Of a stretch of 39,228 nucleotides of DNA, positions 1 through 39,228 are shown piece after piece. Made by a program: the position numbers and the translations under genes. The notes beneath the pieces are model-generated. The model made no database searches and was not told where the DNA came from. It saw nothing but the letters and a program-made list of their open reading frames with translations. Source of the stretch: Methanomassiliicoccales archaeon (lineage in GTDB: Archaea > Thermoplasmatota > Thermoplasmata > Methanomassiliicoccales > UBA472); NCBI GenBank assembly GCA_038740345.1, contig JAVYMA010000016.1, positions 1 to 39,228 on the forward strand, read 5' to 3'. How positions within the stretch are numbered: position 1 is the stretch's first letter; each line of letters begins with the position of its first letter.

Positions 1-492
1 GGCTGCGGTTTTGGAGGAAGTTGCTTTCCCAAGGACGTAAGAGCTCTCTCATGTTTAGCCCAGAGCCATGGGGTGGAACCGAGAATGCTAAATGCCATCC
101 TCTCAGTAAATCAGGATCAACCATTAAGGTTGATCGAATTGCTTTGCAAGAGGATGGATATAAAAGGACGTACCATCGGTGTTTTGGGCCTGGCCTTCAA
201 GCCTGGAACGGATGATGTTAGGGAAGCTCCTTCTCTAAGGGTCGTAGAGGAATTGATGAGTAGAGGAGCTAAGGTTTGTGTGCATGACTATCGTGCCATG
301 GAAAATTTTCGCAAGCTCTTCCCTCAGGCGATGTTCTGTCGCAGTGCGAAGGAATGCATACAGAGGAGCGATGCCATAATAATTCTCACGGAATGGCCTG
401 GTTACTCAGATCCGTCGCTCTATGGTGATAAACTGGTCATAGACGGCAGAGGAGTGACTCTCAGTTCTAACTATGAAGGAGTGTGCTGGTGA
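1..492 (+). CDS. ugd: UDP-glucose 6-dehydrogenase, C-terminal part (5' end outside window)
   Basis: This is the last 163 codons of an NAD-dependent UDP-glucose/UDP-sugar dehydrogenase, which oxidises UDP-glucose to UDP-glucuronate for surface polysaccharide. The frame is open from base 1. The first residues carry the catalytic-cysteine motif GGSCFPKD. They are followed by the dimerisation helix and the C-terminal UDP-binding domain with the family signature LAFKPGTDDVREAPS. The Rossmann NAD-binding half lies upstream of the window. An internal ATG at 73 falls inside the conserved domain and is not a real start. The stop TGA overlaps the ATG of the next gene, galU, so the two are probably co-transcribed and act in sequence: GalU makes UDP-glucose and this enzyme oxidises it. 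A related nucleotide-sugar dehydrogenase (for example UDP-ManNAc) cannot be fully excluded from the C-terminus alone. Confidence 0.9.
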   Translation, partial: GCGFGGSCFPKDVRALSCLAQSHGVEPRMLNAILSVNQDQPLRLIELLCKRMDIKGRTIGVLGLAFKPGTDDVREAPSLRVVEELMSRGAKVCVHDYRAMENFRKLFPQAMFCRSAKECIQRSDAIIILTEWPGYSDPSLYGDKLVIDGRGVTLSSNYEGVCW

Positions 493-1397
493 TGAAAGCT
501 GTTATTCCTGCAGCTGGTTTGGGAACTAGATTCCTGCCATTGACCAAGGGACAGCCAAAGGAGATGTTGCCTATAGTAGATAAACCGACGATTCAGTATG
601 TGGTAGAGGAGGCCTTAGCGGCAGGGATAGATGACATCATAATCGTAACTGGAAGGGATAAGAGGGCCATCGAGGATCATTTCGATCATTGTTTTGAGTT
701 GGAATCGTACCTTAGAATGCATGGAAGGTTAAGGGAATTGGAGGAGTTGGAGAAAATATCCAACATGGCTAGCATACATTACGTCAGGCAGAAAAGAGCG
801 GCAGGGCTGGGGGATGCGATTTATCAGGCCCGTAAGCATATCGGGGGCGAGTCTTTTGCAGTGATGCTGGGCGATACTATTTATCGCTCCAATATACCAG
901 TGGTTTCTCAATTGAACAAGGTCCATGCCAAGACCAAATCATCGGTAATAGCTATGGAAAGGGTGCCTAAGTCAAAGGTATCAAAATATGGCATAATTAA
1001 GGGTAAGATGATTCAAAAAGGTGTAATGGAGATTAGCGATCTAGTCGAAAAACCTTCCTTGGAACAAGCACCATCCAACATAGCCATTGCAGGAACCTAT
1101 ATCTTGACACCAAGTATATTCGATTGCATATCTCGCACTGAGCCGGGGTTAAATGGGGAAGTACAACTCACAGATGCATTACGCTTATTGCTTAATAGGG
1201 AGAAGATTTATGGGCTCATGATAGAAGGTGTGAGGTATGATGTTGGGGACATGCTAGGATGGCTGAAGACTAATATGGTATTTGTCCTAGAAGACCCTCG
1301 ATATGCAAATGATATGAAAAAATTCCTTCGCTCTTATCTTCAATCCAATTCCAAATCTAAGAAGACTCATCGTAATATCAGGTCAGAGAAGAGCTGA
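492..1397 (+). CDS. galU: UTP-glucose-1-phosphate uridylyltransferase
   Basis: GalU-type nucleotidyltransferase makes UDP-glucose from UTP and glucose-1-phosphate. The N-terminus MKAVIPAAGLGTRFLPLTK and the following PKEMLP are the signature nucleotide-binding loop of the family. Further conserved pieces are VEKP (around residue 186) and the acceptor-site GEVQLTDAL. The length of 301 residues is normal for the family. I chose the ATG at 492, which overlaps the upstream stop in a TGATG arrangement. GGAG at 478-481 lies about 10 nt before it, and in-frame GTG codons at 483 and 489 would only add MLV. The gene sits between ugd and a glycosyltransferase, so its product likely feeds an extracellular or S-layer glycan pathway. 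A thymidylyltransferase function is less likely because the motif set is the GalU one. Confidence 0.93.
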   Translation: MKAVIPAAGLGTRFLPLTKGQPKEMLPIVDKPTIQYVVEEALAAGIDDIIIVTGRDKRAIEDHFDHCFELESYLRMHGRLRELEELEKISNMASIHYVRQKRAAGLGDAIYQARKHIGGESFAVMLGDTIYRSNIPVVSQLNKVHAKTKSSVIAMERVPKSKVSKYGIIKGKMIQKGVMEISDLVEKPSLEQAPSNIAIAGTYILTPSIFDCISRTEPGLNGEVQLTDALRLLLNREKIYGLMIEGVRYDVGDMLGWLKTNMVFVLEDPRYANDMKKFLRSYLQSNSKSKKTHRNIRSEKS

Positions 1398-1411
1398 AGA
1401 GCGGAAAGAGC

Positions 1412-2317
1412 ATGAAATCAGATAGTTGTGAATTGGAACCGTATCTGGTCAGTGTAATCATACCCACACACGACCGCCCTGAGCTGTTGGCAAGATCTCT
1501 GAGGAGCGTTTTAAGCCAGACGTATAAGAATCTGGAGGTGATTGTGGTCGACGATGATACAAAAGCAGATCTTCTGCAGTTGGTGGAGTCATTCAATGAT
1601 CATAGAATAAAATTTATTAAATTAAAAGAAAAGAGTGGTGCCCCAAAAGCAAGGAACGTAGGGCTCGCTTCCGCCTCAGGTTCCTTCATTGCTTTTCAAG
1701 ATGATGACGACGAATGGTATCCAGATAAGATCTCTGCGCAAATGGAAGATCTTGCAAAGAAAAATTGGAAGTATAAAATATCGTATTGCCTGGGCGAGGT
1801 TCAGGATGATTCAAATGGTACCATCATTATTTTTAGTAAGAATGGTTGGGACGGTCCTCATTTGGATCAGCTAATTTCTGGCGAGATACGTCCATGCGCT
1901 ATATGCTTTCTCATTGCCCGGGAATGTTTAGATAAAGTAGGAGGTTGGAGGCAAGATCTCCCCCGAATGCAGGACCGTGAGTTATGGATAAGATTAGCTC
2001 AACATTATGAATTTGCCTTTCTTAATCGAGTTCTTGCCAGAATACATATAGGACACGGCCCAAGGATTTCCGACAATTTCGCGAATCGTATGGAAGCCCA
2101 GAGGAAAATATATCTGGCTCATCGCCAACTTTTTTGGAAACATCGCAAAGCCCTTTCCGGATATTTTTTGAACTGGGGCTTCGAGTTGTTGGATAATGGA
2201 TATAGATATCAAGCTATGGAGTTGTTTGTCAAAGCTGCGATCGCATGGCCTTTCAAGCATCAAACTTACATCGCATTATTGCTAGCGCTTAAAGGAAAGG
2301 AAAAAAATAATTCCTGA
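1412..2317 (+). CDS. Family 2 glycosyltransferase
   Basis: GT-A fold glycosyltransferase of family 2, 301 residues. It opens with the typical strand VSVIIPTHDRPELLARSL and the VIVVDDD nucleotide-binding element. The metal-binding acidic cluster is FQDDDDEW near residue 97, and ED-like catalytic acids follow around QDRELWIRL. No membrane segment is visible, so it is presumably a cytosolic, membrane-associated enzyme that transfers a sugar to a lipid or polysaccharide acceptor. It starts 14 nt after galU, with GGAAAGAG before the ATG, so it should belong to the same operon. Its C-terminal 90 residues (helical, ending in KGKEKNNS) resemble those of the second glycosyltransferase at 4163-5095, suggesting related subfamilies. 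Donor and acceptor cannot be read from the sequence. Confidence 0.88.
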   Translation: MKSDSCELEPYLVSVIIPTHDRPELLARSLRSVLSQTYKNLEVIVVDDDTKADLLQLVESFNDHRIKFIKLKEKSGAPKARNVGLASASGSFIAFQDDDDEWYPDKISAQMEDLAKKNWKYKISYCLGEVQDDSNGTIIIFSKNGWDGPHLDQLISGEIRPCAICFLIARECLDKVGGWRQDLPRMQDRELWIRLAQHYEFAFLNRVLARIHIGHGPRISDNFANRMEAQRKIYLAHRQLFWKHRKALSGYFLNWGFELLDNGYRYQAMELFVKAAIAWPFKHQTYIALLLALKGKEKNNS

Positions 2318-2342
2318 TAATAAAAGATAGGATTGAAAGGCA

Positions 2343-4145
2343 TTGAAGAGGAATTACACAAGGACAAAGAAAGAGGTCGAGCAAATCGCGATTCAGCGTG
2401 CCTCCTCTTCTATCTTTATAAGTCTCAAGCATGAGTGGGTGGATAAGGGAACTATATTGTATAAAGGAGTCCCTTTTGATGGAGAGACCATTATTGATGG
2501 CGATGTTCTGCAGAGATCCTTGATAGGTAAGTCGATCGATGAGAAAGTGGCCTATCTTCAATCACTCCAGGGCTTCTTCTCCGCCATTCTATTCAATGAA
2601 GATGAAGCTATCCTCTTTGTTGATCATGCCAGGAGCTTTCCTTTGTATTACTCTGTACTCGATGGAAAGTTGCTAATCGCTGATGATCCAGTTATGATTT
2701 ATGAACCGAAAAGAGATGAATTCTCGGTTATATCCGCTTTGGAATTCTTATGCTTAGGCTATGTGACAGGAAAAGGCACATTGATAAAAAATATCAAGCA
2801 GGTCGAGGCAGGAAAATGCATAATCTTCAGGAATAGAAAAATAGAGAGCGTAGTCCACTCCCTCTTTCAACCTTGCATCAAGGGGACGATTTCGCCAGAG
2901 ATATTTCACTCATCATTCTTAGAATCATTGGCAAGCAGTTTTTCCAGGTTAAAAGCATTCAGTCGAGGCAGAGAGCTCGTGCTTCCATTAAGCGGTGGCT
3001 ATGATTCTCGGCTCATAGCTCTTTGCCTGCGGGAATTAGACTTTTCCAAAGTGATAACGTTTTCCTATGGCAGGCCTGGGAACAAGGATTCTGAGATAAG
3101 CAAAAGGGTTGCTGAGGCTTTGGGCTTCGACTGGTTCTTTATTCCTTATTCCAACGAGATGTGGCGCAAAGTGGCTAAATCCGAAAGCTGGTCTGAGTTT
3201 CAATCTATTGCCTTCCAATTTTCAAGCATTCCACACCTTCAGGACTTCCCTGCCATCGAATTTCTTTGTAAAGAAAAAGTGATAGGACCAGGAGCTGTCG
3301 TCATACCTGGTCATAGACCGCCGGGAGCTAAACCAAACAATCTCCCGGTGAAAGGAGGGATGGTGTCAATGCAGGATTTGGTGGATTCCATCATTTCCTT
3401 CCATTTCAATTTATGGACTTATCCTAGGGGCTCTGCTCTTGACAGCCTCTTCCGTTTGCGGCTAGTAGAGCAATTAGGTGGAAAATCCAGCATACCTTTG
3501 ATAGAAGCGCTTTGCTTGAGGGGTCGTTGGTTCCATAACGAAAGATCCTCAAAGTTTATCGTTCATTCTGTGAGATGCTATGAGCATTTCGGGTTGAGAT
3601 GGTGGCTTCCCCTGCTGGACAAAGGTTTTCTTTCCTTCTGGGAGAAAATGCATTTGAGTTGCAGGCAAAGTGAATGCTATTTTCGCTCAATTGGGCAGAT
3701 AACAAAAGACCTCCTAGGCGATGTAAATTTTGGTGTGGCGGGTTGGAAGGATAGGATGGGATATGGCCTCTCCCCTGCACTCAGGATTAAAAATTCAAAC
3801 TCCTTCATTAAAACTTCATTGAAATCGTTAATGAATCAAATTCTAAGAAAGCTGGGGCAAAAAGAACTTTTCGAGCGAATAGTGTATGAGGTTGGATATA
3901 TAAGAAAAAGAGAGTATGAGGATAGCAACCACTCCTTCTTCGCCTTTGTGGATAAAAGAGACTTTATGGCCACTTTTACAGGCAAAGAGAACATAAATTC
4001 TTTTCTTGCTCTAGCATTGCTGAGAGGATTAATTAGGCCAGAATGCTTGGATGAAAGAGAGAAGGAGTATTTCAAGTGCATTAAGATATTCAAGTCTGAT
4101 ATGTTGGCTTATATGACCCGGAGCTTTCAATTGAAACCCTCATAG
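2343..4145 (+). CDS. Asparagine synthetase-like protein without the glutaminase cysteine
   Basis: This 600-residue protein has the AsnB layout: a degenerate class II amidotransferase domain (about 20-130) and a C-terminal ATP-pyrophosphatase synthetase domain. The PP-loop LPLSGGYDSRLIALCL (about residue 217) is intact, so adenylation chemistry is plausible. The catalytic N-terminal cysteine of true glutamine-dependent enzymes is absent; the protein begins MKRNYTRTKKEVEQ. It therefore either uses ammonia or another amine, or modifies a sugar or peptide substrate. Asparagine-synthase-related proteins of this kind are common in polysaccharide clusters, which fits its neighbours. The start is a TTG preceded by AAAGG at 2336-2340, 26 nt after the glycosyltransferase, and no ATG lies near the N-terminus. 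It is probably not the housekeeping asparagine synthetase. Confidence 0.8.
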   Translation: MKRNYTRTKKEVEQIAIQRASSSIFISLKHEWVDKGTILYKGVPFDGETIIDGDVLQRSLIGKSIDEKVAYLQSLQGFFSAILFNEDEAILFVDHARSFPLYYSVLDGKLLIADDPVMIYEPKRDEFSVISALEFLCLGYVTGKGTLIKNIKQVEAGKCIIFRNRKIESVVHSLFQPCIKGTISPEIFHSSFLESLASSFSRLKAFSRGRELVLPLSGGYDSRLIALCLRELDFSKVITFSYGRPGNKDSEISKRVAEALGFDWFFIPYSNEMWRKVAKSESWSEFQSIAFQFSSIPHLQDFPAIEFLCKEKVIGPGAVVIPGHRPPGAKPNNLPVKGGMVSMQDLVDSIISFHFNLWTYPRGSALDSLFRLRLVEQLGGKSSIPLIEALCLRGRWFHNERSSKFIVHSVRCYEHFGLRWWLPLLDKGFLSFWEKMHLSCRQSECYFRSIGQITKDLLGDVNFGVAGWKDRMGYGLSPALRIKNSNSFIKTSLKSLMNQILRKLGQKELFERIVYEVGYIRKREYEDSNHSFFAFVDKRDFMATFTGKENINSFLALALLRGLIRPECLDEREKEYFKCIKIFKSDMLAYMTRSFQLKPS

Positions 4146-4162
4146 AAACATTAGGATGTGAA

Positions 4163-5095
4163 CTAAGGCGCATCTTGCCCTGCTTTTGAACGTTCCCATC
4201 CAAGCGCAGCCCTTAACACCATAAGATAGGCGGCCTTTTGCCACGGATTGTGGGCGATGGAAGCGATGATGTGCCTCAACGCCTCGGCCTTTTCGCCGCA
4301 ACTCATCTCATAATATCCGATTTGATTCAGGAGATTGGCGAGGGCTTTCCTATCCTTAAGAAATAATTCCCGATGTTTTTCTAGTATTATTCTTAAGGAA
4401 TGCACATAATTCTTATTTCTCTCATAGGAATTCGATATCTGCCCTTTATGAAGATGGTAAACGGTCAAGGGCTCTTTGACATAAGCGAAACGAGTGCGCA
4501 GGGCGAGGCGCAAATATAGCTCCCAATCCTGTCCTAGTCGCAATCTTTCATCGAATCCACCCAATTCTAGAAGGACACTCTTCTCTACTATAAAAGAAGA
4601 AAGGGTGAACCTGGTTCCGTACAGAATATCTCCAACCAAGTACCCTTCTTTTCCATATGATGTGAAGCCTATAGACCTGCCGCTATCATCATCGAACCTT
4701 TCCGATTCTGTGTAACAAGCTCCATATCCAGGCCCATGATTTCCGAGACTTTTGATCTGTGCTTCGATCTTCCGCTCTCGCCACTCGTCATCACTATCAA
4801 GGAACGCCACATAGCGCCCCTTCGCCAGCATTATTCCCTCATTACGCGCTGCCGCCGAACCTCGATTGGCTTCGCATCTCACATAATTTATTCGAGGATC
4901 ATGGAAGTAGGAAAGGACCGATCTCACATCTTCGGGGGAAGCATCGTCGACGACGATGATCTCAAGCGAATCATGGGTCTGAGCAAGTGCACTATCTATT
5001 GCTCGTTTCAAAAGGTCGACACGATTGTAGACTGGAATGATGACCGAGACAAGCTCCTCCTTTGCAACACTACTTTCCTTGCTCTGGCCTAGCAT
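4163..5095 (-). CDS. Family 2 glycosyltransferase
   Basis: GT2 enzyme of 310 residues. It has the N-terminal strand LVSVIIPVYNRVDLLKRAI, the VVDDASPED loop, the GSAAARNEG segment and the DxD-type metal site FLDSDDEW. The downstream RLGQDWELYLRLALR fits the catalytic-base region of the family. It is transcribed towards the polysaccharide operon on the plus strand, ending 17 nt beyond the stop of the asparagine-synthetase-like gene. It is probably a separate transcription unit of the same glycan locus. The start is the ATG at 5095; an in-frame extension is not supported by a ribosome site. No membrane segments are seen. The substrate is unknown. Confidence 0.87.
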   Translation of the reverse strand: MLGQSKESSVAKEELVSVIIPVYNRVDLLKRAIDSALAQTHDSLEIIVVDDASPEDVRSVLSYFHDPRINYVRCEANRGSAAARNEGIMLAKGRYVAFLDSDDEWRERKIEAQIKSLGNHGPGYGACYTESERFDDDSGRSIGFTSYGKEGYLVGDILYGTRFTLSSFIVEKSVLLELGGFDERLRLGQDWELYLRLALRTRFAYVKEPLTVYHLHKGQISNSYERNKNYVHSLRIILEKHRELFLKDRKALANLLNQIGYYEMSCGEKAEALRHIIASIAHNPWQKAAYLMVLRAALGWERSKAGQDAP

Positions 5096-5221
5096 TATTA
5101 CATCTCACCGGGTTTCGGCACCCTACCTTCTTATCGCTTTGAAATTCGCTATTAGGATTGCCCTGCCGCTCCAAATCGGTTGCTTTTGAATCCTCGTAAA
5201 TCATATAATAAATTGCCGGAG

Positions 5222-5294
5222 TGCGGGCGTCGGGATTTGAACCCGAGTTTTAAGCTTGGCAAGCTTAAGTGATAACCAGCTACACTACGCCCGC
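5222..5294 (-). tRNA. tRNA-Gly (GCC)
   Basis: On the minus strand the sequence folds as a cloverleaf. The 7-bp acceptor stem is GCGGGCG/CGCCCGC (5288-5294 with 5223-5229). The D stem is GTG/CAC with a GG-containing loop. A perfect 5-bp anticodon stem TAAGC/GCTTA encloses the loop TTGCCAA, giving anticodon GCC. The T arm is TCGGG-TTCAAAT-CCCGA. The discriminator base is A (5222), and CCA is not encoded. A TATA-like TTTATAA on the minus strand (5326-5332) lies about 35 nt upstream, giving a leader of a few bases. There is no intron. Confidence 0.96.
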
Positions 5295-5325
5295 AGGAAG
5301 CATCAGGCGGAATGAGGTAGTGCAT

Positions 5326-5332
5326 TATAAAC
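5326..5332 (-). promoter_or_regulatory. TATA box of tRNA-Gly
   Basis: TTTATAA read on the minus strand, centred about 35 nt before the mature 5' end of tRNA-Gly. The expected transcription start, about 27 nt downstream, would leave a leader of around 8 nt for RNase P to remove. Confidence 0.5.
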
Positions 5333-5385
5333 TTTTCAATTCTGGCACACTAAAATCCTCTCTCCTAACCGTTCGATTTAATTTT

Positions 5386-5631
5386 TTATCCGAGGACATC
5401 CTCTCTTTTATCTTTAAGAAAACTATTTCCACAGTCCTTGCAGAAATAGTCAGGTTGACCTTCCCATATTACACATCCTCCTAATACGAATTCTTCATCC
5501 CCACATTTTACAATCGTTTTTCCAGCTATTCTAAATATTTCGCTACCACGAGGTCTGGCTATCAGACCATAGCATATAGGAATCACATTGGACGAGCTGC
5601 AGGTGGGGCAATTCAACTTTTCCTCCGACAT
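5386..5631 (-). CDS. Small zinc-ribbon protein
   Basis: An 81-residue protein starting MSEEKLNCPTCSSS. It carries two clear CxxC knuckles, CPTC near the N-terminus and CKDC near the C-terminus, which fit one zinc ribbon. Between them is the conserved stretch VLGGCVIWEGQPDYFCKDCG. This arrangement (Cys pair, a GGC motif, then a DY.C.DCG motif) recurs in small uncharacterised archaeal and bacterial proteins; I know of no assigned function. The ATG at 5631 is preferred over a TTG at 5646 because the family begins shortly before the first CxxC. It is transcribed away from tRNA-Gly's promoter and downstream of valS, with about 60 AT-rich bases between them. Confidence 0.7.
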   Translation of the reverse strand: MSEEKLNCPTCSSSNVIPICYGLIARPRGSEIFRIAGKTIVKCGDEEFVLGGCVIWEGQPDYFCKDCGNSFLKDKREDVLG

Positions 5632-5710
5632 GCTTTTGATAATCAATGAACCGAGCCAAGGATTTCACTTAATACGGTATTATTATTTTTAATACTAAAT
5701 TATAAGCAAA

Positions 5711-8326
5711 TCATTTTTGGACGGCTATCAGCATATCGCCCACCCTTATAGTCTCCACGTCCTTGCCATGCAAGGTTAGCTGCTTCTCTATCTCGAACAT
5801 ATCTGCTTGCAGCTCGATTGTGACTCCATCATCCAATTTTAGAACGTATTTACCATCAGCAGGATTAAGGAACTCGGATGCATCGGCTTTCTTCAACTTC
5901 TCTGCTACCTCTCTAGCTCTCTCTTTGAAAGCAGGCCCTATCTTCGCAGGTAAAGGCTTTATGGCCACCGCCCTCTCGTCGATTCGAGCTTCAGTCGATA
6001 TCCTGAGCTCTTTAGCTTTCAACGTTTCTTTGATCTCAGATTCGCTCCCCTCGATTAGATGAGCGTTTTTCCCAATGATCTCTACCGAGCTCAATTCCTC
6101 ATTCAAGGCCATCTTCTTTTCCGCTTTCCAATTGCGCACGGCAGCTATCACATCCCGAACCAATATCCCTTTTTTCTCTGCCGTGTCATCCCATAAGGAA
6201 GAGAAGGGCCATTTCGAAACATGTATAGATTTGGCCTTATCAATCTTGGCGAAGTTTTCCTGATAGACTTCCTCTGTGACATGAGGGAGCAAGGGTGCCA
6301 GCATCTTCATTATGCCCAAGCACACCGTATAAAGCGTGAATCTCACGGCCTCATCCTTGGGGTCCTTGATCCTATGCTTGACCATCTCTATATAATGGTC
6401 AGCGAATTCGTGCCAGGCAAACTGTTCCACCACTCGCATCACTTTATCGAATTGGTATGAGTCGTAGTACTTGATCACTTCATTGTTCAGTTTGGTGAAC
6501 TGGCTCAACATCCATTTGTCAACGGTCCTCAGGTCCTCACGTTGATATGGCTTCTTTTTTACCACCGAGCCCACGAATTTGCCCATGTTATAGAGTTTGG
6601 TGCAGAACTTTTTACCATGCACCACGTCTTTCTCCCTGAAAGCGTTATCCTCTCCCAAAGCGCAAGTGCAAGCATAATAGCGCAAGGCGTCAGCGCCATA
6701 ATTTTCAAGAATGGGCATTGGGTCGATGACATTGTTCAATGAGGTGTGCATGGGCGTCCCATCGGGCGCCATTATGAATCCATGGATCATTATGTCATGC
6801 CAGGGCTTCGTTTGCGTAATGAGATACTCGCGCAGGATGGTGTAAAAGGCCCAGGTGCGAATGATGTCGTGTGACTGCGGTCTCATCGACATAGGATAAA
6901 GTCGCTGGAACATCGCCTCGTCTCTTAACCAGAAAGTATTATACAAAGGTGAGATGGAGGAATCCATCCAGGTGTCGAATACATCCTGGCAGGGCTTGAG
7001 CTCTCCACCACATTGGGGGCATCGTTCAACGGGAGGTTTCGAAACAGTGGGGTCGATGTAACAATCCTCCTCCCTGGCAGGTACTACCTCTCCACAATCG
7101 CATTCCCAGACAGGTATAGGCGTGGCAAAATAACGTTGTCTCGATATCACCCAGTCCCATTGCAGGGATTTTACCCAATCCTCGAGACGCACCTTCATGA
7201 ATTCTGGATACCAATTCAGCTCATTGGCTATGCGCATAACGTCCTCTTTAAAGGGAAGGGTCTTGAGGAACCACTGAGGCCGGGAGAGGTATTCGATAGG
7301 CTCGTGGCACCTCCAACATATGCTTACATTCTGCTTAATCTCCTCCTGCCTTTCGAGCAGGCCTTTCTCCTTAAGATCTTCTATCACCTTCTGCCTGGCC
7401 TCTTTCACGCTTAGGCCTTGATACTTACCTGCATGAGCGGTCATACGCCCCTGCTCATCTATGGCCTGCTCCAGCTCCAATTTGTATTTGTGAACCCAAT
7501 CCAAATCGCCCTTGTCCCCTATCGTGCATATCATTACCACGCCAGTCCCGAAATCGGGGTCTACCGCTTCATCTGCCACCACGGCGACCTCACGCCCGTA
7601 AATCGGCGTGATCAACCTCTTCCCTACTAATTCCTTATACCTCTCGTCCAGGGGATGCACCGCCACTAATTGGCAGGTGGAGAACAATTCTGGCCTGGTA
7701 GTGGCGATTACCACGTGCTCCGAGCTTCCAGCCACGGCGAATCGGACGTAATTTAATTTAGTAACGTTCTCCTGGTACTCAACCTCGGCATCAGCCAGTG
7801 CGGTAATGCAACGAGGACACCAGTTGACAGGAGCCGTGCCTTTGTACGCCAAGCCTTGCTTGAGCATGCGCAAGAAGGTAATTTGAGTGATGCGCCGGTA
7901 GTAAGGGGCGTCGGTCTGATAATAAATCGAGGGATCCATACTGCATCCTAGCACCTCGAACTGCTTGGTCATCTCCGCTATGAATCCATTGGCGAACTCA
8001 GAGCAAAGTTTGATGTATTCTTGTCTAGGGACGCTTAGCTTGGTAATGCCATACTTCTTCTCTACCTTCACCTCCGTCGGAGTGCCATTTACATCGAAAC
8101 ATAAAGGGAAGAATACATTATATCCCCGTTGGCGATGATAGCGCGCCGCGAAATCTATTAGGGAATAACCTGTAGCATGACCTAAATGCAAAGAACCAGA
8201 GGTATATCTAGGTGGATTATCGATTGAGTAGATCGGCGCAGATGATTTTGGATCGAAATGATAGATCTTCCATTCCTTCCATTTTTGCTGCCATTTCCTT
8301 TCCACTGCAATGGTATCGTAAGACAT
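5711..8326 (-). CDS. valS: Valyl-tRNA synthetase with a degenerate KMSKS loop
   Basis: Class Ia synthetase of 871 residues that charges tRNA-Val. The HIGH motif is HLGH (47-50), within TSGSLHLGHATGY. The N-terminal region NGTPTEVKVEK is the ValRS version of the catalytic domain. A CP1 editing domain follows (around TTRPELFST), then WCPRC and further Cys pairs of zinc modules, FDTWMDSSISPLY, and a C-terminal helical anticodon-binding domain (around FADHYIEMVKHRI). At the KMSKS position it reads P525-M-H-T-S529-L-N-N-V-I-D-P, so both motif lysines are missing. All other landmarks argue for an active enzyme, and no second valS is in view. A TATA-like TTTTATCA about 29 nt upstream suggests its own leaderless promoter, in addition to read-through from the CBS gene 50 nt upstream. 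Isoleucyl- or leucyl-RS identity is less likely given the zinc and NGTPTE motifs. Confidence 0.92.
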   Translation of the reverse strand: MSYDTIAVERKWQQKWKEWKIYHFDPKSSAPIYSIDNPPRYTSGSLHLGHATGYSLIDFAARYHRQRGYNVFFPLCFDVNGTPTEVKVEKKYGITKLSVPRQEYIKLCSEFANGFIAEMTKQFEVLGCSMDPSIYYQTDAPYYRRITQITFLRMLKQGLAYKGTAPVNWCPRCITALADAEVEYQENVTKLNYVRFAVAGSSEHVVIATTRPELFSTCQLVAVHPLDERYKELVGKRLITPIYGREVAVVADEAVDPDFGTGVVMICTIGDKGDLDWVHKYKLELEQAIDEQGRMTAHAGKYQGLSVKEARQKVIEDLKEKGLLERQEEIKQNVSICWRCHEPIEYLSRPQWFLKTLPFKEDVMRIANELNWYPEFMKVRLEDWVKSLQWDWVISRQRYFATPIPVWECDCGEVVPAREEDCYIDPTVSKPPVERCPQCGGELKPCQDVFDTWMDSSISPLYNTFWLRDEAMFQRLYPMSMRPQSHDIIRTWAFYTILREYLITQTKPWHDIMIHGFIMAPDGTPMHTSLNNVIDPMPILENYGADALRYYACTCALGEDNAFREKDVVHGKKFCTKLYNMGKFVGSVVKKKPYQREDLRTVDKWMLSQFTKLNNEVIKYYDSYQFDKVMRVVEQFAWHEFADHYIEMVKHRIKDPKDEAVRFTLYTVCLGIMKMLAPLLPHVTEEVYQENFAKIDKAKSIHVSKWPFSSLWDDTAEKKGILVRDVIAAVRNWKAEKKMALNEELSSVEIIGKNAHLIEGSESEIKETLKAKELRISTEARIDERAVAIKPLPAKIGPAFKERAREVAEKLKKADASEFLNPADGKYVLKLDDGVTIELQADMFEIEKQLTLHGKDVETIRVGDMLIAVQK

Positions 8327-8376
8327 GGTGGAAAAGGGAAAGAGAAGAAATGATAAAAGAGTTGCCTAGGAAGAGC

Positions 8377-9579
8377 TTAAATCTCCTTCCTTGGCTTCTT
8401 TTTCTTATCTAAACGCTCCTCTTTCATCTCCATGACTTTGGCGTCCAATATATTCATCAAATCGACTGTGGCCTTTATCAGCGACCAATCGACACTCTTA
8501 GCGATGAAGGCACCATTCTCAGTAAACAGCCTTCCGCTCAGGGAATACTTCGCTCTATTCCCCGTGGAATGGTGCTTGGTCACATGCAAGGTAAAGAGCT
8601 GAGGCTTGGTTATTTTGGAGATCTTGGCAAGACCGCTCTGGATCTCTTTCTCCATTATATCTAAGGAGAAGCGATCCTCCTCCTCCAAGCCCGTTATCTG
8701 CATGTAGACCATTTCCCTTTCGCGGAAAGAGGCGACTAACTCTACGAGATCATACATGGTGAGGATGCCTTGTATCTTATCTCTCTCTACTACTGGTAGC
8801 GCAGAGACATTCTTAGAGGTCATGAGCTTGACCACGGATCCCACATCATCCTCGGGAGAGATGGTATAGACATTATCAACGGCTAGTGAACCTACCTTTA
8901 TCTCCACTGGATCATTATTCCCACTTCTCTCCCCGATCTTTTGTGCATCTTTAACTCCCCAAAAGTAATTCACCATGTCCTTGATGCCAATGATCCCCAC
9001 CAATCTCTCATCATCATCTACTACTGGCAAGGTGCGTATATCCAGTCTGCGCATGATCTCCAACGCTTTCTTTATTGAGTCGTTACGGGAGACGGTGGCG
9101 ACATCCGTGGTCATCAACTCTTTGGCCTTTAGATTTCTTAGATCTTTTATCTTGGGAATGATGCTGATTATCCCTGCACGAGAAACTAAGCCTACGAGCT
9201 TATTCCCCTTCACCACTGGCAGTTGTCGATAGCCTGTAGAAATAAAGTGCTCTGCCACCTCAGTTATTCGCGTTTCTTCAGTGATCAGCGGGGCTTGTTC
9301 TAGGATGGTTTTAGCTTTCATACCAATTACTAGGTTGCGGCGCCGGATGATATTTCGATAGCTTATTACTCCCAGCAGCTTCCTCGAGCCATCGATAACG
9401 GGAACCTCATGCAGGTCCTTAGCGCGCATCTTGGCCACCACATCTGAGAGCGTCATTTCGGGGTCTACGCTCTCATAATCTTTCTCTATGAGGCTGGCCA
9501 AACCGATGCTGTCTATCTTGGAGCGCAACAGCTCCCGCTTCTTCACCGCTTCGATGTTTTCTCCCATCATTTTCATCAT
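8377..9579 (-). CDS. Four-CBS-domain protein with ribosome-hibernation-like C-terminal domain
   Basis: The 400-residue protein has four CBS repeats at about 33-83, 93-143, 153-207 and 230-284, each with the LPVV-x-GI(I/L) core. CBS pairs bind adenine nucleotides or SAM as energy sensors. The last 110 residues (about 290-385) read as a beta-alpha-beta domain: LFTLHVTKHHSTGNRAKYSLSGR, then LFTENGAFIAKSVDWSLIKA and a basic tail DKKKKPRK. This pattern resembles HPF/RaiA-type ribosome hibernation domains, which I infer from motif style rather than a search. It lies between glyS and valS. GGAGG precedes a cluster of ATG codons (9579, 9576, 9570, 9567), so the exact start is uncertain by four residues. 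It likely couples energy state to translation. Confidence 0.8.
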   Translation of the reverse strand: MMKMMGENIEAVKKRELLRSKIDSIGLASLIEKDYESVDPEMTLSDVVAKMRAKDLHEVPVIDGSRKLLGVISYRNIIRRRNLVIGMKAKTILEQAPLITEETRITEVAEHFISTGYRQLPVVKGNKLVGLVSRAGIISIIPKIKDLRNLKAKELMTTDVATVSRNDSIKKALEIMRRLDIRTLPVVDDDERLVGIIGIKDMVNYFWGVKDAQKIGERSGNNDPVEIKVGSLAVDNVYTISPEDDVGSVVKLMTSKNVSALPVVERDKIQGILTMYDLVELVASFREREMVYMQITGLEEEDRFSLDIMEKEIQSGLAKISKITKPQLFTLHVTKHHSTGNRAKYSLSGRLFTENGAFIAKSVDWSLIKATVDLMNILDAKVMEMKEERLDKKKKPRKEI

Positions 9580-9670
9580 TCCTCCGAGGGTCCGACGCTC
9601 AAAGCACGTCCCACTCTAAAGGGGCTCTTGAGCGACATATCCTTCTTATTAATATGCTTTGCATTGACTC

Positions 9671-11383
9671 TCACTTTTTGAGCGCAGCGAATTCTTTCGC
9701 CCCGCAGAGCAAGGAGGAAATGATACTGACTACCTCCTCCCGTTGAACCCTAACTTGCTCTGTCGTATCCCTTTCCCTAATGGTTAAGGTGCCATCTTCT
9801 AATGTCTGGTAGTCAACGGTGAGGCAGAAAGGTGTGCCGATTTCATCCATGCGTGCATATCTGCGCCCAATGGAACCTGAATCGTCATAAGCAGATTCGA
9901 TACCACTCATCCTGAGAGACCAATCCAAATCCTTCGCCACCGCCACAAGCTCGTCCTTAGGCATCAAGGGGAAGACACCAACTTTGATAGGTGCTATCAA
10001 GGGGCTCAATCTCAGCACCACGGTACTGCCCTCCTCTCCTCCCCTCTCATAATATGCATGCTCCAGACAAGTATACATTATTCGATCGAGCCCATGAGAA
10101 GGCTCAATGACATGAGGCACGAATCTCTCTCCCATCACCTTATCCTTTATCTTGACTACTTCAAAGAACTTTTCTTCTACCAGAAGCTCTTCGTTTTCTA
10201 CCTTAATCTTTATTACTCCATCCTTAACCATTTTCGGGTCGGCGTTTTCCAGAGCCTTTCCCACCTGTGCCGATTTAGCCTTGAATGCAGGGCCTAAAAG
10301 ATTGTACTTCGGCTTCAGGACCTCGCGCTCCACCTCGATAGGTGCGTCATAGCGCCTCAGTACGGACATGTCAACTTTAGAATACTCCATATGCCTGGAG
10401 AGGTCCCAGCATCCTCGATCTGCTATACCGACTATCTCTGTCCAACCAATTGAAAGCAACGCCTCCGCATCCCAACAATCCGCGGCATAATGCGCCATTT
10501 CATTTCTCAGATGCTGGCGGAATCTAAGACGCTCGGGATCCACGCCGATCATGACGAGAAATTTCTGGGTAAACCACATGAAATAGGCCAATGTTTCATT
10601 GGCGATCACGCCAGAACCCACTGCCTCTTCTAAACTCATGCTCACTTCCCTGTCTCCAGGATTGTTAGGAACCAAACGAAGACTCTCTCCCTTTACATCA
10701 GCATAGCGTGGCCAACTTTTATTTGCAGGGTCCACAAAGAGTTCCGCCTCCATCATGTTGAATTCTCTTAGACGGATCACGCCCTGGCGTGGGGAAATCT
10801 CATTACGATAGCCCCGACCCACCTGAATCACGCCAAATGGGAGCTTTTCGCGCATGAAACGATACAAGGAATTGAAATTCACGAATATCCCTTGTGCTGT
10901 CTCTGGTCTGAGGTATCCAACCCTTCCTGCTGAACCAGGACCAATCATGGTCTTGAACATTAGATTGAATTCTTCGGAGGGAGAAAGAACGCCCTCGCAA
11001 TCAGGACATCTAACACCCCTTTTTTCGATTTCCCTGTCTAGCTCGCTAAGAGTGAGGGCTGCGGCGTTGGGGCAATCCTTTAATAGGTGGTCTGCTCGGT
11101 AAGGTGCTCGACAATTGGTACACACCACCAACTTGTCGGCGAATTGATCCACGTGACCCGAAGCCTTGAAGACCGCCTCAGGGCCTATGGTATCAGAGTC
11201 TATCTCTACGAATCCTTCACCGAGAGTGTAGGCACGTCGCCAAACTTCGATTATATTGTTTTTCATCGACGTTCCTAAAGGGCCATAATCATAAAGCCCT
11301 GCCACACCTCCATATATCTCGTAAGCTGGCCATATGAACCCCCTGCGCTTGCACAGGGAGAGCACGTCCGCAGAGTTCATCAT
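9671..11383 (-). CDS. glyS: Glycyl-tRNA synthetase, archaeal/eukaryotic type
   Basis: Class II homodimeric GlyRS of 570 residues. The N-terminus GFIWPAYEIYGGVAGLYDYGPLG is typical for the family. A zinc-like insertion (CTNC near 88 and CPDC near 123) follows. Motif 2 is GRGYRNEISPRQGVIRLREF, and EPSHGLDR belongs to the motif 3 region. The C-terminal HGTP anticodon-binding domain begins around LIAPIKVGVFPL. It attaches glycine to tRNA-Gly; a tRNA-Gly(GCC) gene is 4.4 kb away on the same strand. Its ATG overlaps the stop of the upstream CBS gene (ATGA), indicating translational coupling. The length is normal and no motif is damaged. Confidence 0.96.
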   Translation of the reverse strand: MMNSADVLSLCKRRGFIWPAYEIYGGVAGLYDYGPLGTSMKNNIIEVWRRAYTLGEGFVEIDSDTIGPEAVFKASGHVDQFADKLVVCTNCRAPYRADHLLKDCPNAAALTLSELDREIEKRGVRCPDCEGVLSPSEEFNLMFKTMIGPGSAGRVGYLRPETAQGIFVNFNSLYRFMREKLPFGVIQVGRGYRNEISPRQGVIRLREFNMMEAELFVDPANKSWPRYADVKGESLRLVPNNPGDREVSMSLEEAVGSGVIANETLAYFMWFTQKFLVMIGVDPERLRFRQHLRNEMAHYAADCWDAEALLSIGWTEIVGIADRGCWDLSRHMEYSKVDMSVLRRYDAPIEVEREVLKPKYNLLGPAFKAKSAQVGKALENADPKMVKDGVIKIKVENEELLVEEKFFEVVKIKDKVMGERFVPHVIEPSHGLDRIMYTCLEHAYYERGGEEGSTVVLRLSPLIAPIKVGVFPLMPKDELVAVAKDLDWSLRMSGIESAYDDSGSIGRRYARMDEIGTPFCLTVDYQTLEDGTLTIRERDTTEQVRVQREEVVSIISSLLCGAKEFAALKK

Positions 11384-12231
11384 TGTTCACCGGTTAGTAC
11401 TGATATCACGTCCAGGTCGTAGATCATCGCTAAAAGATGATCCTTAGCGTCCCGAACCGGTAGTTGCCCGAAGTCGTTCTTCCTCATTATCCTTGCGGCT
11501 TCTGACACTGATGTCTTGCGGAAGACTGTGGTTGGTGATCTCACCATCACGTCTTTAACGCTAACTGCAGGTATATCCAGTTTTGAAACCTCATACCACA
11601 GTCTCATTATGCTGCGTACCCCTTCTCGGGCTAAACCCCCCTCGTCTTTTTCAATGCCTATCTCAGACTCAGCTATCTGGCTATTCACCAATGAATTGTT
11701 GAATATATCCCGATCTGTTAGAATTCCCACTAATATGCCTCTTTCATCTAGTACGGGCAGGGCCGAGACCTTGCTCACCTTCAAAGTCACCAAGGCGACT
11801 ACCAACGGGGACCCCTGGAAAATTGGAACGCAGGTGGATCTAATTACTGTCTCCACTGGTTGCGCATATCCTCCTTTCTCCACCACAGAGAGCAGGTCTG
11901 TTGGGGTCAATATGCCTACCAATCGGTTTTTATCTACCACGGGAATGTGGCGTATACCCATCCTGCAAAAGATCTCAGCGGCCTTGCGAACAGGTTCATT
12001 AGGACTAATGGTAGGTGGCGTTCTGTTCATTAGCATTGCCAGTTGGTCTTCATCGGGCTTATTGAATATGTCCTGACGTGTTATTATGCCAGCTAGGGAT
12101 CCATCGCTGCGCTTAACCACAGGCAGTCCTGTCAGATTGTGCTTGACCATTATTTTAAGAACATCATTTCGGGTCCCTGGCACTTCAACCACGATGGGAT
12201 TTGGAGTCATGACGTCAGCCACTATGGTCAA
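11380..12231 (-). CDS. Four-CBS-domain protein
   Basis: A stand-alone protein of 283 residues made of four CBS repeats: about 7-57, 67-115, 128-180 and 226-280. Each has the pattern VMTPNP..., LPVV, G(I/L)(I/L)T.D. The second repeat contains GIRHIPVVDKNRLVGILTPTDLL and the fourth FGQLPVRDAKDHLLAMIYDLDV. No catalytic or membrane domain is attached, so it presumably acts as a nucleotide or SAM-binding regulatory module for a partner. It starts 3 nt after uspA and overlaps glyS by 4 nt, so it sits in a tightly packed operon with translation and stress genes. Which ligand it binds cannot be judged. Confidence 0.9.
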   Translation of the reverse strand: MTIVADVMTPNPIVVEVPGTRNDVLKIMVKHNLTGLPVVKRSDGSLAGIITRQDIFNKPDEDQLAMLMNRTPPTISPNEPVRKAAEIFCRMGIRHIPVVDKNRLVGILTPTDLLSVVEKGGYAQPVETVIRSTCVPIFQGSPLVVALVTLKVSKVSALPVLDERGILVGILTDRDIFNNSLVNSQIAESEIGIEKDEGGLAREGVRSIMRLWYEVSKLDIPAVSVKDVMVRSPTTVFRKTSVSEAARIMRKNDFGQLPVRDAKDHLLAMIYDLDVISVLTGEQ

Positions 12232-12234
12232 AAA

Positions 12235-12675
12235 TTAGACCCCCTTGTGCGACCTTACTACTAAAACCGGGCAATCCGCATATCGAACCACGCGCTCTGC
12301 CACACTACCCAATAATATTTTTGAGATGCCTGTACGGCCCAAGGTCCCCATTACAATCAAATCATGGAATTTTGACGCGTCAATTATCTTCCGTGCAGGG
12401 GAACCTTCTTCTATCTTCGTCGCCACCTTAACCCCCATTTTCGCGCCTTCATTCTTTACATATTCTACTGCTTCTTTTCCTTCTTTCTCGAGAAGGGAAT
12501 AGACTGAAACAATAGTGGAGTCCATCGGGAAGTTGATGAACGCAGTCTGATCGACGACATATAATGCGGTTACCTCCGCGTCCATGAGTCTAGCCATCTC
12601 TAAGCCCTTGGCTATCGCTTCCTTGGTGTTCTCGCTCCCATCCGTAGGAATCAAGATCTTCTTAAACAGCGTCAT
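12235..12675 (-). CDS. Universal stress protein (UspA family, ATP-binding type)
   Basis: 146 residues of the Usp fold, with N-terminal KKILIPTDGSENT and the C-terminal nucleotide motif G-2x-G-9x-G-S (GTLGRTGISKILLGS), then VAERVVRYADCPVLVV. That motif marks the ATP-binding subclass. I choose the ATG at 12675, not the in-frame ATG at 12690. The later start overlaps the amidohydrolase stop (ATGA), is preceded by a strong GAGAGGAGG, and gives the usual family N-terminus. The extra five residues of the longer form are simply that ribosome-binding sequence translated. It lies between the amidohydrolase and the four-CBS gene, so it probably shares their transcript. Confidence 0.93.
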   Translation of the reverse strand: MTLFKKILIPTDGSENTKEAIAKGLEMARLMDAEVTALYVVDQTAFINFPMDSTIVSVYSLLEKEGKEAVEYVKNEGAKMGVKVATKIEEGSPARKIIDASKFHDLIVMGTLGRTGISKILLGSVAERVVRYADCPVLVVRSHKGV

Positions 12676-13742
12676 GTTCCTCCTCTCCATTCATTAAGGC
12701 CTAAGCAGACCATCAGCGGGTCCGACGAACTGCCGCGCAAGACCAGATCGGTCACGGGGTCGCCCTGATGCCACCTGGCGACCATGAAGTCGCAAGATTC
12801 GCCCGGCCGGATACCTATTGTGGATTTGCCCATTAATAACTTCTGGCCATTATACAAGGCCATGGAAAGAACTGGGCTTAAGTCCTTTATTCCTTGAGAA
12901 CGCAATATGCGGCCTGCGAATTCCATCTCGCTTAACATGTCTGGTAGGTTGAACATGGCGTTGTCTGTGCCTAAAGCCACATCCACTTCAGCCTTTAGCA
13001 TCGCGGCTAAAGGAGGTACCCTGCCAAAGAACAAATTGGAGCGAGGGCAAGCTACAATTGGAACACCTGCGGAGGCGCAGGCTTGCAAGTCGCCTATATC
13101 CGCCATGGTCATGTGGACTATGAAATCCGGTTGGAGGTCCAATATATCATCAATATCCTCCCGAATCCTTTCTGAGGCATGGATAGCAAAGCGCCTACCC
13201 CTAGAATGCACATAAGCTGCCAATTCTTTAAGCTCCTCCAACTCCCAATCGCTAACGCTTGACACACCTATTCCATCTGCCACTTCTAAGACCTTATCTA
13301 CCTCTTCTCTATCGAAGCATAGATTATTCGGACGCCCCATCACATATGGTTTAGGCCAACCAGAGCATTTTTTCAGCAAAGCTGCTCCTTTCTCCCCTCC
13401 TTCCCTGAAGTCGATGAATTGTGAGGCCCCTCTCCTCAACATAATGCCTCGCGCTTCTTCCATAGCGGCAAATAGAGCCTCATCCGAGGTGTTTCGAAGC
13501 ATGCGATGCTTGAGACCGTTGGGAGGGGCCACTAACTCTTCTATTGAAAGTGAAAGGTCGACTGGCACACGATAGTCTGCGATATGCGTATGGGCGTCAA
13601 TCAAAGTAGGTAAGACAATCCCACGAACTTCGGCTTCCTGAGGTTTTCCTTTACCTATTTCGATTACTACACCATCCTGAAAACCGACATAACCTTCTAT
13701 GAACCCCTCATCCGTCAGGATCATTCCCGAGACGAAGCGCAT
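12672..13742 (-). CDS. Amidohydrolase (metal-dependent deaminase/hydrolase)
   Basis: A 356-residue TIM-barrel amidohydrolase. Metal ligands are visible as the HxH in DAHTHIAD, a later His in AIHASE, VHMTMAD, and the catalytic Asp in ALGTDNAMF. It has the small N-terminal beta-sandwich element FVSGMILTDEGFIEGYVGF and the closing GIRPGESCDFMV of the composite domain. This resembles the cytosine deaminase/chlorohydrolase/MtaD branch, so deamination of a purine, pyrimidine or related ring is the best guess; the substrate is unknown. I use the ATG at 13742, with GAGGTGAGG directly before it. An upstream TTG at 13772 would add ten residues of poor family fit. It is the first gene of the minus-strand chain leading to valS and is divergent from the ferredoxin gene. 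Confidence 0.85.
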   Translation of the reverse strand: MRFVSGMILTDEGFIEGYVGFQDGVVIEIGKGKPQEAEVRGIVLPTLIDAHTHIADYRVPVDLSLSIEELVAPPNGLKHRMLRNTSDEALFAAMEEARGIMLRRGASQFIDFREGGEKGAALLKKCSGWPKPYVMGRPNNLCFDREEVDKVLEVADGIGVSSVSDWELEELKELAAYVHSRGRRFAIHASERIREDIDDILDLQPDFIVHMTMADIGDLQACASAGVPIVACPRSNLFFGRVPPLAAMLKAEVDVALGTDNAMFNLPDMLSEMEFAGRILRSQGIKDLSPVLSMALYNGQKLLMGKSTIGIRPGESCDFMVARWHQGDPVTDLVLRGSSSDPLMVCLGLNEWRGGT

Positions 13743-13798
13743 CCTCACCTCATCGTTCCTCGGATACTTCAAAATTCCATCTCTTGTGGCAAAAGGAT

Positions 13799-13810
13799 TT
13801 TTATAAATCT
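13799..13810 (+). promoter_or_regulatory. TATA box of the ferredoxin gene
   Basis: TTTTTATAAATC is a strong archaeal TATA element. The expected transcription start near 13830 leaves about 10 nt of leader, which includes GAGG at 13829-13832, before the ATG at 13841. Confidence 0.7.
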
Positions 13811-13840
13811 TTTCGTCTCAGGGGCGCAGAGGTTATTCCT

Positions 13841-14014
13841 ATGGTTGCACAAGTGAAAGCTGAGGACTGTGTTGGATGCGGCCTCTGCGAGGATGCCTGT
13901 CCAAACGGAGCTATAAAGGTAGACGAGATCGCTATAGTTGACGCAAAGTCCTGCACTGATTGCGGCACCTGCGCTGACGAATGCCCCAACTCAGCCATTT
14001 CCGTTAATAAATAA
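13841..14014 (+). CDS. 2[4Fe-4S] ferredoxin
   Basis: A 57-residue bacterial-type ferredoxin with two complete cluster motifs: CVGCGLCEDACP and CTDCGTCADECP, each CxxCxxCxxxCP. It serves as a low-potential electron carrier in the cytosol. The ATG at 13841 is preferred over an upstream GTG at 13784, because the TATA box lies between the two and GAGG stands 8 nt before the ATG. The gene is monocistronic. It converges with a TrxR-like ferredoxin:NADP reductase across a perfect hairpin, so the two products may be redox partners. Confidence 0.95.
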   Translation: MVAQVKAEDCVGCGLCEDACPNGAIKVDEIAIVDAKSCTDCGTCADECPNSAISVNK

Positions 14015-14024
14015 GTGGATAGGC

Positions 14025-14051
14025 ATGGGTGGAAGGACAGAATCCACCCAT
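14025..14051. terminator. Perfect 9-bp inverted repeat between convergent genes
   Basis: ATGGGTGGA at 14025-14033 pairs exactly with TCCACCCAT at 14043-14051 around a 9-nt loop. It starts 11 nt after the ferredoxin stop and lies about 65 nt beyond the end of the convergent reductase gene. It may act as a bidirectional terminator or RNA 3'-end stabiliser. The adjoining sequence is pyrimidine-rich (TTACTTCTTCTCT, then TTTTT) rather than a pure U tract. Confidence 0.6.
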
Positions 14052-14115
14052 CAAATTACTTCTTCTCTAATCGCTTTTTAGCTTCTTATCAGAATAAATG
14101 AGAGTAGCGAATTTC

Positions 14116-15066
14116 TCACGCCCAATAGGGCTTGGTTATGAATTTATATGCTGAGTTGACTGCTGTTGCCGCCTCTCCGCAACCAGTGATTATCTGCTTG
14201 AACTTGCCTTTATAAGTTACTATATCCCCGCAGGCGAACACTCCCCTCCTGGAGGTATGCATTTCTGAATCCACCACGATAAGTCCGTCTTCGAGGCGCA
14301 GGCCCCATCTCCCTAGATCACTGGTATCTGGAACAAAGCCTATGTTGATGACAACAACGTCAGCTTCCAGCTCTTTTCTCGCAGGGGGATCACCGATTTT
14401 TAGGATTACGCTTTTTACGGTATCCTCTCCCTTGATCTCCTCCACCTCTGCAGACAGATATGTATCGACTCCTGACGCAGCAATCCTTTCGACATAAACG
14501 TTGTCTGCTCTGAATTTCTCGCGGCGATGTACAACGCAGACATCAGCGATATCACATGCAAGCAAAGCCATCTCGAGGGCACTGTTTCCACCACCAATGA
14601 AAATAACTTTCTTGCCTTTGATACTCTCACGAGAAGGAAGGGTGTAGAAAACTCCGCGTCCCTCGAACTCTGCTTCTCCTTTGGCTCCTAGCCGCTTTGG
14701 TTTGTATAGGCCGGCACCTATGGCGACTATTACAGCTTTGGCAACATACTCATCTTTGTCTGTCTCCACCATTAAGCGGCCATCTTCTAAATCCTTAATC
14801 TCTAAGGCGCGTTCGTGTGTTCGTAGATTACAACCCACTGCTTTTGCGTGTGAGATTAAGAGTGTAACAAACTCCCTGGCTTCTGGCACTACAAGGCCAG
14901 GATAATTCTCGATGGGCTTATCCGGATAGATGTTTATAGGCTGTCCTCCCGGCTCACCCGCTTCCAATACCACGCTAGAAAGCTTTCGGGAGGATGAGTA
15001 TATCCCTGCGGTAAGGCCTGCTGGGCCACCTCCTATGATGACCAGGTCCAATTCCATTGGTTCCAT
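14116..15066 (-). CDS. TrxR-like ferredoxin:NAD(P) oxidoreductase (no CxxC)
   Basis: A 316-residue flavoprotein with the FAD motif LVIIGGGPAGLTAGIYSS, the NAD(P) motif VIFIGGGNSALEMAL, and the second FAD motif GVFACGDI near the end. The redox-active CxxC of thioredoxin reductases is replaced by YTLPSRES, so it cannot reduce thioredoxin in the usual way. This matches the TrxR-like ferredoxin-NADP reductases (YumC type). A 2[4Fe-4S] ferredoxin gene converges on it, which supports that role. A minus-strand TTTATTTATG about 20-25 nt upstream fits a leaderless or near-leaderless transcript. A second ATG lies at 15057, so the start could be three codons later. Confidence 0.85.
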   Translation of the reverse strand: MEPMELDLVIIGGGPAGLTAGIYSSSRKLSSVVLEAGEPGGQPINIYPDKPIENYPGLVVPEAREFVTLLISHAKAVGCNLRTHERALEIKDLEDGRLMVETDKDEYVAKAVIVAIGAGLYKPKRLGAKGEAEFEGRGVFYTLPSRESIKGKKVIFIGGGNSALEMALLACDIADVCVVHRREKFRADNVYVERIAASGVDTYLSAEVEEIKGEDTVKSVILKIGDPPARKELEADVVVINIGFVPDTSDLGRWGLRLEDGLIVVDSEMHTSRRGVFACGDIVTYKGKFKQIITGCGEAATAVNSAYKFITKPYWA

Positions 15067-15160
15067 GGAACGTTTTAAGGCATAAATAAATGTCGTCTGG
15101 CCTCCGATACCGGAACGATGTCATTATATCATTCCTGTAAGGATTACCTTGCTGATATAG

Positions 15161-15730
15161 ATGAAAGTACTTGCTCTGAATGGAAGCCCGCGCAGAAAAG
15201 GAACCACTGCGTCAATCCTAAACGAGTCCATCAAAGAACATAAAGACGTTGACCTCAGATATTATAACTTGGTCGATATGAATATTCGGGACTGTATCTC
15301 GTGCCGGCATTGCAAAGAGCATGACTCTTGTTCTATCAATGATGATATGACGCGAATCTATCAGGATATGCGCTGGGCAGACGCTATTATCATGGCCTCG
15401 CCCATTTACATGAGCGCTGAGACTGCTCTGCTTAAGGCAGTGGTAGACAGAACATATGCTTTAGTAGCCTATGCTGAAGGAGGGCCAGGCAGGTATAAGC
15501 CAAGGCTGCAACCAGGTAAAAGAGGGGTAGCGCTGTTCGTCTGCGGGAACCCAAAAGGAGAGCAAGCATATGCATGCGTAAGGGATAGGTATTACGAGTA
15601 TTTCGCTTTTCAAGGCATAACCAAGGCACTGTCATTGATTGTCCCAGGGATAGCGCCTTCAATGAATGTGATGGAATCCATGAAAGCACAATCAGCCGTC
15701 AACCAGATCAAGGAATTCCTTAGAGGTTAG
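15161..15730 (+). CDS. Iron-sulfur flavoprotein (NADPH-dependent FMN reductase family)
   Basis: A 189-residue flavodoxin-like protein. MKVLALNGSPRRKGTT is the FMN phosphate loop and ADAIIMASPIYMSAETALLK is the conserved FMN-binding segment. A compact cysteine motif C45-x2-C48-x2-C51-x5-C57 is the cluster site of the iron-sulfur flavoprotein (Isf) subgroup, known from methanogens and other anaerobes. There it moves electrons from ferredoxin, for example to oxygen or peroxide. The gene diverges from the ferredoxin reductase, and CATTATATCATT at 15121-15132 is a suitable TATA element. The downstream thpR gene starts 3 nt after the stop. Confidence 0.9.
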   Translation: MKVLALNGSPRRKGTTASILNESIKEHKDVDLRYYNLVDMNIRDCISCRHCKEHDSCSINDDMTRIYQDMRWADAIIMASPIYMSAETALLKAVVDRTYALVAYAEGGPGRYKPRLQPGKRGVALFVCGNPKGEQAYACVRDRYYEYFAFQGITKALSLIVPGIAPSMNVMESMKAQSAVNQIKEFLRG

Positions 15731-15732
15731 GC

Positions 15733-16278
15733 ATGAGGGCTTTCATAGCGGTCGATCTATCGCCTCTACCAGCTTTGGAATCCGTTTTAAAAGAACTCAA
15801 TGAAATAAAAGGAGTAAAAGCCGTCGAGCCTTCTACGTTGCACATCACTCTGAAGTTCTTAGGGGATACAGAGGAGCGCCTTTCGCCCACCATATCTGAT
15901 ATAATGAGGGAAGCAGTTTATGAAATAGAGCCTTTTGAAGTGGAGATAAGCGGTGGAGGGGCATTCCCAGAGAAGGGTCCAGCAAGGGTAATTTGGGCTG
16001 GGATACAGGGAGGAAACTCCCTGCAAATTATAGCTCGACGTCTGGAGGAAAAGTGTGCCGCATTGGGATTCCCTAGAGAAGACCGTGGATTCAAGGCGCA
16101 TTTAACTTTGGCTAGGATTAAGGATCCCAGAGCTTCGAAACAGGCGAGAGAGGTGGTTGAAAAGATATCCTGCTCACATTTTGGTAAGAAAAAAGTAGAA
16201 GAGATCGTGTTGAAAAAGAGCGTTCTTCGTCCTCAAGGGCCGGATTATTTCGACGTTCTCAAAGTACGATTTAGTTAG
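15733..16278 (+). CDS. thpR: RNA 2',3'-cyclic phosphodiesterase (2'-5' RNA ligase family)
   Basis: A 181-residue member of the 2H phosphoesterase family with both HxTx motifs, LHITLKFLG and AHLTLARIK. The N-terminus MRAFIAVDLS is typical of archaeal ThpR. The family opens 2',3'-cyclic phosphates and can join tRNA halves with 2'-5' links in vitro. GAGG just before the ATG and 2 nt of spacing after the flavoprotein stop indicate co-transcription, though the pair has no obvious shared role. Its 3' end overlaps the convergent biotin carboxylase by 4 nt. Confidence 0.93.
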   Translation: MRAFIAVDLSPLPALESVLKELNEIKGVKAVEPSTLHITLKFLGDTEERLSPTISDIMREAVYEIEPFEVEISGGGAFPEKGPARVIWAGIQGGNSLQIIARRLEEKCAALGFPREDRGFKAHLTLARIKDPRASKQAREVVEKISCSHFGKKKVEEIVLKKSVLRPQGPDYFDVLKVRFS

Positions 16279-17663
16279 CGTTCAGCATCGAAAATAGAAA
16301 AAGCTTCTTGCTTCAGCAATTCTGATGGTGGATGTTCTCTAACGAAATCGGTGCTGTAATTTCCGCTGCGAAAAGCTTGAGTACGAACCACTAAGCGGTG
16401 ATATGGAATGGTGTTCTTGATACCGGTGAGAGTGTATCTATCCAAGGCTTCCTTGGCTCTGCGCAGCGCTTCTGATCGGTCTCGACCATGCACAATAAGC
16501 TTTGCCAGCATGGAATCATAATCAGCTGGTACTACATAACCTTCATAAGCATGTGAGTCTACGCGAATCCCTTCACCTGAGGGTTCAATATATTTCTCTA
16601 TCCTTCCAGGCGCGGGGAAGAAATTGTTGAAGGGGTTTTCAGCATTAATGCGGAACTCTATCGCTGCTCCCTTTGGCTTAGCCTGTAAAAGTTGCTCGCT
16701 CACATCACGATCCGAAGCGATCCTGAGTTGCATTTCTACTAAGTCTAAACCAGTGACCATTTCTGTTACTGGGTGTTCTACTTGAATGCGAGTATTGGCT
16801 TCCATGAAGTATAATTCGCCATTGTTGTCCATCAAAAACTCAAAAGTACAAAGGCTCTGATAACCTGCTTTTTCCAACGCCCTTTCTATGCGGGGAAAAA
16901 TTTCCTGGCGCATTTCATCCGTGACTGCGCATGATGGTGTCTCCTCCACCAGTTTTTGATTACGCCTCTGTATCGAGCATTCTCTTTCGCCTAGGCAATA
17001 CCCTCTAACCTTACTATCCCCTACCATCTGGAATTCAATATGCCTTGGTTTGATTACTTTTCTTTCCAAGAAGATTTTTGGGTCTTTGAATGCTTTATCG
17101 GCTTCGGCCTGTGCCGATTCGAATGCCTGTTCGATCTCTTCTTCTGACTCTACCACTCTCATGCCTCTTCCGCCACCGCCACCAGCAGCTTTGAGCATGA
17201 CGGGATAACCGATGCGCCTAGCCTCACGCTTTGCATCCTCTGCGTTCTCCAATGGCTTAAGTGTCCCTGGGGTGGTCTTTACACCACATTTTTCCATGAA
17301 CTCGCGGCCGTCAAGCTTGCTCCCGAGCAATGCCATGGCCTTGGCATTAGGGCCGATCCAAACAATACCTTCCTCTTCCACCCTTCGAGCAAATTCTGCC
17401 TTTTCCGAAAGAAAGCCATAGCCTGGGTGTATCGCGTCGACCTTCAATCTGTCTGCCACTTCTAGAATCGCGTCAATATCTAGGTATGGGATGATGCCTT
17501 TTTCAGAGTGTAGCTCTTCACTCTTATCAGCCACCATGACATGCTTGCAATGTCTATCATTCGGAGCGTAAATCGCTACGGTAGGAATATTAAGTCGCTT
17601 ACAAGTTCTCATAATGCGAATGGCGATCTCACCTCTGTTGGCTACGAGCAACCTTTTAAACAC
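16275..17663 (-). CDS. Biotin carboxylase subunit (pyruvate carboxylase A or acetyl-CoA carboxylase)
   Basis: ATP-grasp biotin carboxylase of 462 residues. The N-terminus MFKRLLVANRGEIAIRIMRTC, HPGYGFLSE, the Gly-rich lid AAGGGGGRGMR, CSIQRRNQKL, EFLMDNNGELYFMEANTRIQVEHPVTE and the C-terminal barrel PAPGRIEKY are all present. It carboxylates biotin on a carrier protein using bicarbonate and ATP. In methanogens a stand-alone subunit of this kind is pyruvate carboxylase subunit A (PycA). No carrier or transcarboxylase subunit is in the window, so the assignment stays open. The start is a GTG at 17663 with GAGGGAT upstream. The gene is followed upstream by a long AT-rich spacer. Confidence 0.9.
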   Translation of the reverse strand: MFKRLLVANRGEIAIRIMRTCKRLNIPTVAIYAPNDRHCKHVMVADKSEELHSEKGIIPYLDIDAILEVADRLKVDAIHPGYGFLSEKAEFARRVEEEGIVWIGPNAKAMALLGSKLDGREFMEKCGVKTTPGTLKPLENAEDAKREARRIGYPVMLKAAGGGGGRGMRVVESEEEIEQAFESAQAEADKAFKDPKIFLERKVIKPRHIEFQMVGDSKVRGYCLGERECSIQRRNQKLVEETPSCAVTDEMRQEIFPRIERALEKAGYQSLCTFEFLMDNNGELYFMEANTRIQVEHPVTEMVTGLDLVEMQLRIASDRDVSEQLLQAKPKGAAIEFRINAENPFNNFFPAPGRIEKYIEPSGEGIRVDSHAYEGYVVPADYDSMLAKLIVHGRDRSEALRRAKEALDRYTLTGIKNTIPYHRLVVRTQAFRSGNYSTDFVREHPPSELLKQEAFSIFDAER

Positions 17664-18128
17664 TTGCTATCCCTCTTTTTGACATTTCATGGCAAGATAT
17701 GACATGGCAGGATTTCACTCGGTAACAGGCCACTGTGCTTAAAGGTTTTGCCGATTTGACTTTTTACTATTTGGGGAGTTTTAAATGAATTAAAAATGGG
17801 CATTGTTTTACATCAATAGAATAACAAAAGGTTTAGAAAGAATCGAAAAAGGTAATCAGATCCCTTCGACTGGAAATAGAAGAAAAAAGCATGATGAAAA
17901 ATCCACATTATAAACTCTATCGATTTCTTCTAACAATTATAAAATTGTTCATGTCATCCAAATAACAAGTTCTATAGAAAAACTTTTTAAGATATAAATT
18001 AAAATATCATTATTAACTCATTAAAATTAATTTTATTGAATCATGAACGTGTTTAATTCTGCTTATCATTTTTGATAATCAAATCTCTTATTAATAAAAA
18101 TTCAACATGCGTTCCGAGCGTAGATTCG
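17664..18128. other. AT-rich intergenic region with two short palindromes
   Basis: About 465 bases with no credible gene on either strand, clearly richer in A+T than the flanks. It separates divergent genes, so it should hold the promoters of the biotin carboxylase and the response regulator. Two perfect inverted repeats stand out. One is AACAATT-ATAA-AATTGTT at 17932-17949; the other is TTATCA-TTTT-TGATAA at 18063-18078. A TATA-like TTATTAATAAAAAT (about 18085-18098) would start transcription a few bases before the ATG at 18129. Confidence 0.6.
18063..18078. promoter_or_regulatory. Palindrome upstream of the REC-PAS regulator
   Basis: TTATCA and TGATAA are perfect inverted 6-bp arms around TTTT, about 10 nt upstream of the presumed TATA element and 50 nt before the start codon. 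The position suits an operator or activator site; in such AT-rich DNA it could also be chance. Confidence 0.35.
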
Positions 18129-19259
18129 ATGGTGCGCGTTCTTTGCGTCGATGACGAGCAGGACGTTTTAGAACTGACGAAAGCATTTCTGGAGGAGAAA
18201 GGAAACGTTCAGGTCGTGACTTGCCTTTCAGCGATAGAAGCGTTAAGATTGCTGGAAACCACCGAATTTACCGCTATCATTTCAGATTATCAAATGCCAG
18301 AGATGGACGGTTTGAGCTTGCTAAAGGAAGTAAGGGAAAAGTGGCCCAATTTACCTTTCATCTTATTTACTGGGAGGGGAAGAGAGGAGGTGGCCATTGA
18401 CGCCTACAAAAACGGGGCCGACTCCTACGTCATGAAGGGTGGTGATGCGAGAGCACAGTACGAGATGTTAGCTCATGAACTTAATCTTGCGCTCGCCAAG
18501 AGGCATGCCGAGACAGAGTTACGAAAAAGATACAAAAGGTTTAACCTGTTCATGCAAAACATTTCTGATATAATATTTATGGTTTCGGCAACTGGGCGAA
18601 TCATCTATGTAAGCCCTGCAATCCTGTCAGTTCTAGGGTATTCGAGAAAAGAATTGGAGGGTATGGATCTAGAGGAAATCAGAAAGATGCTGCTTACCGG
18701 CTCCCCACACCATCAAAATGCGATGGAGCTTCTTCTAGAAGCTGAGCAAAATTGTGGCTCTTTTCTTAAAGCGAAAGCCAAGGACGGTTCAGTGCGGTTA
18801 TTCCATATAAAGACAAAAATCGTGGAAGAGTCGGAAGGGAAGATGTTTATAGCGATTGCCAAAGACATCACTCATATCACAACGGTAGAGAGCGAACTCA
18901 GGCTTAGGGACAACCTTTTTTCAACTCTTCTTGATTATATGCCTTTCCCCTCCGGTATTACCAGAGCAAAAGATGGAAGGATAATTCACGTTAATCGCAG
19001 TGTGGAAAATATCATGGGATATAGGAAAGAAGATGTAATCGGGAAGACGACGGTCGAGGTGGGACTATGGGATGCTGAGAAGAGGAGTCAAGTGTTATCG
19101 CAACTCCCGCCTGGCAAAATGATGAGGGGAGTGCAAATGGATTTGAGAATGGTAGACGGAAGCAGAGGCGTTTTTACAGTGGATATTATGAGAATAGCTA
19201 TGAATGATATGAAGGATGAACAATTTTTCTTTTTTATGATTAGATCTAGAGTATCCTAA
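18129..19259 (+). CDS. Response regulator with receiver and two PAS domains
   Basis: A 376-residue protein. Residues 1-115 form a receiver domain with acidic pocket DDE, phospho-acceptor D53 in ISDYQMPEMDG, T81 in FTGRG and K103 in VMKGG. Two PAS domains follow, about 135-255 (ISDIIFMVSATGRIIYVSP) and 265-376 (RAKDGRIIHVNRSVENIMG). There is no histidine kinase, DNA-binding or cyclase domain, so it receives a phosphoryl signal and probably passes it by protein contact. Such REC-PAS proteins are common in methanogens and related archaea. I use the ATG at 18129, where the domain normally begins. A TTG at 18072 would add 19 unrelated residues from AT-rich DNA. It stands alone on an AT-rich island upstream of the pilin-like genes, with oligo-T directly after the stop. 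Confidence 0.88.
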   Translation: MVRVLCVDDEQDVLELTKAFLEEKGNVQVVTCLSAIEALRLLETTEFTAIISDYQMPEMDGLSLLKEVREKWPNLPFILFTGRGREEVAIDAYKNGADSYVMKGGDARAQYEMLAHELNLALAKRHAETELRKRYKRFNLFMQNISDIIFMVSATGRIIYVSPAILSVLGYSRKELEGMDLEEIRKMLLTGSPHHQNAMELLLEAEQNCGSFLKAKAKDGSVRLFHIKTKIVEESEGKMFIAIAKDITHITTVESELRLRDNLFSTLLDYMPFPSGITRAKDGRIIHVNRSVENIMGYRKEDVIGKTTVEVGLWDAEKRSQVLSQLPPGKMMRGVQMDLRMVDGSRGVFTVDIMRIAMNDMKDEQFFFFMIRSRVS

Positions 19260-19261
19260 CG

Positions 19262-19267
19262 TTTTTT
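19262..19267 (+). terminator. Oligo-T terminator after the REC-PAS gene
   Basis: Six T residues directly follow the stop codon, within AT-rich sequence, matching the U-tract signals that archaeal RNA polymerase uses to stop. Confidence 0.45.
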
Positions 19268-19562
19268 ATAAATTGAAATTTAATTTATTATAATAGAATA
19301 ATTAATTTTTAATTAAAAATTTTGATTATATTTTTAATTATTTAAAATAAATAAATGAAATCTAAAATTGAATTCAATTGACTTTAATGTTTATCACTTT
19401 ATGGCAGACTTTCTTATGATTATACTTTTTGAAACATTAATTAAAAGAATCTATAACGAATCCTATTCCTTGTAAGTTTCAAAAATAGAGTCCAATAAGA
19501 CTTTCTTTACATTACGAAATATATATATATATAGAAGGAATAATTTTCATTCATTTCATTTC

Positions 19563-19570
19563 TATAAAAT
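19563..19570 (+). promoter_or_regulatory. TATA box of the pilin-like operon
   Basis: TATAAAAT is a near-consensus archaeal TATA element. Transcription is expected near 19593, giving a leader of about 50 nt before the first pilin-like gene and coinciding with the ATG of a 20-codon upstream frame. Confidence 0.5.
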
Positions 19571-19593
19571 ACTTCTAAAAATAAGGAAGTAAT

Positions 19594-19656
19594 ATGATTG
19601 TAATGGTATCACATAAGTCTGTATTTTTTCAGTCCATAAATCATGAAACAGATTGA
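19594..19656 (+). CDS. Possible 20-codon upstream ORF overlapping the first pilin-like gene
   Basis: ATG at 19594 opens a frame of 20 codons (begins MIVMVSHKS) that ends with TGA at 19654-19656, inside the start of the pilin-like gene in another frame. AAGGAAG stands just before it, while the pilin ATG at 19643 has no such site. The predicted transcription start also coincides with this ATG. It could control access to the downstream start by coupled termination and re-initiation, or be a chance frame. Confidence 0.3.
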   Translation: MIVMVSHKSVFFQSINHETD

Positions 19657-20122
19657 CAAAAACTTAGTGAAAGATAAGAGCGGCGGTATAGAGGGGCTCC
19701 CTCTACAGCTGCTTATAATGGTGCTAGTAGCCGGAATCGGATCTGCTATAATTGTAGGCTGGATGGGGGGGTTGGAGGCCCCACAGGCAATTGGGGCGAT
19801 ACATTCATCCGCTTCGGAAATCATCCTACAAGATGGAGATGGGGACGGTATTTATTCGGCAAAAGACCTGGAACTAATCATTACAGTTTTGGATCAAGAA
19901 GGAGATCCAGTAACCGGAGCGGCAGTTGTGATTGAAGGATGTGGCCTTAAAGAAAAGGATGGTCATGCCCCTCATGGTGTAACCGATAATGAAGGTAAGG
20001 TCCACTTCAAAGGACTAACCGCTTCTAGATATGGTAATTCGGTGGGTTTCATCACCATAACTGTGGCTAAAAGTGGAATGTCAGCTAGTAAAAGCATCAT
20101 GGTTCCAGTGGTGTGTACGTGA
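19643..20122 (+). CDS. Pilin-like secreted protein with Ca-loop and Ig-like domain
   Basis: A 159-residue protein whose N-terminus has a charged stretch (KQIDKNLVKDKSGG), then IEGLPLQLLIMVLVAGIGSAII, a hydrophobic helix like those of archaeal type IV pilins cut by a prepilin peptidase. After the helix comes DGDGDGIYSAKDLEL, a calcium-loop-like acidic repeat. A beta-sandwich follows (LIITVLDQEGDPVTGAAVVI to VHFKGLTASRYG), similar to bacterial Ig-like surface domains. It is probably exposed on the cell surface. It is the first of three overlapping genes; an in-frame stop six bases upstream fixes the ATG at 19643 as the earliest start. The exact cleavage site is not certain. Confidence 0.65.
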   Translation: MKQIDKNLVKDKSGGIEGLPLQLLIMVLVAGIGSAIIVGWMGGLEAPQAIGAIHSSASEIILQDGDGDGIYSAKDLELIITVLDQEGDPVTGAAVVIEGCGLKEKDGHAPHGVTDNEGKVHFKGLTASRYGNSVGFITITVAKSGMSASKSIMVPVVCT

Positions 20123-20589
20123 AACGCTCCTTAACGAGAAATAAAAAAGGTGTAGATGGCCTTCCTTTTAAATTACTGATTACGCTCTTAGTGGTAACGC
20201 TATCTTTTCCTGCAATGACCAGTGCCTTGGAGTATTTTTCCTATACTTCGAATTTATCTCTCGCCCTGAAGAGTGCTAACAGCATTTGGGAAGCTGGCGC
20301 TTCCGCATATATTGGTGGGAAAGGCAATATTCGAACAGTACATCTCCATCTTCCATCTAGCCTCTTAGCAATCAAATTAGGGGGAGGTGTGAATGATGCT
20401 GAGGCATACATCATCGAGGTACTTTGGAAAGGCGAGGTCGCAGCAACTGTAGTATTCGAAAGACCAAGTTTCAAACTGATAACTGAAATCGGCAATCGCA
20501 TCGAGCTACAAGGAGAAGCAACTTTGAGATTGACTTGCGTAGAAATAACGGACAAATCTGCCGTATTACTAGAGGTAATAAAATGTTAG
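20113..20589 (+). CDS. Pilin-like membrane-anchored or secreted protein
   Basis: A 158-residue protein with the same N-terminal plan as its neighbour: basic residues, then KKGVDGLPFKLLITLLVVTLSF, a single hydrophobic helix. The remainder is beta-rich (AYIGGKGNIRTVHLHLPSSL, IEVLWKGEVAATVVF) with no recognised enzyme motif. The shared G-(I/V)-(E/D)-G-L-P motif before the helix suggests a common processing or export signal. The start is GTG at 20113, or GTG at 20119 which overlaps the previous stop; both give the same mature protein. It is most likely a minor pilin or pilus-assembly partner. Confidence 0.6.
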   Translation: MYVKRSLTRNKKGVDGLPFKLLITLLVVTLSFPAMTSALEYFSYTSNLSLALKSANSIWEAGASAYIGGKGNIRTVHLHLPSSLLAIKLGGGVNDAEAYIIEVLWKGEVAATVVFERPSFKLITEIGNRIELQGEATLRLTCVEITDKSAVLLEVIKC

Positions 20590-21050
20590 AGTTTCTATTG
20601 TCACGGAGCGCGTTGGCAATCTGTGCGACATTGTTGATAGGAATCATTACTCCTATGTTTTCGAATACAATCCAATCATATTACGAGCAGGAGTGCCGCA
20701 ATTCTCTGAAGGAATTGGCAGCCGAAATAGAGCGAGCCAATTCTTCACCTTTTTGTTTAACTATCCAGTTAAATACAGATCGGGTGCTGATTGCAGAAAA
20801 TTCGTATCTACGTATAATGAATGGTAGTTTATGGCTGATCAAAGATGGAAATCATATAGCAGTGGAGATACCACAAGATATTGAATTATACGCTAAAAGT
20901 AAAAATGACATGAAAATTACCTCAACTCTGGAAGTACGCTCAAAAGATAAACTTATTATCGCAAGAATAGCAAGAGAAGAGCGGCTTCAAACCATCATCT
21001 ATTCGGAAAATTTTGATCCTAACTCTTTTATGATTTCAGCAAACCTTTGA
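20583..21050 (+). CDS. Pilin-like protein (third gene of the cluster)
   Basis: A 155-residue protein starting MLEFLLSRSALAICATLLIGIITPMFS, a single N-terminal hydrophobic helix after a very short basic segment. An alternating beta-type region without known motifs follows. The ATG at 20583 has GAGG 7 nt upstream and overlaps the stop of the previous gene by 7 nt, so I prefer it to a longer in-frame version starting at 20535. The helix lacks the GLP motif of the other two, so it may be an accessory pilin or membrane anchor. Its 3' end overlaps the convergent cysteine desulfurase gene by 52 nt. Confidence 0.6.
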   Translation: MLEFLLSRSALAICATLLIGIITPMFSNTIQSYYEQECRNSLKELAAEIERANSSPFCLTIQLNTDRVLIAENSYLRIMNGSLWLIKDGNHIAVEIPQDIELYAKSKNDMKITSTLEVRSKDKLIIARIAREERLQTIIYSENFDPNSFMISANL

Positions 21051-22210
21051 ATTTCCTTTTCATCATTATAAATATAAAAAGAGGCTCGAGCACACCCTTC
21101 CATTTTTCTTATAATAAAATATGGGTGGGCGCAGTGCATGCCAGACCTTATCATCACCTTTCCTACTTCATCTAATATTATTGCAACATCATGCGAGTTC
21201 ATTCCTTTGATATTGAACGAGAAGATGCTACCTCTTAATTTTGGATTTTTGGGGCCAAGAATGCTAAGACCCGGACAATCTGACAATAAAGAGGTAACTC
21301 TTGCATTCAAAGATTGAACATGCTCGTTCACTTCTTCCAATCCTAAATGAGTTAAATAATCAATAGCGGCTCCAGTGCCAATGATTCCTGAATAGTTCTG
21401 TAGCCCCGCCTCAAATCTGTCTGGAGGAGGTAACAGATCAGCGTGTTCGTAGGTTGTTAAACTGACTGCGCCACCTCCAGTAATGAGAGGTTTCAGGTCT
21501 TTCAGCAATTCCAACCTTCCGTAAAGCAATCCCATTCCCGAGGGACCGAGCATCTTATGCGCTGAGATAGCGTAGAAATCCGCACCAATGCGCTTCATAT
21601 CCAGAGGTTGATGAGAGGCTGCCTGAGCACCGTCGAAGATGACGACTGCACCATAATCATGAGCAATCTCCGCTACATCTTTAACAGGTATGCTAGTGCC
21701 AGTAATATTATTGGTGTGCACCATGCTTACTACTTTTACTTCCCTGTCCATTGCTTTTTTAAATTCCTCGATATCAAATATCTCAGATGGAGGCGTTCTC
21801 ACGAACCTCCTCCTTACTCCTTTCTCTCTTTGAAGACAGAGCCAAGGAACATGATTGCTGTTGTGTTCAATGTCAGTTGTGAGGATCACATCACCTTTTC
21901 GTAGTGAAAGGCCCCTAGCCACAAGATTTAGGGCCTCAGTGCAACTCTTGGTGAAAACGATCTCTTCTGGCGTTGAAGCGCCTAAAAAACGTGCCGCTTT
22001 GTCTCTAGCTTCATCAATCTCTATGGACACTTGGGTGGCGAAACGATGGATGCTTCTTCCTCCGCATGCCGGGAAGAGCTCATAATAGCGGGCCATGGCT
22101 TCCATTACCTTACGAGGTCGAAGCGTTTGGCAGGCGCTATCCATGTAGATAACATCGCCATTTTCAGACTGATATGTTGGGAAATCTTTTCGAATTCGAG
22201 TTACGTCCAT
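20999..22210 (-). CDS. sufS: Cysteine desulfurase, SufS/CsdA class (class II)
   Basis: PLP enzyme of 403 residues that takes sulfur from cysteine for Fe-S cluster and thio-cofactor synthesis. The PLP lysine is in YAISAHKMLGPSGMG. The active cysteine is in RSGMHCAHP, the RxGxHCA motif specific to class II enzymes. The N-terminus IRKDFPTYQ and the segment VSMVHTNNITGTSIPV also fit SufS. No SufBCD genes are visible here. It is divergent from the class I desulfurase at 22365, with the promoters of both in the 154-nt spacer. It is convergent with the pilin cluster, overlapping the last gene. Confidence 0.92.
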   Translation of the reverse strand: MDVTRIRKDFPTYQSENGDVIYMDSACQTLRPRKVMEAMARYYELFPACGGRSIHRFATQVSIEIDEARDKAARFLGASTPEEIVFTKSCTEALNLVARGLSLRKGDVILTTDIEHNSNHVPWLCLQREKGVRRRFVRTPPSEIFDIEEFKKAMDREVKVVSMVHTNNITGTSIPVKDVAEIAHDYGAVVIFDGAQAASHQPLDMKRIGADFYAISAHKMLGPSGMGLLYGRLELLKDLKPLITGGGAVSLTTYEHADLLPPPDRFEAGLQNYSGIIGTGAAIDYLTHLGLEEVNEHVQSLNARVTSLLSDCPGLSILGPKNPKLRGSIFSFNIKGMNSHDVAIILDEVGKVMIRSGMHCAHPYFIIRKMEGCARASFYIYNDEKEIQRFAEIIKELGSKFSE

Positions 22211-22364
22211 TTGCTCAAGGCAAATCCAATCGATTGCGCATATATCATCTTTATCAGCAATTATTTAGAATTGAAAAATATCAGAGCGAAAAAATGATTG
22301 GGCTGTTGAAAAAGGGTAGCTTGAAATATGGTTGAGCAGATATCAATTGTTAAGAGGAAAAGTC

Positions 22365-23537
22365 ATGGAAAGGGTGTATTTCGATAATAGCGCTACAACG
22401 CGTATTGATACAAGAGTTTTGGAGGAGATGTTGCCGTTTTTCGTGCATCGTTTCGGAAATGCTTCGAGCATGCACTACTTTGGTAGGGAAGCCTATGATG
22501 CTCTTGAGGTGGCTAGACAAAGGACGGCAAAGGCTATAGGAGCAACGAGTAGAGAGATAATTTTTACCTCTGGAGGAACAGAATCAGATAACCTTGCGCT
22601 TCAAGGAGTAGCCTTTGCAAATATGGAGAAAGGTAAGCACATCATTACCACATCATTCGAACATCATGCTGTCCTCCATACGTGCCATTTCTTAAGTGGC
22701 CAGGGATTCAGGATTACTTATCTTCCGGTGAGCAAAGAAGGCCTTGTGGATCCGGAGGACCTCAAGAAGACTATCGATAAGGAAACTATCCTCGTCTCAG
22801 TGATGTCTGCCAATAATGAGATAGGCACGATACAGCCTATAAGGGAGCTAGCAGCAATAGCCCATGAAGGTGGTGCTCTTTTCCACAGCGATGCTGTACA
22901 GTCGATAACCAAACTTCCATTGGATGTTGCGAAGGACAACATAGATCTCCTTTCCATCTCTGCCCATAAGTTCCATGGTCCGAAAGGGGTGGGCGCCCTC
23001 TATATTCGTAAAGGAGTGAAATTGCGACCTCTTGTATTTGGAGGTGGACAGGAGCGAGGATTAAGGTCGTCTACAGAAAATATCCCTGGAATCGTAGGAT
23101 TAGGAAAAGCTATGGAATTAGGAATGAAGGAGATGGAAGAAAGCGTGGACAAAATGACGTCCTTGAGGGACCGGCTCATCGAGGGAACCTTATCACGGGT
23201 AAATGGCTGCCATTTGAATGGCCATAGAACCAGACGTCTATGCAACAACGCCCATTTCCGCTTCGATATGGTTGAGGGAGAAGCGCTCGTTCTTAGCTTG
23301 GACATGAAAGGCTTCGCCGTTTCAACCGGTTCTGCTTGCTCTACCCGAAGTCCTGAGACCTCTCATGTTCTGAAGGCTATTGGATTAAGACCTGAGGAAG
23401 GTAGAGGATCGCTACGGGTTTCACTATCAAAGTTCAACACCACGGAAGAGGTGAATATGTTTTTAGAGAGCATAGGAGAGATCGTCGAGAGACTGAGGTC
23501 CATGGCTCCACGGGGGTTAGGTTCGGGGGAAACCTGA
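22365..23537 (+). CDS. iscS: Cysteine desulfurase, NifS/IscS class (class I)
   Basis: A 390-residue class I desulfurase, beginning MERVYFDNSATTRIDTRVL. The PLP lysine is in ISAHKFHGPKGVG, and the mobile-loop cysteine in STGSACSTRSPETSHVL. It supplies persulfide sulfur to the adjacent IscU-like scaffold. The ATG at 22365 is preceded by AGAGGAAAA; a TTG at 22332 would add 11 poorly conserved residues. Its stop overlaps the IscU start (TGATG), so the pair is translationally coupled. The C-terminal tail MAPRGLGSGET is short and probably disordered. Confidence 0.94.
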   Translation: MERVYFDNSATTRIDTRVLEEMLPFFVHRFGNASSMHYFGREAYDALEVARQRTAKAIGATSREIIFTSGGTESDNLALQGVAFANMEKGKHIITTSFEHHAVLHTCHFLSGQGFRITYLPVSKEGLVDPEDLKKTIDKETILVSVMSANNEIGTIQPIRELAAIAHEGGALFHSDAVQSITKLPLDVAKDNIDLLSISAHKFHGPKGVGALYIRKGVKLRPLVFGGGQERGLRSSTENIPGIVGLGKAMELGMKEMEESVDKMTSLRDRLIEGTLSRVNGCHLNGHRTRRLCNNAHFRFDMVEGEALVLSLDMKGFAVSTGSACSTRSPETSHVLKAIGLRPEEGRGSLRVSLSKFNTTEEVNMFLESIGEIVERLRSMAPRGLGSGET

Positions 23538-23917
23538 TGGGCTATACTCGCAAGGTGATGGAGCATTTTGCCAATCCAAAAAATGTAGGGGAGATGAAAG
23601 ATGCACATGGGGTTGGAAGATTTGGCAACACAGTGGATGGTGATGAAGTTGTAATTTATATCAAGGTGAAAAACGATTTTATCACCGATGTGAGCTTCAA
23701 AGTTTTCGGCTGTGTTGCTGCCATAGCTTCGGCAAGCGTGTTCACGGAGATGATCAAAGGAAAGAGACTTGAGGAGGCTATACAAATTACAAAAGAGGAT
23801 GTCTCAAGAGCTCTCGACGGCCTCCCCTCAGAGAAGATAGGCTGTTCTGTCATTGCTCCGGATGCCCTACGAGCCGCAGTAGATGATTATTTAAAAAAGC
23901 AAGGAAGAAAGAAATAG
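23537..23917 (+). CDS. iscU: IscU/NifU-type Fe-S scaffold with two altered ligand positions
   Basis: A 126-residue member of the IscU family, beginning MGYTRKVMEHFANPKNVGEM. Against canonical IscU the second and third cysteines are kept: C59 in FGCVAAIAS and C103 in KIGCSVIAPDA. The first cysteine of the GxxxCGD motif is Asp (D34 in VDGDEV) and the histidine before the third cysteine is Gly (G102). D36, the aspartate of the motif, remains. Cluster assembly would therefore use an altered coordination set. It is coupled to the class I desulfurase upstream, which supports a genuine role in Fe-S assembly. The 49-nt gap to pyrD leaves common transcription open. Confidence 0.88.
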   Translation: MGYTRKVMEHFANPKNVGEMKDAHGVGRFGNTVDGDEVVIYIKVKNDFITDVSFKVFGCVAAIASASVFTEMIKGKRLEEAIQITKEDVSRALDGLPSEKIGCSVIAPDALRAAVDDYLKKQGRKK

Positions 23918-23966
23918 GCAATGAATAGGATTCATTATTAGGAATGAGGTTCACCGCTACGAGAAG

Positions 23967-24875
23967 ATGAGTGCGGTCAATGTCAAGTTAGCCGGTCTCG
24001 AGCTCCCCAATCCGACAATCCTAGCATCTGGGATAATGGATGAGACGGGCAAATCCTTGTTGGAAATGGCTAGTTGCGGAGCTGGAGCAGTGGTAACTAA
24101 ATCGATTGGCATTGAGGCAAGGAAAGGTTACGATAATCCCACTATTGTAGAAATGGAGTATGGTTACCTCAACGCCATGGGTTTGCCCAATCCTGGGATC
24201 AAGGCTTTTGCAAAAGAGATGAAAATGGCCAAAGATTGTCCCGTGCCGATCATAGGCAGCATATTCGGCTCAGGTCCAAAAGAATTTTCTGAACTTGCCC
24301 GCCATATGCAATCCTATGGCGCTTCAGCCATCGAGCTCAATCTAAGCTGCCCTCATGCTAAAGGCTATGGTATGGAAGTGGGGGTGGAACCTGAGCAGGT
24401 CAGATTAATCGTGGAGGAAGTAAAGTCCGCAGTCAATATACCGGTCTTCGCCAAGCTAACACCTAACACGCATCTTTTGCTGGAAGTGGCAAAGGCGGTA
24501 GAGGATGCAAAGGGAGATGCAGTGGTGGCCATCAATACCGTTAAAGCTATGTGCATCAACATCGAGGCGAGAAGACCTGTTTTAAGTAATAGAACAGGGG
24601 GGCTGTCTGGCCCAGCAATTAAACCAATAGGAGTAAGGTGCGTATACGAACTATATGCTAACCTCCAAATTCCGGTCATTGGTGTTGGTGGAGCTATGAA
24701 TTGGAGGGATGTGGTAGAGTATATGATGGCTGGTGCTTCTGCAGTCCAAATAGGCAGTGCAGTCGGACGCCAAGGAAAGGAGATTTTTCGTAAAGTGGTT
24801 TCCGGTCTTGAGATATTCTTGCGCGATAATGGCTTCAAAGCAGTAGATGAGATAGTGGGGATCGCCCATGAATAA
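23967..24875 (+). CDS. pyrD: Dihydroorotate dehydrogenase, catalytic subunit (class 1B)
   Basis: A 302-residue FMN TIM-barrel that oxidises dihydroorotate to orotate in pyrimidine synthesis. Visible motifs are MSAVNVKLAGLELPNPTILAS at the N-terminus, the catalytic cysteine in LNLSCPHAKGYG, NTVKAM, and the FMN phosphate site VIGVGGAMNWRDVVEYMMAGASAVQIG. A cysteine at the active base (rather than serine) and the adjacent PyrK subunit place it in class 1B, which is NAD-linked. The start at 23967 has no strong ribosome site nearby. It overlaps pyrK by 8 nt. Confidence 0.95.
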   Translation: MSAVNVKLAGLELPNPTILASGIMDETGKSLLEMASCGAGAVVTKSIGIEARKGYDNPTIVEMEYGYLNAMGLPNPGIKAFAKEMKMAKDCPVPIIGSIFGSGPKEFSELARHMQSYGASAIELNLSCPHAKGYGMEVGVEPEQVRLIVEEVKSAVNIPVFAKLTPNTHLLLEVAKAVEDAKGDAVVAINTVKAMCINIEARRPVLSNRTGGLSGPAIKPIGVRCVYELYANLQIPVIGVGGAMNWRDVVEYMMAGASAVQIGSAVGRQGKEIFRKVVSGLEIFLRDNGFKAVDEIVGIAHE

Positions 24876-25644
24876 GCAAACCATGGTAAAGGTTTTAAGA
24901 GTCACGCGCGAAGCGGAAGGAATAACCACACTACGTTTCGCATGGAATGGTTCTATCGCCCCTGGTCAATTTTTAATGGTCTGGCTACCGGGGGAAGAGG
25001 AAATACCCATGTCCGCTTCTTACATATATGGTGAGAAAGGCATAACGATTAAGGAAGTGGGGAGAACCACAAAGGCGCTCTGCTCCCTTAGAGCGGGAGA
25101 TATTATTGGGATTAGAGGACCTTATGGAAAAGGCTTCCAGATCCCCTTCGGCAAAGTATTGCTGGTGGGGGGTGGAAGCGGTATGGCATCTTTAATGACA
25201 GTAGCGGATTTCATAGGCGATGCGGAGAAAGTGGATATCTTGATCGGCGCTAGGACGGCGTCTGAGCTGATTTTTGTGGAAAGGGCGCGCAATTCCTCCC
25301 ATAGGGTGGAGGTCTCAACTGATGATGGAAGCGTTGGCTATAAGGGTACCGTAGTTGACTTGGCCGCGGCGCACTTGTCTAAAATCGATTATGATGCCGT
25401 AATGGGTTGCGGACCAGAGAAGATGCTGGTTGCGTTACTCCGGTTATGTGAGGAAAAAGGGATTCCGTGTCAACTCTCCCTGGAGCGCTATATGAAGTGC
25501 GGGGTCGGTCTATGTGGCTCTTGTGCATTAGACGGCCTGAGGGTTTGCGCGGAGGGTCCTGTTTTCGATGGAAAGACACTACTCAATTCACTCGAATTCG
25601 GAAAATATAGGAGAGATGAGTGCGGCCGACAAATCAGGCTTTGA
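24868..25644 (+). CDS. pyrK: Dihydroorotate dehydrogenase electron-transfer subunit
   Basis: A 258-residue FAD/[2Fe-2S] protein that passes electrons from PyrD to NAD. It has the FAD-binding domain (PMSASYIYG), the NAD-binding segment VLLVGGGSGMASLMTVADF, and the [2Fe-2S] ligands in MKCGVGLCGSCALDGLRVC (spacing C-x4-C-x2-C-x7-C). The ATG lies within the last codons of pyrD, so the two subunits are made together. Its 3' end overlaps the convergent homocitrate-synthase-like gene by 11 nt. Confidence 0.95.
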   Translation: MNKQTMVKVLRVTREAEGITTLRFAWNGSIAPGQFLMVWLPGEEEIPMSASYIYGEKGITIKEVGRTTKALCSLRAGDIIGIRGPYGKGFQIPFGKVLLVGGGSGMASLMTVADFIGDAEKVDILIGARTASELIFVERARNSSHRVEVSTDDGSVGYKGTVVDLAAAHLSKIDYDAVMGCGPEKMLVALLRLCEEKGIPCQLSLERYMKCGVGLCGSCALDGLRVCAEGPVFDGKTLLNSLEFGKYRRDECGRQIRL

Positions 25645-26812
25645 AATGCTCCTCTGGATGCAGTACTTCTTTCACTAGATCTTCGAAATCAGCGTCACTT
25701 ACGCGTCCTTTGACCTCTCCCAGAGCTTTCACTTTAGCTAGAATTGCCAATACCTGTTCCTCGGTAGCAGAATATCCCAGATCCTCTAGGCGCTTGCGGA
25801 TATAATGGCTTCCCGAATGCTTTCCGAGCAGTAATTGACGTCTATTGCCCACCATTTCAGGCGGTATCGATTCGTAGGTAAGAGGGCAGGAGAGGACCGC
25901 AGCAACATGAATTCCCGATTCATGCGCGAAGACATTATCACCCACGAGCGGATGATTGCGGCTTAGAGGTACCTTGGAATAGGTGGCCACCATCTCGCAA
26001 AGTTCTTTAAGACGAGAGGTATCAATACCCAAGTCCTTTCCATACACAAATTTCATGGCCGCCACGAACTCCTCAAGTGGGACATTGCCAGCTCTTTCTC
26101 CAATTCCATTCACCGTGGTAGCAACTGCAACCGCTCCTGCTTTGACCCCAGAGATGGCGTTGGCCAGAGCTAATCCATAATCATTGTGGAGATGAATTGA
26201 GATTGGTGTCTTATAACGTTTCTTAACTTCTCGAACCATCATCTCAATTGCTTCGGGAGAGGCGCATCCAACTGTATCGGTAATTCCAAGCCTAATCGCG
26301 CCAGATTTCTCTGCAACATCATACACCTTAAACAAGAATTGGAGGTCAGTTCTGGTCGAGTCCTCACAGCTGAGAGCCGCCTTCACCCCCCTAGAGCGGC
26401 AATAATCTAGCGCTTCAGAAACCTTCTCCAGCACATACTCACGAGGCTTGTTGAATTTATATCTTAGATGAATGTCTGACGTGCCTACGAAAAGCAGAAC
26501 TATGTCCACCCCTGCATCCACAGCTGCATCTATATCACTCTTGATGACCCTGGAAAGGGCCAATATCTGCGATTCCAAGCCCAACTTACATATGGCACGT
26601 ATACTTCGCTTCTCTCCCTCAGAAACGGCTGGAAAACCAGCCTCGATTTGGGGGACACCCACCTCATCAAGTTTACGCGCGATGGCTACCTTCTGCTCTA
26701 GACTAAAGGCTATGCCTGGCATCTGCTCTCCATCTCGTAAGGTGGAGTCATAGACGACTATTTCACCCAAATCCAGCCGAGGATTGTATGGACTTAAAGC
26801 GATGCGGTCCAT
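25634..26812 (-). CDS. aksA: Homocitrate/2-isopropylmalate synthase family enzyme, short form
   Basis: A 392-residue DRE-TIM acyl-CoA condensing enzyme. The metal and catalytic motifs are YDSTLRDGEQMPG, HLHNDYGLALAN (HxHxD), NGIGERAGN and FAHESGIHVAAVL. The C-terminal allosteric domain of LeuA (which brings the length to about 500) is absent. The length and motifs fit homocitrate synthase, called AksA in methanogens, where it begins the 2-oxosuberate route to coenzyme B. A NifV-like or lysine-pathway homocitrate synthase is possible, and a short isopropylmalate synthase cannot be excluded. The neighbours do not decide between them. The gene is divergent from the TPR protein, sharing a 127-nt spacer. 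Confidence 0.8.
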   Translation of the reverse strand: MDRIALSPYNPRLDLGEIVVYDSTLRDGEQMPGIAFSLEQKVAIARKLDEVGVPQIEAGFPAVSEGEKRSIRAICKLGLESQILALSRVIKSDIDAAVDAGVDIVLLFVGTSDIHLRYKFNKPREYVLEKVSEALDYCRSRGVKAALSCEDSTRTDLQFLFKVYDVAEKSGAIRLGITDTVGCASPEAIEMMVREVKKRYKTPISIHLHNDYGLALANAISGVKAGAVAVATTVNGIGERAGNVPLEEFVAAMKFVYGKDLGIDTSRLKELCEMVATYSKVPLSRNHPLVGDNVFAHESGIHVAAVLSCPLTYESIPPEMVGNRRQLLLGKHSGSHYIRKRLEDLGYSATEEQVLAILAKVKALGEVKGRVSDADFEDLVKEVLHPEEHFKA

Positions 26813-26939
26813 GATGTTCCTTAAGCCCCGAAAGATGATTAACCTTTCTCGATGGAATTCTAACTCGGAAGACGCACTTCTTATTTCGGTTTTTCATCAT
26901 ATCATATTATTTATATTACATTCTTGACATCGAATTGGC

Positions 26940-27368
26940 GTGCACACAGAGATTGGAAGTAAAGGCAACCCAAATTTCATCGAGGTGAGGCACGGTAGCA
27001 TATTGATACCTGTACCTCGGAGCATATTCAGGTCGAACACTTCGGAATTGAGAGAAAAAGAGGCTGAGCAGTTCAAGGTTAGGCTCGCTCATAGATATCC
27101 CTGGCTAAGTCAAGCTGCCATAGAGGTCGTGATGAAAGAGGCACAGGCTACGATGGAGACTCTATTAGATATGGAAAGGAGCATTGTGGAAAAAGCTCGT
27201 CTATTGTATCTGAGGGGAGAGCATTCTCAAGCGCTGCGTATTTTGGATGATTATCTTAAACTCAACTCAAAAGATCGTGATGCTTTATATTTAAAAGGAG
27301 AAATATTATTCAAAATTGGAGATAAGAAGGGAGGATATATTGCCTTCGCACAAGCTAGAAAACTATGA
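26940..27368 (+). CDS. TPR-repeat protein, unknown role
   Basis: A 142-residue protein. Its N-terminal part (FIEVRHGSILIPVPRSIFRS) is not recognised. A charged helical region follows, then a C-terminal tetratricopeptide pair: ARLLYLRGEHSQALRILDDYLKLNSKDRDALYLKGEILFKIGDKKGGYIAFAQA. This suggests protein-protein binding. The start is GTG at 26940, just downstream of a TATA-rich stretch (TATTATTTATATTACA, about 26904-26919), so the mRNA is probably leaderless. I do not recognise a specific family. Confidence 0.65.
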   Translation: MHTEIGSKGNPNFIEVRHGSILIPVPRSIFRSNTSELREKEAEQFKVRLAHRYPWLSQAAIEVVMKEAQATMETLLDMERSIVEKARLLYLRGEHSQALRILDDYLKLNSKDRDALYLKGEILFKIGDKKGGYIAFAQARKL

Positions 27369-27380
27369 CCTTGACCGTCG

Positions 27381-28223
27381 CTAATCCTTGAACAAGGCGT
27401 TTAACGCATCAGCTATCTCCTTAACCGTAGCCCCCCATGGGACTATAGCTAGATTGTCATGCAATTCAAACCCTTCTCTTATGCGACAACATTTGAGGAT
27501 CCTCTTCTTACCATCTCTTGGGGCTAAGTATTGAGGGCACATGTCTATGAAGCCAGCTGGGCTGCGACTATAAATGCTCTTAAATATCCGTCGCGATAGA
27601 TCGCAACCTATCAATGTCACTTCACCTTCCAATTCTGGTGTTTCATCTAGATAGATTGTATCCCTGTTCTCTTTCACTCCTGAGGCTTTACAAGGGAACA
27701 TTATATCACCGGTAACTGTATGACAAAGCTCGTTCAAGTCCAATGTCTCTTGGCGGGGTATCAATGGAAGGTTGACGAGGCCAGCAGATAGGGCCTTTTG
27801 CACCAGAACAAATAATTTCGGAGGATTTGGAGGAACCACGTCGAAAACGAAGACCTCTTTCCTATCATCAGGCCCTATGAATGAAACGTGATTGAAAAGA
27901 CCCTGCACAATCACGAACTTGCCTGAATGCCGTTCTGCTAATTGAGACATTTGTGATAGATCTAGGACATCAACTGATTCATCCTTAATCATAATCACCT
28001 GCTCTGGAAGAGCTATCACTTCTATGTTCTCAATAATGCGAAATAACTCCTTGCCGACTTTCTTATGCACCCTGATTATGGCATTCTCTTCACCATGGCG
28101 CAGGATCATGTATTCAGTTCTCGTATACGCTTTCTTTCCTCGAGCGTGGTCTAATATGTTTTCAAGTGTCAGCTTGAAATTGACATCGCGAACCGAGACG
28201 TCCTTACAATGATCAGGCAGCAT
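27381..28223 (-). CDS. Unknown conserved-looking protein with scattered cysteines
   Basis: A 280-residue soluble protein I do not recognise. The middle part is rich in beta-strand (KFVIVQGLFNHVSFI, KEVFVFDVVPPNPPKLFVLV). The C-terminal half has single cysteines in loops: FPCKASG, IGCDLS, DMCPQY and KCCRIREGFE. This spacing might bind a metal or cluster, but the sequence is not a known motif. Codon use and length look like a true gene, with a clear ATG at 28223. It is divergent from tRNA-Cys and convergent with the TPR protein. No function is proposed. Confidence 0.6.
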   Translation of the reverse strand: MLPDHCKDVSVRDVNFKLTLENILDHARGKKAYTRTEYMILRHGEENAIIRVHKKVGKELFRIIENIEVIALPEQVIMIKDESVDVLDLSQMSQLAERHSGKFVIVQGLFNHVSFIGPDDRKEVFVFDVVPPNPPKLFVLVQKALSAGLVNLPLIPRQETLDLNELCHTVTGDIMFPCKASGVKENRDTIYLDETPELEGEVTLIGCDLSRRIFKSIYSRSPAGFIDMCPQYLAPRDGKKRILKCCRIREGFELHDNLAIVPWGATVKEIADALNALFKD

Positions 28224-28335
28224 GGAAAGACCAAGAAGATTTCCCTTCTAAATCCTTTCTCCTCGGATTTTAGAACTGGCGTTGGTGGGGTTCCAAGAAA
28301 AATAGAAATACCAAGTATTTGTTCTTGCAGAGCGC

Positions 28336-28409
28336 GCCGGGATGACAGAGTGGCCATGTGGCGGACTGCAGATCCGTATACCCGTGTTCAAATCGCGGTC
28401 CCGGCTCCA
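28336..28409 (+). tRNA. tRNA-Cys (GCA), CCA encoded
   Basis: Cloverleaf with acceptor stem GCCGGGA/TCCCGGC (28336-28342 with 28399-28405). A three-base D stem ACA/TGT encloses a loop with GG. The anticodon stem GCGGA/TCCGT surrounds CTGCAGA, giving anticodon GCA. The T arm is CCGTG-TTCAAAT-CGCGG with one T-G pair. The discriminator T at 28406 is followed by an encoded CCA (28407-28409). The discriminator U is the usual cysteine-tRNA identity element. A run of seven T at 28421-28427 lies just downstream. Confidence 0.95.
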
Positions 28410-28420
28410 TCCCCTTCGCA

Positions 28421-28427
28421 TTTTTTT
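28421..28427 (+). terminator. T-tract after tRNA-Cys
   Basis: TTTTTTT begins 11 nt after the encoded CCA, a typical archaeal oligo-T termination signal. It lies before the ATG at 28447, so the next gene may have a separate or read-through transcript. Confidence 0.55.
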
Positions 28428-28446
28428 GTACTATGAATATCGTTTG

Positions 28447-28899
28447 ATGAAAGAACTTAAGTTCAAATATGAGACTAAGGAGTGTGTGCAGGGGCAAGAG
28501 CTTTTGAGATATGTGGCACACAAGCGAATGGAAATGATAGAAGAAGAGGTCCAAGCTCATTATCCAGGTGCACATATTGTACTTCAAGAAAGAGAGGAGG
28601 GAAGACTTCACATCTCCATTCTATGGGAAGGTCATCCTATAGGAGAGGAATTCATTGAGACCTCAACAAGCTGGGATCGGCCAGAGAGAATGAAAGAGTA
28701 TCGCAAGATACTGGCAGGCAACACGAAAAGACTCGTGGTACTAGTTCCTGAAAGGCATGCTAGTCGCGCACGACTGAAAATGCTGGACCTGAATCATTGG
28801 TGGATGTTCTATTATCAGGTATATGGCTACGACCAAGACGGGCACATTAAAAAGCAAGGAAGACCAAGATTCTGTAGTCTAGAGCCAGGCTATGCCTAG
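28447..28899 (+). CDS. Unknown small protein
   Basis: 150 residues, starting MKELKFKYETKECVQGQ. It has a helical N-terminus, a strand pair (HIVLQEREEGRLHISILWEG), the strand RLVVLVPERHASRARLKM and an aromatic C-terminal part (LNHWWMFYYQVYGYDQDGH). The alternation of strands and acids faintly suggests a nuclease-like fold, but no catalytic motif can be named. I choose the ATG at 28447, since an in-frame ATG at 28342 lies inside tRNA-Cys and cannot be the true start. The stop overlaps the convergent QueG-like gene by 4 nt. Lack of recognisable homology could mean a lineage-specific gene. Confidence 0.5.
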   Translation: MKELKFKYETKECVQGQELLRYVAHKRMEMIEEEVQAHYPGAHIVLQEREEGRLHISILWEGHPIGEEFIETSTSWDRPERMKEYRKILAGNTKRLVVLVPERHASRARLKMLDLNHWWMFYYQVYGYDQDGHIKKQGRPRFCSLEPGYA

Positions 28900-29999
28900 G
28901 GCCATCCCCGTTCTAGAGCTGAGATCATTTCTTCCATTACTTTCTCGTCCTTTTCTTTGGCCATAGCTTCTTCTAAAGCTTTTCTGGCTATGTTCCCCCC
29001 ATGCTTTCCCAGCGACCATGCAGCGTGAGAGCGGACTTGAGATTCTGGGTGGCCTAAAGACCTGACTAAAATGCTTATTGCCTCCTCAGATGTCGAATTG
29101 CCCAATATCACCATCGCATTGCGGTGCAGCTGTGGCGCCAGAGGCGTGTGTTCTTTCGCGATAATCTTCGAAATCCAAATCTCATTATCCAGAATGCTTT
29201 GTATTGAAATAGAGCTGGGCGAGCGTCCCGGCAGCCCTTCGGCAGCCCTGGGAACGACATACCAATTCCTAGGACATATTTCCTGACACGCATCGCAACC
29301 AGTCAATCTATCCCCAACTTTATCCCGGAATTCCAGTGGTATGGGTCGAGGAGAGAGTAGAAGATGGCTAAGGCAGCGTTTTGTATCCACGACATATGGT
29401 TCAATAATGGCCTTGGTGGGGCAAAAGCCGATACATCGACGGCATGAGCCACAACGGGGCGCCATGGGCTCATCCGGCTCCAAGGGGGCATCAGTAATGA
29501 TTGAACCAAGAGCGTTCCAACTGCCATCCTCCAATGTTTGTATGTTTGAATTCTTTCCATAAGAACCAAGACCTGCTCTCGAAGCAATTGCTTTCTCAGG
29601 TGAACCAGGAGAAACAACGCATCTAACTCCCTTTTGTTCCAGCCATTGTATAAGCTGAGTCCGCCGCCTTTCTAACTCTCCTAGGCAATCCCACCAATGC
29701 ACTCGCGCAAGCCTACCACGCGGTGTTCCATCTCCATTCGATAACTCTTCTTCTATCAGATAGCCTAAAGATAGAGAGATGATCGATTTAGCTTCGCTCA
29801 AGAGCTCAGTAGGAAAGGAAGCCTTGTAAATGCTCTCAATATCAATTTCAAAATCAAGGGTTGACATTAGCAGAATGTCCTCATCGTTCCTCCTTCGCAG
29901 TGCTTCGATATGATGATGGAAAGGCTGAGCATCGGTAATCCCAACAACGCTGAAGCCGAGGCGGGATGCCGCTTGCTTTACTTCTATGGAAGTGAGCAT
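28896..29999 (-). CDS. QueG-like Fe-S protein with C-terminal HEAT repeats
   Basis: A 367-residue relative of epoxyqueuosine reductase. The cobalamin-domain signature RAGLGSYGKNS and the segment GSWNALGSIITDAPLEPDEP are present. A ferredoxin domain with two [4Fe-4S] motifs follows (CGSCRRCIGFCP; CDACQEICP), and then an HEAT-like tail of about 75 residues (LGHPESQVRSHAAWSLGKHG). The family reduces its substrate using cobalamin and clusters. The catalytic Asp normally found in ARGRDYH is not in the same register here (ARVHWWD). Archaea make archaeosine, not queuosine, so the true substrate is uncertain; a tRNA or small-molecule reductase is possible. It begins 6 nt after the AhpD-like gene, so they form an operon. 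Confidence 0.8.
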   Translation of the reverse strand: MLTSIEVKQAASRLGFSVVGITDAQPFHHHIEALRRRNDEDILLMSTLDFEIDIESIYKASFPTELLSEAKSIISLSLGYLIEEELSNGDGTPRGRLARVHWWDCLGELERRRTQLIQWLEQKGVRCVVSPGSPEKAIASRAGLGSYGKNSNIQTLEDGSWNALGSIITDAPLEPDEPMAPRCGSCRRCIGFCPTKAIIEPYVVDTKRCLSHLLLSPRPIPLEFRDKVGDRLTGCDACQEICPRNWYVVPRAAEGLPGRSPSSISIQSILDNEIWISKIIAKEHTPLAPQLHRNAMVILGNSTSEEAISILVRSLGHPESQVRSHAAWSLGKHGGNIARKALEEAMAKEKDEKVMEEMISALERGWP

Positions 30000-30005
30000 T
30001 CCAAG

Positions 30006-30425
30006 CTACTTTTTGCGCGAACGTGTCTTCTTCGGCTTTTCTTCTATCAGCTCTTGGTCCCATTCCTCGAATAGCTGTGTTAGCCCCTTCTTGGCAACGG
30101 ACCAGGTGGGAACTCCTCCAGTCAGTACAGCCACTTGTAAAGCTTCCACAATCTCCTCTTTCGTTGCCCCGTAGTTCTTTGCTACCTTGGCTTGTGGATA
30201 TATACAATCTTCGCACATACGAACGGCCACACAGGCCAACGCTATTAAGCGCTTGGTCTTCCGGTCAAGGGCTCCATCATTTACCATGATTTGATCCATG
30301 TCCCTGATTAAGACGGCCAAATCTGGATTATGCTCTTTTATATGGTGCAATGTACCAGGAGTGTAACCGCACATCTTTTTGTTCAATTCTTCCACCGCTT
30401 TCTCTGCCTCATCCTTCTTGCTCAT
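30006..30425 (-). CDS. Carboxymuconolactone decarboxylase family (AhpD-like) protein
   Basis: A 139-residue protein of the CMD/AhpD fold. The conserved segment is RLIALACVAVRMCEDCIYPQAKVAKNYGATKEEIVEAL, with a redox pair C71-x2-C74. AhpD enzymes have a histidine three residues after the second cysteine; here it is Gln. A disulfide-reducing or peroxidase-type role in oxidative stress is plausible but the reaction is unknown. It ends with a lysine-rich tail (KPKKTRSRKK). A TATA element on the minus strand (30451-30457), 29 nt before the ATG, suggests a leaderless start. It is followed directly by the QueG-like gene. Confidence 0.85.
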   Translation of the reverse strand: MSKKDEAEKAVEELNKKMCGYTPGTLHHIKEHNPDLAVLIRDMDQIMVNDGALDRKTKRLIALACVAVRMCEDCIYPQAKVAKNYGATKEEIVEALQVAVLTGGVPTWSVAKKGLTQLFEEWDQELIEEKPKKTRSRKK

Positions 30426-30840
30426 GATAAGATAAAGCCAGCTACTCCATTATAAAATTAGTTGTCATTTCTTGCAAGCTTGGTGAACTTAATTCTCTGA
30501 GGAGTGTCATCCCCTTTACAATCCTTCATATCAACCTTCCTTTCAATTAATGCGATGATAAGGAAATGCATGCGATGGCAATACGATTGATAAATATAAT
30601 CGACTAACTCTTAGTGAATCGATTTCATTTTAGCTTGATATCAATTGAAAATAATTGGCGTTCAGCATACATCTTTAATCGACTGGGAAGAATCGATCCT
30701 GGAAAGATAGTGAAGGATGGGAAGATTAAGTATTCGATGGATAATCAATAAAGGATTGAAACTCAAGCAGAAGCTTGAAGGCCTAAGTACGCTGTAACGG
30801 TTAGGGTTTATAAATTATCAAAGTAGGAGGTGTTGACATC
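30426..30840. other. Divergent intergenic region between AhpD-like and cysK
   Basis: About 415 bases without a protein-like reading frame. It contains the minus-strand TATA of the AhpD-like gene at one end and the TATA of cysK (TTTATAAAT, 30807-30815) at the other. In between it is moderately AT-rich. A 6-bp hairpin TCAAGC-AGAA-GCTTGA lies at 30763-30778, and CCTAA and TTAGG arms lie at 30782-30786 and 30801-30805. None of these is a known riboswitch or RNA gene. The unusual length may hold regulatory sites for sulfur genes. Confidence 0.55.
30807..30815 (+). promoter_or_regulatory. TATA box of the cysK-cysE-cysS operon
   Basis: TTTATAAAT fits the archaeal TATA consensus. Transcription should start near 30837, just after a GGAGGTG (30826-30832). 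The mRNA leader is therefore very short and the ribosome-binding sequence may not be in the transcript. Confidence 0.6.
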
Positions 30841-31749
30841 ATTCATGACAGCATCCTTGGCACCATAGGACAAACTCCCATGGTGAAGCTGAGGAAGCTA
30901 CCCCCCCGAACTCGCGCGGAGATCTATTGCAAATTGGAGAGTTTCAATCCCATGCATTCCGTGAAGGATAGGATAGCCCTGGCCATGATCGAGGAGGCCG
31001 AGAGATCTGGAAGATTGAGGCCTGGTATGTGTGTGATTGAGCCTACATCAGGGAATACAGGAATTGGCCTAGCCATGGTATGCGCTGTTAAAGGCTATCG
31101 ACTAATACTGACCATGCCTGAGAGTATGAGCTCAGAAAGAAAAAGGCTCCTTAGAGCTCTAGGAGCTGAATTGGTCCTGACTCCAGCAGAGGAAGGCATG
31201 CAAGGAGCGATAAAACGCGCCCATGAGCTTTGCCAGAGTGAAAGGAATGCTTTTATGCCTATGCAATTCGAGAACCCCGCAAATCCCGGAGCTCATTTGG
31301 CTACAGCTGAGGAGATAATTAGGGAACTTCCAGAGTTGGATATGTTTGTGGCAGGGATAGGAACAGGGGGAACCATAAGTGGAGTGGGCAGAAGGTTAAA
31401 GCAGCATCGCAAAGACGTGATGGTTATAGGAGTGGAACCAGCCAAATCTCCTGTCATATCAGAAGGCAAAGCGGGATTCCATGGCATTCAAGGCATAGGA
31501 GCTGGCTTCATTCCTAGGGTATTGGATCTAGATGTAATTGATAAAATTTTAACCGTAACGGACGAACAAGCTAAGGAAGCAGCAAGACAGCTAGCCTTGA
31601 GGGAAGGTATTTTGGCCGGGATATCCTCAGGAGCCGCGCTTCACGCGGCATTCGAGATGGCCAGAGATGTAACCTGTGCTAAAAAGATAGTAGTCCTGCT
31701 TCCAGATAGCGGAGAAAGATATTTGAGCACGGACCTTTTCCAAGAGTAA
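30841..31749 (+). CDS. cysK: Cysteine synthase, O-acetylserine (thiol)-lyase; apparent non-ATG start
   Basis: PLP enzyme making cysteine from O-acetylserine and sulfide. It has the PLP-lysine motif [22 protein letters not shown], the glycine loop [12 protein letters not shown] and the C-terminal SSGAALHAA. The first in-frame ATG is at 30880 (MVKLRKLP). The codons just upstream read [12 protein letters not shown], which is the conserved CysK N-terminus (IGNTP-type motif). Between an in-frame TAA at 30811 and that ATG there is no ATG, GTG or TTG. The best start is ATT at 30841, 8 nt after GGAGGTG, or ATC at 30838; both are rare initiators. With ATT the protein has 302 residues. A sequencing error is possible. 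It is followed by cysE 4 nt downstream. Confidence 0.85.
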
Positions 31750-31753
31750 AATC

Positions 31754-32422
31754 ATGAACATTCGGAATAGCTGGAAAAGGGATGTCGAAATCGTACTTGA
31801 GAGGGATCCAGCCACCCGAAGTTATAAGGAAGCACTTTTCTTTAGCCCTGGCCTCCATGCTATACTTCTACATCGACTCTCACACCAGGCTTACAAAAAG
31901 GGCAATTTTATGATCGCTAGGATGATCAATTATTTCGCTCGTTTCTTGACCGGCGCTGATATTCATCCCGGAGCAACCATAGGTAAAGGTTTTTTCATCG
32001 ATCATGCCACGGGTGTGGTTATAGGGGAGACGGCTGTAATAGGAGACAACGTCTCCATATTCCAAGGAGTAACCCTGGGTGGAGTAAGCGCTGAAAGAGG
32101 TAAGAAGAGACATCCTACGATTGGAAACAACGTGGTTATCGGAGCTCATGCCGTAATATTAGGCGACATTCATATCGGAGATAATACACGCATAGGGGCT
32201 GGAAGCGTGGTTATAAAGGATGTCCCGCCCAACTCCACAGTGGTAGGGGTACCAGGGAAAGTAGTCCGTAGGGATGGACAGCCGGTGAAGGTAGATTTGC
32301 GCCACGATCAGCTTCCAGACCCTCTGCTTGATGCCTTCTCTGATCTAAGCAATCATCTAGTAGAATTAGAGAGGCGAATCAGGGAATTAGAAGAGAAACT
32401 TGGTAAAGCAGAGATAAAATAA
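31754..32422 (+). CDS. cysE: Serine O-acetyltransferase
   Basis: A 222-residue left-handed beta-helix acyltransferase that makes O-acetylserine for CysK. The N-terminal helical domain ([18 protein letters not shown]) is followed by hexapeptide repeats from about residue 73 ([22 protein letters not shown], then [30 protein letters not shown]). It ends in a coiled-coil-like tail ([16 protein letters not shown]). The length fits the shorter bacterial-type enzymes. It starts 4 nt after cysK, and cysS begins 11 nt downstream, so cysteine synthesis and charging are in one operon. Confidence 0.94.
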
Positions 32423-32433
32423 CCGGATGCCTG

Positions 32434-33855
32434 TTGACGGTGCGAGGTATAGATTTGTCCTTAAGAATTTATAATACCTTGACCAAGCGCAAGGAAGAGT
32501 TCGTACCACTTCACGAGGGCAAAGTTTCCATGTATGTTTGCGGCGTCACGGTCTATGATGATATCCACATGGGCCATGCGCGGAGCATGATAGTGTTCGA
32601 TATGATTGCGCGCTACCTCCGCTATAAGGGTTATAAAGTGACCCATGCCACCAATTTCACGGATGTGGATGATAAGATTATAAATCGAGCAAGAGAGCGA
32701 GGAATGCCTCCTTTGGCGCTTAGCGCCATGTATATAGAGCGCTATTTTAGGGAAGCTGACGCGCTAGGCGTGCAAAGGGCGGATATGTATCCGAAAGCGA
32801 GTGAGTACATTCCGCAGATAATCGACATGGTGAGGAAACTAGAGGAGAAAGGTAGAGCATATCGCACAAAAGATGGTAGCGTTTACTTTTCCATGGATGG
32901 AATCGAAGGATACGGAAAGCTCTCAGGCATGAGACCAGAGGAATTGAGAGCCGGAGCTCGCATCGAACCCGGAGAGGAGAAGCGCAATCCCCTGGACTTC
33001 GCCTTATGGAAGGGGGCAAAGCCAGGAGAGATATCGTGGGACTCTCCCTGGGGTAAGGGGCGTCCTGGATGGCATATAGAATGTTCGGCCATGTGCATGA
33101 GCCTCTTCGGTGATACCATCGATATACATGGGGGAGGGAATGACTTGATATTCCCCCACCACGAGAATGAGATATTGCAATCAGAGTGTGCCACTGGAAG
33201 GCCATTGGCAAAATACTGGATTCATAATGGCATGCTCAACGTGCAAGATGCAAAAATGGCTAAATCGCAAAAGAACTTCTTTACCGTTCGCGAGGTTTTG
33301 GAAAGATACTCTCGACAGGAGATTCGATTCTTCTTGCTCAATACGCATTATCGCGGTCCACTCAACTACAGCGATTCAGCCTTGATGGAGGCATCATCAT
33401 CCCTCAAAAGGTTGCATAATACTTATTCAGAGCTAAAAAGGGCCATGAAGGAGGCGCGAGGAAATGAGGAAATGTCACAGCAAATACTGAAGTCCCGTCA
33501 GGAATTCATAGAACAGATGGATGACGATTTCAATTCGCGTGGCGCCATCGCAGCCATATTTGAATTCGCTAGGGAAGCAAACCGCCTAATGTCTGAGGAA
33601 AAGATGAGCAAGGAAGGGGCTAGTCAAGCAGTATCATTTCTGGAGGAAGTCGACCAGGTGCTAGGGATATTGCCTTCAAGTCCTCAAGTAAGCGGAGATG
33701 AAGTTGAAAGATTAATGCAGGTCCTCATAGAGTTACGCAAGGAATTGCGGCAGCGTAAGTTGTATGACTTGGCCGATCTGCTACGCGAAAGGTTAGGGTC
33801 CTTAGGGTTCATATTGGAAGATACAGCTGAGGGGACCAAATGGAAGAGGGCGTAG
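32434..33855 (+). CDS. cysS: Cysteinyl-tRNA synthetase
   Basis: Class Ia synthetase of 473 residues. The zinc and HIGH region is MYVCGVTVYDDIHMGHARS, with further zinc ligands in HIECSAMCMS and HHENE. The KMSKS signature is KMAKSQKN, with Ala for the first Ser. It charges tRNA-Cys, whose gene is 4 kb upstream. Its presence shows direct cysteinylation rather than only the Sep-tRNA route used by many methanogens. The start is the TTG at 32434, without a clear ribosome site; a GTG two codons later is the alternative. It overlaps the radical SAM gene by 16 nt. Confidence 0.94.
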   Translation: MTVRGIDLSLRIYNTLTKRKEEFVPLHEGKVSMYVCGVTVYDDIHMGHARSMIVFDMIARYLRYKGYKVTHATNFTDVDDKIINRARERGMPPLALSAMYIERYFREADALGVQRADMYPKASEYIPQIIDMVRKLEEKGRAYRTKDGSVYFSMDGIEGYGKLSGMRPEELRAGARIEPGEEKRNPLDFALWKGAKPGEISWDSPWGKGRPGWHIECSAMCMSLFGDTIDIHGGGNDLIFPHHENEILQSECATGRPLAKYWIHNGMLNVQDAKMAKSQKNFFTVREVLERYSRQEIRFFLLNTHYRGPLNYSDSALMEASSSLKRLHNTYSELKRAMKEARGNEEMSQQILKSRQEFIEQMDDDFNSRGAIAAIFEFAREANRLMSEEKMSKEGASQAVSFLEEVDQVLGILPSSPQVSGDEVERLMQVLIELRKELRQRKLYDLADLLRERLGSLGFILEDTAEGTKWKRA

Positions 33856-34880
33856 GAGATCTAGCTAGAAAGAAAGCGTTATTGCTTACCAAAGGAGCTG
33901 TGCGTGTAGCACCAAATATAAGATTGCAGGTAAGGCTTAGCAGATCCACTGCAGGACCAGGTGCGGGGACAGTTGGAATAGTGCTTCGATTCGATCTTCA
34001 TAGGGTGAAGAAGAGCTTAGTCCTGGAGGGTGGGGATTTCGAATTGATTGAGACTGGCGCTGGCTATACCCTCTTCCATGAAGGCAGGCCGTTTCTTGAG
34101 AAAGTCGAGGTGCAACCTGTGCTCTTCCACTCACCAGAACAGGCTTTCTTCAATGTGGAAACTGAATGTATCTATGACTGTAAATTCTGCACCTCCAGAC
34201 GATTAGAACGGAAGGTGACTAAGAACCTGACCCCTGAGAAAATCGTTAAGATGATTATCGAGTCGTCCCAGAGACCTGATTTCAAAGCCGTGGCGATTAC
34301 AAGTGCTGTGGTTAAGGATGCGAAGACCACCATAGATAAGATGGTATATATTGTTCGAGAAGTGAGGAGAGCACTCGGTCCTTCTATTCCCATTGGTGTC
34401 GAACCGTATGTTGACGATCTGCAGGATATTGAAAGACTTAAAGAAGCTGGTGCTGACGAAATCAAACTCAATATCGAGACCTGGGACCCTCAAATATTCC
34501 AAAAGGTCTGTGGTGAGCTCGATCATGAATGGATACTAACGGCATTAAAACATGCCGTGAAGGTCTTCGGCAGGGGGAAGGTATGCTCCAATTTGCTGGT
34601 TGGCCTTGGGGAGAGCGATGAGAGCGTATTGGAGGGTGTGGAGGAATTGGCTCGACTTGGCGTTGTAGCCACAATTCGCCCTCTGCGAATTAATGAACTG
34701 AATCGAAAAGCACTCGAGGAGGCTCTGGGCCCCTTGCCTCCGCTTGATGCCGACAGACTTCTCAGGTTAGCTCAGGAGCACAAAAGAATTCTCGAGAAGC
34801 ATGATCTGACCACATTAACTTTCAGGACGATGTGTCATGCGTGTACCTGCTGCGACATGGTGCCTTTCCGTGACCTTTAA
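33840..34880 (+). CDS. Radical SAM protein of unknown function
   Basis: A 346-residue radical SAM enzyme. The cluster motif is C110-x3-C114-x2-C117 in ECIYDCKFC. After it come a TIM-barrel-like domain with GVEPYVDDLQDIERLKEAGADEIKLNIETWD and the GLGESDESVLEG region typical of BioB-like members. Four cysteines near the C-terminus, MCHACTCCDM, could bind a second cluster. The N-terminal 100 residues are beta-rich and lack a known domain. It begins inside cysS with GAGGGG before its ATG, so it belongs to the cysteine operon; its stop is 12 nt before the DtxR operator. The substrate is unknown, and I cannot match it to a named enzyme. Confidence 0.8.
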   Translation: MEEGVGDLARKKALLLTKGAVRVAPNIRLQVRLSRSTAGPGAGTVGIVLRFDLHRVKKSLVLEGGDFELIETGAGYTLFHEGRPFLEKVEVQPVLFHSPEQAFFNVETECIYDCKFCTSRRLERKVTKNLTPEKIVKMIIESSQRPDFKAVAITSAVVKDAKTTIDKMVYIVREVRRALGPSIPIGVEPYVDDLQDIERLKEAGADEIKLNIETWDPQIFQKVCGELDHEWILTALKHAVKVFGRGKVCSNLLVGLGESDESVLEGVEELARLGVVATIRPLRINELNRKALEEALGPLPPLDADRLLRLAQEHKRILEKHDLTTLTFRTMCHACTCCDMVPFRDL

Positions 34881-34892
34881 GCTTCTATTTGA

Positions 34893-34908
34893 TTTAGGTT
34901 ACCCTAAA
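34893..34908 (+). promoter_or_regulatory. Candidate DtxR-type operator
   Basis: TTTAGG at 34893-34898 and CCTAAA at 34903-34908 are perfect inverted arms around TTAC. The arms TTAGG/CCTAA match the outer parts of the classical DtxR iron box. It lies immediately upstream of the TATA element of the DtxR-FeoA gene, where a bound repressor would block TBP/TFB. Confidence 0.65.
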
Positions 34909-34912
34909 AGGA

Positions 34913-34920
34913 TTTAAATA
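34913..34920 (+). promoter_or_regulatory. TATA box of the DtxR-FeoA/feoB operon
   Basis: TTTAAATA, centred about 28 nt before the ATG at 34945, predicts a leaderless mRNA. The iron-box-like palindrome begins 20 nt upstream and ends 4 nt before it. Confidence 0.65.
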
Positions 34921-34944
34921 GAGTGCCCCTCATCGCAGACAGCG

Positions 34945-35673
34945 ATGCCTAGCGAAATAGTAGAAGAATATTTGGAGACCATCTACGAGCTCACGGAAAA
35001 AGGGGGCACAGCAAAGACCAATGACATTGCTTCCAAAATGTCTCTCTCCCCAGCGAGTGTCACGGAGATGGTTCAGCGTCTGGCCTCTGAGGGTTATGTA
35101 TCTTACGAGAAATACAAGGGAGCCACCCTAACCGAGGAAGGCAGGCGTATAGGAAGGAGGATGAAGCGAAGGCATCGATTGCTGGAACGATTTCTTGCTG
35201 ATGTCTTGGGAGCCAAGAAGGAGGAAGCCCATGCAGAGGCTTGTCGCCTCGAGCATTCGATCTCAGAGGAGTCTGAGAGGCGCATCTGCCAGCTCACGAA
35301 CAACCCTCGCTTCTGTCCAGATGGCGACCCTATTCCTGAATGCCAGGATGAGGAGTGCTCTCATTGCCATTCCTGCTGCTCAGTCCCGTTGAGTATACTT
35401 AAAGAAGGTGAGGAGGGCGAGATAACACATCTCAGGTGCGAGAAGCCATCGATGATCCGGAGGCTAATATCTATGGGTTTCGTACCTGGAAGAAGGATCT
35501 CACTGGAGGAGAAACTCCCCATGGGAGGCCCTATCATCATCCGCATTGATGACAACCAGATAGCCTTAGCTAGAGATTATGCTGATGTGGTTTTGGTAGA
35601 GAGGGAGCATCCTGGGGGAAGAAGAAGGAGGAGAGGAACTAAAGGAAGTGGATCCTTGGTTTCTCAAGGGTGA
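34945..35673 (+). CDS. DtxR-family iron regulator fused to a FeoA domain
   Basis: A 242-residue fusion. Residues 1-65 form a winged helix (VEEYLETIYELTEKGGTAKTNDIASKMSLSPASVTEM). Residues 66-120 are the dimerisation and metal domain with HAEACRLEH (C100, E103, H104), the DtxR ligand region. A cysteine-rich linker CPDGDPIPECQDEECSHCHSCC (124-145) follows, then a FeoA/SH3-like domain (147-220) with THLRCEKPSMIRRLISMGFVPG. The tail is arginine-rich. It probably senses Fe(II) or Mn(II) and represses its own operon through the palindrome before it. feoB starts 4 nt after its stop, with no separate feoA, so the regulator may also bind FeoB. Confidence 0.9.
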   Translation: MPSEIVEEYLETIYELTEKGGTAKTNDIASKMSLSPASVTEMVQRLASEGYVSYEKYKGATLTEEGRRIGRRMKRRHRLLERFLADVLGAKKEEAHAEACRLEHSISEESERRICQLTNNPRFCPDGDPIPECQDEECSHCHSCCSVPLSILKEGEEGEITHLRCEKPSMIRRLISMGFVPGRRISLEEKLPMGGPIIIRIDDNQIALARDYADVVLVEREHPGGRRRRRGTKGSGSLVSQG

Positions 35674-35677
35674 TGTA

Positions 35678-37585
35678 ATGGAGATAGGTCTGATCGGACA
35701 GCCTAATGCGGGCAAGTCCGCTCTCTTCACCAAGCTGACGGGCATAGGGGCCATTTCCTCGAACTATCCTGGTACTACCGTAGAATATCAGGAAGGGTCT
35801 GTGATACGGCATGGAGTCAGGCTCAATTTCCACGATCTGCCAGGAACTTACTCGCTAACTGGAATTTCTGAGGATGAGATAGTTGCGACCAAGTTGCTTG
35901 CTGAAAGGCATTTGGATTGCGTGCTTGTCGTGGCCGATGCCAATCGTCTGGAGCAATCCTTAGTTCTCATATTTCAGATATTGGAGTTAGGGTTCAAGAC
36001 GGTAGTGGCGCTAAATCAAATGGACATAGCAAGGCGTCGCTATTCATTGAATATCGATAAACTGGAATCGATTCTTCGCGTGCCTGTTGTGCCAACGGTG
36101 GCAATAACGGGGGAAGGCGTGGAAGAACTGGTTGAAGTGCTGGTTTCCGCAGACCTGCGACCCTCTGATTTTAAAGTGAAATATGATCCTCGAATCGAGA
36201 GCATCCTGCAAGAACTGGGTGGAAGCGATGAGAGTTGGCTTGGCAAATTCCCAAAAAGGGGGGCGCTGATAAAACTTCTAGAAGGCAATCCATTCTTTAC
36301 CGATCAATTCACAGAAGATTTCAAAGCTAAAGTCGAGGAGGCCAGGAGAAGATTCAAAGAAGATTATGAGGAGGATATCGAAGTTCATATCAATAGGGAT
36401 CGCTACGGAGAGGCAGGGAGAATAGCTCGAGAGGTAATTTCGAGGAATATTCCCCAACGTCGCCCCTCTGAGCGTATTTCCGATGCCACCCTTCGTGCCA
36501 AAACTGGAATACCCATATTGATGGGAGTTCTAGGCGCCATATTTCTGACCATAGTCTTCCTTGGCGGTTACCTGGAAGGGTTATTGCTGGATGCCTATGC
36601 CTTGATAATGGGAGACTTCTTCGCCCGTATGGCTGAATTGATAGGGGGTTCATTGGGCCAGGCTTTGGCTAATGGCTTAGACCTTTCATTGCAGGCAATC
36701 TTAGCCATCGTTATTCCCTATATCATCGTTTTCTATCTATTACTTGGCATACTTGAAGACACTGGTTACCTTCCCCGCATGGTGGTTCTGTTGGATGGTG
36801 TAATGCATCGCCTTGGCCTGCATGGCAAGGCGATAATACCTATGATAGTAGGGCTAGGGTGCAATGTTCCAGCCATACTTTCCACCAGAGTGATGGAATC
36901 GCGCAGGGAGCGTCTAATCATTGCAGTTATAATAGTGATCGCAGTACCTTGCTCAGCCCAGACTGCGGTCATCCTAGGCACGGTAGGTAATTTTGCTGGC
37001 CTACTCTACGCTTTGGCGATATATCTAATCCTTGTTTCCCTGCTGTTAATGCTTGGTCGGCTGCTACATAAGGTCCTTAAGTTCGAGCCTACTAGCCTAG
37101 CGATGGAAATTCCTGATTTAAGGCTCCCGCGTCCTAAAAACGTGCTATGGAAAACATGGATAAGGTCCAAAGACTTTTTCCTCATAGCTTTTCCTATCTT
37201 GCTGGTAGGGAGTCTAATTCTTGAAATTCTTATGTCTTTCGGCATCCTGCAAGCCATGGTGGAACCGTTAGCTATATTCACTGAAGGCTTTCTCGGCCTT
37301 CCTGCGGTTACCATAGTGGCCTTGTTTTTTGGCATCCTTAGGAAGGAGATGGCCTTGCAATTCTTGGTCATTCTGTTCGGAACGGCGGACCTCTCTGCTG
37401 TTATGACATCCGCGCAGCTATTTGTCTTTGCCCTGGTAATGGCGACTTATATGCCATGCCTTTCGGCACTGGCGGCGATGTCAAGGGAGTTCGGTTTAAA
37501 AGGGGCGCTCACCGTCACCTTCTCATCTATGTTATTAGCATTTTCATTGGGAGGTCTCGCTAATCTCATCTTACAATTATTATAA
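35678..37585 (+). CDS. feoB: Ferrous iron transporter FeoB
   Basis: A 635-residue membrane GTPase that imports Fe(II). The G domain has G1 GQPNAGKS, G3 DLPGTYSLTG and G4 NQMD, followed by a helical spacer (residues about 160-270). Two Gate domains follow, with many transmembrane segments (ILAIVIPYIIVFYLLLGILEDTGYLPR; GLGCNVPAILSTRVMESRRER; a second Gate near the C-terminus). The Cys of GCNVP is the conserved iron-path residue. I choose the ATG at 35678, with AAGGGTG upstream. An in-frame GTG at 35648 would overlap the regulator by 26 nt and adds ten residues before the family's normal start. It is co-transcribed with the DtxR-FeoA gene and thereby iron-regulated. Confidence 0.96.
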   Translation: MEIGLIGQPNAGKSALFTKLTGIGAISSNYPGTTVEYQEGSVIRHGVRLNFHDLPGTYSLTGISEDEIVATKLLAERHLDCVLVVADANRLEQSLVLIFQILELGFKTVVALNQMDIARRRYSLNIDKLESILRVPVVPTVAITGEGVEELVEVLVSADLRPSDFKVKYDPRIESILQELGGSDESWLGKFPKRGALIKLLEGNPFFTDQFTEDFKAKVEEARRRFKEDYEEDIEVHINRDRYGEAGRIAREVISRNIPQRRPSERISDATLRAKTGIPILMGVLGAIFLTIVFLGGYLEGLLLDAYALIMGDFFARMAELIGGSLGQALANGLDLSLQAILAIVIPYIIVFYLLLGILEDTGYLPRMVVLLDGVMHRLGLHGKAIIPMIVGLGCNVPAILSTRVMESRRERLIIAVIIVIAVPCSAQTAVILGTVGNFAGLLYALAIYLILVSLLLMLGRLLHKVLKFEPTSLAMEIPDLRLPRPKNVLWKTWIRSKDFFLIAFPILLVGSLILEILMSFGILQAMVEPLAIFTEGFLGLPAVTIVALFFGILRKEMALQFLVILFGTADLSAVMTSAQLFVFALVMATYMPCLSALAAMSREFGLKGALTVTFSSMLLAFSLGGLANLILQLL

Positions 37586-37614
37586 TCGACATGAGGAATC
37601 ATCCAGCCGAGTGA

Positions 37615-37622
37615 TTTATAAC
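37615..37622 (+). promoter_or_regulatory. TATA box of the UbiD gene
   Basis: TTTATAAC is centred 26-27 nt before the ATG at 37645. It therefore predicts a leaderless transcript and argues against the earlier ATG at 37630. Confidence 0.55.
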
Positions 37623-37644
37623 GGACATTATGCATGAGGTTTTC

Positions 37645-38913
37645 ATGTCCCTTCGTGCCCTCATTTCTAGCGCCAAAGATGTATTGAATGTTAATGAGCC
37701 AATATCTGTGGATTTAGAGGCTACGAAGATACTCATGCAGAACCAGCATCGCCCGGTCTTTTTTCGAAAGCTTAATGGCCGCAAAGCTGTAGGCAACCTT
37801 TACTCTACAAGGGGAGCAATCGCCTCTGCCTTAGGTATAGAGGCGAGCGAACTAATGTCTAAAATGCTTCGTGCCAATGCCAATCCCAGAAAACCGATTC
37901 AGGTCCAAGGGCCAGAATTCAGGGATCGCGTCTTCGAGGAATTTGACCTTACCAAGCTTCCCATCCCCAAATTCTTCCCTAAAGATGGTGGAAGATATGT
38001 TACCGCGGGGGTGGCGGTAGCTGAGTTTGAGGGTAAGCGAAATCTATCCTTCCACAGGCTCATGCTGCTGGATAAAAATAGGTTTGCTGTCCGCTTGGTC
38101 CCTAGGCATTTATTTACTATGTACAAAGCCTCCCTCGCAAAGGGAAAGGATTTGCCTGTAGCCTTCTGCGTGGGATTGGGAGCAGCAGTCTTGCTCGCCG
38201 CCGCCACTTCAACAGATTATCATCAGGATGAGATGGAAATAGCGTCTGCGTTGAGTTATGAATGCTCAGGCAAGCCATTGGAGGTATCGGATTTGGAATC
38301 CGGTCTGACCGTACCCGCTAACTCGGAATATGTGTTCGAGGGGAGGCTCACTGCAGAGCTGGTAGAAGAAGGGCCGTTCGTGGATATTACTGGAACGTAT
38401 GATGACGTTCGCCAGCAGCCAATCTTTGAGGTGGAAAGAATGTATTGTCGTCGTGACCCGATTTTCCATGTCATCCTTCCTGGTGGGCTGGAACATTATC
38501 TACTCATGGGCCTTCCTCGAGAGCCCATAATACATCGAACTGTGAGCCAAGTCGTGCCAAGGGTTCATGGAGTTCGACTTACGGAGGGAGGTTGCTGCTG
38601 GTTACATGGAGTCGTATCCATTACCAAAAATAAAGAAGGAGATGGTATCAATGCCATTATGGCGGCCTTTGCTGGTCATTCCTCTATGAAGATGGTAACG
38701 GTGGTCGATGAAGATATAGACATATTTGATGACAGGCAAGTGGAATGGGCGGTAGCCACCCGATTTCAAGCCCATCGCTCCCTATTAGTGGTCAATAACG
38801 CTGCCGGTTCCTCGCTGGATCCATCGGCGGAAATCACTACATCTAAATTAGGAATCGATGCCACCAAACCTTTAGGGAAAGAAGGATTTGACCGCGCCAA
38901 GTTAGACGATTAG
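37645..38913 (+). CDS. UbiD-family decarboxylase, possibly anhydromevalonate phosphate decarboxylase
   Basis: A 422-residue UbiD-type prenyl-FMN-dependent decarboxylase. It begins MSLRALISSAK and shows FDLTKLPIPKFFPKDGGRYVTAG, the catalytic arginine region LSFHRLMLLDKNRFAVRL, the Glu-containing EGPFVDITGTYDD, and the C-terminal metal and substrate part (KMVTVVDEDIDIFDDRQVEWA). In archaea a stand-alone enzyme of this length is usually the trans-anhydromevalonate 5-phosphate decarboxylase of the modified mevalonate pathway for isoprenoids; I infer this role. A menaquinone or phenolic-acid role is the alternative. I use the ATG at 37645, not 37630, because the TATA box predicts transcription there and the family begins at MSLR. 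An oligo-T (38919-38923) follows. Confidence 0.85.
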   Translation: MSLRALISSAKDVLNVNEPISVDLEATKILMQNQHRPVFFRKLNGRKAVGNLYSTRGAIASALGIEASELMSKMLRANANPRKPIQVQGPEFRDRVFEEFDLTKLPIPKFFPKDGGRYVTAGVAVAEFEGKRNLSFHRLMLLDKNRFAVRLVPRHLFTMYKASLAKGKDLPVAFCVGLGAAVLLAAATSTDYHQDEMEIASALSYECSGKPLEVSDLESGLTVPANSEYVFEGRLTAELVEEGPFVDITGTYDDVRQQPIFEVERMYCRRDPIFHVILPGGLEHYLLMGLPREPIIHRTVSQVVPRVHGVRLTEGGCCWLHGVVSITKNKEGDGINAIMAAFAGHSSMKMVTVVDEDIDIFDDRQVEWAVATRFQAHRSLLVVNNAAGSSLDPSAEITTSKLGIDATKPLGKEGFDRAKLDD

Positions 38914-38918
38914 CTTAA

Positions 38919-38923
38919 TTTTT
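38919..38923 (+). terminator. Oligo-T after the UbiD gene
   Basis: TTTTT six bases after the UbiD stop lies in the 25-nt gap to the convergent purA gene and may end the UbiD transcript. Confidence 0.35.
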
Positions 38924-38938
38924 GCAACTCCCAAGGAA

Positions 38939-39228
38939 CTAGTAGAAGGATGCGTGCCTTGTTGTTTTTCGACAGCGTAAATCTATGGTTTCGTTCCTTT
39001 CCTTCCCCAGGCTGATTATTCGAATTGGCACACCTACGTTTTTACTTATGAATTCAAGGTAGGCGCGCATATTCTCGGGCAATGAATCATATCCCTTTTT
39101 CGCATAATCTGCAGCATCACCAGGTCCCCACTCATCCCAACCTTCCATATCCTGGTAAATAGGCTTAGCTCTTTGGAGGCGTGATAATGAAGCAGGGAAA
39201 TTTTCCACACGTTCGCCATCGATTTCAT
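38939..39228 (-). CDS. purA: Adenylosuccinate synthetase, C-terminal fragment (5' end outside window)
   Basis: The last 96 codons of PurA, which joins IMP and aspartate on the path to AMP. The frame runs in from the window edge as EIDGERVENFPASLSRLQRAKP, followed by the conserved GWDEWGPGDAADYAKKGYDSLPENMRAYLEFI and the end region RIISLGKERNETI. The normal family C-terminus is close to GxxRxxTI. Here 16 further residues follow (begins DLRCRKTTRH), an extension I have not seen as typical. The ATG at 39208 is internal and not the true start. It converges with the UbiD gene. Confidence 0.88.
   Translation of the reverse strand, partial: EIDGERVENFPASLSRLQRAKPIYQDMEGWDEWGPGDAADYAKKGYDSLPENMRAYLEFISKNVGVPIRIISLGKERNETIDLRCRKTTRHASFY

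Follow-up and report, generated by a model that had tools for sequence, protein, structure and literature searches.

The gene studied here, referred to as hibA, encodes a protein of 400 residues on the minus strand of a contig from a Methanomassiliicoccales archaeon (JAVYMA010000016.1; the window is the whole 39,228-nucleotide stretch that was analysed). It lies between genes for two tRNA synthetases, glyS upstream and valS downstream, in a cluster that also encodes a second four-CBS protein, a universal stress protein and an amidohydrolase (Table 1). Matches to TIGR00389, NF009687, Pfam Usp and NF053603 agreed with the original prediction, which had placed the gene between glyS and valS in a chain with uspA and another four-CBS gene. 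The second four-CBS protein matched NF053603 over its full length (165.7 bits, below the curated cut-off of 520 bits), and the amidohydrolase likewise fell below the cut-off of its model (220.8 against 294 bits). The hibA reading frame is not a chance open reading frame, because the protein is present at E ≤ 1e-30 in 54 of 61 genomes, a set made up of the window's own genome and 60 relatives, and a homologue was matched in 136 of 200 genomes sampled across the phylum. Comparison with relatives and the GGAGG motif in the glyS-hibA gap both point to Met4 or Met5 (9570 or 9567), so translation probably starts at one of these codons rather than at Met1 (9579).

Table 1. Genes, domains and other features around hibA in the window.
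Feature	Position	Strand	Evidence or remark
valS, downstream, 50-bp gap to hibA	5711..8326	minus	NF009687 above cut-off, 971 bits
hibA ORF	8377..9579	minus	400 aa; full-length match to P. abyssi HibA
C-terminal HPF-like domain, about residues 285-395	8395..8712	minus	AlphaFold2 model and fold matches
CBS domain 4, end GILTMYD	8731..8895	minus	Pfam CBS match
Long CBS3-CBS4 loop (residues 208-223), corresponds to the HibA PTC loop	8911..8958	minus	
CBS domain 3, end GIIGIKD	8962..9126	minus	Pfam CBS match
CBS domain 2	9157..9291	minus	Pfam CBS match
CBS domain 1	9340..9492	minus	Pfam CBS match
glyS-hibA gap, 91 bp	9580..9670	minus	AT-rich TATA-like stretch CATATTAATA; GGAGG at 9585-9581
glyS, upstream	9671..11383	minus	TIGR00389 above cut-off, 687 bits
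Second four-CBS gene, nearest HhpR (CM-3), 4 bp overlap with glyS	11380..12231	minus	NF053603, E 1.2e-48
Universal stress protein (UspA family)	12235..12690	minus	Pfam Usp, E 9e-31
Amidohydrolase (chlorohydrolase-like), first cluster gene	12672..13772	minus	NF005552, E 2.5e-65

Pfam analysis indicated four CBS stretches in the hibA product (E 2.1e-49), as had been predicted, and no Pfam model recognised the C-terminal 115 residues, which form an independent domain separate from the four CBS domains. AlphaFold2 modelling from 21 full-length sequences gave a pLDDT of 83, and modelling of the C-terminal domain with 31 C-terminal domains as input gave a pLDDT of 87.6. The domain model has the order strand-helix-strand-strand-strand-helix, which is the published HibA/RaiA topology, and the segments GNRAKYSLSGRLFTENGAF and SVDWSLIKA, both present in the domain, make up strands three and four of this HPF-like fold as well as the beginning of its last helix. 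In a Foldseek search of the PDB, the best 34 matches of the domain model were all HPF, RaiA, YfiA, protein Y or chloroplast pY, or hibernating ribosomes that hold these proteins (E 2.1e-6 to 5.1e-3, TM up to 0.75). Together with matches of Pfam Ribosomal_S30AE to 10 of 31 homologous C-terminal domains (best E 2.5e-4) and the full-length homology to HibA described below, these results bear out the earlier proposal of an HPF/RaiA-like C-terminal domain, for which structure prediction against HPF had been put forward as a check.

Ribosomal_S30AE (PF02482) had no Pfam match in the window protein itself or in the rest of the window's genome, and a WH_AprA hit to the isolated domain in Pfam and NCBIfam searches (E 0.12) was rejected as chance. 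By sequence, a profile of the domain found RaiA of P. urativorans as its best PDB match (8RD8 chain D, E 0.02). Similarity of the isolated domain to P. abyssi HibA was not significant by sequence (E 0.66 for the single sequence, 0.39 for the profile), and hhalign of the two gave P 2e-4 at a probability of 45%. The domain is too diverged for sequence alone, so it is the full-length alignment and the fold that tie it to the P. abyssi protein. The HPF part of HibA proteins is missed by the usual domain libraries, so that these proteins carry no annotation beyond 'CBS domain-containing protein'.

Searched by sequence against the PDB, the whole protein gave its best match to chain H of 9SR9 and of seven sister entries (residues 31-390 of the 400 in the query, E 7.4e-28), and a profile of 21 relatives matched chain H of 9SR9-9SRF and 9T7H over its whole length, including the C-terminal domain (E 6.8e-44). 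These entries hold P. abyssi HibA on the 70S ribosome (data statement of PMC13324472). Chain H of 9SR9 was deposited under the molecule name 'Dehydrogenase', a label that will mislead name-based annotation. The window protein has the structural traits of HibA that could be compared by computation, namely four tandem CBS domains, homology to the P. abyssi protein over the full length, a CBS3-CBS4 loop and a C-terminal HPF-like fold. The C-terminal domain could be aligned to P. abyssi HibA without large gaps; the HPF domain of HibA is described as carrying two archaeal-specific insertions (PMC13324472). The window's genome encodes only two four-CBS proteins, the hibA product and the HhpR-like protein, and no other S30AE protein, which fits the published finding that HibA and CM-1/2/4/5 are mutually exclusive (PMC13324472). 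SBDS, the reported HibA partner (PMC13324472), is also encoded in this genome. The presence of mcrA, taken together with the relatives, points to a methanogen of the Methanomassiliicoccales.

The window protein thus almost certainly adds a member from a Methanomassiliicoccales methanogen to the known HibA family. The original prediction had referred to reports of CBS-containing ribosome dormancy factors in archaea; such factors do exist, and the protein is almost certainly HibA itself, so that this newly described hibernation factor of archaea is now recorded from a methanogen whose order is a major one in guts and wetlands. A fold search with the whole model against a library extending to 8 April 2026 was dominated by CBS modules, with HibA entries absent among the matches listed, and a peptide-pattern scan of the genome contigs recovered distant CBS proteins only. 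NCBIfam models for a diphosphatase, IMP dehydrogenase and others gave CBS-only matches far below cut-off and were rejected. For the CBS module alone, pairwise scores against MJ1225 (2.8e-22) and HibA (4.8e-21) were about equal.

The HibA family, defined by four CBS domains and a C-terminal HPF/RaiA domain, was described in Nat Commun on 27 April 2026 as parking and protecting idle ribosomes under stress (PMC13324472). It sits on the mRNA-tRNA channel of the 30S subunit with the CBS module seen in three positions on the 50S subunit, inhibits translation in vitro and occurs in 47% of archaeal genomes across all major lineages, and a T. barophilus deletion strain has fewer 70S ribosomes and recovers slowly (PMC13324472). 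P. abyssi HibA (Pab0961, Q9UYR4) resembles the window protein in its four CBS domains, its long CBS3-CBS4 loop and its C-terminal HPF/RaiA domain, and the two can be aligned over residues 31-390, although overall identity is low and the branch between them is long (3.9 changes per column). The loop, defined as the PTC loop of HibA (PMC13324472), reads GERSGNNDP in the window protein and GELAGEKIPP in P. abyssi HibA, with the pattern G-E-x-x-G-x-x-x-P common to both; its low confidence in the AlphaFold2 model is expected of a free loop. CBS4 retains an intact canonical T-x-x-D nucleotide-site motif. In CBS3 the Asp is retained and Gly replaces the usual Thr/Ser, giving GIKD, which is common to many close relatives, in place of the TLHD of P. 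abyssi HibA. Since the usual Thr/Ser is missing from CBS3, the nucleotide site may not be the same as in P. abyssi HibA, and adenylate binding may differ as well.

Bacterial HPF, RaiA (YfiA) and chloroplast pY differ from the window protein in lacking a CBS module, and share about 8-20% identity with it over the fold alignments. Conversely, the Pyrobaculum calidifontis protein Dri (9E6Q, 9E7F) and the SriA-SriD proteins found on M. acetivorans ribosomes (9ZNF, 9ZNG, 9ZNI) comprise four-CBS modules that attach to ribosomes of archaea and matched the fold of the N-terminal part, but no HPF/RaiA domain is reported for either. Dri consists of two fused CBS modules, and its identity with the window protein was rejected because the latter has a single four-CBS module fused to an HPF-type domain. 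The HhpR/CM-3 family, described as a pressure-dependent transcription regulator, has a four-CBS module like that of the hibA product but stands alone; it is the nearest family to the neighbouring gene at 11380-12231, which is distinct from hibA.

On this evidence, it is almost certain that the gene is a methanogen hibA whose product is a ribosome hibernation factor, predicted to act through its C-terminal HPF-like domain and four-CBS module on idle 70S ribosomes. By homology with the P. abyssi and T. barophilus proteins, it would bind ribosomes, inhibit translation and protect 70S particles. On the 50S subunit the four-CBS module would swing across tRNA sites left empty, so that the loop between CBS3 and CBS4 comes to lie in the peptidyl-transferase centre, and idle 70S ribosomes would be held together and shielded from degradation until growth resumes. 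An adenylate, AMP, bound at the CBS3/CBS4 interface could act as the signal.

The gene order amidohydrolase-uspA-CM-3 (HhpR-like)-glyS-hibA-valS is conserved across the Methanomassiliicoccales. In a sample of 24 loci of this order (L068-L087, L139, L143, L144 and L145), hibA is directly preceded by glyS in every case and followed by valS in 22 (the exceptions being L079 and L144), and wherever the contig extends far enough (22 loci) the HhpR-like CBS gene precedes glyS. Outside the order, none of the sampled loci has glyS, valS, the HhpR-like gene or the other neighbours near hibA, apart from glyS in L121. This linkage thus characterises the order rather than HibA, and a tRNA-synthetase neighbourhood confined to one order is weak evidence for mechanism. 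Across the order, the glyS-hibA gap usually spans 80-230 bp, with a single locus at 26 bp, and often contains a TATA-like sequence; in the window, the length of this gap and its TATA-like stretch suggest that hibA may have its own promoter there. Co-regulation of hibA with glyS and valS is possible. The fixed neighbourhood offers a handle on the regulation of HibA. The type of protein is itself not new, but the order-wide gene order and the tandem copies of family f6 described below are absent from the main text of PMC13324472, which mentions neither tRNA synthetase genes nor tandem hibA copies.

The original prediction went further and saw an energy-sensing switch of ribosomes. In an active form of such a switch, AMP on the CBS module would drive the protein onto ribosomes and ATP would release it, and uspA, glyS and valS would belong to one stress or translation regulon with hibA. 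The retained CBS motifs, the conserved gene cluster and the affinities of the P. abyssi HibA CBS module (HibA-CM; Kd 12 uM for AMP, 65 uM for ADP and 113 uM for ATP; PMC13324472) all speak for such a switch. It is nevertheless unlikely, because AMP or ATP left the ribosome-bound states of P. abyssi HibA largely unchanged (PMC13324472), the cluster is restricted to one order and the 91-bp gap suggests a separate promoter for hibA. Somewhat more doubtful still is the idea that in the Methanomassiliicoccales hibA joined a stress and translation regulon of uspA, CM-3, glyS and valS, with the CBS neighbour controlling or assisting HibA and the tandem f6 copies dividing the work as two hibernation factors with different CBS sensors.

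An HPF-like fold might also have been reused away from the ribosome, for example in a DNA- or RNA-binding regulator under CBS control, just as CM-3/HhpR is a transcription regulator. Pull-downs of P. abyssi and Thermococcus HibA did contain replication and recombination proteins (PMC13324472), and hibA is found beside an HhpR-like gene in the Methanomassiliicoccales, but such reuse is highly improbable given that the top fold matches are all ribosome-associated HPF-type proteins, that the protein is orthologous over its full length to a factor whose structure was determined on the 70S ribosome and that the loop contacting the 50S subunit is intact. Least probable of all is a regulator linked to aminoacylation, which would sense the state of GlyRS and ValRS instead of serving general hibernation: the position of hibA between glyS and valS in most loci of the order fits this reading, but homologues in the rest of the class and phylum do not have these genes beside them, with the exception of the one glyS-hibA pair. 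A general hibernation factor of the HibA type accordingly remains the preferred reading.

Tandem hibA copies were observed in family f6 of the same order, at L078 (8369-10919), L086 (7103-9650) and L087 (7189-9716), and a tandem duplication in this family is also present at L027, L030 and L032. In genome G051, one of the tandem copies (L087, 7189-8369) is broken across two frames near residue 340, reflecting either a frameshift or an assembly error. Genome G166 encodes three HibA homologues, a syntenic copy and a tandem pair elsewhere (L138, 7924-10425), and the CBS3-CBS4 loops of this pair are degenerate, with the usual motif lost. In a phylogenetic tree, the second hibA copies of G029 and G041 group together as one clade (100/100), separate from the first copies; both retain the two domains and are ~40-45% identical to the window protein.

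Follow-up and report, generated by a model that had tools for sequence, protein, structure and literature searches.

The window analyzed here, the whole 39,228-nucleotide stretch of contig JAVYMA010000016.1 from a Methanomassiliicoccales archaeon (assembly GCA_038740345.1; the genome comprises 1.79 Mb on 47 contigs), encompasses three short overlapping open reading frames, denoted here A, B, and C, that had been picked out in an earlier sequence-only reading and are borne out by the ORF listing (Table 1). A and B overlap by 10 nucleotides (nt), and B and C by 7 nt with the C start placed at ATG 20583; the ORF program listed C from TTG 20535, and we consider ATG 20583 the likely start because C begins within the end of B in 45 of the 48 loci from which both genes were extracted (the window included). 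The suggestion that the trio sits on an AT-rich island holds for the intergenic gap in front of A and not for the genes, the GC content of which is 46% in A, 42% in B, and 37% in C, against 46% for the entire window. This gap presumably contains the promoter of gene A.

Table 1 Features of the A-B-C locus in the window and of the ATPase3 and prepilin peptidase loci elsewhere in the same genome.
Feature	Position	Strand or orientation	Description
REC-PAS-PAS protein gene	window, 18072-19259		upstream of gene A
AT-rich intergenic region	window, 19260..19642		383 bp before gene A, 18.5% GC
Gene A	window, 19643..20122	+	159 aa, ATG start; pilin-like and adhesin-like, with basic leader, G-G-IEGLP, hydrophobic helix, DGDGDG loop, Ig-like head
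Gene B	window, 20113..20589	+	158 aa, GTG start; layout like a type IV pilin, K-K-G before VDGLP, helix of 52 residues, beta head
Gene C	window, 20583..21050	+	155 aa (start at ATG 20583); leaderless, M-x-E-F-x-x-S-R, helix of 53 residues, beta head
SufS-like gene	window, 20999-22210	convergent to trio	52-nt overlap with gene C
Pilin-like gene D	L093 (contig C18), 5201-5695	divergent from ATPase3
Pilin-like gene E	L093 (contig C18), 5689-6144	divergent from ATPase3
Cysteine-rich protein	L093 (contig C18), 8227-8769		just upstream of ATPase3; cytoplasmic-looking, no Pfam match
ATPase3	L093 (contig C18), 8774-10495		secretion ATPase, PF00437
TadC-like protein	L093 (contig C18), 10492-12243		adjoins ATPase3
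A24 prepilin peptidase	contig C15, L114:1501-2382		exceeds Pfam cut-offs PF01478 and PF06847

Each of the three proteins contains a single N-terminal hydrophobic helix, as previously proposed; this is seen in the AlphaFold models of B and C and in the sequence of A. The motif G-(I/V)-(E/D)-G-L-P that A and B have in common was likewise confirmed, far beyond chance. In the IEGLP motif of A, the I, E, G, and P are each identical in all 52 proteins of the family, and the L in 51 of the 52. According to PMC4371748, the leader of archaeal prepilins, which lies in front of the hydrophobic helix, has G, A, or S at position -1, preceded by a charged residue at -2. A conforms to half of this rule: position -1 is G, S, or A in 52/52 proteins, and the second half fails because a charged -2 residue is present in 0/52. 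The Ig-like sandwich attributed to A is backed in the window protein by Ig-like Pfam matches that all fall under the curated cut-offs and, across the family, by matches at E ≤ 0.01 to Big_1 (51/52 members) and CarboxypepD_reg (49/52). The acidic, calcium-loop-like stretch (DGDGDG) is present as described and is lineage-specific: it is found in 37 of the 52 A proteins, yet in 2 of the 16 from family f2, which may be the gut family Methanomethylophilaceae, and was therefore dropped as an essential feature. A search of PDB sequences with the A profile produced one weak match (E 0.0065), annotated "Conserved membrane protein." The Pilin_N family (PF07790) matched one of the 52 A orthologues (E 0.0011, threshold E ≤ 0.01), none of the window proteins A, B, and C at E ≤ 1, and no B or C orthologue at E ≤ 0.1.

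The B motif is looser, with P in 49 of the 50 aligned rows and its second position occupied by E in 33 (the L061 row, outside the pattern, was left out of these counts); position -1 is G or A in 49/50 and position -2 is K or R in 36/50. Window B conforms to the archaeal prepilin leader rule because K-K-G precedes VDGLP. The AlphaFold model of B (mean pLDDT 93) consists of a long helix, residues 17-68, followed by a beta-rich head, and the three top rows in a VIA-align search are type IV pilins, in the order FimU, gonococcal pilus, and FimU, all with low Z (4.7, 3.7, and 3.0). The best of these (4ipu) aligns over 78 residues with an rmsd of 3.0 and 13% sequence identity; a Z of 4.7 is below the level that could stand alone, and the modeled arrangement can be a common one. 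When the B profile was compared with PDB sequences, the best match was PilE1 (E 0.011), and five of the nine rows up to E 1 were named as pilin or fimbrial.

Protein C begins with M-L-E-F-L-L-S-R, from which the helix continues directly, without a leader. Its model (mean pLDDT 91) has a long helix at residues 2-54 followed by a beta-rich head and is thus alike in plan to that of B, with a helix of about 52 residues and then the head. The best VIA-align Z for C is 2.6, with no pilin among the rows listed; a Foldseek search against PDB gave no match at E ≤ 0.001 for the B or C model, and neither window protein matched any family in Pfam or NCBIfam. Alignments A1 and A2 took 51 of 51 and 52 of 52 rows, respectively; A3, the alignment of C, includes 43 of the 48 pattern-found rows, leaving out L036 (in-frame stop) and L054, L066, L068, and L076 (overlong frames), as well as the three C genes identified by eye (L061, L067, and L081). 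The in-frame stop in L036 (G005; 10112-10354 onward) is a TAG that follows 81 codons, and the frame stays open past it. TAG can encode pyrrolysine in Methanomassiliicoccales, and this codon can be a pyrrolysine, the mark of a broken copy, or a sequence error.

The trio is conserved as a unit. A search at E ≤ 0.01 detected A in 52 of 61 genomes (60 relatives plus the genome of the window), and one at E ≤ 1e-4 detected B in exactly these 52; neither has a match in the remaining nine (G010, G016, G018, G026, G034, G035, G038, G053, and G059). B follows A in 51 of the 51 relatives' loci; one of these (L035) is cut by a contig end, and in the remaining 50 C follows B, 47 being found by pattern and three by eye. 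Among the loci compared, and measured against the end of the preceding gene, the start of B lies between 34 nt upstream and 27 nt downstream, and that of C between 8 nt upstream and 3 nt downstream. In 49 of the 51 relatives' loci, the trio faces a convergent SufS-like gene, and in 39 a ThpR-like gene lies upstream. The sequence-only reading had named the lack of a shared neighborhood in relatives as the observation that would speak against it; the neighborhood is shared and the three-gene order conserved, and the objection fails. The REC-PAS regulator that it had placed upstream does stand beside the trio in the window, an incidental position: it is near A in none of the 51 relatives' loci and was dropped as part of the unit.

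Outside the order, C was recognized only in locus L158, where A, B, and C lie in a row with no motor in the stretch read. Four further distant loci, L166, L164, L168, and L174 (G090, G114, G106, and G134), harbor clusters of an A-like, a second A-like, and a B-like protein, along with further single-helix proteins, one of which, in L166, is 1008 aa long; no secretion ATPase was found within the stretches read at these four loci.

Four PF00437 ATPases were identified in the genome: two on contig C2, one on C18, and one on C20; none was found on the contig of the window. The statement that the trio lies away from any pilus ATPase in view is therefore correct for this contig, but a separation from pilus machinery is not supported for the genome, where the trio tracks the ATPase on C18, hereafter ATPase3. 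From its gene content, C20 (locus L092, with genes named from reading the sequences) appears to be an archaellum-type locus, and C2 (L091) a pilus locus containing a pair of ATPases and a pair of platform proteins. ATPase3 matches PF00437 with 83.1 bits (cut-off 24.9), retains an intact Walker A motif (GPRGAGKS at 304), and is closest, among solved structures, to 2oap (E 1e-32), which carries the annotation of a type II secretion system protein. In a tree of 32 sequences, ATPase3 and its orthologues form a fully supported clade (100/100) of 25 rows, apart from the seven archaellum and C2 ATPases; the scores between ATPase3 and the other pilus and archaellum ATPases of the order are about 70-120 bits. 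An orthologue is present in 55 of the 61 genomes, with scores of at least 318 bits as opposed to at most 104 bits for paralogues.

The neighbors of ATPase3 are also maintained. A homologue of the TadC-like protein lies by ATPase3 in all 20 relatives' loci examined (in L138, about 5 kb off), and inspection by eye identified E-like genes in 19 and D-like genes in 18 of these loci. The names TadC-like, D, and E were given on the basis of genomic position, helices, and distant relatives because none of the three proteins has a Pfam family match in the genome of the window; the protein next to ATPase3 matches PF00482 above the cut-off in G022 and below it in G039, G042, G044, and G058. The cysteine-rich gene is kept in 15 of the 20 loci and is a possible partner of the ATPase3 motor.

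The A24 prepilin peptidase, with a visible GGAD motif and the C-terminal domain present, was missed by a search with PF01478 only and recovered with a relative's protein as the query; the family is present in 58 of the 61 genomes. None was found in G049 (93% complete) and G037, both of which contain A. Several peptidase matches contain one internal stop each, TAG in G013 and G060 and TGA in G045, G059, and G034 (L099, L101, and L113). In G026 (99% complete), no secretion ATPase, T2SSF platform, A24 peptidase, A, or B was found, and this genome is apparently devoid of any type IV filament machine.

Among the 47 genomes that are at least 90% complete, A and ATPase3 are jointly present in 41 and jointly absent in four (G026, G035, G038, and G053); ATPase3 occurs without A in two, and A without ATPase3 in none (Fisher p = 8e-5, relatedness ignored). 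Restriction to contamination of at most 5%, which dropped two genomes, gives 40, 3, 2, and 0, in the same order. ATPase3 is found without A or B in G016 and G018, and two incomplete genomes, G013 (63%) and G040 (78%), contain A with no ATPase3 found. G035, G038, and G053 keep other secretion ATPases; therefore, the loss of ATPase3 together with A is specific. Across 243 genomes of the phylum, both genes are present in 74, A only in 5, ATPase3 only in 9, and neither in 155. This count sets aside 7 of 86 genomes in which A was matched solely by Ig segments within longer frames; with these genomes restored, the numbers become 75, 11, 8, and 149. The corresponding Fisher p of 1e-45 is inflated by kinship, and the co-occurrence is partly clade inheritance, but families f6, f7, and f8 each contain genomes of both kinds. 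Within the order, the link is co-occurrence only: A and ATPase3 are never adjacent, the nearest pair being about 19 kb apart.

Physical linkage is found in distant genomes, 10 of which contain, at a total of 11 places, an ATPase3 homologue followed on the same strand by an A homologue at a distance of 1.9-2.3 kb. Among the 20 distant loci read, five (L162, L167, L169, L171, and L175) show the ATPase3-then-A arrangement. The interval between the two genes is occupied by a TadC match in four of them and by a frame of 605 aa in the other; the genes of L171 run cysteine-rich protein (recognized by eye), ATPase3, TadC, A, and B. The ATPases beside A score 323-451 bits against ATPase3 of the window genome (190 for the fragment in L162) and at most 116 bits against its other three ATPases. 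A complete trio beside ATPase3 was not seen in the loci read, and in L167 and L169 other genes follow A.

The features by which archaeal type IV systems can be judged stand as follows: the leader is complete in window B, retained at -1 only in A, and lacking in C; the long N-terminal helix with a beta-rich head is seen in the models of B and C; a PF00437 ATPase with an intact Walker A motif is provided by ATPase3; and the genetic linkage of a pilin-like gene to such an ATPase comes from A in the 10 distant genomes. These observations support the pilin-like nature of the trio, and we consider A, B, and C to be, with a probability of roughly 0.7, accessory pilins, located at the tip or serving as adhesins, of a type IV filament machine of the ATPase3 type. 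The trio is probably part of such a machine rather than a stand-alone fiber because it tracks ATPase3 and because the peptidase and the ATPases are encoded in the genome. Of the surface fiber or adhesin complex originally envisaged, the surface role thus survives as the best reading, and the new stand-alone fiber probably does not.

The principal alternative is a membrane-anchored surface complex that acts by itself, in which the three helices pack together, the Ig-like head is exposed, and no ATPase is needed. The separation of the trio from ATPase3 within the order, the leaderless C, the missing charged residue in A, and the two genomes that keep ATPase3 without A or B all fit such a complex; it leaves unexplained, however, both the joint presence and absence with ATPase3 and the location of A directly after ATPase3 and TadC in distant genomes, and we regard it as rather unlikely. 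Less probable still is that the trio supplies minor pilins, via the common peptidase, to any type IV machine present, such as the C20 archaellum or the C2 pilus with its two ATPases. Archaeal pilins encoded away from the motor and common to several motors are described in PMC4858521 and PMC12448462, and the genome of the window has both the archaellum-type locus and the C2 locus. However, in family f2 ATPase3 is the sole ATPase match in 14 of the 16 genomes while A is present in all 16; f2 keeps A mostly without a second motor, and therefore the distribution of the trio is not that of the archaellum or the C2 motor, a dependence that was dropped on this presence pattern. The three genomes with other secretion ATPases but neither ATPase3 nor A speak against a general supply as well. 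The notion that f2 genomes are without any pilus ATPase was rejected when the ATPase3 orthologue search found their motor. Finally, the three genes might form a conserved operon for ordinary signal-anchored proteins that serve the envelope in some way other than through type IV filaments. This agrees with the weak structural matches and with the commonness of Ig-like domains in surface proteins, but is hardly credible given the conserved pilin-like leader and helix of A and B, the prepilin peptidase in 58 of the 61 genomes, and the ATPase3 linkage.

For accessory pilins of an ATPase3-type machine, we propose the following course of cleavage, assembly, placement at the tip or as an adhesin, and filament formation. 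A and B would be inserted by Sec, and the archaeal A24 peptidase would trim B, and probably A, before the (I/V)-(E/D)-G-L-P helix; the leaderless C would stay behind as an uncleaved anchor. The three helices would pack in the membrane, ATPase3 and the TadC-like platform would lift A, B, and C together with D and E, and the heads of A (Ig-like), B, and C would cap or decorate a D/E filament and might make contacts outside the cell. More tentatively, and with the balance of probability against it, ATPase3, the TadC-like protein, D, E, and A-B-C might represent an unrecognized deep branch of archaeal type IV machines that is encoded in three genome places in the order and is the sole machine in most f2 genomes, with a three-subunit cap that initiates, C as a leaderless pilin, and A contributing an adhesive Ig-like head.

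No description of an ATPase3/trio machine was found in the open-access literature searched. A 2016 census lists Methanomassiliicoccus among the organisms in which no secretion ATPases were found (PMC4858521); ATPase3 may belong to a family that the census placed elsewhere. If the assignment is true, Methanomassiliicoccales possess a surface filament machine that would be missed by surveys using older families, its pilins are encoded apart from the motor, and it may serve animal-associated methanogens for attachment. A, B, C, D, E, ATPase3, and the A24 peptidase are the named genes available for direct tests.

The trio was compared with several known systems. Some B orthologues show a weak likeness to the haloarchaeal families DUF7311 (13/51, best E 1e-5) and DUF7266 (5/51); window B itself matches neither, and DUF7311 has no match in the genome of the window and, among 14 control genomes, matched only Haloferax volcanii. 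The bacterial minor pilins, of which FimU is the best VIA-align match of the B model (at the low Z and 13% identity given above), provide the analogy used for the trio, that of a small accessory set capping a filament; GspK class pseudopilins are a further comparison. Unlike bacterial minor pilins, A and B are without the acidic +5 residue, and C is without a leader. The archaellum (ArlB, ArlF, ArlG, ArlI, and ArlJ) resembles the proposed machine in its single-helix subunits with beta heads, its small accessory proteins encoded in a row, and the combination of a secretion ATPase with a TadC-like platform; it differs in that the genome has its own archaellum-type ATPase (L092), in a clade other than that of ATPase3, and in that the trio occurs in f2 genomes, most of which yielded ATPase3 as their only motor. 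The closest parallels are the archaeal pili with unlinked pilin genes, namely, the Haloferax PilA pilins that work with PilB3/PilC3 and the Cuniculiplasma CdiP pilus, as described in PMC4858521 and PMC12448462. Compared with these, ATPase3 forms a separate, deeply divergent clade (100/100), and A and B carry the GLP motif, with Pilin_N recognizable in a single A protein; in common with them, the ATPase3-type machine would have its pilin genes at a distance from the ATPase/TadC operon, a single archaeal prepilin peptidase, and subunits built of a helix plus a beta domain.
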